The translations under genes and the position numbers were made by a program. From assembly GCA_003838145.1 (NCBI GenBank), contig QYZZ01000127.1, positions 1 through 61,411 of the forward strand: a stretch of 61,411 nt of DNA, in the 5' to 3' direction. The notes under the pieces are model-generated. The model saw nothing but the letters and a program-made list of their open reading frames with translations. It was not told the origin of the DNA and did no database searches. Numbering within the stretch: position 1 is the stretch's first letter; each line of letters starts with the position of its first letter. Positions 1 through 61,411 of this stretch are shown here, one piece after another. The DNA is from Tindallia sp. MSAO_Bac2. GTDB lineage: Bacteria; Bacillota; Clostridia; Peptostreptococcales; Tindalliaceae.

Positions 1-19
1 TAATATTAAACTGAGCCAT
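1..19 (-). CDS. IS256-family transposase, first six codons (partial)
   Basis: Only the N-terminal MAQFNI is inside the window, preceded by a strong GAGGAGG ribosome site. The family call rests on this signature together with the adjacent terminal repeat. Whether the transposase is intact cannot be seen. Confidence 0.65.
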
Positions 20-121
20 GATTCATCCTCCTCGGTTTGGTATTTGCTTGTCACTTATATTTTAACCGAGGAAATGAGTTTGTGGCTCATTTTCTTTTTA
101 CACCATTATACGGACTTAATC
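1..121 (-). mobile_element. IS256-family insertion sequence, one end only
   Basis: The minus strand reads a ribosome site GAGGAGG, then an ATG at 17-19 and codons for MAQFNI, the usual opening of IS256-family transposases; the rest lies beyond the left edge. Upstream of that start the sequence ends, on the minus strand, in GATTAAGTCCGTATAA followed by a TGTAAAAAG stretch (about 94-121). This resembles the terminal inverted repeat of IS256-type elements as I remember it. An 8-bp inverted repeat (30-37 and 64-71) covers the ribosome site. The target duplication cannot be checked because the other end is outside the window. Confidence 0.8.
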
Positions 122-185
122 TTCGAAATGGGTACGCATTTATTATAACTATTTAAAAGGTATTGAGCAGAAGGGAGATTTAAAT

Positions 186-1181
186 ATGAAAGCTATGGTA
201 ATTAATGAATTTGGTCGTCCAGACATTTTTGAAAAGCAGTCAGTAAAAGAACCTGCTCTAAAGCCCGGTCATGTAAAAATCAGAGTAGAAGCAAGCTGCG
301 TAAACCCTATCGACACAAAAATAAGGAGTGGCTTAGTGCCGGCGGCTACCCCGGAATTTCCGGCAGTATTACATGGAGATGTGGCAGGTGAAATTCTGGA
401 AGTATCTCCTGAAGTAACAAAATTTAAACCGGGAGATAGAGTTTTTGGTCTTGCTGGCGGCGTAAAAGGACATTGTGGAGCGCTTGCAGAGTACATGGTT
501 GCTGATGCAAATTTGCTGGCGAAAATACCAGAAAAAATGACAATGGAACAGGCAGCAGCAATTCCTGTTGTTTCCCTGACAGCCTGGGAAGCATTGGTAA
601 ACAGGGGTAATATTCAAGAAGGTGATCGGGTTCTGATTCATGGAGGCACAGGCGGCGTAGGGCATATGGCCATACAGCTGGCAAAGCATATAGGAGCCCA
701 TGTCACAACAACAGTTTCTGATGATAGAAAAAGTGAGATAGCTTCAAAACTTGGTGCAGACGAATTAATTAATTATCGGGATGAAAGCGTTCAAGACTAT
801 TTAAAACGACTAACAAATGACAAAGGCTATGACCTGGTGTTTGACACAGTAGGGAAAGAAAATCTTGATCGTTCTTTCCGGGCTGCTGCTCCGAAAGGAA
901 GAGTTATTTCAACTAATACCCGGTCAACTCATGATTTGTCACCTTTGCATGGAAAGGGATTAACGTTGCATGTCGTATTCTTATTATTACCATTATTATC
1001 CTACTCAGGAAGAGAAGAAATGGGAAATACCCTGAAAAATATTGCTGAAATAATTAACAAAGATAAGATGAAAGTTCTCATTCATGAAGAAAAATTTGGC
1101 TTCTCAAAAGTTGGAGAAGCGCATACTTTATTGGAAAAAGGCGATCATGTAGGGAAAATTAGTCTTTACAATGATTTATAA
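186..1181 (+). CDS. NADPH:quinone oxidoreductase / zinc-free alcohol dehydrogenase-like protein
   Basis: This 331-residue protein belongs to the MDR superfamily, quinone oxidoreductase branch. It has an N-terminal GroES-like domain followed by a Rossmann fold whose dinucleotide loop HGGTGGVGH lies at residues 152-160. I see neither the structural-zinc cysteine cluster nor a clear catalytic-zinc set, which fits the zinc-free quinone reductase group that reduces quinones or activated alkenes with NADPH. The ATG follows a GAAGGGAG ribosome site. The gene stands alone between the IS256 end and the glyS leader. The exact substrate cannot be told from sequence. Confidence 0.85.
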   Translation: MKAMVINEFGRPDIFEKQSVKEPALKPGHVKIRVEASCVNPIDTKIRSGLVPAATPEFPAVLHGDVAGEILEVSPEVTKFKPGDRVFGLAGGVKGHCGALAEYMVADANLLAKIPEKMTMEQAAAIPVVSLTAWEALVNRGNIQEGDRVLIHGGTGGVGHMAIQLAKHIGAHVTTTVSDDRKSEIASKLGADELINYRDESVQDYLKRLTNDKGYDLVFDTVGKENLDRSFRAAAPKGRVISTNTRSTHDLSPLHGKGLTLHVVFLLLPLLSYSGREEMGNTLKNIAEIINKDKMKVLIHEEKFGFSKVGEAHTLLEKGDHVGKISLYNDL

Positions 1182-1209
1182 TAAATTCAAGTTTCGCTGA
1201 TGGATTGAA

Positions 1210-1238
1210 TTGACAGTTTTGTCTGAATCTGGTACATT
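1210..1238 (+). promoter_or_regulatory. Probable promoter for the glyS T-box leader
   Basis: TTGACA (1210-1215), a 17-bp spacer and TACATT (1233-1238) lie just before the T-box leader. A second -10-like TATAAT at 1255-1260 lacks a good -35. Confidence 0.5.
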
Positions 1239-1264
1239 CTTTATAAATGCGAAGTATAATCTGG

Positions 1265-1466
1265 ATGGCTATGAAAAAGAGGAGTAGCATTTCGGAAGGT
1301 TAAAGCGAGTCGGAGAGAGTGAGAGTCCGACACTGGAAGAATGTGAAAGGCGCTTTGGAGCTAAACTGACAAAGTGGACACTATTTGTGTCAAATAGGGT
1401 GGAACCGCGGAAGATAGAATGTCTTTCGTCCCTAAGTTATCAAGGGATGAAAGGCATTTTTTTTGA
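1265..1466 (+). promoter_or_regulatory. T-box riboswitch, glycine-specific, upstream of glyS
   Basis: The conserved T-box core AGGGTGGAACCGCGG lies at 1396-1410. It is followed by an intrinsic terminator with arms 1420-1433 and 1443-1456 and a U tract to 1464. In the Stem I 3' strand the segment GAAAGGCGC places a GGC codon at 1349-1351, matching the glycine specifier position of the well-known glyQS leader. Uncharged tRNA-Gly (anticodon GCC) should stabilise the antiterminator and allow transcription of glyS, and perhaps of the PPDK genes behind it. Confidence 0.93.
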
Positions 1467-1489
1467 ATTATTTTAAAGGAGGATAAGGA

Positions 1490-2878
1490 ATGAGTCAGGA
1501 AAAAAGTATGGAAAAAATTGTGGCAATGGCAAAAAATAGAGGATATGTTTTCCCGGGTTCGGAAATTTATGGAGGTTTGGCTAATACCTGGGATTATGGT
1601 CCTTTGGGAGTGGAATTGAAAAATAATATTAAAAAGGCCTGGTGGAAAAAATTTATTCAGCAAAACCCGCATAATGTTGGTCTTGATTCTGCGATTCTGA
1701 TGAATCCCAAAACCTGGGAAGCTTCAGGACATGTTGGTGGTTTCAGCGATCCGCTGATGGATTGTAAAGAATGTAAAAGCAGATTTCGCGCTGATAAAAT
1801 AATTGAAGACTTTCTGAAGGAAGAAGCGGAAGAGGCTCATGTAGATGGCTGGTCGCCGGATAAAATGAAGACCTTTATTGATGAAGAAGGCGTTTCCTGT
1901 CCTGAGTGCGGTGCGAAAAACTTCACAGAAATACGAGAGTTTAATCTTATGTTTAAAACATTCCAGGGCGTGACCGAAAACAGCAGTACTCAAATCTATC
2001 TAAGGCCAGAAACAGCCCAGGGAATTTTTGTTAACTTTAAAAATGTACAGCGATCTTCAAGAAAAAAAGTCCCTTTTGGAATAGGTCAAATAGGCAAAGC
2101 TTTTCGTAATGAAATCACCCCGGGAAACTTCACCTTCAGAACCCGGGAGTTTGAACAAATGGAACTGGAGTTTTTCTGCGAACCCGGAACAGATATGGAA
2201 TGGTTTCAGTATTGGTCTGATTTCTGCCATAATTGGCTTGTTAGCCTTGGATTGCAAAAAGAAAATATTCGGATGAGAGAGCATGAAGCAGAAGAATTAT
2301 CTCACTATAGCAACGCTACTACAGATATAGAATTCAAATTCCCTTTTGGATGGGGTGAACTGTGGGGTATTGCAGATCGTACAGACTTTGACCTTAAACA
2401 GCACAGTGAGTTTTCAGGCACAGATTTCAATTATCTGGACCCGGTTACAAATGAAAAATATATTCCCTACTGCATTGAACCTTCAGTAGGCGTAGACCGT
2501 GTGGCGCTGGCGTTTTTAGTTGATGCCTATGAAGAAGAAAACATCAACGACAAAGAAAGTCGTGCAGTTTTAAAACTGCACCCGGCTTTGGCTCCTTTCA
2601 AAGCTGCTGTTTTACCATTGACAAAAAAATTATCCGAGGAAGCTCAGAATCTATTCGACAAGTTATCGGAACAATTTGCGGTAGATTATGATGAGGCTGG
2701 CAGTATTGGGAAAAGATATAGACGTCACGATGAAATTGGAACTCCTTACTGTATTACAGTAGATTTTGACACATTAGAAGACCATTCAGTTACAATCAGG
2801 GATAGAGATTCAATGGAGCAGGAGCGGGTATCTATGGATAAAATTGAGTCTTACATTGCAGAAAGACTGATTTTTTAG
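1490..2878 (+). CDS. glyS: Glycyl-tRNA synthetase, dimeric alpha2 type
   Basis: This class II synthetase charges tRNA-Gly in the cytosol. The 462-residue length is normal for the bacterial/eukaryotic alpha2 form. Visible landmarks are two CxxC pairs (CKEC near residue 85 and CPEC near residue 143) likely holding zinc, a motif 2 region [16 protein letters not shown], and motif 3 GVDRVALAF near the anticodon-binding domain. The ATG follows AAAGGAGG at a good distance. The upstream glycine T-box supports the amino acid assignment. The next gene starts 27 bases after the stop, so the three genes to ppdK are probably co-transcribed. Confidence 0.97.
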
Positions 2879-2905
2879 AGAAAACAAAAAGGAGGAGCTT
2901 AGATT

Positions 2906-3748
2906 ATGCAGGATGCTACAGCAGAAAAAACAAAAATTCTGATTGTGTCCGACTCCATTGGTGAAACTGCAGAGCAGGTAGCAAAAGCGGCATTAAGTCA
3001 GTTTGATCTTAAGGAATTTGATATCAGAAGACACTCTTTTGTATCTGAAACCGGACAAATTGACGATGTGCTGGAAGATTCCAATGCTGAAGATACAATA
3101 ATTATGTTTACAATAGTGATTGAAGAAATCAAAGAATATTTGCTACGGGAAGCAGCGGCCAGAAAGATACTCACTATAGACTTGATGTCATCCATAATGG
3201 AAACCCTTGAAGAGAGATTTGGGATGAAACCTATAGGCGAGGCTGGAATGATAAGAAAGCTTGACGAAGAATACTTTAGAAAAATAGAAGCCATTGAATT
3301 TGCGGTTAAATATGATGATGGTAAAGACCCCAGAGGACTTAAAAAAGCAGATATAGTTTTGATTGGAATTTCAAGAACTTCAAAGACACCCTTGAGCATG
3401 TATCTGGCACACCGGAACATTAAAGTGGCAAATGTACCATTGGTACCAGAAGTAAAACCTCCAAAGGAACTGTACGATGTGCCTTCTCAAAAAATTATTG
3501 GATTAACCACAGATCCATATAAACTGATTGAAATAAGAAAAGAAAGAATAAAGGCGCTCGGGTTGAAAGACGGTGCCAACTATGCCAGCATACAACGTAT
3601 AATTGAAGAATTGGAATATGCAGATGAAATCATGCGAAAACTAAGTTGTCCGGTTATAGATGTCTCAGCGCGTGCTGTTGAAGAAAGTGCCAGCATTATT
3701 TTGGAGATTTGTAGAGAAATTGGGTATAATGTGGGTAAATTGAAATAA
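2906..3748 (+). CDS. Pyruvate, phosphate dikinase regulatory protein (DUF299 kinase/pyrophosphorylase)
   Basis: This 280-residue protein belongs to the family that inactivates PPDK by ADP-dependent phosphorylation of a threonine beside the catalytic histidine, and reactivates it by phosphate-dependent removal. A nucleotide-binding loop GISRTSKTP is seen at residues 154-162. The gene sits 19 bases upstream of ppdK, its expected target, and the target carries the matching TSH site (Thr452-Ser453-His454). The start follows AAGGAGGAG. Confidence 0.93.
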   Translation: MQDATAEKTKILIVSDSIGETAEQVAKAALSQFDLKEFDIRRHSFVSETGQIDDVLEDSNAEDTIIMFTIVIEEIKEYLLREAAARKILTIDLMSSIMETLEERFGMKPIGEAGMIRKLDEEYFRKIEAIEFAVKYDDGKDPRGLKKADIVLIGISRTSKTPLSMYLAHRNIKVANVPLVPEVKPPKELYDVPSQKIIGLTTDPYKLIEIRKERIKALGLKDGANYASIQRIIEELEYADEIMRKLSCPVIDVSARAVEESASIILEICREIGYNVGKLK

Positions 3749-3767
3749 TAAAATGGAGGTGTGAACC

Positions 3768-6389
3768 TTGAAAAAGTATGTTTATGCTTTTCATGAAGGA
3801 TCTGCAGACATGAAGTCTCTTCTGGGTGGTAAAGGATCTAATTTGGCTGAAATGACCAATATTGGTCTACCTGTGCCAGGTGGCTACACCGTAACAACAG
3901 AGGCTTGTATGGAGTATTACGAAAAAGATAACGCTATCTGGGATGAATTGCTCCAGCAGATTGATAAAAAGCAGATGGAGCTTGAAGAGGAAATGAGCAA
4001 AAAACTTGGAGATCCTTCAAACCCTTTACTGGTTTCAGTTCGATCTGGTGCTGCTGTATCCATGCCAGGAATGATGGATACGATACTGAACCTTGGACTT
4101 AATGATGAAACAGTTGAAGGGATGGCAGAAATCACCAACAACCCACGATTTGCCTATGATAGCTACCGCAGACTTATACAAATGTTTAGCGATGTTGTGC
4201 TGGAAATCCCTAAGTATAAGTTTGACACTTTGTTAGAAAGCAAAAAACGTGATAAAGGAATGAAATCGGATACAGACCTGACTACGGAAGACCTGAAAGA
4301 ACTTGTAGAAGCTTTTAAGGGTGTTGTTAAAAAAGAAAAAGGTTCAGCATTTCCCCAAGACCCTAAAGAGCAGCTTATGATGGCGGTGGAAGCAGTTTTT
4401 AAATCCTGGAACAATCCTCGTGCGCGTGTGTATAGAGACCATCATGACATCCCACATAGAATGGGAACGGCCGTAAATGTTCAGGTAATGGTGTTTGGTA
4501 ATATGGGAGATGATTCAGGAACGGGTGTTGCATTTACAAGAAATCCTTCTACTGGCGAAAACAAGCTCTATGGAGAATTTTTAATGAATGCGCAGGGTGA
4601 AGACGTAGTCGCTGGAATTCGAACACCTCGTGACATTGAAGAACTGAAAAATATACTTCCTGAAGCTTATCATCAGTTTAGTGAAGTTGCACGGTCGTTG
4701 GAATTACATTATCGTGACATGCAAGATATCGAGTTTACAATTGACTCAGGAAAGCTATATATGCTACAGACAAGAACAGGTAAACGTACCGCCAACGCAG
4801 CGATTCAAATTGCCGTTGATATGGTGGAAGAAAAGCTGATCACAAAAGAAGAAGCCATATTACGATTGAACCCCAACGACCTGGATCAGTTGCTGCACCC
4901 GACATTTAATGAAAAAGCACTTGCTGATGCTTCATTGATTACTAAAGGATTACCGGCATCATCCGGTGCCGCCTCCGGAAAAATTTATTTTACCCCGGAA
5001 GACGCTGTTAAAGCAAATGCGGCTGGAGAGCGTGTTATTTTGGTCAGGAATGAAACGTCGCCGGAAGATATTGAAGGAATGGTAGCCTCATCTGGAATTC
5101 TGACAGCAAAAGGCGGCATGACATCCCATGCAGCTGTTGTTGCGAGAGGAATGGGGAAATGCTGTGTATCCGGAGCGGGTGATTTAAATATTAATGAAGC
5201 AGAAAAAACTATGAGAATTGAGTCTGACTGTTATGGTGAAGGGGATTATATTTCTCTGGATGGCAATACGGGATATGTATACTCAGGACTCATTGAAACC
5301 AAGGACGCCAGCCTGGGCGGCCAATTTCTTAAATTGATGGAATGGGCGGATGATCTTCGTCAGCTGAAGGTAAGAACAAATGCTGATACACCGAGAGATT
5401 CAGCAAAGGCAGTTGAATTTGGTGCAGAGGGAATTGGTCTGTGTCGGACGGAGCATATGTTCTTTGAAGATAATCGAATATTTGTCATGAGACGAATGAT
5501 TCTTTCGCGCTCAGTGGAAGATCGAAAAAAAGCCCTTGATCAGTTAATGCCAATGCAAAAGGAAGACTTTGTCGGAATATTTAAAGCAATGGGTTCCCGT
5601 CCTGTAACGATTCGATTGCTGGATCCACCGCTTCATGAATTTTTACCTTCGGAAAAAGAAGACATAGAAAAATTGGCTAAAGAAATGGAAGTTCCCTTTA
5701 ACCGACTAAAAGAAATTGTTTTTGAACTTAAAGAAGTAAATCCGATGTTAGGGCATCGAGGTTGCCGACTGGCAATTACCTATCCGGAAATATATGAAAT
5801 GCAAATCAGGGCAATAATGGAAGCGGCAACGGAACTGAAACAAAAGGAAAATCAGGAAGTTATACCTGAAATAATGATTCCGTTGGTTGGCGAAGTAAAT
5901 GAATTTGATTATGTAAAAGAGCTTGCAGAAAATGTTATCAGGGAAGTTCTTGAAGATAGCGGCGTAGAGGTACCTTATCTTATAGGAACAATGATAGAGA
6001 TCCCCAGAGCTACAATTGTCGCTGATGAAATAGCCAAAGGAGCTGAATTTTTTTCCTTTGGAACCAACGATCTGACCCAGATGACTTACGGTTTTTCCAG
6101 AGATGATGCTGGCCGTTTTATTAAAGAATATCGTGACAAAGGAATACTGGAGAAAGATCCATTCCAGCAAATTGACCGCAAAGGTGTAGGTGAGTTGATG
6201 GAAATGGCTATTGAAAGAGGTAGGAGCACGCGGCCAGATATAAAACTTGGTATTTGTGGTGAGCATGGTGGAGAGCCGAACTCGGTAGAATTCTGCCACA
6301 TGATAGGCTTGGATTATGTATCCTGTTCACCATTCCGAGTGCCGATCGCCAGGTTGGCGGCAGCGCAGGCAGCCATAAAACACTCTTGA
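3768..6389 (+). CDS. ppdK: Pyruvate, phosphate dikinase
   Basis: The enzyme interconverts pyruvate, ATP and phosphate with PEP, AMP and pyrophosphate; in clostridia it often serves pyrophosphate-linked glycolysis. The 873-residue length is typical. The order is an N-terminal nucleotide-binding domain, a phosphohistidine domain with GGMTSHAA (His454; Thr452 is the regulatory target), and a C-terminal PEP/pyruvate TIM barrel with CGEHGGEP (Cys830). The start is a TTG at 3768 behind ATGGAGGTG. A strong terminator follows. Confidence 0.97.
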   Translation: MKKYVYAFHEGSADMKSLLGGKGSNLAEMTNIGLPVPGGYTVTTEACMEYYEKDNAIWDELLQQIDKKQMELEEEMSKKLGDPSNPLLVSVRSGAAVSMPGMMDTILNLGLNDETVEGMAEITNNPRFAYDSYRRLIQMFSDVVLEIPKYKFDTLLESKKRDKGMKSDTDLTTEDLKELVEAFKGVVKKEKGSAFPQDPKEQLMMAVEAVFKSWNNPRARVYRDHHDIPHRMGTAVNVQVMVFGNMGDDSGTGVAFTRNPSTGENKLYGEFLMNAQGEDVVAGIRTPRDIEELKNILPEAYHQFSEVARSLELHYRDMQDIEFTIDSGKLYMLQTRTGKRTANAAIQIAVDMVEEKLITKEEAILRLNPNDLDQLLHPTFNEKALADASLITKGLPASSGAASGKIYFTPEDAVKANAAGERVILVRNETSPEDIEGMVASSGILTAKGGMTSHAAVVARGMGKCCVSGAGDLNINEAEKTMRIESDCYGEGDYISLDGNTGYVYSGLIETKDASLGGQFLKLMEWADDLRQLKVRTNADTPRDSAKAVEFGAEGIGLCRTEHMFFEDNRIFVMRRMILSRSVEDRKKALDQLMPMQKEDFVGIFKAMGSRPVTIRLLDPPLHEFLPSEKEDIEKLAKEMEVPFNRLKEIVFELKEVNPMLGHRGCRLAITYPEIYEMQIRAIMEAATELKQKENQEVIPEIMIPLVGEVNEFDYVKELAENVIREVLEDSGVEVPYLIGTMIEIPRATIVADEIAKGAEFFSFGTNDLTQMTYGFSRDDAGRFIKEYRDKGILEKDPFQQIDRKGVGELMEMAIERGRSTRPDIKLGICGEHGGEPNSVEFCHMIGLDYVSCSPFRVPIARLAAAQAAIKHS

Positions 6390-6432
6390 ACCGTTTAAAA
6401 AAAGATAATTTTTCGTCAATATAGCAGAAAAG

Positions 6433-6463
6433 GAGAACACCGCATGAGCGGTGTTCTCTTTTT
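6433..6463 (+). terminator. Intrinsic terminator after ppdK
   Basis: A perfect 11-bp stem (6433-6443 with 6448-6458), loop ATGA, is followed by a T-rich run. It ends the glyS-ppdK unit. Confidence 0.92.
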
Positions 6464-6623
6464 CTTTGCCCTTTTCTTTTGAAGCGGTATTTTTGGGTAT
6501 ATTTATCATATGAAAACGAATTTAAGATTCATTAGACCTCTTCATTATGATTTCGATTCAGGGTTCATTTGAAACAAAATATTCTGCTTTGATTTCAGGT
6601 CAATAAAGAAAGAAGGGATTATA

Positions 6624-7961
6624 TTGAAAGCTGACGGTAGAACCAAATTAATTTTCGCGATAGGAATGATTTTTGCTGTTCTTCTTTCTTCGCTAATGGT
6701 AATGGCTGATGAAAATGATACGTCCACGGTTGTATATACTGTAAATGTGGAAGGAATGGTTACGGCAGGAACTACAAATCATATAAGGCGAGCCATTGAC
6801 ATGGCTGAAAATGACGGAGCTGAGGCATTGGTAATTCTCCTGAATACGCCCGGAGGATTAGTGAATGCAACTTTGGATATTATTGGCGATATGATTAGCG
6901 CTGATGTACCAGTCATCACATATGTATACCCACAAGGTGGAATCGCTGCCTCTGCAGGTACATTTATCATGCTTGGTGGTCATAAAGCTGCTATGGCTCC
7001 TGGCACCACTATCGGCGCAGCTATGCCTGTTCAGATAAGACCTGACGAAGAAGGAAGTACAGCAGCTGATGACAAAACAATTCTTTTCCTTGCTGGTCAT
7101 ATGAAAAGCATTGCAGAAGCCCGCAATCGGCCCGGTGATGTAGCTGAAAAATTTGTAACAGAAAACTTAACACTGAGCGGCCGCGAAGCTCTTGAGAGTG
7201 GGATTATTGATAGAATTGAAAACAACCTTACGGATTTATTGGCCGGCTTTCATGGTGAAAGTATTGATTTGGAATCTGGACGAACAACTCTGAATACAAA
7301 GAATGCAGCGATTTATCCTTTGGAAAAAACAACACAGGAACGGATAACACACCTTGTTAGTAACCCGCAGATTACGTTTGTTCTCCTCCTGGTAGGTGTT
7401 TATGGGCTAATCATTGGGTTTAGCTCACCCGGAACTTTTGTACCGGAAGTATTGGGAGCTATATCGCTAATCCTTGCTTTATATGGTTTAGGCTTATTTG
7501 AGGTGAATTTTTTTGCAGCACTGCTCATGATACTGGGGGTTGGCCTTCTGGTGGCCGAAGCGCTTACTCCGACCTATGGAGTACTGGGTGTAGGTGGCGT
7601 TATCAGCATGGTGCTTGGCATCATTTATTTGCCAGTAGAACCGCTTGTCTCAGAAAGGTGGTTGTCTCAATTTCGATTCATGGCTTTTGGTATAGGTATT
7701 ATTGGTTCGGTTGTTCTCGTGATTATGTTGGCCGGGATATATCGTTTGCGAAAATCGCCGGTTGTACATGGTAATAATGAGTTTGTAACTGATATGGCAA
7801 CTGTTGTAGAGACTATTGATCCGGAGGGGCTTATCATGGTTCGTGGAGAACTTTGGAAAGCCAGGTCAGTTAGTAATGAGAGAATTGATCAAGGGGAGAA
7901 GGTTAAAATTGTTGACAGAGAGAACATGACGTGCATTGTTAAAGCCGAAGAAGAAAAGTAA
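6624..7961 (+). CDS. NfeD-family membrane-bound serine protease
   Basis: The 445-residue protein starts with a signal peptide/membrane segment (residues about 8-28). A ClpP/SppA-like protease domain follows, with the nucleophile in GGIAASAGT (Ser110). There are then several hydrophobic helices (about 245-375) and a C-terminal OB-fold NfeD domain (about 385-445). Family members cleave a hydrophobic C-terminal segment of partner stomatins. Here the stomatin-like gene lies 43 bases downstream, the classic pairing. The TTG start follows AGAAGGGA. The membrane-quality role is inferred from the family. Confidence 0.9.
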   Translation: MKADGRTKLIFAIGMIFAVLLSSLMVMADENDTSTVVYTVNVEGMVTAGTTNHIRRAIDMAENDGAEALVILLNTPGGLVNATLDIIGDMISADVPVITYVYPQGGIAASAGTFIMLGGHKAAMAPGTTIGAAMPVQIRPDEEGSTAADDKTILFLAGHMKSIAEARNRPGDVAEKFVTENLTLSGREALESGIIDRIENNLTDLLAGFHGESIDLESGRTTLNTKNAAIYPLEKTTQERITHLVSNPQITFVLLLVGVYGLIIGFSSPGTFVPEVLGAISLILALYGLGLFEVNFFAALLMILGVGLLVAEALTPTYGVLGVGGVISMVLGIIYLPVEPLVSERWLSQFRFMAFGIGIIGSVVLVIMLAGIYRLRKSPVVHGNNEFVTDMATVVETIDPEGLIMVRGELWKARSVSNERIDQGEKVKIVDRENMTCIVKAEEEK

Positions 7962-8004
7962 GTTATCCGGAAAGTTTAAGAAAATTTACTAAAGGGCAGA
8001 AAGG

Positions 8005-8874
8005 ATGAAAAAAATGACAGAATTATTTATGCTTATTGAAAATATGGTTCCGTTAGCCGGTTTAATTGTGGTTGTACTTTTGCTTCTTAAAATGGCTATT
8101 AAAATCATTCCTGAATATGAGCGCGGTGTTTTGTTTCGTCTTGGAAGGCTGGTTGGCGTTAAGGGACCGGGTTTAATTCTAATTATCCCGATTATTGATC
8201 GCATTGAAAAAGTTTCCCTTAGGATTATTGTGGATAATGTACCGCCTCAGGAGGTTATAACCAGAGACAATGTAACTTGCAAAGTGAACGCAGTATTGTA
8301 TTATCGAGTTACTGCGCCGGATAAGGCTGTAGTTAATGTCGAAAAATATCATGAAGCCACCAGTCAGTTTTCTCAGACAACTATGAGAAGTGTGGTGGGA
8401 CAGGCTGATCTTGATGAATTATTATCACAACGCGAAAAGCTTAATAAACAGATACAGGCTGTAGTTGACCAGGCGACGGATCCGTGGGGTATTAAAGTCA
8501 CGGCTGTTGAATTGAGAGACGTCATTATTCCGGAAGCAATGCAACGAGCCATTGCCCGCCAGGCGGAAGCAGAGCGGAACAGACGTGCTGTGGTAATTCA
8601 GGCAGAAGGTGAGAAGCAGGCGGCAGTCAAGATAAGCGAAGCAGCCGAAATCCTTGGTCAACAGGAAGGATCGTTGACGCTGAGAACCTTGCGTACTATC
8701 TCGGATATGTCTAATTCTGAAAGCACAACGGTTCTATTCCCGGTTCCGATGGAAATGAGAAGACTACTGCCGGATCTGGAAAAAGTTATGAAGGGAACCA
8801 TCGAATACCATCAAAAACGCAAGAACGAGCCTCAGGAAGATTTAGATGAAAAGTCTGACAGCCCAAAGGAATAG
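8005..8874 (+). CDS. Slipin (SPFH/stomatin-like membrane scaffold protein)
   Basis: The protein has 289 residues with one N-terminal membrane segment (about residues 8-30). An SPFH domain follows (ERGVLFRLGRLVG onward). The C-terminal helix is alanine/glutamate-rich and contains ERNRRAVV and EGEKQAAV, typical of stomatin oligomerisation. It forms an operon with the NfeD protease upstream. Its likely role is organising membrane microdomains. The start follows GGGCAGAAAGG; a second ATG three codons later is possible. Confidence 0.93.
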   Translation: MKKMTELFMLIENMVPLAGLIVVVLLLLKMAIKIIPEYERGVLFRLGRLVGVKGPGLILIIPIIDRIEKVSLRIIVDNVPPQEVITRDNVTCKVNAVLYYRVTAPDKAVVNVEKYHEATSQFSQTTMRSVVGQADLDELLSQREKLNKQIQAVVDQATDPWGIKVTAVELRDVIIPEAMQRAIARQAEAERNRRAVVIQAEGEKQAAVKISEAAEILGQQEGSLTLRTLRTISDMSNSESTTVLFPVPMEMRRLLPDLEKVMKGTIEYHQKRKNEPQEDLDEKSDSPKE

Positions 8875-8924
8875 ACTAAAATAGAAAAACATCATAAGGT
8901 TACTAGTATGTGGATCAATTGCTA

Positions 8925-8953
8925 TTGTTATTAAATAATGAATTTGATATAAT
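8925..8953 (+). promoter_or_regulatory. Promoter for the dgt-dnaG-rpoD unit
   Basis: TTGTTA (8925-8930), 17 bp, then a perfect TATAAT (8948-8953), 53 bases before the dgt start. Confidence 0.7.
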
Positions 8954-9006
8954 ATTGTATTTGTCAGGAAAGATATTTGCTTCGATGGCGTGAGGGGTGA
9001 GACTGG

Positions 9007-9987
9007 TTGAAAGAAGTCGGACTGATCAGAGAAATATCAGAAGAACATGAAAGAAAAAGACTTTCTATTTATGCTCAGCTGAGTGTTGAATCAAGAGGAA
9101 GAGATAAAAATGAAAGTGAATGTGCAATTCGCACTTCTTATCAAAGGGACAGGGATCGTATTATTCACTGTGAGTCATTTAGAAAGTTAAAAGGAAAAAC
9201 ACAGGTCTTTATTAGTCATTATGAAAATTTCCGTACCAGGCTTACCCACACACTGGAATTAAGCCAAATAGCAAGAACGATTGCCAGGGCACTCAGACTT
9301 AATGAAGACCTGATAGAAGCCATTGCACTGGGACACGATTTAGGTCATACATGTTTTGGGCACAGTGGAGAAGAAGTATTAAACGATTTGACAGGTCATT
9401 TTGCTCATAATGAGCAGAGTCTTCGGGTGGTTGATCATCTGGAAAGTAATGGAAAAGGGTTGAACCTGACATATGAAGTCAGAGATGGGATCTTAAATCA
9501 TACGGGTAAAGGAATACCAGTAACCATGGAAGGTAAATTGGTTAAAATTGCTGACCGGATTACTTACCTTTGTCATGATATACAAGATAGCCTGGCAGTT
9601 GGAATTCTGTCTGAAAATGATATACCTGACCGCTTCAATAAAATCCTTGGAATTAGTCATAGCCAGAGAGTGAACGCATTTGTACAAGATATGATTATGG
9701 AAACTTCCAATAGGTTGGAAAATGGAGAGCCACTTCAAATATACCAGAGTGAAAAAATGGCAGAAACGATGATGGATCTCAGAACCTTTATGTTTCGTGA
9801 AGTATATAATGGTGTTGTTTGCATGAAAGAGAAAGAAAAAGCATCTCTGATTGTTGAACACCTATTTGAACACTATCGCAGTTACTTTTCAGCACAACAG
9901 GCAGCCGATAAGATAGCCGGCTGCACCGATCAATTTGCCATTAATATTTTTAAAGAGTTGGTTATCCCTCAACCGGGCCTTAAATAA
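9007..9987 (+). CDS. dgt: Deoxyguanosinetriphosphate triphosphohydrolase-like protein
   Basis: A 326-residue HD-superfamily phosphohydrolase that splits dNTPs into nucleoside and triphosphate. The metal-binding HD pair is in ALGHDLGHT (His110-Asp111), preceded by the first histidine in THTLELSQ and followed by the RITYLCHDIQD segment. The start is TTG at 9007 after GAGGGGTGAG. A position upstream of dnaG and rpoD is usual in clostridia and suggests coupling of nucleotide pools to replication. Confidence 0.92.
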   Translation: MKEVGLIREISEEHERKRLSIYAQLSVESRGRDKNESECAIRTSYQRDRDRIIHCESFRKLKGKTQVFISHYENFRTRLTHTLELSQIARTIARALRLNEDLIEAIALGHDLGHTCFGHSGEEVLNDLTGHFAHNEQSLRVVDHLESNGKGLNLTYEVRDGILNHTGKGIPVTMEGKLVKIADRITYLCHDIQDSLAVGILSENDIPDRFNKILGISHSQRVNAFVQDMIMETSNRLENGEPLQIYQSEKMAETMMDLRTFMFREVYNGVVCMKEKEKASLIVEHLFEHYRSYFSAQQAADKIAGCTDQFAINIFKELVIPQPGLK

Positions 9988-10048
9988 ATTTGACGATTAA
10001 AAAAGGAATTAGCGTAATGATGTCGAATTAATACTACTAAAGATTTTA

Positions 10049-10090
10049 CATGTTTTCATAATGAGAACGCATGTTTTCATAATAAGAACG
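10049..10090 (+). repeat. Two tandem 21-bp repeats upstream of dnaG
   Basis: Two adjacent copies (10049-10069 and 10070-10090) of a 21-base unit beginning CATGTTTTCATAAT differ at one base (G/A at unit position 15). They end 10 bases before the dnaG ATG, in the leader of the gene. The period of two helical turns would suit a repeated protein-binding site, but no function is known to me. Confidence 0.85.
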
Positions 10091-10100
10091 TTGGTGAATT

Positions 10101-11960
10101 ATGAAAGGTAGAATTCCTGAAGAGCTTGTAGATGAAATAATTCAACATAACGATATAGTAGATGTTATCAATGAATACTTGCCATTGAAATCAGCAGGTT
10201 CTAACTATCGAGCACTATGTCCTTTTCATAATGAGAAAACACCTTCATTCATGGTGAGTCGCGAAAAGCAGCTTTACAAGTGCTTTGGGTGCGGACAGGG
10301 CGGTGGCGTGGTACAGTTTATCATGGAAAAAGAAAACCTGGACTTTGTTGATGCTATTCATTATTTAGCACGACGTGCAGGTATTCAAATACCGGAAACT
10401 AATATTACATCTGAAGAGAAACTCAGGATGGAAACTAATCGTAAATTAGCAGAAATGCATCGAGAAGCTGCCACTTTTTTTTATCATCAGCTTACGTCTC
10501 AAACAAATCCAGGTTTTATATATTTAAAGAATAGAAGCTGGAAAAAGCAAACAATTAAACAGTTTGGATTAGGGTATGCGCCGGACCAATGGGATTCTTT
10601 ATTGAAGTATTTACTGGACAGGGGCTATTCCCGGAACATGATAAAGCAGGGAGGCTTGGCAACTACAAATAAAAAAGGCACTGACTTATATGATCGTTTT
10701 AGAAAACGATTAATGTTTCCAATATTTAATGTTCGTGGAGATATAGTTGGATTTGGAGGTAGGGTGGTAGACCCGGAAGATAAACCTAAATACTTAAATT
10801 CACCGGAAACAGCAATTTTTAATAAAAGGAAACTTATGTATGGACTTAACATTGCCAGGACCTACTCCCGGAAAATGGGAAGTATTTTGGTTGTAGAAGG
10901 ATACACAGACGTAATATCGCTGCATGAAAATGGATTTAAAAATACTGTTGCAACCTTGGGTACTTCATTAACAATGGATCACATAAAGCTGCTCTCTCGA
11001 TATACTAACGCAGCTGTGCTGTGTTTTGATGCTGATTCCGCTGGAAGTAACGCTGTTTTAAGAAGCATCGATCTCTTTGCTCAAGCAGACTTGGCAGTGC
11101 GCATCTTAACATTACCTGAAGGAATGGATCCGGATCAGTATATTAAAGACTATGGAAGCGATTCATTCGAAAAGCTTATATCACAGTCTCCAACTTCTAT
11201 CGATTATCAGGTGGCTTTGGTCAGAAAAAAACATTCGCTGGCAACTGTAGAAGGAAAAATACATTTTGCCCGCGAAGTTGCAAATATATTAAAAAAACTT
11301 AAAAGTGCTGTAGAAAAAGAAGCTTACGCTGCTAGACTGGCGGAAGAAATGGGCATATCAAAGTCTGCCCTTCTGTCGGAAATACAGAGCTCTGATCGAA
11401 AGTCAGGAAAGAAATATCGGCATGATTCAAGGAACAAAAAGCAAAAAGGTGTAATGAATATAAATCCTATGCAACCCATGAAAGAGGATCAAAGTTATCT
11501 CTTGGCGGAAAAGCAGTTGCTTAAATGGATGCTGGAGAACTTAGATGAATTGGATACAATTAAAGAATTTATTGATCCAAAATCTTTTTTTTATTCACCA
11601 CATAGCATCATATTTGAGACTATTTTTGAACACCGACAACAGCTTAAAAAAAACCCTCATGATTTTGATTTATTTGAAGGATTTAAAGAAGATTTCCAGA
11701 AAGTAATACAAGTGGAAATTGGTCATTTATCTAAAGAACGTGTAATAGATAGATACCGTCTGAATTACAAAAGAAAAAAGCTTAAAGAAGAACTTGACTA
11801 TTGGATGGATAGACAAAGTCAGATTTGTGCTCAAGAAGGCCTGGGAAAAGATGAAAAGGAAGATGAAATGTTGAAAATAGGTGTTGAGGTTAGAAGAATC
11901 AATATAGAACTGCAAAAAATTTCTCTTCAGAAAGGAGGCGGTGAAAATGGAAAACAATAA
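10101..11960 (+). CDS. dnaG: DNA primase
   Basis: This makes RNA primers for replication. The 619-residue length is normal. An N-terminal CHC2 zinc domain uses Cys40, His43, Cys61 and Cys64. The TOPRIM catalytic core has Glu266 in VEGYTD and the later DAD motif in [10 protein letters not shown]-terminal helicase-interaction region follows. Its last 14 bases overlap the rpoD start, which indicates translational coupling in the macromolecular synthesis operon. Confidence 0.97.
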
Positions 11961-13065
11961 TGTGATAGATCTAACAAAAGAATCACTCAAAAAATTATTG
12001 GAAAAAGGACAAAAAGAAGGATCCTTAACCTATAGTGAAATCATGGACACACTTGAAAAGTTTGAACTGGACAAGGATCAAATAGACGAACTGTATGAGC
12101 AATTTGGAACTATGGGAATTGACATTATCAGCGACAAAGATGAAATTGAAATAGATGATTCGCTGGAAGATGAAATCGATCCTGAATTAAAGGCTGATGA
12201 ACCTGTTCAGGAAGACTTATCATTCCTGAAAGGTGTTAATATTGACGACCCGGTCAGAATGTATTTAAAAGAAATAGGTAAAGTACCGCTGCTTACCAGT
12301 GATGAAGAGATCAGACTTGCTAAGGCGATGGAAGCCGGAGATGAGTACGCTAAAAAACAGCTTGTGGAAGCCAATCTCAGGTTGGTTGTCAGTATCGCAA
12401 AGAGATATGTTGGACGCGGAATGTTATTTCTTGACCTTATTCAGGAAGGTAATCTGGGTTTAATAAAAGCTGTTGAAAAATTTGACTACCGTAAAGGCTA
12501 TAAATTCAGCACTTATGCTACATGGTGGATAAGACAGGCAATTACCCGAGCCATAGCAGATCAGGCAAGGACCATTAGAATACCGGTTCATATGGTAGAA
12601 ACAATCAACAAACTTATTCGTGTTTCCCGACAACTCCTTCAGGATTTAGGCAGAGAACCAAAGCCGGAAGAAATTGCAGCAGAAATGGATATTCCTGTTG
12701 AAAAAGTGCGTGAAATATTAAAAATTGCACAAGAACCGGTTTCTCTGGAAACGCCCATTGGAGAAGAAGAGGATAGTCATTTAGGAGACTTTATTCCGGA
12801 TGAAGATGTTTTAGCACCTGCTGATTCAGCAGCTTTCTCGTTGCTAAAAGAGCAACTGGTAGATGTATTGCATACCTTGACGGTTAGAGAGCAAAAAGTT
12901 CTACGCCTAAGATTTGGTTTAGATGATGGAAGAGCCAGGACTTTAGAGGAAGTAGGCAAGAAATTTCAGGTGACCAGAGAGCGTATCAGACAAATTGAGG
13001 CTAAAGCCTTGAGAAAGTTAAGGCATCCCAGCAGAAGTAAAAAGCTTAAAGATTATCTAGAATAA
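11947..13065 (+). CDS. rpoD: Housekeeping RNA polymerase sigma factor (sigma-70/SigA)
   Basis: About 372 residues. A short region 1.1, the region 1.2-2.4 core ([16 protein letters not shown]), region 3, and a region 4.2 helix-turn-helix ([18 protein letters not shown]) end in the conserved KLRHPSR tail. I prefer the ATG at 11947 to the GTG at 11941, because AAAGGAGG is correctly spaced for the former. It overlaps the end of dnaG. Confidence 0.97.
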
Positions 13066-13091
13066 AGAAAACCGCCAATGGCGGTTTTCTT
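13066..13091 (+). terminator. Hairpin between rpoD and trmK
   Basis: An 11-bp perfect stem (13066-13076 with 13080-13090) with an AAT loop; the T run is inside the stem arm and short, so termination may be partial. Confidence 0.7.
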
Positions 13092-13111
13092 GCAAAAGGA
13101 AGTGTCTGCTC

Positions 13112-13813
13112 ATGGTTAAGTTGCCTGTCAGGTTAGATGCAATAGCAGCAATGATAAGTCCTGTGAAGTCTATAGCAGATATTGGTACGGATCATGGTTT
13201 GCTGCCGGTTTATTTATTACAAACAGGTAAAACAGAATATGCCATTGTATCTGATATAAATAAAGGACCTCTTGAAAAAGCAAGGAAAACAGCACATCTT
13301 CACTGTGTTGAAAGCGTAATGGATTTCAGGCTTGGAAACGGACTGGAAGTACTGAGACCAAACGAGGCATCTGTTATTATAATGGCTGGCATGGGTGGAT
13401 TGTTAATTAATTCTTTGCTGGATAATTCAACCAAGGTTATTAACAGCGTGGACTATCTCATTTTGCAACCAATGCAGGCTGTTTCAGAGGTTAGGAAATA
13501 TCTTTTGAAAAATGGATACCGTGTTTATGTGGATCGGTTGGTAAAGGAAAAGAATCATTTTTATCACATCATAAAAGTGAAATATGAGAATTTGCCGGCA
13601 ACCGGCATAGGGTCTTTGGAAGCGATGATTGGAATTCAATGGAAAAAACAATCGCCTGAAATTTTTTGTGAATATGTTAACGAACTTTTAAACAGATTCT
13701 CTGAGAAAAAATCAGGTTTAATGAAGAGTAAACACGTGGACAAAAAGCATCTGGAGCGAACTGATAAACAAATTAGAGAACTTGAAGAGGTGATAGAATG
13801 GCTCCGAAAGTAA
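13112..13813 (+). CDS. trmK: tRNA (adenine(22)-N(1))-methyltransferase
   Basis: A 233-residue SAM-dependent enzyme of the TrmK/DUF633 family. It methylates A22 in tRNA. The SAM loop is visible as DIGTDHGLLPVYL near residue 22, and a catalytic-type NPPY-like position is replaced by the family's IIMAGMGG segment. The C-terminal helix is rich in lysine and glutamate. Its last 16 bases overlap the Nif3-like gene, the standard pairing in Firmicutes. Confidence 0.93.
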   Translation: MVKLPVRLDAIAAMISPVKSIADIGTDHGLLPVYLLQTGKTEYAIVSDINKGPLEKARKTAHLHCVESVMDFRLGNGLEVLRPNEASVIIMAGMGGLLINSLLDNSTKVINSVDYLILQPMQAVSEVRKYLLKNGYRVYVDRLVKEKNHFYHIIKVKYENLPATGIGSLEAMIGIQWKKQSPEIFCEYVNELLNRFSEKKSGLMKSKHVDKKHLERTDKQIRELEEVIEWLRK

Positions 13814-14916
13814 AAGATATTATCCAAATTTTCGAAAAAAAAGCATCAGAAACCCTGGCAATGGACTGGGACCAGATTGGACTGCAAATTGGTTCTATGG
13901 ATGACGAAGTTAAAACAGTGTTTGTCACCCTTGACTTAACGATGGAGACTTTAGAGGAAGCCGTCCAAAAAAATGCACAGTTAATTATAACGCATCACCC
14001 ATTTATTTTTGACCCGGTTAGAAAGATCAGAACTGATCAAACAAAAGGCTTTATAATTGCCCAACTGCTCCGAAAAAACATAAGCCTTTATGTTGCCCAC
14101 ACTAATGTTGATATAGCGTTGGGGGGGTTGAATGACTGGGCCTCAGATCTATTAAAATTAAAGAATATTACCCTGTTGCAAGAAACTGGTGAAGACTCAC
14201 TTGAAAAACTAGTTGTTTTCATACCTGCTGAATACGCCACAAAGGTTTCGAATGCCATTATGGATGCAGGAGCCGGTCATATAGGTGAATATAGCCACTG
14301 TGGATATTATTTGAAAGGAACAGGGACTTTTAAACCGCTGGCGGGTGCCACTCCATTTATTGGCTCAGAAAACAGGCTGGAAACAGTAGAAGAAGTGAGA
14401 CTTGAAACCGTAATGCATTCGTCAAAAAGAAGCCAGGTACTAAAGAGTATGATTGAGGCTCACCCATATGAAGAAGTTGCTTACGATATTTATCCGCTTA
14501 AAAATAATGGTCATAGAAATGGCATTGGTAGAATTGGCGACTTACCGGAGGGTCAGACGCCGGAAATTTTCATACAGATATTGAAAGAAGCATTTTCTAT
14601 TCAGCATGTTCGCTGGACACCTGGAAGTGCTGAATATATTGTGAAAGTTGGAGTGCTAACGGGTAGTGGTGCCAGTGCAATTAATGCTGCAGTAATGAAA
14701 GGCTGCGACTGCCTTGTAACTGGTGATATTAAATATCATGACGCACAATTGGCCAGCGAACAGGGACTCCACTTATTTGACATCGGCCATTTTGAATCAG
14801 AAATAACCTTTGTTCCTTTGATTGTTAATCAACTTAAAGGACAGCTTGAAAATAGCGGGTTAAACGTTGATGTTATTGGAGCAACCGAACAGCAAAAGTT
14901 AATTTTTACAAAATAG
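13798..14916 (+). CDS. Nif3-like dinuclear metal centre protein (YqfO/NIF3 family)
   Basis: A 372-residue protein with two Nif3 halves around an inserted PII-like domain (about residues 130-235), as in Bacillus YqfO. Metal ligands are likely in ITHHPF (residues 61-66), in the HTNVD segment near residue 100, and in the C-terminal DIGHFESE. Members form hexameric toroids with two metal ions per subunit. The reaction is uncertain; GTP cyclohydrolase-like annotations exist for relatives. The ATG follows GAAGAGGTG inside the end of trmK. Confidence 0.92.
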   Translation: MAPKVKDIIQIFEKKASETLAMDWDQIGLQIGSMDDEVKTVFVTLDLTMETLEEAVQKNAQLIITHHPFIFDPVRKIRTDQTKGFIIAQLLRKNISLYVAHTNVDIALGGLNDWASDLLKLKNITLLQETGEDSLEKLVVFIPAEYATKVSNAIMDAGAGHIGEYSHCGYYLKGTGTFKPLAGATPFIGSENRLETVEEVRLETVMHSSKRSQVLKSMIEAHPYEEVAYDIYPLKNNGHRNGIGRIGDLPEGQTPEIFIQILKEAFSIQHVRWTPGSAEYIVKVGVLTGSGASAINAAVMKGCDCLVTGDIKYHDAQLASEQGLHLFDIGHFESEITFVPLIVNQLKGQLENSGLNVDVIGATEQQKLIFTK

Positions 14917-14937
14917 GCTTTAGTTAAACACTGGTTT

Positions 14938-14966
14938 TTGACAGAGGTTGCGAACAGTGATACGAT
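14938..14966 (+). promoter_or_regulatory. Promoter for RNase P RNA
   Basis: TTGACA (14938-14943), 17 bp, TACGAT (14961-14966), about 14 bases before the RNA's first paired base. Confidence 0.7.
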
Positions 14967-14980
14967 ATAACTGATAAAAA

Positions 14981-15384
14981 GAGTGAGTGAGTAAATCAGA
15001 TAGTTGCGGCATCCTCTTGGATGACGAGGAAAGTCCGAGCTCCAGAGGGCAGGATGCTGGGTAATCCCCAGTGGAGGCGACTCCAAGGACAGTGCAACAG
15101 AGAAATACCGCCCAGCACCTAATATAAAAAAACTACTTTCAGATGTCTGCAGGCATTTTTATGTTAGGTGCTGGGTAAGGGTGGAAAGGTGAGGTAAGAG
15201 CTCACCAGCAGCCTGGCGACTGGCTGGCTATGTAAACCCCATCCGGAGCAAGACCAAGTAGGGATAAAGCAGCGGCTGCCCGTCGTATCCCGTGGTAGGT
15301 TGCTTGAGCCTGCTGGCAACAGCTGGCCTAGATAGATGACTATCGAATACAGAACTCGGCTTACAGGTTTAACTCGCTCACTCA
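14981..15384 (+). ncRNA. rnpB: RNase P RNA (catalytic RNA of RNase P)
   Basis: The conserved blocks are present in order: GAGGAAAGTCCGAGCTCC, ACAGTGCAACAGAGAAATACCGCC, a GGTAAGAGCTCACC region, and the 3' segment ending AGAACTCGGCTTACAG. The P1 helix pairs GAGTGAGTGAG at the 5' end with CTCGCTCACTC at the 3' end. The P12 arm is notably long, with a 12-bp perfect stem (15111-15122 with 15164-15175) and a further AT-rich extension. The RNA matures tRNA 5' ends. Confidence 0.97.
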
Positions 15385-15404
15385 TCATACAGAAAGCATA
15401 CTGG

Positions 15405-15435
15405 ACAACCATTTAAAACTGATGGTTGTTTTTTT
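15405..15435 (+). terminator. Intrinsic terminator of rnpB
   Basis: An 8-bp stem ACAACCAT/ATGGTTGT followed by a run of Ts. Confidence 0.88.
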
Positions 15436-15489
15436 GATATACCTGAAAAGCGTTAATTTTATAACGTAAAACTTTTATTTAAATTGATG

Positions 15490-15518
15490 TTGACATTGAA
15501 TATAAAACCTGTTATTGT
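15490..15518 (+). promoter_or_regulatory. Promoter for the ilvBN T-box leader
   Basis: TTGACA (15490-15495), 17 bp, TATTGT (15513-15518). Confidence 0.7.
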
Positions 15519-15559
15519 AGACGGTAATTAATTTTAAATTTTGGCACAATTCAATATTA

Positions 15560-15810
15560 ACCAATGATGGAGATTAAAAGTTGAACATGTTCTTTCAGAG
15601 AGTCGGTGGATGGTGTGAACCGACAGATGGTTCAATAATACCTCACTCCGGAGGTGCAGATCTGAAAAGTCAGTAGGACTGCCGGAAGGTTTCCGATAAC
15701 AAACCAGAGTTGAAAACTCACTGAGATTCATGCTGTGAAGTATGAATAAATACAGGTGGTACCACGAATTGACCCTTTCGTCCTGAATATAGGATGAAAG
15801 GGTTTTTTGT
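15560..15810 (+). promoter_or_regulatory. T-box riboswitch upstream of ilvBN, probably leucine-specific
   Basis: The T-box sequence AGGTGGTACCACG is at 15754-15766. The terminator follows with arms 15772-15784 and 15791-15803 and a TTTTTT run. In the Stem I 3' side the segment AATACCTCACTCC puts a CTC codon at 15642-15644 followed by A, as in leucine leaders of branched-chain genes. The specifier was read by eye, so Leu is less sure than the T-box itself. Sensing uncharged tRNA-Leu would induce acetolactate synthase. Confidence 0.9.
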
Positions 15811-15845
15811 ATACAATTTAAACAGATATGCTGGGAGGTTATGAG

Positions 15846-17492
15846 ATGAAAATGACTGGTGCGCAGGTAGTGACAAATGCGCTGGAAAAAGAAGGAGTAG
15901 AATACATTTTTGGTTACCCAGGAGGAGCTATCCTACCAGTTTATGACGCATTAATCAAATCAAAAGTTAAGCACGTACTAGTAAGACATGAGCAGGGTGC
16001 TGCGCATGCAGCGAGTGGATATAGCCGGGTTACAGGTAAAGTGGGCGTCTGTATATCAACTTCAGGTCCTGGTGCTACAAATCTTATTACTGGAATAGCT
16101 ACTGCTTATATGGATTCTATACCAATGGTAGCTATTACAGGTCAGGTGGCAACCAATGTGATAGGTCATGATGTATTTCAAGAAGTTGATATAACTGGAG
16201 CTACTGAGCCTTTTACAAAAAATAATTACTTAGTAAAGAATGTGGAAGAATTGCCAAGAGTTTTGAAAGAAGCATTTCATATTGCTTCTACCGGAAGACC
16301 GGGTCCGGTTCTGGTTGATATACCTAAAGATGTACAGATGGCAATGGTCAATTTCAATTATCCTGAAAAGGCCAATTTGCTCGGTTATAAACCAACTTAT
16401 AAAGGGCACCCACGACAAATAAAAAAATCTGTTGAAGCAATGTTAATCAGTGAAAAACCTATGATTATAGTTGGCGGTGGTGGTGTAATGGGAGGAGCTT
16501 CTAAAGAAATTGTAGAACTTTCAGAACGAATAGATGCTCCTGTTGCAACAACTATGATGGGGATTAGTTCCTTCCCGTCAAGCCACCCTCTCTCACTTGG
16601 AATGCTGGGAGGAGATCACGGTGTATATCCTGCAAAGAAAGCAATTGAAGAAGCAGATTTACTGATAGTAATGGGAGCTCGGATGGCGGATCGTTCGACT
16701 GGAAAAACAGAAGAATTTGCTAAAAGAGCAAAAGTGATTCATATTGACGTTGACCCTGCAGAAATAGGTAAAAACATAATGATAGATATTCCGATTGTCG
16801 GTGATATGAGACAGACACTGAAAGACATTCTTGAAAAGGATTTTAGAAAAAGTAACCCAATATGGCGGGAAAGTATTTCTTTATGGAAGCAGACGGTTAA
16901 AGGGGTTGGAGATAATCTCAAGAGTCTTGATCCGATGGAAATCATTAAAAGCCTTTCAGAGCAAACGTCCAATGATACGATTATAGCTACAGATGTAGGG
17001 CAGCACCAGCTATGGGTTGGAAGGTACTACGGGTTTGAACAGCCAAGAACTTTTCTGACCTCTGGCGGCCTTGGAACGATGGGATATGGACTGCCAGCTG
17101 CAGTTGGAGCTAAAATAGGAAAACCAAACCAGGAAGTGGTTTTGGTGACAGGAGATGGAAGTTTCCAGATGAACTTGACGGAAATGGCAACTTCGGTACA
17201 GGAAGGTTTAACACTAAAAATAATCGTTCTAAATAATAGTTGTTTAGGGATGGTTCGGGAACTACAGCAACATTACTGTGATGAAAGGTATAATCAGGTG
17301 GCTATGAGTGGAAACCCAGATTTTTGTAAACTGGCAGAGGCGTATGGCTTTAAAACAAAGAAAATTGTGAAAGCAGAAGAAATCCATGAAAGTATTAAAG
17401 AGTTGCTGGAGTCCGACTGCTCAATGCTGATGGAATTTCAAATTTGCAACTCAGCGAACGTAATACCGCTTGAAGGAGGTTGCTTAAGATGA
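15846..17492 (+). CDS. ilvB: Acetolactate synthase, catalytic subunit
   Basis: About 548 residues. This ThDP-, FAD- and Mg-dependent enzyme condenses two pyruvates, or pyruvate and 2-oxobutyrate, in valine/leucine/isoleucine synthesis. The N-terminal catalytic glutamate lies in RHEQGAAHAA. The C-terminal ThDP motif starts GDGSFQMN and ends near VLNN. I chose ATG 15846 over the in-frame ATG 15828 because GGGAGGT lies between them. It overlaps ilvN by ATGA, and the leader T-box fits this pathway. Confidence 0.96.
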   Translation: MKMTGAQVVTNALEKEGVEYIFGYPGGAILPVYDALIKSKVKHVLVRHEQGAAHAASGYSRVTGKVGVCISTSGPGATNLITGIATAYMDSIPMVAITGQVATNVIGHDVFQEVDITGATEPFTKNNYLVKNVEELPRVLKEAFHIASTGRPGPVLVDIPKDVQMAMVNFNYPEKANLLGYKPTYKGHPRQIKKSVEAMLISEKPMIIVGGGGVMGGASKEIVELSERIDAPVATTMMGISSFPSSHPLSLGMLGGDHGVYPAKKAIEEADLLIVMGARMADRSTGKTEEFAKRAKVIHIDVDPAEIGKNIMIDIPIVGDMRQTLKDILEKDFRKSNPIWRESISLWKQTVKGVGDNLKSLDPMEIIKSLSEQTSNDTIIATDVGQHQLWVGRYYGFEQPRTFLTSGGLGTMGYGLPAAVGAKIGKPNQEVVLVTGDGSFQMNLTEMATSVQEGLTLKIIVLNNSCLGMVRELQQHYCDERYNQVAMSGNPDFCKLAEAYGFKTKKIVKAEEIHESIKELLESDCSMLMEFQICNSANVIPLEGGCLR

Positions 17493-18010
17493 AGCATGTG
17501 TTGGCGATCCTTGTAGAGAATAGACCGGGGGTACTATCGAAGGTGGCAGGACTCTTTAGCAGAAGGGGATTCAATATTGACAGTCTTGCTGTGGGAACCA
17601 CGGAACACCCTAATATATCACGTATCACCATAGCGGTAACTGGTGATGAATATGTGGTAGAACAGTTGTCGAAGCAGTTAAATAAATTAATTGATGTCAT
17701 AAAAGTTTCAAATATCGGTGATGACTCTGTGGCAAGGGAGCTCATCTTAATTAAAGTACATGCTACGCCGGCGACCAGAAACGAAATTGTTGAAATCGTT
17801 AATATATTCCGTCAAAAAATCGTTGATATAACAAAAACCTCTGTCACGGTAGAAGCTACAGGTGACCTGAAGAAAGTGGCGGCATTGATTGAAATGCTTA
17901 GGGACTTTGGCATTAAAGAAGTAGTGAGAACGGGAATGATTGCCATCGACCGGGGAGCAAAAGCTATTGATATTGAACAGATACAGAAGAAAATCAGCCA
18001 CTATGAATAA
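17489..18010 (+). CDS. ilvN: Acetolactate synthase, regulatory subunit
   Basis: About 173 residues. An N-terminal ACT domain (HVLAILVENRPGVLSKVAGLF) binds valine for feedback inhibition, and the C-terminal ALS_ss domain contacts IlvB. The start ATG at 17489 has GGAGG 9 bases upstream and forms an ATGA overlap with the ilvB stop. A terminator lies immediately after it, so ilvBN is a two-gene operon. Confidence 0.96.
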   Translation: MKHVLAILVENRPGVLSKVAGLFSRRGFNIDSLAVGTTEHPNISRITIAVTGDEYVVEQLSKQLNKLIDVIKVSNIGDDSVARELILIKVHATPATRNEIVEIVNIFRQKIVDITKTSVTVEATGDLKKVAALIEMLRDFGIKEVVRTGMIAIDRGAKAIDIEQIQKKISHYE

Positions 18011-18014
18011 CAAA

Positions 18015-18055
18015 AAAACCCTTCCCAATTTATCGAAAAAGGGAAGGGTTTTTCT
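18015..18055 (+). terminator. Intrinsic terminator after ilvN
   Basis: A 12-bp stem (18015-18026 with 18041-18052) ending in a T run. Confidence 0.9.
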
Positions 18056-18114
18056 GAGCTGGTAAAAAGATCCTTAGGGTCTTGGGAATTAAAGGAGGAG
18101 AAAGGATTTGACCG

Positions 18115-18567
18115 ATGAGTACCGGAAAAAAGGAAAAAAGGTATATTTATCTTAGAGACAATGGTTTATGCCGTTATTGTGGTAAAGCGCTGAAATATCA
18201 TCAAGTTACACTGGATCACTATGTGCCTAAAAGCAAAGGAGGTCCAGATGATTATTTCAATCTTGTTTTATGCTGCAAATACTGTAATCACAGGAAAAAG
18301 AGTATGACTCCTTCTAATTATAAAAACCTTCTGATTAAACAGTTTATAAAAGCAGTAAAAGATGGTATGATAATATCGGGAGTTCCCAAAAGGCCTAAAA
18401 AAGAAGTGGAAGATAATGCAACCAAAGTGGACAGGCTCGAAAAAATTGGCACATTATCTGTATTTCAGAGTACTGAGTATCGTATTTTGGTTAAGGGAAA
18501 TGTGATGTTGAAAATGTCCTGTCTTTCCAGGCGTTGGGAAAAACACATCAAACGGAGGAGGAACAGC
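18115..18567 (+). CDS. HNH endonuclease-like protein, open in frame into the next gene
   Basis: Residues 1-70 hold an HNH/beta-beta-alpha-metal domain: CRYC, LDHYVPKSKGG, an Asn in DYFNLVLCC, and CKYCNHRKK, with two CxxC zinc knuckles. The tail (VFQSTEYRILVKGN) looks like the usual end of such ~130-residue proteins. No stop codon intervenes before the aldolase, so the frame starting at 18115 runs on to 19452. The final residues RRRNS are simply the aldolase ribosome site translated. I place the boundary at the aldolase ATG, but a true fusion or a lost stop codon is possible. Start site AAAGGA precedes the ATG. The nuclease target is unknown. Confidence 0.7.
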
Positions 18568-19452
18568 ATGTTTAAAGGAATTTTCACACCGATTGTTACA
18601 CCCTTTGATGAAACTGAATCAATCGACTATCAAAAACTGCAGTCAAATCTTGTGAAGCTTGGAAAAACTGCATTGGAAGGCCTGGTAGTATTGGGCTCCA
18701 ACGGCGAATTTGCGTATTTGACAGAAAGAGAGAAGCTGGATGTATGCACTTACGTTCTGAAAGAAAAAGCTGATCACCAAAAAGTAATTGTTGGAGCCAG
18801 TCATGAGTCCTTGTATCAATCAATGCGTTTTATTGAAAAAATTCAACCCTTTGAGCCGTCAGCATTATTAGTTTTACCACCACATTATTATAAGGGTAGT
18901 ATGAAAGAAGAAGTGCTATATCAGTATTTTGTAGACGTAGCCGAATTTTCCTCGATACCAATCATGCTCTACAATATGCCGGGTAATACTGGAATTAATA
19001 TGTCTGCATCTCTTGTAGCAAGACTCTCTGAGCATCCAAATATTGTTGGGATTAAGGATACTGCTGGAAACATTGTTCAACTTTCTCAAATCATTTGGGA
19101 TACATCTGATGAATTTTCTGTTTTTGCCGGAAGTGCCAGCTATCTTTTGCCGGCTCTCACAGTTGGTGCGAAAGGTGCAACCCTTGCTTTGGGAAATGTC
19201 ATGGCAGATGAATGCTGCCGGATTCAGGAACTGGTAAATAGCGGCGAATTTATTAAAGCCAGAGAACAGCAATTAAAACTGATTCGAATTAATACGTTGG
19301 TTACTTCCGGTATAGGAGTTCCAGCGCTCAAGTATGCTATGGATCTGGTGGGATACCAGGGAGGAAGATCCAGAAAACCAATGCAGCCTTTGTCGGAACA
19401 GCAAAAAGAACAGGTCAGGAAGGCGCTGATCGAAGCAGGAGCCGATATATAA
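18568..19452 (+). CDS. DHDPS/N-acetylneuraminate lyase-family aldolase, resembling 4-hydroxy-2-oxoglutarate aldolase
   Basis: 294 residues from ATG 18568, which has an excellent CGGAGGAGG ribosome site. It is a class I pyruvate aldolase TIM barrel with Schiff-base Lys163 in GIKDTAG and Tyr135 in YNMPGNTG. The carboxylate loop is GSNGE (43-47) rather than the GTTGE of lysine-pathway dihydrodipicolinate synthase; animal 4-hydroxy-2-oxoglutarate aldolase also has GSNGE. I therefore doubt the dapA label. It lies behind the ilv terminator and downstream of, and in frame with, an HNH domain. Confidence 0.85.
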   Translation: MFKGIFTPIVTPFDETESIDYQKLQSNLVKLGKTALEGLVVLGSNGEFAYLTEREKLDVCTYVLKEKADHQKVIVGASHESLYQSMRFIEKIQPFEPSALLVLPPHYYKGSMKEEVLYQYFVDVAEFSSIPIMLYNMPGNTGINMSASLVARLSEHPNIVGIKDTAGNIVQLSQIIWDTSDEFSVFAGSASYLLPALTVGAKGATLALGNVMADECCRIQELVNSGEFIKAREQQLKLIRINTLVTSGIGVPALKYAMDLVGYQGGRSRKPMQPLSEQQKEQVRKALIEAGADI

Positions 19453-19494
19453 TTAACTTAAATCTGTTAAATTAATATAATCGTAATACTAAAT

Positions 19495-19523
19495 AAAAAG
19501 TCTGCCTATGGCAGGCTTTTTAT
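19495..19523 (+). terminator. Intrinsic terminator after the aldolase gene
   Basis: Stem 19495-19506 with 19510-19521 (one G-U pair), TAT loop and a T run. A TATAAT at 19526-19531 just beyond may be the typA -10 box, but no clear -35 is seen. Confidence 0.82.
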
Positions 19524-19591
19524 GATATAATGAAATGTCGCATATATCGGTTTATCCGAAATTTGGAATTAAAGAAAGAAGGAAACAATTT

Positions 19592-21409
19592 ATGCTTAGA
19601 AAAGATCTGAGAAATGTTGCTATTATTGCTCACGTAGATCACGGCAAAACAACGTTGGTTGATCAGTTGCTCCGGCAGAGTGGCACCTTTAGAAAACATG
19701 AAAACGTAGACGAACGGGTAATGGATTCTAATGACATTGAACGGGAACGGGGTATAACGATCCTGTCAAAAAATACAGCCATACAATATAAAGATATTCG
19801 AATAAACATTGTTGATACACCGGGTCATGCGGACTTTGGTGGTGAAGTGGAAAGAATTATGAAAATGGTGGATGGAGTTCTTTTACTGGTGGATGCGGCG
19901 GAAGGACCAATGCCTCAAACTCGATTCGTTCTGAAAAAAGCATTAGCACAGAAGCTAAAACCCATTGTTGTAATTAATAAAATTGACCGACCAGAAGCCA
20001 GGGTGGAAGAAGTAGTTGATGAAGTGCTTGATTTATTTATTGAGTTAGGGGCGGATGAAGACCAGTTGGAATTTCCGGTGGTATATGCATCGGCAAAAGC
20101 TGGTGTTGCTTCAGAAACAATGGCAACAGAAGGAAAGGATATGCAACCTCTTTTTGAATCAATTGTTCAGGAAATACCTTGCCCGGAAGGCGAAGAAGAC
20201 GACGGGCTGCAGTTACTGATATCAAACATTGACTATGATCGATACACAGGCAAAATAGGTATCGGAAGAATTGTGCGTGGAAAATTGACGAAAGGCCAGC
20301 AAGCAATTCTTGCTACTACAGATAAAAAAGAACTGAATGTTAAAATCAGCAACCTCTATACCTTTCAGGGATTAAAACGTGTGGAAACGGACGAAGCAAC
20401 GGTTGGAGAAATAGTATCTGTATCCGGCATTGAGGATATAAGTATTGGAGATACAATTTGCTCCACAGACAAAGTTGAGCCCTTGCCATTTATTGCGATT
20501 GATGAACCAACAATTTCCATGAATTTCATGGTTAATGACAGCCCTTTTGCAGGTAAGGAAGGAAAGTACGTAACCAGCCGTCATTTGAAGGACAGACTTG
20601 AGAGGGAAATGCTGTCAAATGTAGCAATGAAAATGGAAATTGTTACTACGGAGTGCTTTAAAATACTGGGCCGTGGAGAGCTGCATATTTCTATTCTGAT
20701 TGAAACAATGAGACGTGAAGGATATGAATTTGCAGTATCAAGACCGGAAGTTATCATGAAACATACAGAGAACGGGTTATTCGAACCAATGGAAATCCTC
20801 TATGTAGATGTTCCGGAGACTCACATGAGTAGTGTCATAGAAAAGCTTGGTCAGAGAAAAGCAGAAATGATCAATATGGTTCCTTCGGGGACAGGAACGA
20901 CGAAGCTGGAATTCAGAATACCGGCAAGGGGACTGATTGGATATCGGTCCGAATTTCTGACGGATACAAAAGGATATGGAACTTTTCACCATTTGTTTGA
21001 CGGTTATGACAAGCACAAAGGAGAAATAAGAGGAAGAAACAGAGGTTCCCTGGTTGCTCACGAAAATGGACAAGCTGTAGCCTATGGAATATTCAATGCA
21101 CAGGAAAGAGGGCAAATTTTTATTGAGCCCGGGATGGATGTGTACGAAGGTATGATAGTAGGGGAAAGTGCCCGCCTCGAGGATATTACTGTTAATGTTT
21201 GTAAAAAGAAGCAAATGACAAACATAAGGTCTGCAGGAGCTGATGATGCTCTGAAACTAACGCCTCCTGTAGAAATGTCTCTGGAACAGGCCCTGGAATT
21301 TATCACCGATGATGAGCTGGTGGAAATTACGCCGCAAACCATACGTTTGCGAAAGAAAATATTGCAAAAGGTTCAAAGAGAGAGAAGCCAGAGGAGAAAA
21401 GACGCATAA
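19592..21409 (+). CDS. typA: Ribosome-associated GTPase TypA/BipA
   Basis: A 605-residue translational GTPase that acts on ribosome assembly and stress responses. The G1 motif AHVDHGKTTLVD is near the N-terminus, then the RGITI switch, DTPGHADFGGEVERI and NKIDRPEAR, followed by EF-G-like beta-barrel and C-terminal domains (GYRSEFLTDTKG). I chose ATG 19592 (AAGAAGGAAA upstream) over an earlier in-frame ATG at 19535, whose extra residues are not family-like. Confidence 0.96.
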   Translation: MLRKDLRNVAIIAHVDHGKTTLVDQLLRQSGTFRKHENVDERVMDSNDIERERGITILSKNTAIQYKDIRINIVDTPGHADFGGEVERIMKMVDGVLLLVDAAEGPMPQTRFVLKKALAQKLKPIVVINKIDRPEARVEEVVDEVLDLFIELGADEDQLEFPVVYASAKAGVASETMATEGKDMQPLFESIVQEIPCPEGEEDDGLQLLISNIDYDRYTGKIGIGRIVRGKLTKGQQAILATTDKKELNVKISNLYTFQGLKRVETDEATVGEIVSVSGIEDISIGDTICSTDKVEPLPFIAIDEPTISMNFMVNDSPFAGKEGKYVTSRHLKDRLEREMLSNVAMKMEIVTTECFKILGRGELHISILIETMRREGYEFAVSRPEVIMKHTENGLFEPMEILYVDVPETHMSSVIEKLGQRKAEMINMVPSGTGTTKLEFRIPARGLIGYRSEFLTDTKGYGTFHHLFDGYDKHKGEIRGRNRGSLVAHENGQAVAYGIFNAQERGQIFIEPGMDVYEGMIVGESARLEDITVNVCKKKQMTNIRSAGADDALKLTPPVEMSLEQALEFITDDELVEITPQTIRLRKKILQKVQRERSQRRKDA

Positions 21410-21410
21410 C

Positions 21411-21437
21411 AAAAAACCGGTTTAACCGGTTTTTTTG
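21411..21437. terminator. Bidirectional terminator between typA and the M20 hydrolase
   Basis: A 10-bp stem AAAAAACCGG/CCGGTTTTTT (21411-21420 with 21426-21435) gives a T run on both strands, serving the two convergent genes. Confidence 0.88.
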
Positions 21438-21455
21438 TTATGAACTTCTGTTTAT

Positions 21456-22676
21456 TTATAAATCTTCATCCATGGGCATAGTCGTAAAACGTTGGATTAA
21501 ACGGGTGTATATTTCGACAGATTTGATAAGGTCTTCAATTTTAATATGTTCTTCTTCGGTATGGGCCAGGGAAAGATCGCCGGGTCCAAAGACTACTGTG
21601 GGGATATCAGCATAGGTTTTTAACAGCCCGGCATCAGACCAGCCAATCCCCCGGGTTATGGTCGGTTCATCAAGGATTACGTCCTTGATGGACTCCCTAA
21701 CGGCAGTTACTATGGGTTCATTGACTGATGTGATCAGAGGAGGATGGTACAATTCAAGCAAGCTTTCCGGAGTGACACGGATCTCTGCATTAAAAGAAGG
21801 CTCCTCTTCTTTTAACTGATCAATTATGTCTTGATACTCTTGCAATACCGACTCTCTTGTTTCACCGGGAATATATCTGCGATCCAGTCGAATCATGCAC
21901 TGGTCAGCAACGGTGCTCTGTTCGGTTCCTCCGATAATGGTCCCGTAGTTCATTACAGATTCTCCGGCGTATTCATCATATTTTTCTTTGAGTATTGGAT
22001 ACAAGTCCTGCTTTACGCGTTGTATAAATGTCATAGCCATTTCGATAGCATTGACACCTTTGTCCGGTCGCCCGCTATGAGATGCTTTGCCTCTAAAAAT
22101 CACATCAAACCATTCCAGACCACGGTGTCCCACTGCGTACTCATAATCAGAGGGTTCACCTACAATAGCTGCATCGGCGCGTATGTCTGATTTAATTATA
22201 TATTCAGTACCCTCACTTTTGCCTTCTTCGCCAATGACGCCTGTAAAAATAATGTCGCCACCAGGAACAAATTCACTTCTTTTGATAATAATCATGGCCA
22301 TCATAAAAGCTGCCAAACTACCTTTCATGTCAACGGCTCCCCGTCCCCAAATGCATCCATCTTTAATCTCTGCTGCGAAAGGATCAATTGTCATATTATA
22401 AGGAAGAACGGTGTCGGTATGACCATTATACATTAAAGATCTTCCAGTTCCATTTCCCATTACTCTCGCAATTACATTACTTCTTTCATCGATGACCGGA
22501 TGTAATACTGAATCAATATGATGCTGGTTAAAATAATGATTGATATATTCAGCAACTTCTTTTTCCTGGTGTGGGATATCTTTATGACTGGGTATTTTGA
22601 TTAAATCTTGTGTGAGTTCAATCAATTCTTCAGGATCGTAGTAATCAGTGGGATTTATAAACTGAATTTCTTCCAT
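21456..22676 (-). CDS. M20-family metallohydrolase (ArgE/DapE/YgeY-like deacylase)
   Basis: A 406-residue di-zinc amidohydrolase. Probable ligands and catalytic residues are His86 and Asp88 in YNGHTDTV, Asp116 in GRGAVDMKG, Glu150-Glu151 in GEEGKSEGT, Glu174 in VGEPSDYE, and a C-terminal histidine in SLAHTEEEH. A dimerisation lid domain lies around residues 185-300. The family includes acetylornithine deacetylase, succinyl-DAP desuccinylase and YgeY-type hydrolases; nothing here decides which. The minus-strand start follows TAGGAGGCGATC. Confidence 0.9.
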   Translation of the reverse strand: MEEIQFINPTDYYDPEELIELTQDLIKIPSHKDIPHQEKEVAEYINHYFNQHHIDSVLHPVIDERSNVIARVMGNGTGRSLMYNGHTDTVLPYNMTIDPFAAEIKDGCIWGRGAVDMKGSLAAFMMAMIIIKRSEFVPGGDIIFTGVIGEEGKSEGTEYIIKSDIRADAAIVGEPSDYEYAVGHRGLEWFDVIFRGKASHSGRPDKGVNAIEMAMTFIQRVKQDLYPILKEKYDEYAGESVMNYGTIIGGTEQSTVADQCMIRLDRRYIPGETRESVLQEYQDIIDQLKEEEPSFNAEIRVTPESLLELYHPPLITSVNEPIVTAVRESIKDVILDEPTITRGIGWSDAGLLKTYADIPTVVFGPGDLSLAHTEEEHIKIEDLIKSVEIYTRLIQRFTTMPMDEDL

Positions 22677-22755
22677 ACAGATCGCCTCCTATCATTTCTT
22701 CAAAGAGAACTATAGCAAATAATTTATTGAAATACAAAGTATTTTTGGTATTTAT

Positions 22756-22785
22756 TTGACTCGAATCAAAATAATTGGATATACT
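22756..22785 (+). promoter_or_regulatory. Promoter for the UPF0251 / repeat protein / FmdB unit
   Basis: TTGACT (22756-22761), 18 bp, TATACT (22780-22785), 33 bases upstream of the first start codon. Confidence 0.68.
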
Positions 22786-22817
22786 GATTAATAGAATCGA
22801 TAAAAGGAGGAAAAAAA

Positions 22818-23168
22818 ATGGCCAGGCCCAAGAAAAAACGAACAGTATGTTTTGTTCCATCGGTAAGAGAGTTTGGACCTTTAAATCAGGATGCAGATAT
22901 GTTGAATAGTGTAGAAATGAGCATAGAAGAACTGGAGAGTGTACGCCTGATGGACTATGAAAACCTTGGTCAGGAAACGAGTGCGGAGGTTATGGGGGTT
23001 GCCCGATCTACTTTCCAACGGATTTATAATGACGCAAGAAAGAAAATCGCATATAGTTTAGTACAGGGTGCAGTTATTCATATTGAAGGTGGAGAATATC
23101 GTTTATGCGACGATTTTACTGGTGAAGGATATTGTTTTCCGCAGCAAGCTAAGGAAGATGAAAAATGA
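22818..23168 (+). CDS. UPF0251 (DUF134) predicted DNA-binding protein
   Basis: 116 residues. It begins with the family's MARPKKKR..FVPSVREFGP opening and carries a sigma-70 region 4-like helix-turn-helix around residues 30-75 (ELESVRLMDYENLGQETSAEVMGVARSTFQRI). The family is of unknown function and is presumed to regulate transcription. AAAGGAGG precedes the ATG. Its TGA overlaps the ATG of the repeat-protein gene (ATGA at 23165-23168), so the two are translated together. This makes the repeat protein a prime candidate for functional linkage. Confidence 0.92.
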   Translation: MARPKKKRTVCFVPSVREFGPLNQDADMLNSVEMSIEELESVRLMDYENLGQETSAEVMGVARSTFQRIYNDARKKIAYSLVQGAVIHIEGGEYRLCDDFTGEGYCFPQQAKEDEK

Positions 23169-24559
23169 CCACGGGCATAAACTGGAACAACTTATTGAAA
23201 GCATCTAAAATTCATGGTGTCATATACCCTGAGAGTTTTGATCCGGATGAGGTAGCGTTTGCCGGAAAGAATCTTGGCCGCAGTGACTATGAAAGCTATC
23301 TTCATGGCAGTGACTTTAGCCGGGTTGAATCCCTGAGATGGAAGCATATTGCCAGCGCTGAAAACATAGGAGGGATTAAATATCCTGGGAGTTTCGACAT
23401 TGAAAATGCGGACTTTTCCAGAAAGGATATCTCTAAAAGTGACTTTGGACGTGTTAATTATCTGGACTGGAGCATAATCAAAGATGCTTCAGAAATATGG
23501 GGAATAACTTATCCGGAGAGTTTTAAAACAGAAAACCTTGACTGGAACGGAAGATTTATAGCTGGGAGTGATTTTAAATATGTTGAGGAACTTAAATGGA
23601 TTCATTTGCAGTCTGTCTGGGGACTAACGGATTTGGTATATCCGCCGAATTTTGATATTGAAAAAGCAGATTTTAATGAAAAGAATATCAGTGGAAGTGA
23701 CTTTAGCAGGGTAAGTGAGTTGAAATGGGACCAAATATCAAAAACAGAGTTTTTATTCCGAATAATTTTTCCGGAGGAATTTGACATCGAAAATGCGGAT
23801 TTCAATGAAGATATTATGGGAAAACCAAGGGATCTGACAGACTGCGACTTTAGTAGAGTAAGGTGCCTGGAATGGGATCAAATAAAGAATGCAGCTGAGC
23901 ACAGTGGAATTGTATACCCGGAAGCCTTTAATGTCAAAGAAGCCAGTTTTGAAGGCAAAGATATTAGTAGAAGTGACTTTAGTCGTGTGAAACAGCTTTC
24001 CTGGGAAGATATTGAATGGGCTGAAGATGCAAGTGGAATTATTTTTCCTGAAACCTTTGATCCGGAAACAATTAATTCGGAGGGAAGAAACTTTAGCGGC
24101 AACGATTTTAGCAGAGTTAAAGGTTTAAAATGGGAACACATTAAAAATGCCAGATATATGGCAGGTATTGTGTATCCGGAAGATTTTGATATAGAAAATG
24201 CGGACTTTACCGGATTGGATTTGCGATTCTCCGACTTCAGTCGCGTTAAAAGCCTGAAATGGGAACAGATTCAAATGGCAGGAAGTGATCTGAGAGGTAT
24301 TGTTTATCCCTCGGGAATGGATTTAACGAAAGCGGATTTTACCGGCAGGGAAATTGGAGGCAGTGATTTTTCTGGAGTCAAAGGCCTTAGCTGGCATCAG
24401 ATGATTGGTCAGAAAGGATTAAAAAAATTATTACGGATAAAAAAATCCATGAGAGGCATTGTGTACCCATCAGAAATCGATTTGCATCAAATCAATTTTG
24501 AAGGCTACGATATGAGTTACTCTGACTTTTCAGCCTTTACGGCTCCAAAGAAGAAATAA
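23165..24559 (+). CDS. Unrecognised protein of ten 43-residue pentapeptide-like repeats
   Basis: 464 residues, no signal peptide or membrane segment. After 17 residues the protein is built of ten units beginning at residues 18, 70, 113, 156, 199, 248, 291, 334, 378 and 431. Six units (R2-R4, R6, R7 and nearly R8) are 43-44 long. The pattern is GIxYPExFDIEN, then ADFxGxDISxSDFSRV, then KxLKWEQIxxA. The middle 20 residues fit four A(D/N)LXX-type pentapeptides, enough for one turn of a quadrilateral beta-helix. The Trp-containing linker is regular and not part of the classic pentapeptide fold. Insertions occur in units 1, 5 and 9, and unit 10 is cut short. I do not recognise this arrangement. 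It is coupled to a UPF0251 regulator upstream and lies 23 bases before an FmdB zinc ribbon. Confidence 0.9.
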   Translation: MTTGINWNNLLKASKIHGVIYPESFDPDEVAFAGKNLGRSDYESYLHGSDFSRVESLRWKHIASAENIGGIKYPGSFDIENADFSRKDISKSDFGRVNYLDWSIIKDASEIWGITYPESFKTENLDWNGRFIAGSDFKYVEELKWIHLQSVWGLTDLVYPPNFDIEKADFNEKNISGSDFSRVSELKWDQISKTEFLFRIIFPEEFDIENADFNEDIMGKPRDLTDCDFSRVRCLEWDQIKNAAEHSGIVYPEAFNVKEASFEGKDISRSDFSRVKQLSWEDIEWAEDASGIIFPETFDPETINSEGRNFSGNDFSRVKGLKWEHIKNARYMAGIVYPEDFDIENADFTGLDLRFSDFSRVKSLKWEQIQMAGSDLRGIVYPSGMDLTKADFTGREIGGSDFSGVKGLSWHQMIGQKGLKKLLRIKKSMRGIVYPSEIDLHQINFEGYDMSYSDFSAFTAPKKK

Positions 24560-24582
24560 ATTACTGTAAAGGAGGCAGGATT

Positions 24583-24774
24583 ATGCCATTGTATGAATAT
24601 CAGTGCAAACAATGTGAGCACAAATTTGAAAAACTTAAACCAATATCAAAAATAGATGAAAGAGAAAAATGCCCAAAATGTTGCAGTGATAATACTGAGC
24701 GCAGATTATCCGTGTTTGGCGTTGGGAAAAGCGGCTATTGTACTTCGGCAAAATCGGAATCCTGTGGTGGCTGA
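24583..24774 (+). CDS. FmdB-family zinc ribbon protein
   Basis: 63 residues: MPLYEYQCKQCEHKFE opening, then CPKCC near residue 31, giving a CxxC...CxxC zinc ribbon, and a Cys/Gly-rich tail (YCTSAKSESCGG). The family is thought to be regulatory, but its role is mostly unknown. AAGGAGGCAG lies before the ATG. It is third in the operon with the UPF0251 and repeat-protein genes. Confidence 0.92.
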   Translation: MPLYEYQCKQCEHKFEKLKPISKIDEREKCPKCCSDNTERRLSVFGVGKSGYCTSAKSESCGG

Positions 24775-24799
24775 CAGTTTTAAACCTTCTGGAAGAAGG

Positions 24800-25435
24800 C
24801 TAAAGTGAGTCTAAATCGACATAAGGTTTAAGGCTGTTCAAAAAAAACTGCAGCATTTTAGCGGTCATGCCCCAAATAACATAATCTTTATAATAATAAA
24901 AAAGCACTCTATATGAGCCAGTTCGCCAGCCATACTTTTTACCGTTGGGGATCATGTGATATGGAAATTGGGGATCCATTTTCATGTCGAAGGTTAAAGT
25001 GTACTCTTCTGGCTCCTGGCTGGCTAAAAAAGATATTGGTACAGTGAAAATCGAGTCGACTTCTTCGGTTGAGTAACAAATGTCATTAAAGTCTACATGT
25101 TGCAAAACACCACAATAGGGGAAAATTGCAAATTGAAACGGTGTTGTATAAGGTGGTAATTCACCGATTATTTTTATGTGATGCTGACTTAGATTCAATT
25201 CTTCCATGGTTTCCCTGAGTGCTGTATTAGATGGATGTTCATGATTTTCCATTTTTCCACCAGGAAAACATACTTCTCCTGGTTGACTCTCTAAGTCGAA
25301 AGAACGCACTTCAAAAAGAATATGCAATTTGTTTTCAACATAAATTAGTGGCAGCATGACGGCGAACATTGCATTATGATCATAGCCTTTGGCGCGACTT
25401 TTCGCCAGCGCAGTGGAGATTTGTTGATAATTCAT
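24800..25435 (-). CDS. NUDIX hydrolase, CoA pyrophosphatase-like
   Basis: 211 residues. The Nudix box is complete: G-G-K-M-E-N followed by RETMEEL (roughly residues 57-79). Upstream PGEVCFPGG resembles the UPF0035/CoA-diphosphatase motif of the NudL/YeaB group, which hydrolyses CoA to phosphopantetheine and ADP. Convergent with fmdB; only a weak 6-bp hairpin (24785-24799) separates them. The minus-strand ATG has GAGGTG upstream. Substrate is inferred. Confidence 0.87.
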   Translation of the reverse strand: MNYQQISTALAKSRAKGYDHNAMFAVMLPLIYVENKLHILFEVRSFDLESQPGEVCFPGGKMENHEHPSNTALRETMEELNLSQHHIKIIGELPPYTTPFQFAIFPYCGVLQHVDFNDICYSTEEVDSIFTVPISFLASQEPEEYTLTFDMKMDPQFPYHMIPNGKKYGWRTGSYRVLFYYYKDYVIWGMTAKMLQFFLNSLKPYVDLDSL

Positions 25436-25520
25436 TTAATACACCTCGAATTCTATTATTTTTAATCATAACATGACAAGCTGAAAAATGAAACGGGTGA
25501 TAAGTAAGGAGGAGATGACA

Positions 25521-26063
25521 GTGCAAATATACACAAAAACAGGTGATAAAGGCGAAACCAGCCTCTTTGATGGCAAAAGAGTACGGAAAGATGAAGTGAG
25601 GGTTGAGAGTTATGGAACTATTGATGAATTAAACAGCTATATAGGGTTTGCCAGGCATTTTGTAGAAGATCAGGACATTGCCGATATCCTACAGCGTATA
25701 CAAAGGGAACTTTTTGATGTTGCCGGTGAGCTGGCAACAACGGATAGAGATAAGTTTCCTGAAAAAATTGAACAGTCGCATATTGATGTGCTTGAAAGAA
25801 TTATTGATACTTATCTCGAGAAAATTGACAAAATGGATGCTTTTATTATTCCTGGCAGCAGTAAAGGTTCTGCAGCTCTGCATGTTGCCCGTACTATTTG
25901 CCGCAGGGGTGAAAGAAGAATACTAAGACTCAGTCGTGAAGAGCCGGTAAGTGAGCATTTAATGAAATATGTAAACAGATTATCGGATGTTTTATATGCT
26001 TTGGCACGATTTTCCGAAACAGAATTAAATTACGTCGTCTTTGAAAAAAACAATGAGTCCTGA
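25521..26063 (+). CDS. PduO-type cob(I)alamin adenosyltransferase
   Basis: About 180 residues. It transfers adenosyl from ATP to cob(I)alamin, forming coenzyme B12. The ATP-binding N-terminus reads YTKTGDKGETSLFDGKRV, with YGTIDELNSYIG following, and the RTICRRGERR helix is characteristic of the PduO family. I chose GTG 25521, which has AAGGAGGA 7 bases upstream, over the in-frame ATG at 25488. A PduL-type gene follows hpt, but no diol dehydratase is seen. Confidence 0.93.
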   Translation: MQIYTKTGDKGETSLFDGKRVRKDEVRVESYGTIDELNSYIGFARHFVEDQDIADILQRIQRELFDVAGELATTDRDKFPEKIEQSHIDVLERIIDTYLEKIDKMDAFIIPGSSKGSAALHVARTICRRGERRILRLSREEPVSEHLMKYVNRLSDVLYALARFSETELNYVVFEKNNES

Positions 26064-26089
26064 ATAGGTTGCAGTCGAAAGGGGAATTA

Positions 26090-26623
26090 GTGAGGGTGGA
26101 AAAACAAATTGATGGAGTTTTGTACAGAGAAGAGGAAATTAGTGAAAAAGTCAGAGAACTGGCTAAGCTTATAGAAAATGATTATAAAAACCTGGATCAA
26201 ATTTTGGTGGTTGGAGTTTTGAAAGGTGCCAATATTTTTATGGGTGATTTGATTCGAAGAATAAATTTAACTTTGGAAATTGACTTTATTGCAGTTTCCA
26301 GTTATGGTGCTTCTACTGAAAGCTCTGGTGTAGTAAGAATTCTCAAAGATTTGGATGTTGATATCGAGGGTAAACACGTTTTAATCGTGGAGGATATTGT
26401 TGATACTGGACTAACACTCCAGTATTTAACGGACATTTTAAAAAGAAGAAAAGCTGCTTCTTTGAAAATCTGCACTTTGCTGGATAAGCCCTCCAGGAGA
26501 AAATGTGATCTTTCTATAGATTACGTTGGCTACGAAATACCGGATAGATTTATTGTTGGTTATGGGATCGATTACGCTGAAAAATACAGAAATCTTCCGT
26601 ATATTGCGACTATTGAAGAATAA
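26090..26623 (+). CDS. hpt: Hypoxanthine-guanine phosphoribosyltransferase
   Basis: About 178 residues. Purine salvage enzyme joining hypoxanthine or guanine to PRPP. The PRPP-binding signature is HVLIVEDIVDTGLTL; VVGVLKGANIF forms the pyrophosphate loop. The start is uncertain: GTG 26090 sits behind AAAGGGG, with another GTG at 26096 and an in-frame TTG at 26069. Confidence 0.94.
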   Translation: MRVEKQIDGVLYREEEISEKVRELAKLIENDYKNLDQILVVGVLKGANIFMGDLIRRINLTLEIDFIAVSSYGASTESSGVVRILKDLDVDIEGKHVLIVEDIVDTGLTLQYLTDILKRRKAASLKICTLLDKPSRRKCDLSIDYVGYEIPDRFIVGYGIDYAEKYRNLPYIATIEE

Positions 26624-26634
26624 CAGGCATAAAC

Positions 26635-26663
26635 TTGATTTCTTCCTGATGGATAACTATAAT
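26635..26663 (+). promoter_or_regulatory. Promoter for pduL
   Basis: TTGATT (26635-26640), 17 bp, TATAAT (26658-26663), 45 bases before the pduL start. Confidence 0.65.
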
Positions 26664-26707
26664 AAAATGTGAAACATTTATCAAATATTATGGCAGGAGG
26701 GAATTAT

Positions 26708-27283
26708 ATGTTGAAAAAAGTGCCAATTGCACTGTCTAATAGGCATTTACATTTGAGTCAGAAAGATTTAGAAAGATTATTTGGTGAAGGTTACGAATTG
26801 ACCAAGATTAAAGATCTTAAACAACCGGGGCAATATGCGGCAGAAGAAAAGGTTGATTTGGTAGGACCTAAGGGTGTTATTGAAGGTGTGAGAGTTTTAG
26901 GGCCGACACGTAGTAAAACGCAGATTGAAATATCATACTCAGATAGTTTTGTACTGGGGGTAAAGCCTCCGGTAAGAGACTCAGGAGACTTAGATGATTC
27001 TCCTGGTGTTACGATTAAAGGACCTGTTGGCGAAGTTACGCTTGAAGAGGGTGTAATTGCGGCAGCAAGGCATATTCACATGACGCCGGCTGAAGCGGAA
27101 GAACTGAATTTACAAGATAAAGACACGGTAAATGTGCGGACTGGCGGAGAGAGAAGTGTCATTTTTGAGAATGTGCTGGTGAGGGTAAATCCGAATTATG
27201 CACTTGAAATGCATGTAGACATGGAAGAAGGAAACGGAGCCGGCGTCGTTAATGATCAACTGGTTGAAATTATCGCATCATAA
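26708..27283 (+). CDS. pduL: PduL-family phosphate propanoyl/acetyltransferase
   Basis: About 191 residues. Interconverts acyl-CoA and acyl phosphate without homology to Pta. The zinc-binding histidines are seen in SNRHLHLS (N-terminal half) and RHIHMTP (second half), and a third His is in EMHVDMEEGNG. The ATG at 26708 has CAGGAGGG upstream. No N-terminal encapsulation peptide and no shell genes are nearby, so it probably acts in free acetate/propionate metabolism. Confidence 0.92.
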   Translation: MLKKVPIALSNRHLHLSQKDLERLFGEGYELTKIKDLKQPGQYAAEEKVDLVGPKGVIEGVRVLGPTRSKTQIEISYSDSFVLGVKPPVRDSGDLDDSPGVTIKGPVGEVTLEEGVIAAARHIHMTPAEAEELNLQDKDTVNVRTGGERSVIFENVLVRVNPNYALEMHVDMEEGNGAGVVNDQLVEIIAS

Positions 27284-27315
27284 AAAACGAAAGTAGTTTT
27301 ATATTCTAAATGTAT

Positions 27316-27350
27316 AAGTCGCTTCGATCTTTTGATCGTTGCGGCTTTTC
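27316..27350 (+). terminator. Intrinsic terminator after pduL
   Basis: A 14-position stem with a central T-T double mismatch (27316-27329 with 27334-27347), loop TTTT, then TTTCTTG. Confidence 0.72.
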
Positions 27351-27380
27351 TTGTCTTATAGAGAGGAAGTGTGCTAAAAT
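27351..27380 (+). promoter_or_regulatory. Possible promoter for lgt
   Basis: TTGTCT (27351-27356), 18 bp, TAAAAT (27375-27380), between the pduL terminator and lgt. Confidence 0.45.
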
Positions 27381-27415
27381 AATTGAATCAAACTTGGAAG
27401 AATGGAGGAAAGTCA

Positions 27416-28153
27416 TTGAATCGCATTGCATTTACTGTTTTTGGTATTGAAGTTGCCTGGTACGGATTGCTTGTTGCAACGGGAATGCTTCTTGGAGTTT
27501 TATTGGCACAAAAACGCGCAATAGATGAAGGCTTTGGCGAAGAGGCCATATTTGATATTGCGATCTGGGCAATTCCTTTTGGGGTTTTAGGAGCCAGATT
27601 ATACTATATTCTTTTTAACTGGAATTACTATGTTTCGGAACCAATGAGAATGCTCCAATTTCGAGAAGGAGGTCTGGCAATACATGGCGGTATCATTTTA
27701 GGGTTTATAGTTGGTTATTTGGTTTGTCGTCGAAAAGGGTTGCCATTTTGGAACATGGCGGATATAACTGCGCCAAGTTTTATTCTTGGTCAAGCTATTG
27801 GAAGATGGGGAAATTATTTCAACCAGGAGGCTTATGGAAGACCAACTGATTTGCCTTGGGCAATAACTGTTAATGAAGTGCAGGTGCATCCCACTTTTTT
27901 GTATGAATCAATTTGGAACATTTTGGTTATGTTCTTTTTACTCTATTATACGCCAAAAAAGAAAGTGGATGGAGAAGTGTTTTGGCTCTATCTGATACTT
28001 TACTCTGTGGGAAGATTTTTTATTGAAGGCCTGAGAACTGACAGTCTTATGATAGGTCCTTTTCGCACGGCTCAGCTAATCTCAGTGGCAATGATAATCG
28101 GAGGGCTGCTAGCCATAAAACTGTTTCGCTTGAGAGAGAGCAACAAAAATTAA
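27416..28153 (+). CDS. lgt: Phosphatidylglycerol:prolipoprotein diacylglyceryl transferase
   Basis: About 245 residues, multi-pass membrane enzyme adding diacylglycerol to the lipobox cysteine of prolipoproteins. The family signature is visible as GGLAIHGGIILG and QAIGRWGNYFNQEAYG, including the essential HGG and GRxGNxxNxE residues. The TTG at 27416 follows ATGGAGGAA, a better start than the in-frame TTG at 27383, which would put that ribosome site inside the gene. Confidence 0.94.
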   Translation: MNRIAFTVFGIEVAWYGLLVATGMLLGVLLAQKRAIDEGFGEEAIFDIAIWAIPFGVLGARLYYILFNWNYYVSEPMRMLQFREGGLAIHGGIILGFIVGYLVCRRKGLPFWNMADITAPSFILGQAIGRWGNYFNQEAYGRPTDLPWAITVNEVQVHPTFLYESIWNILVMFFLLYYTPKKKVDGEVFWLYLILYSVGRFFIEGLRTDSLMIGPFRTAQLISVAMIIGGLLAIKLFRLRESNKN

Positions 28154-28173
28154 AATCAGATGAGCTAAAGAAA

Positions 28174-28224
28174 CAAAAAAACGCTTTTGAAAGGATAACA
28201 ACTCCTTCAAAGGCGTTTTTTTAT
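28174..28224 (+). terminator. Intrinsic terminator after lgt
   Basis: A long stem (AAAAACGCTTTTGAAAGGA opposite TCCTTCAAAGGCGTTTTT, near-perfect) closes with a T run. Confidence 0.88.
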
Positions 28225-28290
28225 GAAAATTAACGAACAAACGTTTTAAAAGAACAGGTATTTGTAGTCTTGGAGGCTTAAAGCGTTCAT

Positions 28291-28319
28291 TTGACTGGAA
28301 AAATTTAATATTTTATTGT
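28291..28319 (+). promoter_or_regulatory. Promoter for the division cluster
   Basis: TTGACT (28291-28296), 17 bp, TATTGT (28314-28319). A second candidate, TTGAAT (28339-28344) with TATAAA (28360-28365), overlaps the MraZ boxes but has only 15 bp spacing. Confidence 0.6.
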
Positions 28320-28352
28320 GAAACAGCCCTGAAAATGGTTGAATATTTCACA

Positions 28353-28379
28353 AAAGTGGTATAAAGTGGTATAAAGTGG
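28353..28379 (+). promoter_or_regulatory. Probable MraZ operator: three AAAGTGG boxes, 10-bp period
   Basis: AAAGTGG occurs at 28353-28359, 28363-28369 and 28373-28379, exactly one helical turn apart. MraZ proteins are known to bind direct repeats with a GTGG/TGGG core in front of their own operon. A fourth copy, AAAGTGGG (28403-28410), lies next to the mraZ ribosome site. Confidence 0.82.
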
Positions 28380-28418
28380 AGAATATATCCACGACCACCA
28401 GGAAAGTGGGTTAAGCCA

Positions 28419-28850
28419 ATGTTTATCGGAGAATACTCACATACGATTGACACAAAAGGCAGGCTAAGCATACCGGCTCGTTTCAGGGAGGAGCTTGGAG
28501 AGACTTTTATTGCCACTAAAGGCCTGGATCAATCGCTTTTTGTATATCCGATGAACGAATGGAAGAGTCTGGAGAGCAAACTTAAACAATTACCACTAAC
28601 GAACCAGAATGCCAGAGCATTTGTGAGATTCTTTTTCTCGGGAGCTACCGAATGTGAACTGGATAATCAGGGAAGAATTCGAATCCCAGCCAATTTGAGA
28701 GAACATGCTGAACTTGAAAAAGAAGTAATGGTAATTGGTGTTGGCACCCGAGTGGAGATTTGGAGTCAGACAATCTGGAGCGAGTACAATAGTGATGAAA
28801 ACTTAAGCTACGACGAAATAGCCAGCAAAATGCAGGAGTTGGGCATTTAG
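28419..28850 (+). CDS. mraZ: Transcriptional regulator MraZ
   Basis: 143 residues with two MraZ/SpoVT-AbrB-like halves: [17 protein letters not shown] and [17 protein letters not shown], each with the conserved DxxGR..P.. pattern. It represses the division-wall cluster as a ring oligomer in other bacteria. First gene of the cluster, with its predicted binding boxes 40-66 bases upstream. rsmH follows closely. Confidence 0.96.
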
Positions 28851-28888
28851 ATAGAATGAACGTAATTAACAGGAAAGGATGGATCACC

Positions 28889-29830
28889 TTGGATATGCAC
28901 CACGAATCCGTTTTACTGTCAGAATGTTTGGAGTATTTAAACATTAAATCTTCCGGTACTTATGTTGATGGTACTTTGGGTGGTGGCGGGCATACCTCTG
29001 AAATCGCAATACGCCTTAGTGATAACGGAATTATCGTAGGTATAGATCGTGACATCACGGCAATTCGGAATGCGAAAGAAAGACTGGACCGAATGAATTT
29101 GGCTTGCAGGTATGAAGTAGTACACGATGAGTTTGTAAATATACATAATATATTAGAAAAATTGTCCATTGAATTAGTTGATGGTATATTGCTGGATCTA
29201 GGAGTTTCCTCTTTTCAGCTGGACGAAGGAGACAGAGGTTTTTCTTATATGCAAGATGCGCCCTTGGATATGAGAATGGATCAAAGACAGACTATTACAG
29301 CGAAAGAAGTTATTAATGAATACTCAGAGGAATCACTTAATCAAATAATAAGAGACTATGGTGAGGAGAAATGGGCAAAAAGAATTGCTTCTTTTATAGC
29401 GGCCAGAAGAAATCAAAAACCTATAGAAACAAGCTTTGAACTCGTGAGCATAATCAAGGATGCAATTCCGGCGAAGGCTAGAAGAGAGGGGCCGCACCCT
29501 GCAAAGAGAACTTTTCAGGCGATAAGAATGGAAGTTAATCAAGAATTACAACAAATAGAACAAGTTCTTGAAATAGCAGTAAAACATCTTAAGCCGGGAG
29601 GAAGGCTGTGTGTTATATCTTTTCACTCTCTTGAAGACCGACTCATAAAAAACGCTTACAAAAAGCTTCAACAGGATTGTATATGCCCTCCACAGTTTCC
29701 TGAATGTCAGTGCGAAGAGCAGTCACTGATTAGGATCATAACCAGAAAACCGGTTATACCAGCTGCGGAGGAAGTTGAAAGAAATCCCAGATCCAGGAGT
29801 GCGAAACTCAGAGTCGCCGAAAGACTATAA
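28889..29830 (+). CDS. rsmH: 16S rRNA (cytosine(1402)-N(4))-methyltransferase
   Basis: About 313 residues. SAM-binding loop [12 protein letters not shown] near the N-terminus, then [15 protein letters not shown] and the C-terminal [20 protein letters not shown] start at TTG 28889 fits the AAGGATGG ribosome site; ATG 28895 or an in-frame ATG at 28856 are alternatives. Position after mraZ is canonical. Confidence 0.95.
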
Positions 29831-29853
29831 TCCTCCAGAAAGGAGCGAAAAAT

Positions 29854-30357
29854 ATGTATGCGGCACAAAGAATTCCACAAGAACATCCTTATCATGAACC
29901 AGTTCGCAGACCCAAACGGAAAAACCAGCAGAAAGCGAAACGTGCAGTTAAGAAAAAATATGCATTGGAGTTGGTGGCTCTAATGGTCTGTTTGTGTGGA
30001 GTGCTTGCATTAAACATATTTTTGGTAGGTCGGTATGCCGACATAACGAACACCCGGCATGCGGTATCTTCTTTGGAGCAGCGCGTAGAACAACTTCAAA
30101 ACCATAGGGAGCAGCTCATGGTGGAAATTGAGAGATCTTCGAAGCTTGAGTGGATAGAAGAAGAAGCGAAAAACAGACTTTCGATGAAGCACCCGGAAAA
30201 AGATCAACTTATCTATATAAGCGTTGATCCGGAGCGTGTAAGGCAGGTTTCGCAGCGTATTGACAGAAAAAATTCAGAGGTTGAGCAAAATGATAATGGT
30301 CTGCCACAACCAATAGAAAGGATTATTCATCGATTTGCTGGCGTATTACGCATCTAA
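29854..30357 (+). CDS. ftsL: FtsL-like cell division protein
   Basis: 167 residues, bitopic: a basic cytoplasmic N-terminus (RRPKRKNQQKAKRAVKKK), one membrane helix (about 45-67), then a coiled coil with heptads through residue 110 and a charged tail. FtsL sequences diverge widely, so identity rests on topology plus location between rsmH and spoVD. It should join FtsQ and FtsB-like proteins in the divisome. Confidence 0.82.
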   Translation: MYAAQRIPQEHPYHEPVRRPKRKNQQKAKRAVKKKYALELVALMVCLCGVLALNIFLVGRYADITNTRHAVSSLEQRVEQLQNHREQLMVEIERSSKLEWIEEEAKNRLSMKHPEKDQLIYISVDPERVRQVSQRIDRKNSEVEQNDNGLPQPIERIIHRFAGVLRI

Positions 30358-30390
30358 AAATGATATAATTATTGATGGAGGTGCGTAAAC

Positions 30391-32547
30391 TTGAAATTTT
30401 CAATTAGCGGATGTAGAAAAAGAATTTTTGCATTGCATATCTTGGTATCACTGGCAATGTTTGCGTTGATATTCAGACTGGGATGGCTTCAGATAGTTGA
30501 AGGAGAACGTTACCAGTCCATGGCTAATCAGCAGCATACCAGTGATTTTGTTGTGCCTTCAAAAAGAGGAGCTATTTATGATCGAAACGGGAAAGAACTG
30601 GCTTTGACGACCGTGAAAAATAGAATATGGGCAAATCCAATGCTAATCAACGACCCGGAAAATGCCTCAGAGTTGTTGGCGCAAATCCTCGACGTCGAAA
30701 AGGAAGAAATGCTTGCAAGATTAACACAGGAAAACACCACCTTGGTTAGTATTGCAAGACGGGTTAATGATGATGTTGTCGAAGAAATAAAAGACCAGGG
30801 AATAAGAGGTATCTGGTTTGTAGAAGATAACGAACGTAATTACCCCTATGGAAGTTTTGCAACTTATGTTCTTGGTCATACAACAGATGACGGCAGAGGT
30901 ATTGCCGGAATTGAGCAACGTTATGATAAAGAACTTTCAGGAAATTCCGGACGATCAATACTTCATCTGGACGGTGCCAGAAGACAGCTTCCATTTTACA
31001 TGGAAACTCATTATCCACCAACGGACGGTGTTGATATCATACTGACAATCGACGAGGTAGTTCAGCACTATACTGAACGGGCTGCTACACAGGCATTGAA
31101 TCAAAATAATGCAGAACGTGTCATTGCGCTGGTGATGGATGTCAATACCGGCGAAATTCTTTCCATGGCTGTAAAACCGGACTATGATCCTAATAGTCCG
31201 AGAATTCCGCTGGAACAGAAAGAACAGGATCGGCTAAAGGATTTGAGCTCGGATGATAGAATGAATTACTGGTTTGAAATGTGGAGAAATCCGGTTTTCC
31301 AGGAAATATACGAACCAGGCTCTGTCTTTAAGGTCATAACTACTGCTGCAAGCCTGGAGGAAAATATCGCAACACCACAAACCAGTTTTTATTCTGACGG
31401 AACCATTGAAGTTGGCGGAACGACCATAAGGTCGTGGAGATGGTATAACCCTTTTGGTGAACAAACGCTTGCAGAAGCAGTGAAAAACTCTGATAATCCT
31501 ATCTTTGTTAAACTTGCACAGGCTCTTGGAAAAGACAAACTGTTCCAATATCTGTACTCATTTGGGTTTAATGAACCAACCGGAGTAGATTATCCTGGTG
31601 AAATATCATCCCTGATGTATAGCAAAGACGCCGCAGGTCCTGTAGAAATGGCAACCATTTCTTTTGGCCAGGGTATTTCTGTTACACCAATAAGGATGCT
31701 GACATCAGCAATATCTACCATCAATGGTGGTCATTTGCTAAAACCCAGACTAGTTCGAGGAATCAGAACGGAAGAAGGAACTCTAAAAGAAATATTTGAA
31801 CCGGAAATCATAAGGCAGACTGTTTCTGGAAAGACCTCTGCTCAAATGAGGGAAATATTAGACTTTGCCATAACCGAAGAATCTCTTGCTTCTGTTCCAG
31901 GGTACCGAATCGGAGGAAAAACCGGAACAGCACAAAAAGTTGTTGATGGCAGATATGTTTCCGGTAAATATGTCTCATCCTTTTTTGGTTTTTATCCTGT
32001 TAATGAACCGGAAATCGCGCTTCTTGTTTTAATTGATGAACCACGAGCAGGTGCTTACTATGGTGGAGAAATTGCAGCTCCTGTAGCTGGAGAAATTTTT
32101 AAAGAAACTCTGCGGCACTTAGATTACAAACCGGATTTAGGTGAATCAGAAAGTCAGGTGCAAGATGTTATCGTACCAGAAATTCGAGATATGACTGTCA
32201 GAGAAGCCAGGTCATTGCTGGAAGAACATCAACTGGTTATGGATCTGGAGACTCAGTCCTCCTTGGGTGAAGAAGCGACGGTGATTGATTTGTTTCCGAA
32301 ACCAGGCACATCTGTGCCAATTAATGCCAACATTATAACCTATACTGGCTATGAGGCAGATGCAACAAGTTTGATACTGGTGCCTGATTTAAGAGGTAAA
32401 ACCATTAGAGAGGTAAACACAATAATTGGAAGCAGAGATTTACAATTAAAAATTACTGGAAGTGGTCTTGCGGTGGAGCAAAGTCCCTCTCCTGGTACTT
32501 TCCTGGAGCCTGGTTCCTTGATAAATGTTCGCTTTGCCCCGGATTAA
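30391..32547 (+). CDS. spoVD: PASTA-domain class B penicillin-binding protein (SpoVD/FtsI type)
   Basis: 718 residues. Membrane anchor near residues 14-32, a dimerisation domain, then a transpeptidase domain with SVFK (Ser311, Lys314), SDN (Ser367, Asn369) and KTGT (Lys510). Two PASTA domains (about 591-655 and 661-718) end the protein. This form resembles sporulation SpoVD and divisional PBP2B; only one such gene is present in the cluster, so it may serve division, spore cortex or both. TTG start behind ATGGAGGTG. Confidence 0.93.
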   Translation: MKFSISGCRKRIFALHILVSLAMFALIFRLGWLQIVEGERYQSMANQQHTSDFVVPSKRGAIYDRNGKELALTTVKNRIWANPMLINDPENASELLAQILDVEKEEMLARLTQENTTLVSIARRVNDDVVEEIKDQGIRGIWFVEDNERNYPYGSFATYVLGHTTDDGRGIAGIEQRYDKELSGNSGRSILHLDGARRQLPFYMETHYPPTDGVDIILTIDEVVQHYTERAATQALNQNNAERVIALVMDVNTGEILSMAVKPDYDPNSPRIPLEQKEQDRLKDLSSDDRMNYWFEMWRNPVFQEIYEPGSVFKVITTAASLEENIATPQTSFYSDGTIEVGGTTIRSWRWYNPFGEQTLAEAVKNSDNPIFVKLAQALGKDKLFQYLYSFGFNEPTGVDYPGEISSLMYSKDAAGPVEMATISFGQGISVTPIRMLTSAISTINGGHLLKPRLVRGIRTEEGTLKEIFEPEIIRQTVSGKTSAQMREILDFAITEESLASVPGYRIGGKTGTAQKVVDGRYVSGKYVSSFFGFYPVNEPEIALLVLIDEPRAGAYYGGEIAAPVAGEIFKETLRHLDYKPDLGESESQVQDVIVPEIRDMTVREARSLLEEHQLVMDLETQSSLGEEATVIDLFPKPGTSVPINANIITYTGYEADATSLILVPDLRGKTIREVNTIIGSRDLQLKITGSGLAVEQSPSPGTFLEPGSLINVRFAPD

Positions 32548-32662
32548 TTTATAAGTAAGGCTGGTAATTTAACCGGAAAGAATTTATAATGGTGAAGGTT
32601 ATTTACCGTGTATGCAATGTATATTATTTAAAATAAGAACCATATATTTCTGGGAGGAAAAA

Positions 32663-34135
32663 ATGAAGCAAAAAGAACTGCTTGGTAATATTGAACATGT
32701 AATCCGGCAACAGTGTCATGATGATGACATAAAACAAATAGTTTACGACTCTCGAAAAGCAACTCCAGACTCGCTTTTTGTGTGCGTTCCCGGAGAAAAA
32801 GTGGACGGGCACGACTATGCAAAGGAAGCTATAACCAATGGTGCCAAAACACTAGTAGTAGAAAAAACGGTGGAATTGTATTCTGGTATCAACATTATAA
32901 AGGTAAATAGCGCTCGCCAGGCAATGGCTCAAATCGCTTCAAAGTTTTACGGGAATCCCTCGGCAAAACTAAATGTTATTGGAGTTACAGGAACGAATGG
33001 GAAAACAACGATCACATACTTATTGAGAAATATATTTGAAGCCAGTCAGCAAAAAACCGGTGTTATTGGAACAATTAATAATTGGGTTGGAAACGAAAAA
33101 ATAACTACCGAAAGAACTACACCAGAAGCACCGGATTTTCAACAGCTTTTGAAAACCATGCTGGCAGAAGGCGTTAAAACGTGTTTAATGGAGGTGTCCT
33201 CACATTCGTTAAGCTTAAATCGAGTTGATGCAACTTCATTTCAGGTCGGTTTGTTCACGAACCTTACGGAAGACCATTTAGATTTTCATCCTGATATGGA
33301 GCATTACTATAAAGCGAAAAAGAAGCTGTTTGCGATGACCCGCAAAGCAAATGTAATTAATGCAGATGACCCTTTTGGAGCAAGAATGATTAAGGAGCTA
33401 GAATCAAATGAGATGACAACTATATCCTATGGTATTACCGAGGGAGGCAATCTTGATCTTCGGGCAATGGATATTACAATGGACTTTAAAGGTGTTCATT
33501 TTATAGCAAAAGGATTAGGCATGAATCACTCAATTAGCCTGCCAATACCTGGAAAATTCAGCATTTACAACGCACTGGCTGCGATCGCCGCTTCACGTGT
33601 AATGGATATCCCGCAAAACAATATCGTTAATGCCTTGGAAAAAACCAAAGGGATCCCTGGTCGTTTTCAACGGATTGATGAATTTAAGGATTTTGGTGTG
33701 ATAATTGATTATGCGCATACAAAAGATGCTCTGGAAAATGTTTTGAAATCTATCCGCCAGTTTGCAGGCGGACGAATAATTACAGTTTTTGGATGTGGCG
33801 GCGATCGGGATACCGGAAAAAGGTCAAAAATGGGTAAGGCATCAGGGGAATTAAGTGACTATAGCATCTTAACTTCTGATAACCCTAGGTCCGAAGATCC
33901 GAATAATATTTTGCAAATGATTGAGTCCGGAGTAAAAAGCACTGGTGGTAAATATGCAATTATCGAGAATAGAAAAGAGGCAATAAGAAAAGCGATTTTA
34001 ATGGCAGATAAAAATGATATCATATTGATAGCGGGAAAAGGCCATGAAACGACACAGACAATCGGTGATAAAACTGACCACTTTGATGATTATGAAGTGG
34101 CTCTGGACGTCGCCAGAGAGGAAAAGATTATATGA
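32663..34135 (+). CDS. murE: UDP-MurNAc-tripeptide synthetase, meso-diaminopimelate type
   Basis: About 490 residues. Adds the third stem-peptide residue. ATP loop GVTGTNGKTTITYLL near residue 108, and a DNPR motif (Asp406-Arg409) that marks the meso-DAP-specific enzymes, so the wall is probably DAP-type. ATG 32663 has GGGAGGA upstream; the in-frame ATG at 32612 has no ribosome site. Overlaps murF by four bases. Confidence 0.96.
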   Translation: MKQKELLGNIEHVIRQQCHDDDIKQIVYDSRKATPDSLFVCVPGEKVDGHDYAKEAITNGAKTLVVEKTVELYSGINIIKVNSARQAMAQIASKFYGNPSAKLNVIGVTGTNGKTTITYLLRNIFEASQQKTGVIGTINNWVGNEKITTERTTPEAPDFQQLLKTMLAEGVKTCLMEVSSHSLSLNRVDATSFQVGLFTNLTEDHLDFHPDMEHYYKAKKKLFAMTRKANVINADDPFGARMIKELESNEMTTISYGITEGGNLDLRAMDITMDFKGVHFIAKGLGMNHSISLPIPGKFSIYNALAAIAASRVMDIPQNNIVNALEKTKGIPGRFQRIDEFKDFGVIIDYAHTKDALENVLKSIRQFAGGRIITVFGCGGDRDTGKRSKMGKASGELSDYSILTSDNPRSEDPNNILQMIESGVKSTGGKYAIIENRKEAIRKAILMADKNDIILIAGKGHETTQTIGDKTDHFDDYEVALDVAREEKII

Positions 34136-35529
34136 AACCAATGACAATACATCAGATTGCCAGCTTTGCTGAAGGTGTAATTTATAAAGATGTAACAGAT
34201 GAAAACCTAATCAGCCATGTGACCATTGATTCAAGACAATGTCGCAAGGGCAGTATTTTTATACCTTTAAAAGGAAGTAATTGGGATGGTCACCACTTCA
34301 TTAAGGATGCTGCCAAACAGGGGGCAACAGCATGTTTCTTTGAACCCGACGTTATTTCCGGGGATGCAATACCTGAAGGAATCACTGGGATTGCAGTTAA
34401 TGATTGCCAAAAAGCATTGGAAAATATGGCAATGAATTATAGGAATCAATTTGATATACCTGTAATATCCATTACTGGCAGTAATGGAAAAACTACAACC
34501 AAAGATATGTTAGCTTCTGTTTTGTCATCACATTATCAAGTGCTGAAAAACCCCGGTAATTATAACAACCACATTGGCTTACCTCTCAGCATTATGGCAT
34601 TGAATGAAAATCATCAAATAGCTGTTCTGGAAATGGGCATGTCAGGGCCGGGAGAAATCAGCCTGTTAAGTAAGATTGCCCGACCGGATTATGCCATTAT
34701 AACCAATATAGGGATGGCTCATGTTGAAAAGCTTGGCAATAGAATGAATATAGCGAATGCTAAAAAAGAAATCACTGATGGTCTTGAAAAAAATGGAGTT
34801 CTGATTATAAATAGAGATGACGATTATTATGACTATTTAAAAGAGAATACCGCTTCTGATTTTCAAGTTGAAGAAGTAGGTCTAAACACTTTGTCAACGT
34901 GCTATGCCAGAGAAATAAAAGACTTGGGTCAAAAAGGGTTTGAATTTAAAACAAACCTTACAGGTGATTTTTGTTTTAAAGTCCGACAACCGGGACTTCA
35001 TAATGTTATTAATGCGTTGTTTGCGATTAGAACTGGATTGATGTTTGAGCTAGACCCTAAAGACGTTCAGCAGGGACTGGATTCGTTTAAACCAACAGGG
35101 ATGAGGATGGAAATATGCCGGATACAGGGAGCGGATGTTGTTAATGATGCCTATAATGCAAATCCTGACTCGATGAAAGCGGCAGTTCATTTTATCAGTA
35201 AATACCCGGCAAAGCGAAAAATTGCCGTTTTAGGTGATATGTACGAGCTTGGTGAATATGCCGAAGAAGCACACCGTGAAATAGGACGTGAAATCATTAA
35301 TCAAAAGATTGACTATTTAATTACCGTTGGAAACATGTCTGACTGGATGGCTGAAGAATCAAAAAAACTGGGAATGGGTCATGATAAAATAATTCGAACC
35401 AGTGATTATGTAGAAGCGGCTGCTGTTCTGAAAAAGTTGATTCAAAAGGGAGATGTAGTATTATTAAAAGCATCGAGAGTAGTGGCGCTGGAAAAAACGA
35501 TTGATGTAATCGGGGAAGGAGTACAATAA
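34132..35529 (+). CDS. murF: UDP-MurNAc-pentapeptide synthetase
   Basis: 465 residues. Adds D-Ala-D-Ala to the UDP-MurNAc tripeptide. ATP loop ISITGSNGKTTTKDML near residue 115, NDAYNANPDS in the central domain, and the C-terminal Mur ligase domain with LGDMYELGE. ATGA overlap with murE; mraY starts immediately after the stop. Confidence 0.96.
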   Translation: MKPMTIHQIASFAEGVIYKDVTDENLISHVTIDSRQCRKGSIFIPLKGSNWDGHHFIKDAAKQGATACFFEPDVISGDAIPEGITGIAVNDCQKALENMAMNYRNQFDIPVISITGSNGKTTTKDMLASVLSSHYQVLKNPGNYNNHIGLPLSIMALNENHQIAVLEMGMSGPGEISLLSKIARPDYAIITNIGMAHVEKLGNRMNIANAKKEITDGLEKNGVLIINRDDDYYDYLKENTASDFQVEEVGLNTLSTCYAREIKDLGQKGFEFKTNLTGDFCFKVRQPGLHNVINALFAIRTGLMFELDPKDVQQGLDSFKPTGMRMEICRIQGADVVNDAYNANPDSMKAAVHFISKYPAKRKIAVLGDMYELGEYAEEAHREIGREIINQKIDYLITVGNMSDWMAEESKKLGMGHDKIIRTSDYVEAAAVLKKLIQKGDVVLLKASRVVALEKTIDVIGEGVQ

Positions 35530-36492
35530 TTGTTACTGCAAAGAGCATTGATTCTTTCCATACTGTTAGGGTTTGTTTTTTCTACCGCTCTGGGTCCGGT
35601 TATGATTCCGATCCTTAGAAGGATAAAAGCAGGACAAAGCATCAGGGAAGACGGCCCTCGGACACACTTAATAAAGCAAGGGACTCCGACAATGGGTGGC
35701 TTGATTATCATCCCTTCCAGCATTGCAGCAGTACTCATTCTATCTGGTGCTACGCGGGAACTGCAGGTCACACTTGTTGCATATATAGGCTTTGCTGCTG
35801 TTGGCTTTATTGATGATTACTTAAAAGTCGTATTAAAAAGACCTCTTGGCTTAAGAGCATATCAAAAAATGGGACTCCAAATATTGGTGGCTTCGTTATT
35901 CCTTTACTTAGCATCTCACTGGCAGGTATTGCCAGGAAGCCTCTATATACCTTATCTGCGTTTGTTTATACAACCTGGACTATGGTGGATACCATTTTTG
36001 TTGTTTGTTATTATCGGAACCGTTAATAGCGTTAACCTTACGGATGGACTTGATGGTTTGGCCTCGGGGGTAACTATAATTGTGGCAGGATTTTTCAGCC
36101 TTGTTGCATGGCATATGGGTTATCAGGACTTGGGATGGTTTGCTGGTGCAATTTCCGGAGCTTGCCTTGGTTTTCTGATATACAACATTCATCCAGCCAA
36201 AATATTTATGGGAGATACTGGTTCTCTTGCGTTAGGTGGAGCAATAGCGGCGTTGGCAGTAACGACTAACATGACACTGCTATTACCAGTTGTGGGTGGA
36301 ATTTTTTTTGTTGAAACCCTATCAGTTATGATTCAGGTTGCTGGATATAAAATGACAAAAAAGCGAATTTTTCGTATGAGTCCGCTCCATCATCATTTTG
36401 AGCTGAGTGGCTGGTCAGAAACCAGAGTTGTGACCGTTTTCTGGGGAATCACTGTTATTCTTTGCTTAGCAGGAATTCTTGGTATTCAATAA
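35530..36492 (+). CDS. mraY: Phospho-MurNAc-pentapeptide transferase
   Basis: 320 residues, polytopic. Makes lipid I on undecaprenyl phosphate. Conserved acidic clusters FIDDYLK, NLTDGLDGLA and MGDTGSLALGG, and the late MSPLHHHFELSGWSE loop, are all visible. TTG start directly abutting the murF stop, with GGGGAAGGAG upstream. Confidence 0.96.
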   Translation: MLLQRALILSILLGFVFSTALGPVMIPILRRIKAGQSIREDGPRTHLIKQGTPTMGGLIIIPSSIAAVLILSGATRELQVTLVAYIGFAAVGFIDDYLKVVLKRPLGLRAYQKMGLQILVASLFLYLASHWQVLPGSLYIPYLRLFIQPGLWWIPFLLFVIIGTVNSVNLTDGLDGLASGVTIIVAGFFSLVAWHMGYQDLGWFAGAISGACLGFLIYNIHPAKIFMGDTGSLALGGAIAALAVTTNMTLLLPVVGGIFFVETLSVMIQVAGYKMTKKRIFRMSPLHHHFELSGWSETRVVTVFWGITVILCLAGILGIQ

Positions 36493-36514
36493 TTTAATGA
36501 AAGGTACTGATAAA

Positions 36515-37906
36515 ATGAATATCAACAAAGAAATGTTAAATGGAAAAAAAGTACTGATTGTCGGACTGGGAATAACAGGTATTTCTTTAGCACGATTTTT
36601 GCATGAACAAAACTCATTAATTATCATAAATGATGCTCAAAATGAAGATAATCTTGGATTGAGAATTTCTCAACTAAAAAACATTCCATATACGGGTATT
36701 TTTGGAAAGCATCCTAATAATTTAGAGGAAGCTGGAAATCCTGAATTAATTGCCCTTTCACCTGGAGTGCCGCTTGATTTACCTCTTATAAAGGATGCAA
36801 TTAGTCACAAGATTCCTGTATTAGGTGAAATAGAACTGGCTTACCATTTTATTGAAGCACCAATTGCTGCAATTACAGGCACAAATGGTAAAACTACCAC
36901 AACTGCTTTATTGGGTGACATGGTTGAAAGAGCGGGAATAAATAATGAAGTTGTAGGGAATATTGGAACTGCAACGGTATCCAAGATTAAGAATCTAACC
37001 AAGGATTCGTTTTGTATTATGGAAATCAGCAGTTTTCAACTGGAAACGATCATTGACTTTAAGCCAAAAGTAGCAGCGGTTTTAAATATAACAGCAGATC
37101 ATCTGAATCGCCATAAATCTATGGAAAAATATGCGGAATTAAAATTTAAAATTTTTTCAAATCAAAAATCCGGAGATGTAGCTGTTATTAACGCTGATGA
37201 TAGTGCTTGTCAGCAATATCTTGAACAAAATCAGAATCCCAATCATGAAGTTATGTTATTTAGTAGTAAAAAAATGCTGGATAAAGGAATTTTTATTAAA
37301 GATGGAAAAGTGATTGTTAAAGATGATTTGAGAAGTGCTATTATTATTGATCGCGACAAAATATTAATACCAGGCAACCACAATCTTGAAAATGCTATGG
37401 CGGCCGTGGGTCTAGCCTGGTGTATGGATGTACCTCTTGAGGCAATAAGGGAATCGCTGGAGGAATTTAAAGGAGTCGAGCATCGCATCGAAACAGTAGA
37501 GGTGATTGATGGAGTAGTTTTTATCAACGACTCTAAAGCAACGAATCCGGACGCAGCTGAGAAAGCAGTTTTATCTGTGAAAGAACCGATCATCCTGTTG
37601 GCTGGTGGCATGGATAAAGGGAATGACTTTACCGAATTAATTAAATTATTTAAAAATAGGGTTAAACAATTGATTGTTTATGGCGAAACAGCCGACAAAC
37701 TTGCTTATGCATGTGCTGAAGAAGGATTTTACCATGTTACAAAAACTGCGGATTTGGAGCAGGCCTTTAAGATTGCGTGTCAGGAAGCAGATGCAGGAGA
37801 CACTGTCCTGCTATCCCCTGCATGTGCCAGCTGGGATATGTACGAAAGTTATGAAGTGAGAGGGAACCATTTCAAAAAGCTTGTGAAAAGACTTAAGCGG
37901 AAATGA
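36515..37906 (+). CDS. murD: UDP-MurNAc-L-alanine:D-glutamate ligase
   Basis: About 463 residues. Adds D-Glu as the second stem residue. N-terminal UMP-binding fold (KVLIVGLGITGISLARF), ATP loop ITGTNGKTTTTALL, and C-terminal NDSKATNPDAAEKA. ATG 36515 with GAAAGG upstream is preferred to an in-frame start at 36479 inside mraY. Confidence 0.96.
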   Translation: MNINKEMLNGKKVLIVGLGITGISLARFLHEQNSLIIINDAQNEDNLGLRISQLKNIPYTGIFGKHPNNLEEAGNPELIALSPGVPLDLPLIKDAISHKIPVLGEIELAYHFIEAPIAAITGTNGKTTTTALLGDMVERAGINNEVVGNIGTATVSKIKNLTKDSFCIMEISSFQLETIIDFKPKVAAVLNITADHLNRHKSMEKYAELKFKIFSNQKSGDVAVINADDSACQQYLEQNQNPNHEVMLFSSKKMLDKGIFIKDGKVIVKDDLRSAIIIDRDKILIPGNHNLENAMAAVGLAWCMDVPLEAIRESLEEFKGVEHRIETVEVIDGVVFINDSKATNPDAAEKAVLSVKEPIILLAGGMDKGNDFTELIKLFKNRVKQLIVYGETADKLAYACAEEGFYHVTKTADLEQAFKIACQEADAGDTVLLSPACASWDMYESYEVRGNHFKKLVKRLKRK

Positions 37907-37928
37907 TCTCTGATGAGGCGGTGATTTT

Positions 37929-39047
37929 ATGAAGCCTAAAAAAGGGATTGATATCCCGTTGCTGACATCAACTATACTGCTTGTTATAATTGGAATTATC
38001 ATGGTATTTAGTTCCAGCTATTCCTATGCGCTTATCAATAATGGAGACGGTGCTCACTATCTAAAAAGGGTGCTGATGTGGTCTTTGTTAGGTAGCGGAG
38101 CACTAACCTTTTGCTGTCTATGTCCTTATCGGATATGGGCAAGGTTTTCAAATTTAATTATGATGGGTTCCTTGATTCTCCTCGTGTTGGTTTTAACGCC
38201 GGTAGGAAAAGAAGTGAATTATGCCCAACGATGGATTGAAGTCGGCGGAATAAACATCATGCCTTCTGAAATTGCAAAAGCAGCGATTATTTTTTATATG
38301 GCTGCCACAATGGAAAAAAATAAGCATAGCATCAAAACGTTTCGTGATGGGTGTTTGCCACATCTTCTAATTGGAGGCATTGTATTTGCTCTTGTGTATC
38401 AGCAGCCTGATTTTAGCACTGGGTTAATTATTTTATGTATTATGATGATCATGCTTTTTGTTGGTGGTGTTAACATGATTCACTTTACAGGACTTTTTGC
38501 TACTGCTGTGGGAGGAGCTGCAGCTTTGTTTATATATATTTTTATGAGCGGACAGGGATACAAGGCCAGACGGCTGATTGCTTATCTCGACCCTTGGGCA
38601 GACCCGCTGGATGCAGGACTTCAAACAATACAGTCTCTTCTTGCGATAGGATCAGGAGGAGTCTTGGGACGGGGAATTGGTAGAAGCATACAAAAACATT
38701 TGTACCTTCCTGAGCCCCAAAATGATTTTATTTTTGCTATTATCGGAGAAGAAGTTGGTTTTATGGGGGCAACAATGGTATTATTGTTATTCTCCTTATT
38801 TATTTGGCGGGGAGCCTGTATTGCGATGAATGCTCCTGATCTGTTTTCCTGCCTGACAGCAACTGGAATAACCTCCGTGGTTGCCGTACAGGTAATTGTT
38901 AATGTAGGTGTTGCCACTTCACTTTTACCTGTGACGGGGATACCGTTGCCATTTATTAGTTATGGAGGTAGTGCTTTGCTGGTATTTATGGCTTGCACAG
39001 GTGTACTGCTTAACATTTCACGCTATTGCTGGGTTCAGGGAGGATAA
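37929..39047 (+). CDS. ftsW: FtsW/SpoVE-type lipid II polymerase
   Basis: 372 residues, SEDS family with about ten membrane helices. Glycan polymerase partner of the class B PBP upstream. Landmarks are QRWIEVGGINIMPSEIAK, LDPWADPLDAG and the C-terminal TGIPLPFISYGGSAL. Whether it is divisional FtsW or sporulation SpoVE cannot be told. GAGGCGGTG precedes the ATG. Confidence 0.93.
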   Translation: MKPKKGIDIPLLTSTILLVIIGIIMVFSSSYSYALINNGDGAHYLKRVLMWSLLGSGALTFCCLCPYRIWARFSNLIMMGSLILLVLVLTPVGKEVNYAQRWIEVGGINIMPSEIAKAAIIFYMAATMEKNKHSIKTFRDGCLPHLLIGGIVFALVYQQPDFSTGLIILCIMMIMLFVGGVNMIHFTGLFATAVGGAAALFIYIFMSGQGYKARRLIAYLDPWADPLDAGLQTIQSLLAIGSGGVLGRGIGRSIQKHLYLPEPQNDFIFAIIGEEVGFMGATMVLLLFSLFIWRGACIAMNAPDLFSCLTATGITSVVAVQVIVNVGVATSLLPVTGIPLPFISYGGSALLVFMACTGVLLNISRYCWVQGG

Positions 39048-39048
39048 T

Positions 39049-40122
39049 ATGCGATATATAATAAGTGGTGGTGGTACTGGAGGGCATATATATCCTGCGA
39101 TTGCCATCGCCGACGAAATTAAAAAAAGAGATCCGGAAGCCGATATCCTTTTTATTGGAGCGCGAAGTGGACTTGAATGTCAACTTGTTCCAGCGGCAGG
39201 CTATCGGATTCAAACTATCACTGTATCATATCTTAAGCGCAAATTATCTTTTCATAATGTTAAAAGCGCCAAGATGCTAATTCAGGGTTTAATTCAGGTA
39301 AAAAAATTGATTGAAGATTTTCGTCCGCACCGCGTTATTGGTACGGGAGGCTATGTTTCTGCTCCGGTAGTATACGTAGCGGCCCGAAAAGGCATTTATA
39401 CGTTAATTCACGAGCAAAACGCATATCCCGGCCTGACAAACAGATTTTTGAATAAACACGCATCAGTTGTGGCACTAAGTTTTCAGGAAGCAGCCAAACA
39501 CTTCAAAAGAAAAGATAACCTGGCACTGACAGGTAACCCTATCAGATCTGCTTACTATACGCTTAACAAAGAGAAAGCGCGTTCTTATTTTCCGGAATTT
39601 CAACATGATAAAATGGTTCTTATTTCTGGTGGCAGTGGGGGGTCAACGCTGATTAATGAAGCTGTAATAGCCTTATTGCAAAAATATGAATTTCCCGGTT
39701 ATTATCTTTACTGGTCAACGGGTAAACTTCACTATGAGTTAATTGCAAGAATTTTAAAGGAAAAAGGAATTGAAGCGGTAGGTCACCGTATCGTTCCATA
39801 CATTGACGAAATGCCGGAGGCACTACTGGCTTGTGATGTAATGGTTGGAAGCGCAGGAGCTATTACGATAGCAGAAGTGCAGGCAGCACAGCGCTATGCA
39901 ATACTGATTCCGAAAGCATATACAGCAGATAACCATCAGGAAAAGAATGCCAGAATGCTTGAAAAAACAGGGATGGCAACTGTAATCCCTGAAAAAGAAA
40001 TATCACCTGAAAAACTACATCAGGCGATTATAAAAGGGCTTAGCATTAAAGGTCCTGAAAAGAGAGAAATACCATCCAAGTTACCTGTTGAGATGATTGT
40101 GGAAAAACTGGGTATTCAGTAG
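39049..40122 (+). CDS. murG: UDP-GlcNAc:lipid I N-acetylglucosaminyltransferase
   Basis: About 357 residues. Converts lipid I to lipid II at the inner membrane face. N-terminal SGGGTGGHIYPA, IGTGGYVSAP, and the C-terminal donor-site region GSAGAITIAEVQA. ATG 39049 with GGGAGGATA is the right start; the in-frame extension to 38962 lies inside ftsW. Confidence 0.96.
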   Translation: MRYIISGGGTGGHIYPAIAIADEIKKRDPEADILFIGARSGLECQLVPAAGYRIQTITVSYLKRKLSFHNVKSAKMLIQGLIQVKKLIEDFRPHRVIGTGGYVSAPVVYVAARKGIYTLIHEQNAYPGLTNRFLNKHASVVALSFQEAAKHFKRKDNLALTGNPIRSAYYTLNKEKARSYFPEFQHDKMVLISGGSGGSTLINEAVIALLQKYEFPGYYLYWSTGKLHYELIARILKEKGIEAVGHRIVPYIDEMPEALLACDVMVGSAGAITIAEVQAAQRYAILIPKAYTADNHQEKNARMLEKTGMATVIPEKEISPEKLHQAIIKGLSIKGPEKREIPSKLPVEMIVEKLGIQ

Positions 40123-40185
40123 CATTGTCATACAGTACTTTTCCTGTGGATAATGGTATGATAACGTAGAAGGCGGGATAAACTG

Positions 40186-40968
40186 ATGACTCAGAAGAAA
40201 TACCGGAAAGAGCCTGGAAACTCATGTGTTGTACGCTTAATAATGATGCTGATACTAACTGGATTTATTGCTGGTGGAATATACTATATAGTATTTGAGT
40301 CTCCTTTATTCATTGTCAAAAATATTGATATTCAGGGACTTAACCAGATTGAAGAACACGAGGTTATGAAGTATTCCGGTTTGAAAAAAGGTGAAAATCT
40401 ATATAAAGTAAGGACGGGTCAGGCGGAAGACATGATCGTTAAGCACCCATATATCCGAGAAAGTGAAGTTCAAAGAAAAGGTTTCAGTTCCATAAAGATT
40501 GTTGTCAGAGAACGTGAAGAGTATGCTATAATACCATATATGGGGTCTTATATATATTTGGATAAAGATCAAGTAGTATTAAGGGTTTCGGATGGAGTTT
40601 TGGATGAAAACCTAAGTATAGTTACAGGTGTTGAATTTGAAAGTTTCAGAATTGGAAAACCGGTTCAGGCAAAAAACCAACAGATTCTGGACTCTGCTTA
40701 CGAAATATTAATTGCTGCGCAGGAAGCTGAAATGATGGACCATATTTCCGAAATACACATAACTGGCAACCATGAAGTACGTCTGATTACCTTTAATAGA
40801 ATTGAAGTGCTTATGGGTCAGATAGAAGAGCCGGCTTACTCAGTGCTGGCGTTGAAAGAAGCATTGATAACGCTTCATACTCGTAATATGGAAAACGTAA
40901 TTTTAGATATGCGGCACAAAGACCATATTACAGTGCGCCCCAGAGTACGTCAGGAGGAAGTGGAATGA
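40186..40968 (+). CDS. ftsQ: FtsQ/DivIB cell division protein with POTRA domain
   Basis: 260 residues: basic N-terminus, one membrane helix (about 15-35), then a POTRA domain starting at FIVKNIDIQGLNQIEEHEV and an FtsQ beta domain. Extracellular divisome scaffold that binds FtsL and FtsB. murC and murB, which often precede ftsQ, are absent here. Overlaps the next gene by ATGA. Confidence 0.9.
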   Translation: MTQKKYRKEPGNSCVVRLIMMLILTGFIAGGIYYIVFESPLFIVKNIDIQGLNQIEEHEVMKYSGLKKGENLYKVRTGQAEDMIVKHPYIRESEVQRKGFSSIKIVVREREEYAIIPYMGSYIYLDKDQVVLRVSDGVLDENLSIVTGVEFESFRIGKPVQAKNQQILDSAYEILIAAQEAEMMDHISEIHITGNHEVRLITFNRIEVLMGQIEEPAYSVLALKEALITLHTRNMENVILDMRHKDHITVRPRVRQEEVE

Positions 40969-41699
40969 AAGAAACGAAAGGGAAAATCGCCATTGCATTT
41001 ATATGTGCTTTGCTCGGACTGGTGGTGGCGATGCAAATTAAATCAGTTCAGGAAGTTGCTGAAGGCGGGTTCTTATCCACACAGCAAGCTCAAAAAATGA
41101 CAGCCGAACTAAGGAATTTAAGGGCTGAAAAAGATCAACTTACAGAAGAACTAACAGATCTGGAAAATAGACTTAGAGACTATGAATTGTCTGAAGCGGA
41201 TGAAAATCTGCTAATAAAGAATCTTAAGAATGATTTATTACGATATCAACTTTTAGCAGGATACATTGAGGGTAAGGGACCAGGAGTAATTGTTGAAGTC
41301 AGCGATCCTCCTGCTGCCTTCAACCAACCGGATACAGACAGTTTTATTATGTATAATTATGAAATTTTACTGGCATTGATAAACACGTTGAATGCAGCCG
41401 GTGCTGAAGCTATTTCCATCAATGACCAGCGATATGTATCAACAACAGAAATCTACTACTCCAGCAACTCTTTATATATTAATGATACAGCGACAACCCC
41501 ACCATATACGATTAAAGCAATCGGAAACCCTGAAACGCTGGAAGCTGCTCTAAATATGAGATACGGTATTGTATGGGATATGAGAAACTATTATAATCTT
41601 CAGGTTGATGTATCTAAATCAGAGGAAATAATGATGTCACGATACAACCGTGTATACGAGTTTGAATATGCAAAACCGATGGAAACTATAGAGCCATAA
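40965..41699 (+). CDS. DUF881 membrane protein (first copy)
   Basis: 244 residues: N-terminal membrane helix (about 8-25), coiled coil (about 38-85), then the DUF881 domain with GKGPGVIVEVSD and AGAEAISINDQRY and a PPYTIKAIGNPETLEAAL segment. Extracytoplasmic protein of unknown function, conserved between ftsQ and ftsZ in Firmicutes. Closely related to the following gene, so a tandem duplication. Confidence 0.92.
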   Translation: MKETKGKIAIAFICALLGLVVAMQIKSVQEVAEGGFLSTQQAQKMTAELRNLRAEKDQLTEELTDLENRLRDYELSEADENLLIKNLKNDLLRYQLLAGYIEGKGPGVIVEVSDPPAAFNQPDTDSFIMYNYEILLALINTLNAAGAEAISINDQRYVSTTEIYYSSNSLYINDTATTPPYTIKAIGNPETLEAALNMRYGIVWDMRNYYNLQVDVSKSEEIMMSRYNRVYEFEYAKPMETIEP

Positions 41700-41718
41700 T
41701 ACGGTGGGAGCGATTAAG

Positions 41719-42447
41719 ATGAAAAGCTATTTAGGAAAGGGTATTCTTCTTGCTATGTGTTTGCTGATCGGCTTAATCTTAGCCATACAGGTCAAAAATC
41801 TGGACGAAGACTATCACTTTATAAGCATTAAAACGATTAGCGATCTTAATGTTGCCATCAGACAAGAAAAAGAAGAAATAGAACATTTAAAAGCTCTGAT
41901 TGAATCGCAGGAAAACCGATTATCAGAATACCAGTCAGCCATTGAGTCTGAAGGAAGTATTAATGAAATTCTTATTCAGGATATTGAAATAATGAGAATG
42001 AGAAGTGGTCATTACGATCTTGAAGGTCCCGGAGTTATGGTTGTTTTGAGAGATAGCGAAAGAGAGTTATATGAGGGTGAAAATCCTAATAATGTGATTG
42101 TGCATGATGAAGATGTCCTGAAAATTATTAATGACCTTAAAATTGCCGGTGCTGAAGCTCTTTCAATTAATGGTCAAAGATATCTTAACACTTCAGAGAT
42201 ACAATGCGCAGGGCCTACGATTACAATAAATCAAATGACATATGCTCAGCCCTTTGTTATAAAAGCTATAGGAAACCCTGATACATTGAATGCGGCCATC
42301 AAGGCGCCGGGAACATACGCTTGGGAAATCAAGGAGGTATTTGGGCTCCAGGTCGAATCTCACATTAGTGAAAGAATTCGTATACCTAAGTATCAGGGAA
42401 ACCATAGGCTCCAGTATGTGACCATAGAGGAAGGTGAAAATCTATGA
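41719..42447 (+). CDS. DUF881 membrane protein (second copy)
   Basis: About 242 residues with the same plan as its neighbour: membrane helix, coiled coil (about 35-75), DUF881 domain (GPGVMVVLRD, AGAEALSINGQRY, FVIKAIGNPDTLNAAI). ATG 41719 is chosen because GTGGGAG lies between it and the in-frame GTG at 41704. Four-base overlap with sbp. Confidence 0.92.
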   Translation: MKSYLGKGILLAMCLLIGLILAIQVKNLDEDYHFISIKTISDLNVAIRQEKEEIEHLKALIESQENRLSEYQSAIESEGSINEILIQDIEIMRMRSGHYDLEGPGVMVVLRDSERELYEGENPNNVIVHDEDVLKIINDLKIAGAEALSINGQRYLNTSEIQCAGPTITINQMTYAQPFVIKAIGNPDTLNAAIKAPGTYAWEIKEVFGLQVESHISERIRIPKYQGNHRLQYVTIEEGENL

Positions 42448-42815
42448 TTATAATTGCAATCGTTGGACTTGTTGTAGGCATTGTATTAGGGCTGTACCTA
42501 CCAGTAACTTACCCGGCAGCGTTGTCCCTGTATATATCTGTTGCTATTTTGGCTTCACTGGATTCTGTCCTTGGAGGTTTTAGAGCCAGTCTTGAAAACA
42601 AATTTGATACAGAAATATTTGTTACTGGTTTTTTCAGCAATGCAATTTTAGCAGCTTTTTTAGCATATATTGGTGATAAACTTGGGGTTCCGCTCTACTA
42701 TGCGGCCGTTTTTGCATTTGGCAGCAGGTTGTTTCAAAACTTTGCTATCATCAGAAGACACCTCATCAATCGTATGCACCATGAGCCGGACGGAGAAGTC
42801 CGTGGAGACCTTTAG
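42444..42815 (+). CDS. sbp: Small basic protein Sbp (DUF1290)
   Basis: 123 residues with three or four hydrophobic helices; GLVVGIVLGLYLPVTYPAALSLYISVAILASLD is the family opening (quoted region residues 7-40 in the protein, key residues P20 and P24). Conserved just upstream of ftsZ in Gram-positive bacteria; function unknown. ATGA overlap with the second DUF881 gene. Confidence 0.9.
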   Translation: MIIIAIVGLVVGIVLGLYLPVTYPAALSLYISVAILASLDSVLGGFRASLENKFDTEIFVTGFFSNAILAAFLAYIGDKLGVPLYYAAVFAFGSRLFQNFAIIRRHLINRMHHEPDGEVRGDL

Positions 42816-42844
42816 CAATTAATTATTAAATTGACTAAATAAAA

Positions 42845-42857
42845 GCATGAATCATGC
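42845..42857. promoter_or_regulatory. 13-bp palindrome upstream of ftsZ
   Basis: GCATGA-A-TCATGC is a perfect dyad in the 100-base gap between sbp and ftsZ. It could be an operator; no promoter could be assigned with confidence nearby (TTGACT at 42831 lacks a -10). Confidence 0.3.
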
Positions 42858-42915
42858 AGGAAATTCATTAAAAGTGTCGAAATATTATTGAACCTAAGAT
42901 AGAGGAGGGAATGCT

Positions 42916-44028
42916 GTGTTGGAATTTGATATGGATATGGACAGCGTTGCACAAATAAAGGTTATTGGTGTCGGCGGAGGTGGTAATAACGCCGTAAACC
43001 GGATGATTGAAACAGGAATGAAGGGCGTTGAGTTTATTGCTGTTAATACAGATAAACAGGCATTGATGAGCTCGCAGGCAGAGCAAAAACTGCAAATAGG
43101 TGAAAAACTGACAAAAGGACTGGGAGCAGGTGCTAATCCGGAAGTCGGTCATAAAGCAGCGGAAGAAAGCAGAGATGACATTGCAAAGCTCTTAAAGGGA
43201 GCTGACATGGTTTTTGTTACCTCCGGAATGGGTGGTGGTACAGGCACAGGAGCTGCCCCGGTAGTTGCGGAAATTGCAAGAGAGATGGGTATACTCACCG
43301 TTGGTGTGGTTACAAAGCCATTTACTTTTGAAGGAAAAAGAAGATGGAAACATGCTGATAAAGGTATAAGTGACCTTAAAGAACGTGTAGACACCTTGGT
43401 GACTATTCCGAATGACCGGCTGTTACAGGTAATCGAGAAAAAAACATCTATTATTGAGGCTTTTCGTCTTGCAGATGATATATTGCGCCAAGGTGTACAG
43501 GGAATTTCAGACCTTATCGATGATGCAGGACTTGTTAACTGTGACTTTGCAGATGTTAAAACCATAATGTTCGACCAAGGACTTGCACATATGGGAATTG
43601 GAAAATCATCCGGTGAGAATAGAGCTCCGGAAGCAGCTAAACAGGCAATTCAAAGCCCTCTTCTCGAAACATCCATCAAAGGAGCTAGAGGAGTACTTAT
43701 TAATATTACGGGAAGTTCAAACTTGAGCCTGTTCGAAGTTCATGAAGCAGCAGAAATGGTTTCTCAGGAAGCTGATGAAGACGCTAACATAATTTTTGGT
43801 GCAGTAATTAATGAAGAAATGCAGGATGAAATACAAATAACTGTCATTGCTACTGGTTTTGATGAAGAGCGAAAACAGGAAGCTTACTTAAAACCTGAAA
43901 AAAACAAAGCGAAGAAAAATGACAAAAAACACAATGAGGACAAAACCCGAGAACAGGATGAATCGATACTGGAAATTGATGAAAATGATGAACTGGACAT
44001 ACCTGTGTTTTTAAGGAAAAAAAAATAG
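42916..44028 (+). CDS. ftsZ: Cell division protein FtsZ
   Basis: 370 residues. Tubulin-like GTPase forming the Z ring. N-terminal [15 protein letters not shown], the [10 protein letters not shown] tubulin signature from residue 106, then the C-terminal domain, a charged linker rich in Lys/Glu/Asp (about 318-355), and a C-terminal peptide [15 protein letters not shown] that contains the FtsA/SepF-binding consensus. GTG start behind GAGGAGGG. No ftsA is next to it; sepF lies 10 kb downstream and could anchor the ring. Confidence 0.97.
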
Positions 44029-44069
44029 ACTATTGATTTTCAGCCCATAAAGCCGAAGGTGGAAAGTAG

Positions 44070-44558
44070 GTGTGTGCTCTGAATTGTCCATTTTGCGGAA
44101 AATTTGATTCCAAGGTAATTGATTCAAGACCAACAGATGAAGGTCAGGCCATCAGAAGAAGGCGAGAATGCAATGAATGCCAGAAAAGATTTACTACTTA
44201 TGAAAAAATTGAGGAAATACCTTTGATCGTAATTAAGAAATCTGGAAATAGGGAGCCTTTCAACCGTAATAAGGTGATGAATGGCGTGATCAGAGCTTGT
44301 GAGAAGAGACCTGTACCGCTGAAAGCCATAGAAGACCTGGTGGATGAGCTGGAAAAACAACTACAGAATGAAATGGTGAAAGAAGTACAAACTGAGAAAA
44401 TTGGCAACATGGTAATGGACCAGTTAAAAAAATTAGATGAAGTGGCATATGTTCGATTTGCTTCAGTTTATCGTGAGTTTAAAGACTTGAACACATTTAT
44501 GGAAGAGTTGACAAAAATTCTCAAGGAGAAAAAAATTAACCTCGATAGCTCATCATGA
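44070..44558 (+). CDS. nrdR: Transcriptional repressor NrdR
   Basis: 162 residues: N-terminal zinc ribbon (CPFC...CNEC) followed by [17 protein letters not shown] and an ATP-cone domain (about 50-140). Represses ribonucleotide reductase genes according to nucleotide level. GTG at 44070 is the likely start behind GGTGGAAAG. Confidence 0.95.
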
Positions 44559-44586
44559 TCAATTGATGAGTTTGTCGTGTTTTTAT
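44541..44586 (+). terminator. Weak hairpin after nrdR
   Basis: CTCATCA (44549-44555) pairs with TGATGAG (44564-44570); the T-rich run starts ten bases later, so termination would be weak. The nrdR stop lies inside it. Confidence 0.35.
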
Positions 44587-44612
44587 CTAAGTGAACTACA
44601 ATGGAGTGTGAA

Positions 44613-46034
44613 GTGTTGGAAAAGCAAGGGAAAAATATAATAAATTATGTTAAACCCGGAAGTATTGCGGCTGAAATGGGCGTAATAGAGGGTGATATAC
44701 TGGTAAGTATAAATCAGCAGGTAATTGAGGATATGATGGACTATCAATTTTTGGTTGCTGATGACTTTCTCGAAGTAGAGCTTGAAAAGCTGGATGGTAC
44801 AGAATGGATACTGGAAATAGATAAGGACTATGATGAAGAACTGGGAATTCAGTTCGTGAATGAAGAAAGTGATGCAACCAGGCTATGCAAAAACAAATGT
44901 GTTTTTTGTTTCATAGATCAGATGCCTCCGGGTATGCGGGATAGCTTGTACGTAAAAGATGATGATGCAAGACTTTCATTTTTGCAGGGTAACTATATAA
45001 CACTGACAAACTTATCAGAAAAAGACATCGAAAAAATAATTCGCTATCGAATCAGTCCTTTGAATATTTCGATTCATACGACTGATCCGGAATTGCGCAA
45101 TGAGATGCTTAACAATCGTTATGCAGGTGAAAAACTGAAGCTGTTGAATAAATTTCATGATAATAATATTAACATGAATCTACAAATAGTCCTTTGTCCA
45201 GGCTGGAATGATGGTATAGCTCTGGACAAGACCCTTAAGGATTTAGATAAAATTATTGATTCAGTTATGAGCATAGCCATTGTACCAGTTGGAATTACAA
45301 AATTTCGTGATAACCTGCCGGCGCTTAAGACTGTAACAAAAGATATAGCAGACAATACATTAAAACAAATATCTAATTGGCAGGAAAAATATAAAAAGAT
45401 GACCGGCGAAAAAAAGGTTTATGCTTCAGACGAAATTTACCTATTGGCGGGAATATCATTACCTGAAGCTAAGTTTTATGAAAATTTTCACCAACTTGAA
45501 AATGGTGTTGGAATGATGGCGTTATTTCAGGACACCTTCATCCGATACTATAACAAAATGCCCTTAATCGATAAATCAAAACCTGTCAGAATATCCATAG
45601 CTACTGGTGTTCTGTCGGCAGACATGGTTTTCGACCTATCAAAGATGCTTGAACAAAAGATAATGGGTTTAAAGATAGATGTTTACCCGATTAAGAATGA
45701 ATTTTTTGGCAAATCAATTACAGTAAGTGGACTCATAACAGGAAAAGACCTTATAAACCAATTAGCGAATAGCACACTGGACTCTCCACTTATCATACCT
45801 GAAAATATGTTGCGAGATGCAGAGGACACATTCTTGGATGATATAACGATAGATGAGGTCGCAAATAAGCTGACGGTGCCAGTGATTGCCTGTCCGGTTG
45901 ATGGTAAGGCACTCATTAAAAAAATATTACGGATAACAGCAGTAAATCCAAAGATCAGGAGTGTTGTGAAAAATGGCAAAACCCATTGTTGCAGTGGTGG
46001 GACGCCCAAATGTGGGAAAGTCAACCTTTTTTAA
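44613..46034 (+). CDS. DUF512 family radical-SAM-like Fe-S protein with PDZ domain
   Basis: About 473 residues. An N-terminal PDZ-like domain (VKPGSIAAEMGVIEGDILVSI), then CKNKCVFCFIDQMPPGMRDSLY with the CxxxCxxC cluster motif, then the DUF512 C-terminal domain. The family is conserved next to der in clostridia; function unknown. I favour GTG 44613, which has a GGAG at a suitable distance, over ATG 44601. The last 62 bases overlap der, adding a Cys-rich tail (THCCSGGTPKCGK) that is der's own coding sequence read in another frame. Confidence 0.88.
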   Translation: MLEKQGKNIINYVKPGSIAAEMGVIEGDILVSINQQVIEDMMDYQFLVADDFLEVELEKLDGTEWILEIDKDYDEELGIQFVNEESDATRLCKNKCVFCFIDQMPPGMRDSLYVKDDDARLSFLQGNYITLTNLSEKDIEKIIRYRISPLNISIHTTDPELRNEMLNNRYAGEKLKLLNKFHDNNINMNLQIVLCPGWNDGIALDKTLKDLDKIIDSVMSIAIVPVGITKFRDNLPALKTVTKDIADNTLKQISNWQEKYKKMTGEKKVYASDEIYLLAGISLPEAKFYENFHQLENGVGMMALFQDTFIRYYNKMPLIDKSKPVRISIATGVLSADMVFDLSKMLEQKIMGLKIDVYPIKNEFFGKSITVSGLITGKDLINQLANSTLDSPLIIPENMLRDAEDTFLDDITIDEVANKLTVPVIACPVDGKALIKKILRITAVNPKIRSVVKNGKTHCCSGGTPKCGKVNLF

Positions 46035-47298
46035 TCGGATAGCAGGCAGAAGAATATCAATAGTCGAAAACACGCCTGGAGTAACAAGAGACAGAATTTA
46101 TGCTGATGTTGAATGGCTGAACCATAACTTTACAATGATTGACACCGGTGGATTGGAGCCATACGCTGAAGAAACAATACCACGACAGATGCGAAATCAG
46201 GCTGAACTTGCCATGGAGATGGCTGATGTCATCGTTTTTATGGTAGATGGCAGAGAGGGATTAACTGTTCAGGACAAAGACGTAGCAGATTTACTAAGAA
46301 AAAACCGCAAGCCGGTTCTTTTGGTTTTGAATAAAGTAGATACAAATAAGCAATCAGAAAATTATTATGATTTCTATGAGCTTGGAGTTGGTGATCCGAT
46401 TGAAATATCTTCAGAAATGGGGTTAGGTATAGGTGATCTGCTGGACCAGATTGTCAATCACTTCCCTAATGCCGCGGAGGATGAAGAAGATAATGAAGCT
46501 ATCAGAGTAACGGTAATAGGAAGACCAAATGTTGGGAAATCCTCACTGATTAACCGAGTTCTGGGTGAAGAAAGAGTTATTGTAAGCGAAATAGCAGGAA
46601 CTACAAGGGATGCTATTGATACTCCATTTAGCCGTGATGGCCAGAATTATGTATTTATTGATACAGCCGGACTGCGAAGGAAAAGCAGAATACACAGCAA
46701 TGTGGAACATTATAGTGTTATTCGTGCGATAGCAGCCATTGAGCGTTCAGACGTCTGTATACTAATGATTGACGCTCAGGAAGGTGTAACAGAACAGGAC
46801 AAGCGAGTTGCGGGCCTTAGTCATGATAATGGCCGGGCAATGATTATCCTGGTAAACAAATGGGATCTTATAGAAAAAGATAATAAAACAGTTAATAAAT
46901 TTCTAAAAGATATTCGGATGGAGCTTGGGTTTTGTCAATATGCTCCTGTCCAATTTGTTTCTGTTTTAAATGGTCAGAGAATCAATAAGGTCCTGCCGAT
47001 GATTCAGCATGTTTCTAATCAGCATACATTAAGAGTTCAAACTGGAGTATTAAACGAAGTGATTGCTGAAGCAACCTTAATGAATCAACCTCCCTCTGAT
47101 AAAGGTAAAAGGCTCAGAATTTATTATGGTACTCAGGTATCTGTGAAACCGCCAACTTTTGTTTTGTTTGTAAATGATAAAGAATTAATGCATTTCTCAT
47201 ACCTGCGATATCTGGAAAATAAAATAAGAGAGAGCTTCAGTTTTGAAGGGACTCCAATAAAACTGATTTGCCGTGAAAAATCTGGAGGCAGTAAGTAA
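45973..47298 (+). CDS. der: Ribosome biogenesis GTPase Der (EngA)
   Basis: 441 residues with two tandem G domains: GRPNVGKSTFFNR at the N-terminus and GRPNVGKSSLINR near residue 180, each with DTAG/DTGG and NKxD motifs, plus a C-terminal KH-like domain. Required for 50S assembly. Starts within the end of the DUF512 gene; last base shared with plsY. Confidence 0.97.
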   Translation: MAKPIVAVVGRPNVGKSTFFNRIAGRRISIVENTPGVTRDRIYADVEWLNHNFTMIDTGGLEPYAEETIPRQMRNQAELAMEMADVIVFMVDGREGLTVQDKDVADLLRKNRKPVLLVLNKVDTNKQSENYYDFYELGVGDPIEISSEMGLGIGDLLDQIVNHFPNAAEDEEDNEAIRVTVIGRPNVGKSSLINRVLGEERVIVSEIAGTTRDAIDTPFSRDGQNYVFIDTAGLRRKSRIHSNVEHYSVIRAIAAIERSDVCILMIDAQEGVTEQDKRVAGLSHDNGRAMIILVNKWDLIEKDNKTVNKFLKDIRMELGFCQYAPVQFVSVLNGQRINKVLPMIQHVSNQHTLRVQTGVLNEVIAEATLMNQPPSDKGKRLRIYYGTQVSVKPPTFVLFVNDKELMHFSYLRYLENKIRESFSFEGTPIKLICREKSGGSK

Positions 47299-47912
47299 TG
47301 GTCACTATACTAATACTGTTATCTTCATATGGTATTGGAACTATTTCACCCGCTTACCTCCTGGTCAGATTAATGACCGGTAATGATATACGCGAATATG
47401 GCAGTGGCAATGCAGGGACTACGAATGTTATGCGAATGCTTGGCGTTAAATCGGCTGTTCTGGTGCTGTTTCTTGATTTGCTAAAAGGAGTTATTGCCGT
47501 TCACCTGGGTCGATATTTTGGTGGTGAAGGTTTAGCTGCCATGTCTGGTCTTGCTGCTGTAATTGGACATAACTGGCCAGCTACCATGAAATTTAAAGGC
47601 GGAAAAGGAGTGGCTACCACTATAGGGGTAGGACTTATGATTAATCCTTTTTTTGCCTGGGTATGTATTGGTTTTTCTGTGGTGATAATTGCACTGACAA
47701 AGTATGTATCGCTGGCTTCCATGACCGCAATTCCGACTTGGACGATCTTATTATGGGTTACCGGCTCTGATCATGAACATATATACCTGGGAGTTGCATT
47801 AAGTTTACTAGTATTATATAGGCACCAGACAAATATAATTCGTATTTTGAAGGGCACAGAAAACCGATTTTCGCTTAAGGATAAACTGAATAAAGAGGAG
47901 CGCTCAAAATGA
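47298..47912 (+). CDS. plsY: Acyl-phosphate:glycerol-3-phosphate acyltransferase
   Basis: 204 residues, membrane enzyme making lysophosphatidate. Motifs YGSGNAGTTNVMR, GHNWPATMKFKGGKGVAT and a basic C-terminal tail match PlsY. Stop of der and ATG overlap by one base, and the gene overlaps gpsA by four: G3P production and its acylation are adjacent. Confidence 0.96.
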   Translation: MVTILILLSSYGIGTISPAYLLVRLMTGNDIREYGSGNAGTTNVMRMLGVKSAVLVLFLDLLKGVIAVHLGRYFGGEGLAAMSGLAAVIGHNWPATMKFKGGKGVATTIGVGLMINPFFAWVCIGFSVVIIALTKYVSLASMTAIPTWTILLWVTGSDHEHIYLGVALSLLVLYRHQTNIIRILKGTENRFSLKDKLNKEERSK

Positions 47913-48946
47913 ATTCCCATCAAATCACCATTTTAGGAGCCGGAAGCTGGGGCACTGCACTGGCAACGGTGTTAGACCATAATGGTCATAAAGTAACCCT
48001 ATGGATGAGAAGTGAACAGCAAAAAGAAGCAATCCTGAAAAACCAAATCAATAGTATGTATTTACCGGATATCCTGCTTTCCAACAGTATTTTTCCGGAA
48101 ACAAATGCAAGGCTTGCTTTAAATAACGCAGATGTGGTTATCTTGGCGATTCCTACGCAACAGGTTCGATCAGTTTTAAAAAAATATAAAGAATATATTC
48201 CGGCATCTGCATTTGTGGTTAATGTCGCCAAAGGTATTGAGAAAACAACACGTCTTACGATTTCTAAAATTGTTGAAGAAGAGCTGGGGGAACGTGAATT
48301 TGCTGTTCTTTCAGGACCTTCGCATGCTGAGGAAGTTGCTATGCGGCTACCAACAACATTAGTTGCTGCATCTTCCAGAAGGAGAATGGCTGAAAAAGCT
48401 CAAAATTTATTTATGAATAAATACCTTCGTGTCTATACGAATCCGGATGTAATTGGTGTTGAACTTGCTGGAGCTTTAAAAAATGTTATCGCTTTTGGTG
48501 CTGGAATAGCTGATGGGATTGGATACGGCGACAATGCAAAAGCTGCGTTGATGACACGCGGAATAACCGAAATGGCAAGATTGGGAAATGTCATGGGAGC
48601 AAGCCTAAATACTTTTGCAGGTCTTTCCGGCATAGGTGACCTTATTGTTACCTGCACCAGTATGCACAGTCGTAATCGAAGAGCTGGTATACTGGTTGGT
48701 CAGGGAAAATCTATGGAGATGGCACTGAAAGAAGTAGGAATGGTTGTGGAAGGAGTATCAACTGCACAGGCTGTTTATGAATTAGCTCAACAGCATCATG
48801 TTGACCTTCCGATAACCAGCGCCATTTACAAGGTGCTTTATGAAAAGCAGGATGTAAAAGATGCTGTATACAATTTAATGACAAGAAGCAAGAAAAACGA
48901 AATGGAAGAAATAGTTGAAAATAAGCCAATTGAGTGGGACTCTTAA
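47909..48946 (+). CDS. gpsA: Glycerol-3-phosphate dehydrogenase (NAD(P)+)
   Basis: 345 residues. Reduces dihydroxyacetone phosphate to sn-glycerol 3-phosphate for lipid synthesis. Rossmann loop ILGAGSWGTALA, VVNVAKGIE, LSGPSHAEEVA, catalytic Lys in ELAGALKNVIAFGAG. GAGGAGC lies before the ATG. Confidence 0.96.
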   Translation: MNSHQITILGAGSWGTALATVLDHNGHKVTLWMRSEQQKEAILKNQINSMYLPDILLSNSIFPETNARLALNNADVVILAIPTQQVRSVLKKYKEYIPASAFVVNVAKGIEKTTRLTISKIVEEELGEREFAVLSGPSHAEEVAMRLPTTLVAASSRRRMAEKAQNLFMNKYLRVYTNPDVIGVELAGALKNVIAFGAGIADGIGYGDNAKAALMTRGITEMARLGNVMGASLNTFAGLSGIGDLIVTCTSMHSRNRRAGILVGQGKSMEMALKEVGMVVEGVSTAQAVYELAQQHHVDLPITSAIYKVLYEKQDVKDAVYNLMTRSKKNEMEEIVENKPIEWDS

Positions 48947-48954
48947 AATAAGCC

Positions 48955-48983
48955 TTGCATGTTATTGTGAATTCATTTATAAT
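48955..48983 (+). promoter_or_regulatory. Promoter for tRNA-Pro
   Basis: TTGCAT (48955-48960), 17 bp, TATAAT (48978-48983), 31 bases before the mature tRNA. Confidence 0.75.
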
Positions 48984-49013
48984 GGCTTTGTGCCTAAAAA
49001 TCATTGTAACGTT

Positions 49014-49090
49014 CGGGCTGTGGCGCAGTTTGGTAGCGCGCATGACTGGGGGTCATGAGGTCGCAGGTTCAAGTCCTGTCAGCCCGACCA
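49014..49090 (+). tRNA. tRNA-Pro, anticodon GGG
   Basis: 77 bases with encoded CCA. Acceptor stem CGGGCTG/CAGCCCG, anticodon stem CATGA/TCATG around loop CTGGGGG with anticodon GGG at 49048-49050, T loop GGTTCAAGTCC. Confidence 0.97.
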
Positions 49091-49101
49091 CCGGGAAAAT
49101 G

Positions 49102-49132
49102 AACCGCAAGGTAAATTATTTGCGGTTTTTTT
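49102..49132 (+). terminator. Intrinsic terminator after tRNA-Pro
   Basis: AACCGCAA (49102-49109) with TTGCGGTT (49120-49127), then a T run. Confidence 0.85.
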
Positions 49133-49228
49133 TATATTCAATTTTTAAACGAACACTTTTTATTTTATGTTTTGTTTTTTTCTGGTAATATGTTTTAGAA
49201 ACAATAATAAATGTTTAGGAGGAATTTG

Positions 49229-50491
49229 ATGGGAGCAAAAAAGTTTCATCCAGGTTGGCCAGTCACAATTGCTGGTGTAGGTGTTAATTTAATGTTAGGT
49301 GTCTTGTATACCTGGGGTGTTATTTCAGCTGCATTGATTGATCAGCTAGGATGGAGTGCTACAGTATCGCAAGTGCCATATATGTTCGCATGTGCTATGT
49401 TTGCTTTCTCGATGGTACCGGGCGGACGATTGCAGGATCGGCTGGGGCCCAGACCAGTTATTATGACGTCTGCTATTATGGTTGGCATTGGCTTTATCAT
49501 TTCCGGATTGTTTTTAACGCCGGTAGGTTTGACAGTATTCTTTGGGATTGTTGCAGGTATGGGAATTGGAACAGGATATGCTGCACCAACGCCTGCTGCA
49601 GTTAAATGGTTCAGTCCAAAAAAACGAGGTCTGATATCAGGTATTGTTGTAAGCGGATTTGGGTTAGCGCCACTATATATTGCACCATTAACAAATTATT
49701 TACTAAGCACTTATGGTATACAACGTACGTTTTTTATACTGGGTGGTTCTTTCCTGATCCTCATCATGATTTTAGCTCAATTCATAAAAAATCCGCCTTC
49801 TGGTTACAGCCCGCCAGAAACAGAAGATGCTGTGATGAGCCAAAGTTCAAAGGTTGAGACTGCTAACATTGAAGCTGATTACGAATGGCACGAAGTGTTA
49901 AAAACAAAACAATTTTATCAACTATGGCTTATGTTTTCCTTTGGTACCTTTGCGGGACTTCTTATTATTGGGCAGCTATCAAAAATTGGATTAGAGCAAG
50001 CGGGTATGCATAATGCTTATATTCTTGTTGGGATATATGCGGTATTTAATTTTGCTGGTCGTATTGGTTGTGGCATCCTGTCAGATCAGTTTGGCAGAAT
50101 GAGAACTTTACTGGCTATGTTCCTTTTGCAGGTTGTCGTATATGCATTTTTCTCCACTTTTACAAGTCCTCCAATTCTTATGATGGGAGTATCGGTAGTA
50201 GGCTTTACCTTTGGCGGTATGCTAACATTATTTCCTTCAGCTACCGTTGACTACTTTGGAATAAGAAACTTTGGAATGAACTATGGTATGGTCATTACTG
50301 CATGGGGAATAGGTGGTGTTTTTGGACCATTGTTAGGAGGAATTGTACGTGATTTAACGGGAACTTATGGGATCAGCTATCTTGTTTCAGGTATTTTGAG
50401 TGCTACAGGAGCTATTTTAACGCTTGTCACTAAGCCGCCAGCAACTGAACCAGCAGAACCTGAATTGGAGCCTGATACTGCCACCCCATAA
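49229..50491 (+). CDS. MFS transporter, oxalate/formate antiporter (OFA) family
   Basis: About 420 residues with 12 predicted membrane helices in two halves. The opening WPVTIAGVGVNLMLGVLYTWGV and the segment GTGYAAPTPAAVKWF(S/P) are characteristic of the OFA group, which carries oxalate, formate or other small monocarboxylates. The tail is Pro/Glu-rich. ATG 49229 has TAGGAGGAA upstream. The substrate cannot be assigned. Confidence 0.9.
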   Translation: MGAKKFHPGWPVTIAGVGVNLMLGVLYTWGVISAALIDQLGWSATVSQVPYMFACAMFAFSMVPGGRLQDRLGPRPVIMTSAIMVGIGFIISGLFLTPVGLTVFFGIVAGMGIGTGYAAPTPAAVKWFSPKKRGLISGIVVSGFGLAPLYIAPLTNYLLSTYGIQRTFFILGGSFLILIMILAQFIKNPPSGYSPPETEDAVMSQSSKVETANIEADYEWHEVLKTKQFYQLWLMFSFGTFAGLLIIGQLSKIGLEQAGMHNAYILVGIYAVFNFAGRIGCGILSDQFGRMRTLLAMFLLQVVVYAFFSTFTSPPILMMGVSVVGFTFGGMLTLFPSATVDYFGIRNFGMNYGMVITAWGIGGVFGPLLGGIVRDLTGTYGISYLVSGILSATGAILTLVTKPPATEPAEPELEPDTATP

Positions 50492-50517
50492 ATAAAATGT
50501 TGAGGAGGGGAGAATGT

Positions 50518-51363
50518 TTGCGTAGAATTTTTAGTAAGATGATACCTCTTTTAATAATAGCAGGTCTATTTCTGCTATTGTACAGTTCTCCCCTTTTTTA
50601 TCAACTGAGAAGCTATTTGATCATGATGCCATACAGTCATTACCATTACCGGTCAAGTCTTGCAGCTAATACTAATCTGGATATCAGAATCCCTGCTGGT
50701 AGAAGCACCACGACTAATGACTGGTATCCTTGGACACTATACTATCATGATACTGGTTTTTCCCGGGTAACGCAGCTACCGTATGATCTTACAATTTTAT
50801 ATACTTTCGGTCATTTTCCGACATTTCACTCCGGATCTTCTTATTATGATTCAGAATCTCCATACCATGGAAGTTTTTATGGAGCGTACCTTCTAAGGAA
50901 TCAAGATGACAAAGCCATCCCCTTTGGATTCGATGGGGATGGCAATGTTATTAAAGAAAAATGGATTAGTATTCCTGAATATGATCAACGATACCTGGTA
51001 TTGCCAACTCTGGGCTTGAGACCGGAAAAAGTAACTTTTGAAACAAAAGACATTCAAATGAAAGATTCAGTGACTTATGTTGATTTCAGCAATTGGACCA
51101 TGATGGATGCGATAATAATTACAAATAGCCCACAACATCAATTTATTGAGAGTCGGCGTGGCTACCTGCAATATGGATTACCGTCAGGAAAAGTCGAAAA
51201 AGAATTTAAGGAAGTAGAGATGGCTGGAAGGATTTATGCGCGACATTTTAATGAACAAAATATGACTTTAGGACTTTATATAATCGCACCCGACTTTCAA
51301 ATATTGGACTATATTGATCAAAATTTTCTTTCGAAGTCAGAAATAACCGGAGAAAAATTTTAG
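50518..51363 (+). CDS. Unrecognised exported or membrane-anchored protein
   Basis: About 281 residues. A basic start and hydrophobic helix (about residues 7-26) form an uncleaved anchor or signal; the rest is hydrophilic and rich in Tyr, Ser and His (for example YSHYHYRSS and SSYYDSESPYHGSFYG), pointing to a folded extracellular domain. No lipobox. I do not recognise the family. TTG 50518 behind GAGGAGGGGAG is the best start. It sits 26 bases after the OFA transporter stop and may be co-transcribed. Its stop overlaps that of the convergent acylphosphatase. Confidence 0.72.
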   Translation: MRRIFSKMIPLLIIAGLFLLLYSSPLFYQLRSYLIMMPYSHYHYRSSLAANTNLDIRIPAGRSTTTNDWYPWTLYYHDTGFSRVTQLPYDLTILYTFGHFPTFHSGSSYYDSESPYHGSFYGAYLLRNQDDKAIPFGFDGDGNVIKEKWISIPEYDQRYLVLPTLGLRPEKVTFETKDIQMKDSVTYVDFSNWTMMDAIIITNSPQHQFIESRRGYLQYGLPSGKVEKEFKEVEMAGRIYARHFNEQNMTLGLYIIAPDFQILDYIDQNFLSKSEITGEKF

Positions 51364-51638
51364 CATGTTGGTCTAACGATAAAGCCATTAATATCCTTCT
51401 GAACATCCTTTAAATAGACCGTAATATTCTCAACTTCAGCAGCAGGTGGTCCTTGTTGAGCCCATTTTTCCATCATGCAAACCTGATCCTGATCTCCCTG
51501 AACAAAAATCTCTACAGACCCGTCTTTTCTATTACGAACCCATCCGGTAAGGCTTAAGCTTAAGGCTTTTTCTCTTGCGCTATGACGGAAGGCAACCCCT
51601 TGAACTTTTCCGGTTACATAAATAAGCAATGCTTTCAT
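51360..51638 (-). CDS. Acylphosphatase
   Basis: 92 residues. Hydrolyses acyl phosphates to carboxylate and phosphate. Phosphate-binding loop GKVQGVAFR with Arg18, and catalytic Asn36 in GWVRNRKDGSVE; normal length for the family. The chosen minus-strand ATG (51636-51638) has AGGAGTG upstream; the longer in-frame start adds 11 non-family residues. Confidence 0.94.
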   Translation of the reverse strand: MKALLIYVTGKVQGVAFRHSAREKALSLSLTGWVRNRKDGSVEIFVQGDQDQVCMMEKWAQQGPPAAEVENITVYLKDVQKDINGFIVRPTC

Positions 51639-51768
51639 ATCTATCACTCCTGATCGAATGTTCTGAGTCATCTATACCCCTTTTACAAAAGAGCTCACAC
51701 TTATTAAACAAAACAACTGAATAAATTATTTGTTAACGGGTATTTGATTGTTTATAAAAGGAGGTGCT

Positions 51769-52251
51769 ATGATGGATAAAATTCAATTGATGAAAGAAGT
51801 TCCGGACTTTATCAGGATGGATCAGCATGAAAACAATGTCAAACTTAGCGACTTTAGAGGTAAAAAAGTTATATTATACTTTTACCCCAAAGATAACACC
51901 CCTGGTTGAACTACAGAAGCCTCTGAGTTCAGAGATCAATATGAAGCATTTAAAGTAATGAATACTGTTATACTTGGGGTTAGCAGAGATTCATTAAAAT
52001 CACATCAAAAATTTTCTGAAAAGAACAACCTCCCATTTTCTCTGCTGGTGGATGAAGATGCATTTCTGCACGAGCAGTTTGATGTGCTCAAAGAGAAAAA
52101 AATGTTTGGAAAAATTGGATTAGGAACGGAAAGATCAACATTCTTAATAGATGAGAATGGTACGCTGATTGCGGAGTTTAGAAAAGTAAAAGCAAAAGGT
52201 CATGCAGTGGATATGCTGGAGGAAGTGAAGAACAGAACGGCGGCTCAGTAA
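51769..52251 (+). CDS. Selenocysteine peroxiredoxin of the Bcp/PrxQ type (TGA recoded at 51907-51909)
   Basis: The frame opens at ATG 51769 or 51772 behind AAAGGAGG and runs 159-160 residues, the usual length, if the in-frame TGA at 51907-51909 is read through. The context is FYPKDNTPG-U-TTEASEF, where the family has Cys (the peroxidatic residue) at the TGA. Sequence after the TGA is conserved peroxiredoxin to the TAA at 52249-52251. A short hairpin follows, with stem CTCTG (51921-51925)/CAGAG (51930-51934) and loop AGTT, 12-25 bases past the TGA, consistent with a bacterial SECIS element. The resolving Cys of PrxQ (TTEAC) is Ser here, so this would be a 1-Sec enzyme. Reading it as a truncated pseudogene would be a mistake in my view. 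Confidence 0.9.
51910..51940 (+). promoter_or_regulatory. Candidate bacterial SECIS hairpin
   Basis: Immediately downstream of the in-frame TGA: CTCTG/CAGAG stem with an AGTT tetraloop carrying a GU, the loop 17 bases after the TGA. Position and GU loop match bSECIS features; the stem is short and has not been folded by program. Confidence 0.6.
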
Positions 52252-52421
52252 TGTAAAATTTGAAATCTATAAATGATCATTATTTTAAAATATTATTTTG
52301 ACAGGTGTGATTAACTGATTCTTTAGTTTTTCATATCTGTCTCTTTTATTATATGATACAATATTGGCGATAGGTATTTATAATTCAAAAGGCGCTATGC
52401 GTCCTTATTCTAAGTGGTGAT

Positions 52422-53729
52422 ATGATGGCATCAATTAATCGATCGAAGACTGGAAAAAAAAAGAGTAAAACATACATTTTGATGCTGGTTTTAGTGGTTC
52501 CTGTTGTTGTTATTGTAAGCTTGTATTTTAGCATCAGGCTAAACCCGGTCATCAGTCAATTTAGAATAAAAACGGATATTGTTGATATTGGAACACTGGA
52601 AACAAGTACTGAAGTGGATGGCGTTGTTATTCGTGATGAATCGGTATATTCTTTGACAGATACAGCTCATATTAACTGGAATGTAAGCAATGGTGAAAAA
52701 GTTGCAAGGCAGCAAAAACTGGCTGATATTTTGGTCTCAGAGTCAGACCAGTCACTGATGATGGAAAAAGAAATGATAAATATGAGAATTGAAATGCTCG
52801 AGTCGGATGAAGACATGTCTACATTTTCAGAGGAGGCAGTTGCTCAGCTGGAAAACAGAATGGATCATATAATTTCTGATTTAGCACAAAATATTCAACA
52901 AAATCAGTATGAGCTTGTTTATAAAAATCGTTACATAATTGATGAACTGGCTCAACAGCTTATAACGATTGAAGCAAGTAAGGAACTGCCAGAAATGAGT
53001 CTGGAAGAATTAAGGAACCGTCAAGAGCAAATAGAATCAAAAATGGATTCTTTATCGAATAAAATTCGAGCTGATGTATCTGGCATTTTTTCAGCAGGAA
53101 CTGATGGACTTGAAAATATCATCCCTTTAACAGAAGAGGAATTAAATGAAAGTGAAACAAAGACTCTATGGGAAATATTGAATTCTTCATCCCAGCCTGA
53201 AATAAAAAATCATGGATTTCGTATCATACACGACCATCATTGGACTTATATTGCACAAATACCGGCCGACTATATAAAATATTATGAGCCGAATATGCGT
53301 ACCTGGGTTCGGGACATTCATCAAAATCGTTTGGTTAGAGGTAAAGTGCTTAACACTCAGAAAATGGATAACAACGCAATTGTCTCGCTGGAATTTAATG
53401 TACCGTTAGAAGGGTGGCATCAAAAAAGATTATTAAGCACTGAATTAGTTCCAAGGCAATTTGAAGGACTTCTTGTTCCTGTATCATCCTTAGCAGTAAG
53501 GAATGGCAAGACGGGCGTTTTTCGTGTGGATTTGAATGGTTATGCTGTATTTATGCCTGTGGAGGAGTTAGGTAGAGACGATGAAATAGTGGTTTTAAAA
53601 GAAGGACCTATCGAAATTATGTCGGATGCTGAAAATGACAGCGATAGCCAAATGGTTGAAACCATAAGAAGATACGATCAAATAATTATTAATCCTGAAA
53701 ATGTTCAGGAAGGTCAACGAGTAAGATAA
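52422..53729 (+). CDS. HlyD-like membrane-anchored adaptor protein
   Basis: 435 residues: Lys-rich N-terminus, one membrane helix (about 19-41), a short biotinyl-lipoyl-like beta region (VEVDGVVIRDE type), a coiled coil (about 110-200), then a beta-barrel half. It resembles periplasmic adaptor proteins, yet no ABC or RND partner adjoins. Located directly ahead of yggS-sepF, and relatives occur at this site in other clostridia, so a division- or envelope-linked role is possible. ATG 52422 or 52425. Confidence 0.75.
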   Translation: MMASINRSKTGKKKSKTYILMLVLVVPVVVIVSLYFSIRLNPVISQFRIKTDIVDIGTLETSTEVDGVVIRDESVYSLTDTAHINWNVSNGEKVARQQKLADILVSESDQSLMMEKEMINMRIEMLESDEDMSTFSEEAVAQLENRMDHIISDLAQNIQQNQYELVYKNRYIIDELAQQLITIEASKELPEMSLEELRNRQEQIESKMDSLSNKIRADVSGIFSAGTDGLENIIPLTEEELNESETKTLWEILNSSSQPEIKNHGFRIIHDHHWTYIAQIPADYIKYYEPNMRTWVRDIHQNRLVRGKVLNTQKMDNNAIVSLEFNVPLEGWHQKRLLSTELVPRQFEGLLVPVSSLAVRNGKTGVFRVDLNGYAVFMPVEELGRDDEIVVLKEGPIEIMSDAENDSDSQMVETIRRYDQIIINPENVQEGQRVR

Positions 53730-53751
53730 ATTATAATCAAGGAGGCATAAG

Positions 53752-54444
53752 ATGAATATAGCTGATAATTTGAACATTGTTGAAAATAAAATCCAGGAAG
53801 CACTGCAAAAATCTGGTGATCCGGATCGGGATGTTCATATCATAGCTGTCACAAAAACAATTTCTACAGAAACCATACGTTGCGCTATGAAATCAGGACT
53901 GACAAATCTGGGTGAGAACAAAGTTCAGGAACTGGTATCAAAATATGAGCAAATTGGCTCAGGGCCTAACTGGCATATGATTGGACATTTACAGCGAAAT
54001 AAAGTAAAATATATAGTTGATAAAGTTAGTCTTATCCATTCAATGGACTCCTTATCCTTGGCAGAAGAAATTAACAAAAAAGCCGGTAAGGTTAAGCGTG
54101 ATATTGACGTCTTGGTTCAGGTGAACGTATCCGGCGAAGAAAGTAAGTTTGGTGTTGATCCTGAATCAGCTTTGGATTTGATTGAGTCTATGGAAACAAT
54201 GCAATGGGTTCGCATAAAAGGACTGATGACAATGGCTCCTTTTACAGCTAATCAGCAGGTGACAAGGGATTGCTTTAAAAGGCTGTTTGAGTTGAGAGAA
54301 AAAATCTGGTCAATGAATTTTAATAATGCTGAAATGAAGTATTTAAGCATGGGGATGTCCAATGATTATCAGACGGCTGTTGAAGAAGGATCCAATATGG
54401 TAAGGATAGGAAGCGCAATTTTCGGCAACCGGAATTATGATTAA
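53752..54444 (+). CDS. PLP homeostasis protein YggS/YlmE
   Basis: 230 residues, PLP-binding TIM barrel. The PLP lysine lies in IIAVTKTIS; GENKVQEL, IGHLQRNKVKYI and LSMGMSNDYQTAVEEGSNMVRIGSAIFG are family landmarks. Binds PLP without a known enzymatic reaction and sustains PLP and amino acid balance. AAGGAGGCAT precedes the ATG. First of the sepF cluster. Confidence 0.96.
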   Translation: MNIADNLNIVENKIQEALQKSGDPDRDVHIIAVTKTISTETIRCAMKSGLTNLGENKVQELVSKYEQIGSGPNWHMIGHLQRNKVKYIVDKVSLIHSMDSLSLAEEINKKAGKVKRDIDVLVQVNVSGEESKFGVDPESALDLIESMETMQWVRIKGLMTMAPFTANQQVTRDCFKRLFELREKIWSMNFNNAEMKYLSMGMSNDYQTAVEEGSNMVRIGSAIFGNRNYD

Positions 54445-54459
54445 GAGAGGATGGTTGAT

Positions 54460-54912
54460 ATGGCTGAAAAATTTGTTGATAAAGTTAAGCATTTTATGGG
54501 CCTTGACGTATTCGAAGAAGAAGAAGATGACGATATGTACCAGGAACCACTATATCCCTCACAGGATGAATTGAGAAATGAAGCTCAGCCGAAAGCAAAC
54601 AAAGTAGTAAACATTCATACAACCAGTCAGATGAAAGTTGTTATTTTTGAGCCAAGTGCCTACGATGAAGTGCAAAACATTGTAGATAATCTTAAGAACC
54701 GCAAGCCTGTTATTGTAAACCTGGAAACGCTTGAATCAGATGTAGCTCGCAAAATATTTGAGTTCTTAAACGGTGCAATTTATGCACTGGATGGAAGTAT
54801 TCAAAAGGTATCGGCGGATATTTTTATACTCGCCCCTAATAATGTTGAAATTGCTGGAAACATTAAAGAAGAACTAAAAAGTAAAGGGGTATTTCCCTGG
54901 CAAAACAGATAA
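54460..54912 (+). CDS. sepF: Cell division protein SepF
   Basis: About 150 residues. N-terminal amphipathic membrane-targeting helix (MAEKFVDKVKHFMGL), an acidic linker, then the SepF fold (about 50-150). Forms rings that bundle and anchor FtsZ. ATG 54460 is preferred because GAGAGG abuts the earlier ATG at 54451. Supports FtsZ anchoring where ftsA is missing from the cluster. Confidence 0.95.
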   Translation: MAEKFVDKVKHFMGLDVFEEEEDDDMYQEPLYPSQDELRNEAQPKANKVVNIHTTSQMKVVIFEPSAYDEVQNIVDNLKNRKPVIVNLETLESDVARKIFEFLNGAIYALDGSIQKVSADIFILAPNNVEIAGNIKEELKSKGVFPWQNR

Positions 54913-54926
54913 AGGAGTGTGACGGT

Positions 54927-55202
54927 TTGTTTTCGACAGCAACAGTGATTATGGCAGTGCACTATTTTGCCAGACTTCTAAATTTTTTTATTCTGATAAG
55001 GGTAATTTTTTCCTGGATTCGAGTGAATCCATATAGTCCTCTGGGACAGTTTATTTATGGTGTTACAGAACCAATACTGGCACCGATCCGAGGCTTAATA
55101 CAGGATGTATTTAAATATCAGGGGATGATAGATTTTTCTCCTATTCTCGGCATTATATTAGTTAATATGATGTCCAATTTTGTGATTAATATACTTAGGT
55201 AA
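54927..55202 (+). CDS. YggT/YlmG-family membrane protein
   Basis: 91 residues with two membrane helices and the signature RVNPYSPLGQFIYGVTEPILAP. Function unclear; conserved beside sepF. TTG start with AAGGAGTG upstream. Confidence 0.93.
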   Translation: MFSTATVIMAVHYFARLLNFFILIRVIFSWIRVNPYSPLGQFIYGVTEPILAPIRGLIQDVFKYQGMIDFSPILGIILVNMMSNFVINILR

Positions 55203-55235
55203 CATTTACGGATTATTAAAGGACTGGAACTACAA

Positions 55236-56018
55236 ATGATATTTTCAGATTTGAACTATATTTCAGAAGACAGTATCCGCAGTAAATGGGACATAATTTT
55301 AGATCAGGCACATCGTGCAGTAAAAAAGTACCAGCCAATGAGTACATCTTTCCTCACACCAGCTGAATGGATTTATGCTGACGAAATATTAAACAAAATC
55401 CCTGATCTGTGCTGGTTTCTTGATGGTGGCTATGAAGAAGCTGAACGAAAAATTCTGATGATGAAGCATGATGATTTGAATGCTGTACCGAGTGAGTCGC
55501 TAATCGAAGCTCTTTCCATTCGTTCAACATCTAAGTTTCATACTCTGTCGCACCGTGATTATCTTGGTGCAATTCTTTCATTAGGAATAAAGAGAGATAA
55601 AATAGGTGACCTAATTGTTTCGGAAAATGAGGCTGTTGTTTTTGCATTTAAGGAAATGGCCGAATACATCAGGCTGCATCTCGATAAAATAGGAAATTGT
55701 TCTGTGAAGATAACCAATGTGTCCGTGGAAGAACTGTCCTTTGAAAGGCCTGACTACAAATTAATTAAGGGTACAGTAGCTTCTTTGAGAATTGATTCAT
55801 TGATTGCACTTGCTTATACTTTGTCACGAAAAGATGCACAACTATTAATTCGGCAGGATAGGGTGAAAGTTAACTGGAAACCAGTTAACAAATTAAATCA
55901 GGAACTTCAATGCAATGAGACAATATCTGTATCCGGATATGGAAGGGCTGTATTGCTTGAAGTTGGTGGAAAAACGCGATCTGATAGAATGCACGTGACC
56001 ATCGGCCGAAAATGTTAA
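55236..56018 (+). CDS. YlmH-type RNA-binding protein with C-terminal S4 domain
   Basis: 260 residues. N-terminal YlmH domain (DGGYEEAERKIL, HRDYLGAILSLGIKRDKIGDL), then an S4 RNA-binding domain from about 182 (LRIDSLIALAYTLSRKDAQLLIRQDRVKVN). YlmH relatives bind ribosomal/tRNA partners in rescue of stalled ribosomes. Conserved between ylmG and divIVA. Confidence 0.94.
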   Translation: MIFSDLNYISEDSIRSKWDIILDQAHRAVKKYQPMSTSFLTPAEWIYADEILNKIPDLCWFLDGGYEEAERKILMMKHDDLNAVPSESLIEALSIRSTSKFHTLSHRDYLGAILSLGIKRDKIGDLIVSENEAVVFAFKEMAEYIRLHLDKIGNCSVKITNVSVEELSFERPDYKLIKGTVASLRIDSLIALAYTLSRKDAQLLIRQDRVKVNWKPVNKLNQELQCNETISVSGYGRAVLLEVGGKTRSDRMHVTIGRKC

Positions 56019-56036
56019 ATAACGGGAGGAACAGTC

Positions 56037-56570
56037 ATGATTACACCTCTGGATATTCAGAATAAAGATTTTAAAAAAAGTGTTAGAGGCTACAATGAAG
56101 CTGAAGTGGATGCATTTCTTGACGAAATAATGGCTGACTATGAAGTGCTTTATAAAGAAAATCAGGAAATGAAAGAAAAACTTGAGATTGACGAAAAGCA
56201 GGTTGAAAAATATAGACAGATGGAAGATACCTTAAAAGAAACCTTGGTAGTTGCACAGTCAACAGCTGAAGAGCTTCGGATGAATGCAACAAAAAAGTCT
56301 GACGTTATTATCCAGGAAGCTGAACTGAAAGCTAAGAATATCATTAATGAAGCTCGAGCTGAAGTGGATAGATTACATCAGCAACATGATGAGATGTTGC
56401 GACAGTTGCAAATCTTCAAAACTCGTTACAGAACACTATTGCAGGCACAAATTGACTCACTGTTAGATGATGTTGAGTCATTATCCGGTGAATTAAACCC
56501 CCAAAAAGAAAAACAGGAAAAAACTGCTGAACCAAAATCTCCGGAAGACAGGAGTGATAATACTGAATGA
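56037..56570 (+). CDS. divIVA: DivIVA-family septum/pole organiser
   Basis: 177 residues. N-terminal lipid-binding domain MITPLDIQNKDFKKSVRGYNEAEVDAFLDEI-type opening (key residues F12, R17, G18 and Y19), then a long coiled coil (about 30-140) and a charged tail. Localises to curved membrane. ATGA overlap with lspA. Confidence 0.95.
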   Translation: MITPLDIQNKDFKKSVRGYNEAEVDAFLDEIMADYEVLYKENQEMKEKLEIDEKQVEKYRQMEDTLKETLVVAQSTAEELRMNATKKSDVIIQEAELKAKNIINEARAEVDRLHQQHDEMLRQLQIFKTRYRTLLQAQIDSLLDDVESLSGELNPQKEKQEKTAEPKSPEDRSDNTE

Positions 56571-57013
56571 AATGGTTTATTGTTATGGTGACTATTTTTC
56601 TTGATCAATTATCTAAAAGGATAGTCGTCCGCTATTTGAAAGAAGTGGAACAAATTCCAGTTATAGAAGGTTTTTTTCATCTCAGGTATTTGGAAAACAG
56701 AGGCGCCGCATTTGGCTTAATGCAGAATCAACAAGTATTTTTCATTACAATTACTATTCTGATTTTAGGGTGGATATTCTGGTTTTTAATAAAAAATCCA
56801 CAGATGAATCCTTTGCTAATGGTTTCTTTAAGCTTAATTGCAGGTGGAGCCATTGGCAATTTTATTGATCGATTGTTTTTTGGATTTGTTGTTGATTTTT
56901 TAGACTTTCTCGTTTGGCCGGTATTTAACGTTGCAGACATGGCAATAGTAGCTGGTCAGATTATATTGATATATTTTATAATAAAAGACAAACCAATATC
57001 TGAAGGGATGTGA
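56567..57013 (+). CDS. lspA: Signal peptidase II (lipoprotein)
   Basis: 148 residues, four membrane helices. Cleaves diacylglyceryl-prolipoproteins. Catalytic aspartates are in GNFIDRLFFGFVVDFLDF (motif C region) and FNVADMAIVAG. Complements lgt elsewhere in the window. Overlaps divIVA by ATGA; rluD-like gene three bases after. Confidence 0.96.
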   Translation: MKWFIVMVTIFLDQLSKRIVVRYLKEVEQIPVIEGFFHLRYLENRGAAFGLMQNQQVFFITITILILGWIFWFLIKNPQMNPLLMVSLSLIAGGAIGNFIDRLFFGFVVDFLDFLVWPVFNVADMAIVAGQIILIYFIIKDKPISEGM

Positions 57014-57016
57014 AAT

Positions 57017-57925
57017 ATGAATCAGTATTTATTCCAGGTTGAAAGTGATAGTGAGGGATTGAGATTAGATCAGTTTCTTGTGAGTGAACTGGAGCCATAT
57101 AGTCGCAGTTTTATCCAAAAATGCATCAAAGAACAGAAAGTGCTGGTAAATGAACTGACACAAAAAAGTAGATATACGGTTAAAGAAGGAGATATGATTA
57201 GCGTTGAAATCCCTGAGCCGGAGAAACCAGACATTAAACCGGAAAATATTTCGCTTAATGTTGTCTATGAAGATGAAAGTCTTATTGTGGTTAATAAACC
57301 CCAAAACATGGTAGTTCACCCTTCGGCAGGGCACTGGGAAGGAACTCTTGTTAACGCCTTGCTGTATCACTGCAAGGGTAACTTGTCCGGAATCAATGGT
57401 ATTATCAGGCCAGGTATTGTTCATAGAATTGACAAGGATACTTCGGGACTGCTTGTAGTTGCAAAAACAGATCATGCTCATCGCTGTTTAGCAGCTCAGT
57501 TAGCAGAACACTCAATGCATCGCTGCTATGAAGCAGTGGTTCGCGGAGTGATCAATGAGGAGGAAATTACAATCGATGCCCCTATAGGGCGGCATCCCAC
57601 ACACAGAAAAAAAATGGCTGTTGTTAAAGAAGGGAAACCAGCCGTTACTCATATTCAGGTTTTACGAAGATATCCAGGACATACAAAAATTAGAGCTAAA
57701 TTAGAAACTGGCCGCACACACCAGATACGTGTTCACATGGCATATATAGGTTATCCGATTGTCGGGGATGATCTGTATTCACGACCAGAAAAGAAATTTA
57801 ATCTATTGGGTCAGGCATTACACGCCTGTGAGCTGGGATTTGTTCATCCTGAAAATGGTCAATGGATGCAGTTTCAGGCACCGGTACCAGAAAAGTTTCA
57901 GCAACTCCTGGAATCACTTGAATAA
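57017..57925 (+). CDS. RluD/RluA-family rRNA pseudouridine synthase
   Basis: 302 residues. N-terminal S4 domain (RLDQFLVSELEPYSRSFIQKCIKE), then the catalytic domain with Asp in HRIDKDTSGLLVVAK and the RTHQIRVH motif. Position after lspA is canonical for the rluD-like paralogue; exact target uridines are inferred. Confidence 0.94.
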   Translation: MNQYLFQVESDSEGLRLDQFLVSELEPYSRSFIQKCIKEQKVLVNELTQKSRYTVKEGDMISVEIPEPEKPDIKPENISLNVVYEDESLIVVNKPQNMVVHPSAGHWEGTLVNALLYHCKGNLSGINGIIRPGIVHRIDKDTSGLLVVAKTDHAHRCLAAQLAEHSMHRCYEAVVRGVINEEEITIDAPIGRHPTHRKKMAVVKEGKPAVTHIQVLRRYPGHTKIRAKLETGRTHQIRVHMAYIGYPIVGDDLYSRPEKKFNLLGQALHACELGFVHPENGQWMQFQAPVPEKFQQLLESLE

Positions 57926-57949
57926 CACACTAAGCACAAACAAAACTGA

Positions 57950-58001
57950 TTATATAAAAAATAATCCCGAAGGACCCTCGGAAAAAGGATCTTTCGGGAT
58001 T
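57950..58001 (-). terminator. Terminator of the flavodiiron gene
   Basis: AATCCCGAAGGACC (57963-57976) pairs with GGATCTTTCGGGATT (57987-58001), and on the minus strand the stem is followed by TTATTTTTTAT. It may also help end the plus-strand operon, but there the T run is missing. Confidence 0.8.
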
Positions 58002-58005
58002 TGGA

Positions 58006-59244
58006 TTAGTATATGGTACTGGAAAATGCGTTGGTACCAGGTTTTCTTTCTTTAAGCAAAAGATCTGCCATTTCATCTGCTATCTCACGGCACTTGGTAA
58101 ATTCTGGCTCTTTTGGAGAAGATAAAGCCTCAACAGACTCTCCTACTTGTTGCCATTTCATTTTTTCAGCAAACTTATTTAAATTTGATACTCCGCCGCC
58201 ACTCCATGAAGCAGTTCCAAAAATCCCCAGAAATCGATCCTTCAGCTGAGAATTTTCCAGCTTTCCTACAAGGGCTTCCATAGTCGGAAACATACCTGTA
58301 TTGTACGCGCAACTACCAAGAATCACTCCCTTAAACCTCCATATATCACTGATAATGTATGACATATGAGTTTTTGAAGCATCATAAATACGGATGTTCT
58401 TTATGCCTCTATCTGATAGTCGGCGGGCGATTAAGTCAGCCATTTGCTGCGTATTGCCATACATGGAACCGTAAGCAATAACGACGCCTTCTTCTGTTTC
58501 AGCCCGGGACCATTTATCGTAGTAATTAATAATATGGCCAGGAGCTGTACGCCAAACCGGCCCATGAGTTGGTGCAATGATTGATATTTCGATACCTGAA
58601 TCCTTCACCTTTTTCAATGCTTTTTGAACCATCGCACCATACTTACCTACAATATTGGAGTAATAGCGGCGAGTTTCATCCATATAAAACTCTAAGTTTA
58701 CTTCATCATCAAAGACACCGCCGTCTAAAGAACCAAAACCACCAAAGGCATCGCCAGAGTAAAGAATTTTGTTTATAGTTTCATAAGTCATCATAGTTTC
58801 AGGCCAGTGAACCATAGGCGTCATAATGAACTTCAACTCGTGACTGCCCAGAGAAAGCGTATCTCCTTCACCAACTGTCAGATATGATCCAATGGGTCCA
58901 TAAAAGTTTTCCAGAATTTCAAAGGTTTTTTTATTACCAACAAGCTGGAGGTTTGGATAAGTTGCCTTTAATGCTTTGATGGCTCCTGAGTGATCCGGTT
59001 CCATATGATTGATAACAAGATAGTCTACCTCTTTACCCTGCAACAGACTTTGTATCTTTTCTACATATTCATTAATTTTAGTATTTTTAACAGTATCAAA
59101 CACGGCAACCTTATCATCATTAATCAAATATGAATTATAAGAAACACCCTTATCTAGTGGCCACAGGTTTTCAAACAAATAAGTTTCCCGATCGTTGACT
59201 CCAATGTAATAAATAGATTCTGCAACTTTTACAGTTGTAAGCAC
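58006..59244 (-). CDS. Flavodiiron protein (FprA-type oxygen/NO reductase)
   Basis: 412 residues. N-terminal metallo-beta-lactamase-like di-iron domain with HxExDH in HMEPDHSG (His80, Glu82, Asp84, His85), further ligands in MTPMVHWPETMMTYE and PTHGPVWR, then a flavodoxin domain (GSMYGNTQQMADLI). Anaerobes use it to reduce O2 to water or NO to N2O. GTG start on the minus strand with AAGGAG 8 bases upstream. A TATAAT on the minus strand at about 59290 lacks a clear -35. Confidence 0.95.
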   Translation of the reverse strand: MLTTVKVAESIYYIGVNDRETYLFENLWPLDKGVSYNSYLINDDKVAVFDTVKNTKINEYVEKIQSLLQGKEVDYLVINHMEPDHSGAIKALKATYPNLQLVGNKKTFEILENFYGPIGSYLTVGEGDTLSLGSHELKFIMTPMVHWPETMMTYETINKILYSGDAFGGFGSLDGGVFDDEVNLEFYMDETRRYYSNIVGKYGAMVQKALKKVKDSGIEISIIAPTHGPVWRTAPGHIINYYDKWSRAETEEGVVIAYGSMYGNTQQMADLIARRLSDRGIKNIRIYDASKTHMSYIISDIWRFKGVILGSCAYNTGMFPTMEALVGKLENSQLKDRFLGIFGTASWSGGGVSNLNKFAEKMKWQQVGESVEALSSPKEPEFTKCREIADEMADLLLKERKPGTNAFSSTIY

Positions 59245-59342
59245 AAAACCAACTCCTTATCCTATTTATATTTGCAAATACTGATACCGTTATTATTATA
59301 ACATATTGTTTAATTTTGAGAGTATGAATTTTTATGCAATCC

Positions 59343-59371
59343 TTGAGAATAAGGAGATTATGATTTATAGT
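59343..59371 (+). promoter_or_regulatory. Promoter for the nitroreductase
   Basis: TTGAGA (59343-59348), 17 bp, TATAGT (59366-59371). Confidence 0.55.
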
Positions 59372-59461
59372 ATTTAGAGAATAGAAATTCTGGTTTGTGA
59401 AGGAAAAAGTTATGAAAGAGGCTGTTATCTGATGGATGAAATCACAAAAGGAGAGATCAAT

Positions 59462-59992
59462 ATGTTAGAAAAGCTTAAAAGCAGAAGAAGTATAAGAAAG
59501 TATGAAGAGAAGCCCATAGAAAAAGAAAAAATTGATAGCATTATAGAAGCTGCTTTGCTGTCACCATCATCAAAGAAGAATCAACCCTGGGAATTCCTGG
59601 TGGTTACAGATCAGGAATTACTGACTAAACTATCGCTGTCTAAAGAAGCAGGTTCTGCTTTTGTTAAAGATGCACCTGTGGCAGTAGTGGTGATGGCAGA
59701 TCCTGAAAAAAGTGATGTTTGGATAGAAGATGCGTCTATTGCAGCGACAATTATTCATTTACAGGCACATTGGATGGGCCTGGGTTCTTGTTGGATACAG
59801 TTGCGAAACAGGCAGAGTGATAAAATGAAAACCTCTGAAGAATATGTGCGCGATCTGCTTGAAATTCCAGCAGGTATTAGAGTGGAAGCCCTCGTGACGA
59901 TGGGGTATCCGGCAGAATCGAAACCGCATCACAAAGAAGAAAACCTGCTTTGGGAAAAGGTGTTTTTGAACCAATATGGAAAAAAATACTAG
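59462..59992 (+). CDS. Nitroreductase-family FMN protein
   Basis: About 176 residues. FMN-binding pattern SRRSIRKYEEKPI at the N-terminus, PSSKKNQPWEF, and the C-terminal VTMGYPAESKPHH. Such proteins reduce nitro compounds, quinones or flavins with NAD(P)H; physiological substrate unknown. ATG 59462 behind AAAGGAGA is preferred to the in-frame ATG at 59432. Next to a flavodiiron gene, an oxygen/nitro stress grouping is possible. Confidence 0.92.
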   Translation: MLEKLKSRRSIRKYEEKPIEKEKIDSIIEAALLSPSSKKNQPWEFLVVTDQELLTKLSLSKEAGSAFVKDAPVAVVVMADPEKSDVWIEDASIAATIIHLQAHWMGLGSCWIQLRNRQSDKMKTSEEYVRDLLEIPAGIRVEALVTMGYPAESKPHHKEENLLWEKVFLNQYGKKY

Positions 59993-60020
59993 AAAAGATC
60001 TGCGAAGCAGATCTTTTTTA
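59993..60020. terminator. Bidirectional terminator
   Basis: AAAAGATCTGC (59993-60003) and GCAGATCTTTT (60007-60017) with GAA loop and T runs both ways; serves the convergent nitroreductase and deacetylase genes. Confidence 0.88.
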
Positions 60021-61006
60021 GTATAGAAGATAATTAAAGTGGACATAAAATGAATCCGGCGATAGAATATCAAAATGGTAACCACGTGATTTTAGTGTTT
60101 GAATTATTTGTGGCAAGGCTTGAACAGTTGTTGTTTTGGCAGCTGAATCATGAAATAAAATAATGGCATTATGTCTGCCGGATGCATATTTCAGCGTATT
60201 TTCCAGTATTATATCGGCATCCAGTGTAACCGCGGCAGCATCTGTTGAGCTGGCATTCCAGTCAAAATAAGGAAGTTCTTTTTCTTTTAGTGCTTGCTTA
60301 ATCTCAATCATAATATATGGATTTTCCCGTTGCACCCTTCGATAAATCTGATTATTGGAACCGGCGGGAAATCGAAAGACCTGCGGCCTAAAACCTGTAG
60401 AATTCTCAAGAAAATCCTGGAGTTTGATAACATCTTTCATAAATGCTTCCGGTGACTGATAAATTTTCTGATAATCGTGGGAGTATGTATGGTTACCTAG
60501 CTGATGACCTTCATCAACTATTCGTTGGTACATCTGGTGAGCGAAATCCGTGTCGTAACCATTGACAAAAAATGTTGCAGGGACATCATATTGCTTTAAA
60601 ATATTAAGAATCCGTGCTGTGTTGTGACTGGGACCATCGTCAAAGGTCAGATACACAGTCCGCTCGTCCTGTAAATTCCCTTCCTTAACACCGCCATTAT
60701 GCCTTAAAGTAATTTTTTTTTTAGTTCCTCATTTTCTTCCATTAAAGTATGGGCTTCTTCTTTTAAATCCAGAAAAGATTTTCTGGACGCTTCCAGATCT
60801 TTTTTAATGGAATCTAACTGACTGTTAAGTTGTTCTTTTTCGCTTTTCATTTGCCTATAGAAAATGTGAAGCTCTTCATACTGATCGGAAAAATGTGTTT
60901 GCATCACTTGGGTGGATGTATATAATTGCACTGAAAAGAATACATTGACTGCCAATAAAAGCACAATCATTAAGATGATAGCAGGGTGATTAATAATTTT
61001 TTTCAT
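60018..61006 (-). pseudogene. Polysaccharide deacetylase with N-terminal anchor, split by a -1 frameshift at an A10 tract
   Basis: On the minus strand one frame starts at ATG 61006: a membrane helix (about residues 9-29), a coiled coil (about 40-98), then a stop at 60706-60704. The frame that continues (ending at 60018) encodes a NodB deacetylase: TFDDGPSHN, GNHTYSHDY, RFPAGSN, DWNASSTDA and HDSAAKTT motifs. Between them lies a run of ten T on the plus strand (60713-60722, minus-strand A10). One extra A joins both frames (reading on as ITLRHNGGVKEG) into one protein of about 320 residues, the normal layout for membrane-anchored peptidoglycan/chitooligosaccharide deacetylases. It may be a true mutation, a sequencing error, or expressed by slippage on the A tract. 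The C-terminal part alone has no ribosome site before its GTG at 60656. Confidence 0.85.
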
Positions 61007-61041
61007 ATAAGTAATCCTTTCGCAAATAGATTTCTATAACC

Positions 61042-61070
61042 ATAATAGTTTGAGTCACCCAAAGTGTCAA
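61042..61070 (-). promoter_or_regulatory. Promoter for the split deacetylase
   Basis: Minus strand TTGACA (61070-61065), 17 bp, TATTAT (61047-61042), 36 bases upstream of the ATG at 61006. A second, plus-strand promoter for yjbQ lies beside it. Confidence 0.7.
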
Positions 61071-61082
61071 GACAAATAAGAT

Positions 61083-61110
61083 TTGACAATAAAACGTTTT
61101 TTAATAAAAT
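61083..61110 (+). promoter_or_regulatory. Promoter for yjbQ
   Basis: TTGACA (61083-61088), 16 bp, TAAAAT (61105-61110), 36 bases before the TTG start. Confidence 0.65.
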
Positions 61111-61145
61111 GAGGATGAAAGAAATATAATTGGGAGGAGATATAA

Positions 61146-61298
61146 TTGAAAACATACCGAAAAGAACTATGGTTTGACATTAAAAAACGCAGAGACTTTA
61201 TAAACATCACTCCACGCATCAATGAGTGTCTTAAAGAAAGTGGTATAAAAGAAGGTCTTTTGTTATGTAATGCAATGCATATAACAGCAAGTGAGTAA
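61146..61298 (+). pseudogene. yjbQ: YjbQ/UPF0047 protein, 5' part, interrupted by an insertion element
   Basis: TTG start behind GGGAGGAG. The 50 codons read [22 protein letters not shown] and end NAMHITASE; the NAMHITAS motif is the characteristic middle-left part of UPF0047 proteins, which are normally about 130-140 residues. Similarity stops exactly where an IS-like sequence with GAGCCAC repeats begins, giving a premature TAA. The remaining two thirds should lie beyond the element, outside this window. Confidence 0.8.
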
Positions 61299-61411
61299 TA
61301 TTTTCCAAATGAGCCACGTGTGTGACTAAATAGAGCCACCATGTTCATCCTCTAAAGCCATGATAGTCATGTCCGAGAGCCACCTGATATATAATGAGCT
61401 CATGTACAGCA
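61292..61411. mobile_element. Probable IS21-family element, one end (partial)
   Basis: A sequence beginning TG at about 61292 interrupts yjbQ. Inside it GAGCCAC (or the close variant AAGCCAT) occurs at 61311, 61333, 61355 and 61377, exactly 22 bases apart. Regularly spaced multiple terminal repeats and a terminal TG are IS21-family features. No transposase is inside the window, so the family call is an inference. Confidence 0.6.

Follow-up and report, generated by a model that had tools for sequence, protein, structure and literature searches.

The analysed window is a stretch of 61,411 nucleotides from Tindallia sp. MSAO_Bac2 (contig QYZZ01000127.1), a member of an alkaline-lake genus. On its forward strand, between a UPF0251/DUF134 gene and a gene for an FmdB-family zinc ribbon, lies a gene for a repeat protein of 464 residues to which an earlier note on this DNA had drawn attention. 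The features are listed below, with the repeats in the phase of that note; coil B denotes the Trp- and Pro-containing part of the repeat unit and coil A its pentapeptide-like part.

22756..22785, + strand: sigma-70-like promoter match before the DUF134 gene (10/12)
22818..23168, + strand: UPF0251/DUF134 gene (PF02001, E 2.1e-24); its stop codon shares bases with the start codon of the repeat gene (ATGA)
23165..24559, + strand: repeat protein gene, 464 aa, ten predicted two-coil units; ORF open
23165..23215, + strand: N-terminal residues 1-17, first coil B; W7, L10 and A13 invariant; helix 7-10 in the model
23216..23371, + strand: repeat 1, 52 aa, insertion of 9 residues
23372..23500, + strand: repeat 2, 43 aa
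23501..23629, + strand: repeat 3, 43 aa
23630..23758, + strand: repeat 4, 43 aa
23759..23905, + strand: repeat 5, 49 aa, insertion of 6 residues
23906..24034, + strand: repeat 6, 43 aa
24035..24163, + strand: repeat 7, 43 aa
24164..24295, + strand: repeat 8, 44 aa; contains the best PF00805 stretch (residues 344-361)
24296..24454, + strand: repeat 9, 53 aa; insertion with a second helix in the model (residues 418-422)
24455..24556, + strand: repeat 10, consisting of coil A, with a short low-confidence tail after it
24583..24774, + strand: FmdB-family zinc ribbon gene, downstream (TIGR02605, E 8.2e-17; PF09723, E 1.3e-13)

Seven sigma-70-like sites were found in the stretch scanned against 7.4 expected in shuffles, so the promoter match is weak.

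The repeat array and its orthologues

The 43-residue repeat array claimed for this reading frame is real: the residue autocorrelation of the 464-aa protein, 0.261 at lag 43 and 0.220 at lag 86, exceeds that of every shuffle (maximum 0.123; 2000 shuffles, lags 1-119). Moreover, a unit signature composed after the units had been seen, [YF]Pxx[FMIL]...[DN]Fx5LxW, occurs nine times in the window protein and in 0 of 300 shuffles. Ten GIxYP-type starts are found, at residues 18, 70, 113, 156, 199, 248, 291, 334, 378 and 431, with start-to-start spacings of 52, 43, 43, 43, 49, 43, 43, 44 and 53 residues; spacings above 43 are thus four (+9, +6, +1, +10), rather than the three insertions described earlier. 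The count of ten copies agrees with the ten starts, but the tenth copy ends after SDFS, without the Trp element, and residues 5-18 (INWNNLLKASKIHG) resemble that element. Since the original phase misses this N-terminal half-unit (INWNNLLKASKIHG) and leaves the last copy without its Trp element, a shifted phase describes the protein better, namely ten LxWxxIxxAxxxxGIxYPxxFDIENADFxGxDISxSDFSRV units between residues ~5 and 458.

The closest named relative, L001, comes from Tindallia sp. SLLE01000076.1 and is 78% identical in the best segment; a contig scan with single-sequence patterns, the reach of which is limited to close relatives, found one relative. With the protein as query, 6 of 393 genomes of the order, Peptostreptococcales, match, the window's own included, and all belong to the window's family, Tindalliaceae. 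Six of the seven sampled Tindalliaceae genomes carry the repeat protein, the seventh (G056) being 75% complete. A profile of the six sequences matches 7/393 order genomes at E 0.01. The additional match, G316, was considered as a relative (E 8e-4) and rejected, as its 760-aa ORF consists by eye of ordinary pentapeptide runs and lacks the 43-residue unit. In the class sample, two of 391 genomes match, both from the window's genus, and a 43-mer profile matches one of 398 genomes of the phylum, Bacillota, namely the window's own, with eleven matches that all fall inside the repeat gene. The 43-mer alignment (A3) holds 29 of 36 stretches, six of L005 and one of L006 having been left out. The genome sets are overlapping samples, and the whole-genome searches cover the phylum; among the sampled genomes the repeat protein has so far been seen in one family, Tindalliaceae. 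Mobile elements were also considered as a source. For phages, tblastn gave no match. For plasmids it gave two weak ones (23.5% and 22.8% identity) to proteins annotated as pentapeptide proteins; the Nostoc match is a long regular pentapeptide run and the Acaryochloris match a pentapeptide protein by annotation only. An origin from a phage or a plasmid was rejected. A viral-contig scan with the orthologue alignment returned 218 pattern matches and no relative.

The window protein is 60-77% identical to its orthologues, and all six proteins, the window's included, have the ten-unit layout and the insert positions in common, L006 having one unit of 44 residues where the others have 43. Ten tryptophans (7, 59, 102, 145, 188, 237, 280, 323, 366 and 410) and ten prolines (22, 74, 117, 160, 203, 252, 295, 338, 382 and 435) are invariant in the six orthologues. 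In repeats 1-9, with insertions skipped, units at the same position are on average 68% identical between species (minimum 49%) and different units within one protein 41% (maximum 56%). We take this to mean that the array is ancient and fixed, without ongoing expansion. The closest orthologue pair, L004 and L005, is under purifying selection (dN 0.032, dS 0.343, dN/dS 0.094).

Gene neighbourhood

The recurrence of the two neighbours, to which the earlier note had pointed, is partial. UPF0251/DUF134 adjoins the repeat gene in 4/6 loci and FmdB follows it in 4/6, but neither is universal and the DUF134 association is limited to one genus, that of the window. DUF134 lies elsewhere in the other two genomes with the repeat gene and in G056, and in three sister-genus genomes DUF134 occurs but does not adjoin the repeat gene; the adjacent copy may have been acquired at the level of the genus. 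FmdB gave no match at E 0.001 in G004, G016 and G056. With such partial recurrence, the neighbours are not obligate partners, and no firm function follows from them. In all six loci the repeat gene precedes genes that, named by eye, encode a NUDIX hydrolase and a cobalamin adenosyltransferase.

Several further observations concern the surrounding genes. A second DUF134 paralogue (47-48% identity) lies elsewhere in two of the four same-genus genomes (G000:C82:7947-8249, L035; G016:C4:100990-101295, L034). In the window, TypA and DUF134 are separated by a gene for what by eye is a YgeY-like M20-type hydrolase; that gene is absent at the locus in G004 and G016 (L004, L005), and in G056 the best match is 58% and not clearly at the locus. 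In addition, a 445-aa ORF at 18115-19452 of the window joins, by eye, an HNH-like N-terminal part and a dihydrodipicolinate-synthase-like part (MFKGIFTPIVTPF...) in one frame; in L001 the two parts are separate overlapping ORFs (33-443 and 436-1320).

Pentapeptide character and predicted fold

Taken as a whole, the window protein scores 37 bits against PF00805 and passes the gathering cut-off of 20.2 bits (E 2.4e-9). PF00805 is the sole Pfam model above its cut-off for this protein, its best stretch there being confined to 18 residues within a single block. When E values up to 1 are allowed, it matches the window protein and all of its orthologues (6/6). A search with PF00805 of the window's own genome, translated in six frames, gave no match at E 0.001 (0/1), and 9 of 14 control genomes match at the same threshold; without a six-frame match, the whole-protein score appears to have been added up from several blocks. 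The 'blocks of four pentapeptides' proposed earlier are a generous reading. At a fit of at least 4/5 to the published consensus, slots 13-17 and 23-27 conform in 7/9 and 9/9 of repeats 1-9, but slots 18-22 and 8-12 in 3/9 and 1/9, with a hydrophobic centre in 9/9 and 6/9, respectively. Coil A works like a pentapeptide repeat. According to a review (PMC8145042), however, pentapeptide proteins are defined by at least eight contiguous repeats, and in the window protein the longest consecutive 5-mer run is three at 4/5 consensus fit and five if any hydrophobic centre is accepted, which falls short of that definition. Thus, we do not count it among the classical pentapeptide proteins. Hydropathy is nominally periodic at lag 5 (P 0.013), and the half-repeat at lags 20-22 is not significant (P 0.10), so that the two-coil reading described below is without independent sequence support.

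The statement that the 43-residue unit belongs to no named family has held up, in that no Pfam or NCBIfam model was found that describes it. Sequence matches in the PDB are mostly to pentapeptide proteins or designs, and all are weak (best E 0.001). PHROGs returned 12 weak matches (E up to 1), the best of which, of unknown function, has E 1.2e-6. Pfam matches to the tyrosine decarboxylase C-terminus and the PPARgamma N-terminus, below their cut-offs, and weak matches to SRP19 in 2/6 and DUF2760 in 1/6 members were read as chance. Five Qnr-type NCBIfam models match weakly (E 1.9e-4 to 0.13). Together with the Qnr-like blocks and the net negative charge of the window protein (79 D+E, 57 K+R), these matches would fit a DNA mimic that protects gyrase or topoisomerase in the manner of MfpA and Qnr. 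We consider such a role very unlikely, since the best Qnr-type score is 21.3 bits against cut-offs of at least 450, some orthologues have a modest net charge (70 acidic and 59 basic residues in L006), the protein has roughly double the 215-221 positions of the Qnr models, and the model described below has no helix of at least four residues after residue 422 for C-terminal dimerisation.

AlphaFold2, supplied with an alignment of the six orthologous sequences (the window's included), produced a model with a mean pLDDT of 92.4 and a pTM of 0.89, in which 384/464 residues reach at least 90 and residues 1-3 and 462-464 fall below 50. In this model, helical turns occupy unit positions 10-12 and 33-36, and bridges lie at positions 19, 24 and 41 and at position 3 of the next unit, a pattern that is exact in repeats 6 and 7 and slightly departing in others. 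Each unit is predicted to form two stacked coils of about 21.5 residues, coil A being pentapeptide-like and coil B (LxW...GIxYP) of another kind, with a short helix. A single unit modelled alone has the same two helical turns (pLDDT 82) and lacks bridges 19 and 41. What had been taken for a 23-residue 'linker' is probably a coil in its own right, with a helical turn and bridges, stacked between pentapeptide coils. Since this element is itself a stacked coil, the solenoid of the predicted model is continuous, which does not agree with the 'interrupted beta-helix' suggested before.

A rival account is an ordinary pentapeptide beta-helix, an otherwise straight tower at whose corner the Trp element would stick out as a loop or short helix; the PF00805 gathering score, the PF00805 matches of all six orthologues and the weak PDB sequence matches speak for it. 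Furthermore, corner insertions are on record in pentapeptide proteins (PMC8145042), examples being the loops of QnrB1, AlbG and HetL and a 24-residue insertion in Rfr23, and HetL is the sole Foldseek match in the PDB under E 0.001. Nevertheless, we regard this account as rather unlikely. The Trp element is present in every unit and is confidently predicted, with its own helix and bridges, and the six-frame search with PF00805 at E 0.001 found nothing in the protein's own genome. Moreover, the expectation that the protein would not prove an ordinary tower finds some support in the model, which superposes poorly on pentapeptide towers: HetL reaches a TM of 0.14 or less, and pentapeptide proteins among the 50 Foldseek PDB matches listed range from 0.07 to 0.25. 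LRR proteins, which are mixed with pentapeptide proteins in the matches that follow HetL, likewise have TM of no more than 0.25 among the matches listed.

Two further comparisons place LRR proteins first. VIA-align was run on 992 chains from the Foldseek PDB matches, and the best 50 of these (Z 13.2 to 17.7) are LRR proteins by title where stated; the chains without telling titles among them we take to be LRR proteins as well, and pentapeptide-titled chains are absent from the best 50 of 992. FBXL2 ranks first (Z 17.7, 318 residues aligned, 5.0 A), and RipG4 and ribonuclease inhibitors lie near Z 15.5, with rmsd from 3.6 to 15.1 A in the matches listed. The ranking is suggestive only, since 531/992 chains reach Z of at least 8 and Z values for repeat proteins may reflect a common arrangement only. 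In BFVD, among 50 matches listed, the highest TM (0.44/0.43, probability 1.00) is to an LRR protein of a giant virus (Catovirus), and pentapeptide-titled matches have TM of 0.18 or less. The single-unit model in a VIA fold search gave no match at Z of at least 2 (one chain compared). Structure comparison of the model thus leans to LRR arcs over pentapeptide towers, and an arc shape of the solenoid is suggested.

If this resemblance reflected descent, the protein would be a divergent LRR protein of bacterial, BspA or FNIP type, and its pentapeptide-like sequence would be convergent. The VIA-align and BFVD rankings speak for this explanation, as do the FNIP repeats, which are 22 residues long and have Phe and Trp spines (PMC9525666). 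We find it quite improbable, because none of the six orthologous proteins has a Pfam LRR match even with E values of up to 1 allowed, the 11-residue LRR motif LxxLxLxxNxL is absent from five of the six and occurs once, at chance level, in the sixth, and neither the 12-residue form LxxLxLxxCxxL nor the FNIP-type motif hxxhxhxxxFN in 22-residue repeats occurs in any (0/6 each).

Candidate binding face and relation to known solenoids

Unit positions with a between-unit entropy of at least 1.5 (n = 20) were treated as variable. Among these, conservation between orthologues is highest, in descending order, at 22, 21, 43, 41, 35, 42 and 40, and six of these seven fall within 21-22 and 40-43. In repeats 1-8, 38/48 residues at positions 19, 21, 22, 40, 41 and 43 are identical in the six proteins, as opposed to 3/88 invariant residues at positions 6, 7, 11, 12, 16, 29, 30, 32, 34, 37 and 38 (Mann-Whitney P 3e-16), a contrast that is descriptive, since both position sets were picked after conservation had been seen. 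Positions 35, 42, 10, 13, 14 and 3 are in neither set, and positions 19, 6 and 11 lie below the entropy cut-off of 1.5. The conserved stretches surround bridges 19 and 41, which, being 22 residues apart, should line up as a single strip along the protein. The helix position 35, likewise well conserved among orthologues, does not fit the strip and blurs the division.

The strip is unit-specific yet fixed between species, which, at the level of sequence, suggests a dedicated interface for one partner. By contrast, the 'repetitive ligand surface' of the earlier note is not what is seen, since the best-conserved bridge-side positions differ from unit to unit; with such unit-specific positions, a single specific partner looks likelier than a repeating ligand. 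By analogy with pentapeptide and LRR geometry, the strip would be exposed and would line the inner side of the arc. A unit-specific, rather than repetitive, strip also speaks against the idea of an assembly or surface protein that forms filaments by end-to-end stacking or serves as an adhesin or an extracellular layer. In favour of this idea, long solenoids can assemble through their ends, and a secreted pentapeptide protein is reported in PMC12864828. By eye, however, the protein has no evident signal sequence and its neighbours are housekeeping-like, and we hold this to be the least probable of the explanations weighed here.

On balance, we consider it somewhat probable that the protein is a curved, two-coil, pentapeptide-based solenoid that acts as a stoichiometric scaffold for one conserved cellular protein. 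It would be a single-domain solenoid of about 20 coils and, judging by eye from its N-terminus, is probably cytosolic. Each unit would begin with coil B (LxWxxIxxAxxxxGIxYP), which bears a short helix, and continue with coil A (FDIENADFxGxDISxSDFSRV), and the helix-bearing coil between every two pentapeptide coils would bend the tower into an arc like an LRR horseshoe. The partner, one conserved cellular protein, would be held along the bridge face, at unit positions 18-22 and 39-43, and the helix side would be mostly free. We hold the fold reading with moderate confidence and the putative role as a binding scaffold with less. As for classification, the best reading of the model is that of a new solenoid variant, which contains pentapeptide coils but lies outside the definition by eight contiguous repeats. 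We propose more tentatively that the alternation of pentapeptide and Trp-Pro coils, an LRR-like arc bridging the two folds and a unit-specific binding face might together mark a distinct class.

If this is true, a single unbroken solenoid can be built by regular alternation of pentapeptide coils with coils of another kind, and such alternation turns the overall shape from a rod into an arc. It would also provide designers of repeat proteins with a natural two-coil unit of fixed geometry, and would narrow the question of function to one conserved face. The protein would then also be a case in which the label 'pentapeptide repeat', assigned through a profile match, conceals another architecture.

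In the accessible literature on hybrid pentapeptide/LRR solenoids, nothing like the two-coil unit is described, and nothing was found on the repeat protein in that on Tindallia genomes and UPF0251/DUF134. The window protein resembles pentapeptide proteins (PF00805; HetL, QnrB1, MfpA, Alr5209) in that coil A carries ADFxG, xDISG and SDFSR pentapeptides and in that the whole protein lies above the PF00805 cut-off. It differs from them in that pentapeptide coils alternate with non-pentapeptide coils, the longest consensus 5-mer run being three, and its model superposes poorly on the pentapeptide protein structures listed. With LRR proteins (the FNIP/FGxxFN proteins Crov588 and Crov539, FBXL2) it shares, in the predicted model, a coil of ~21.5 residues whose bridges and short helices lie on opposite sides, and LRR proteins give the best structural alignments among the VIA-align and BFVD matches listed. 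A Trp spine, too, is described in Crov539 (PMC9525666). Unlike LRR proteins, the window protein shows the LxxLxLxxNxL motif no more often than chance would give and matches no LRR profile, and its unit would comprise two unlike coils. A third point of reference is the Knotted Solenoid (9RDS), which PMC13123833 describes as a beta-solenoid of one bacterial group, the nearest unknotted relatives of which are pentapeptide proteins. That protein differs in being triangular and knotted and in coming from Gram-negative, often stalked budding bacteria (PMC13123833). The window protein, as a predicted solenoid with pentapeptide-like coils that has so far been seen in one bacterial family, resembles it in the other respects named.
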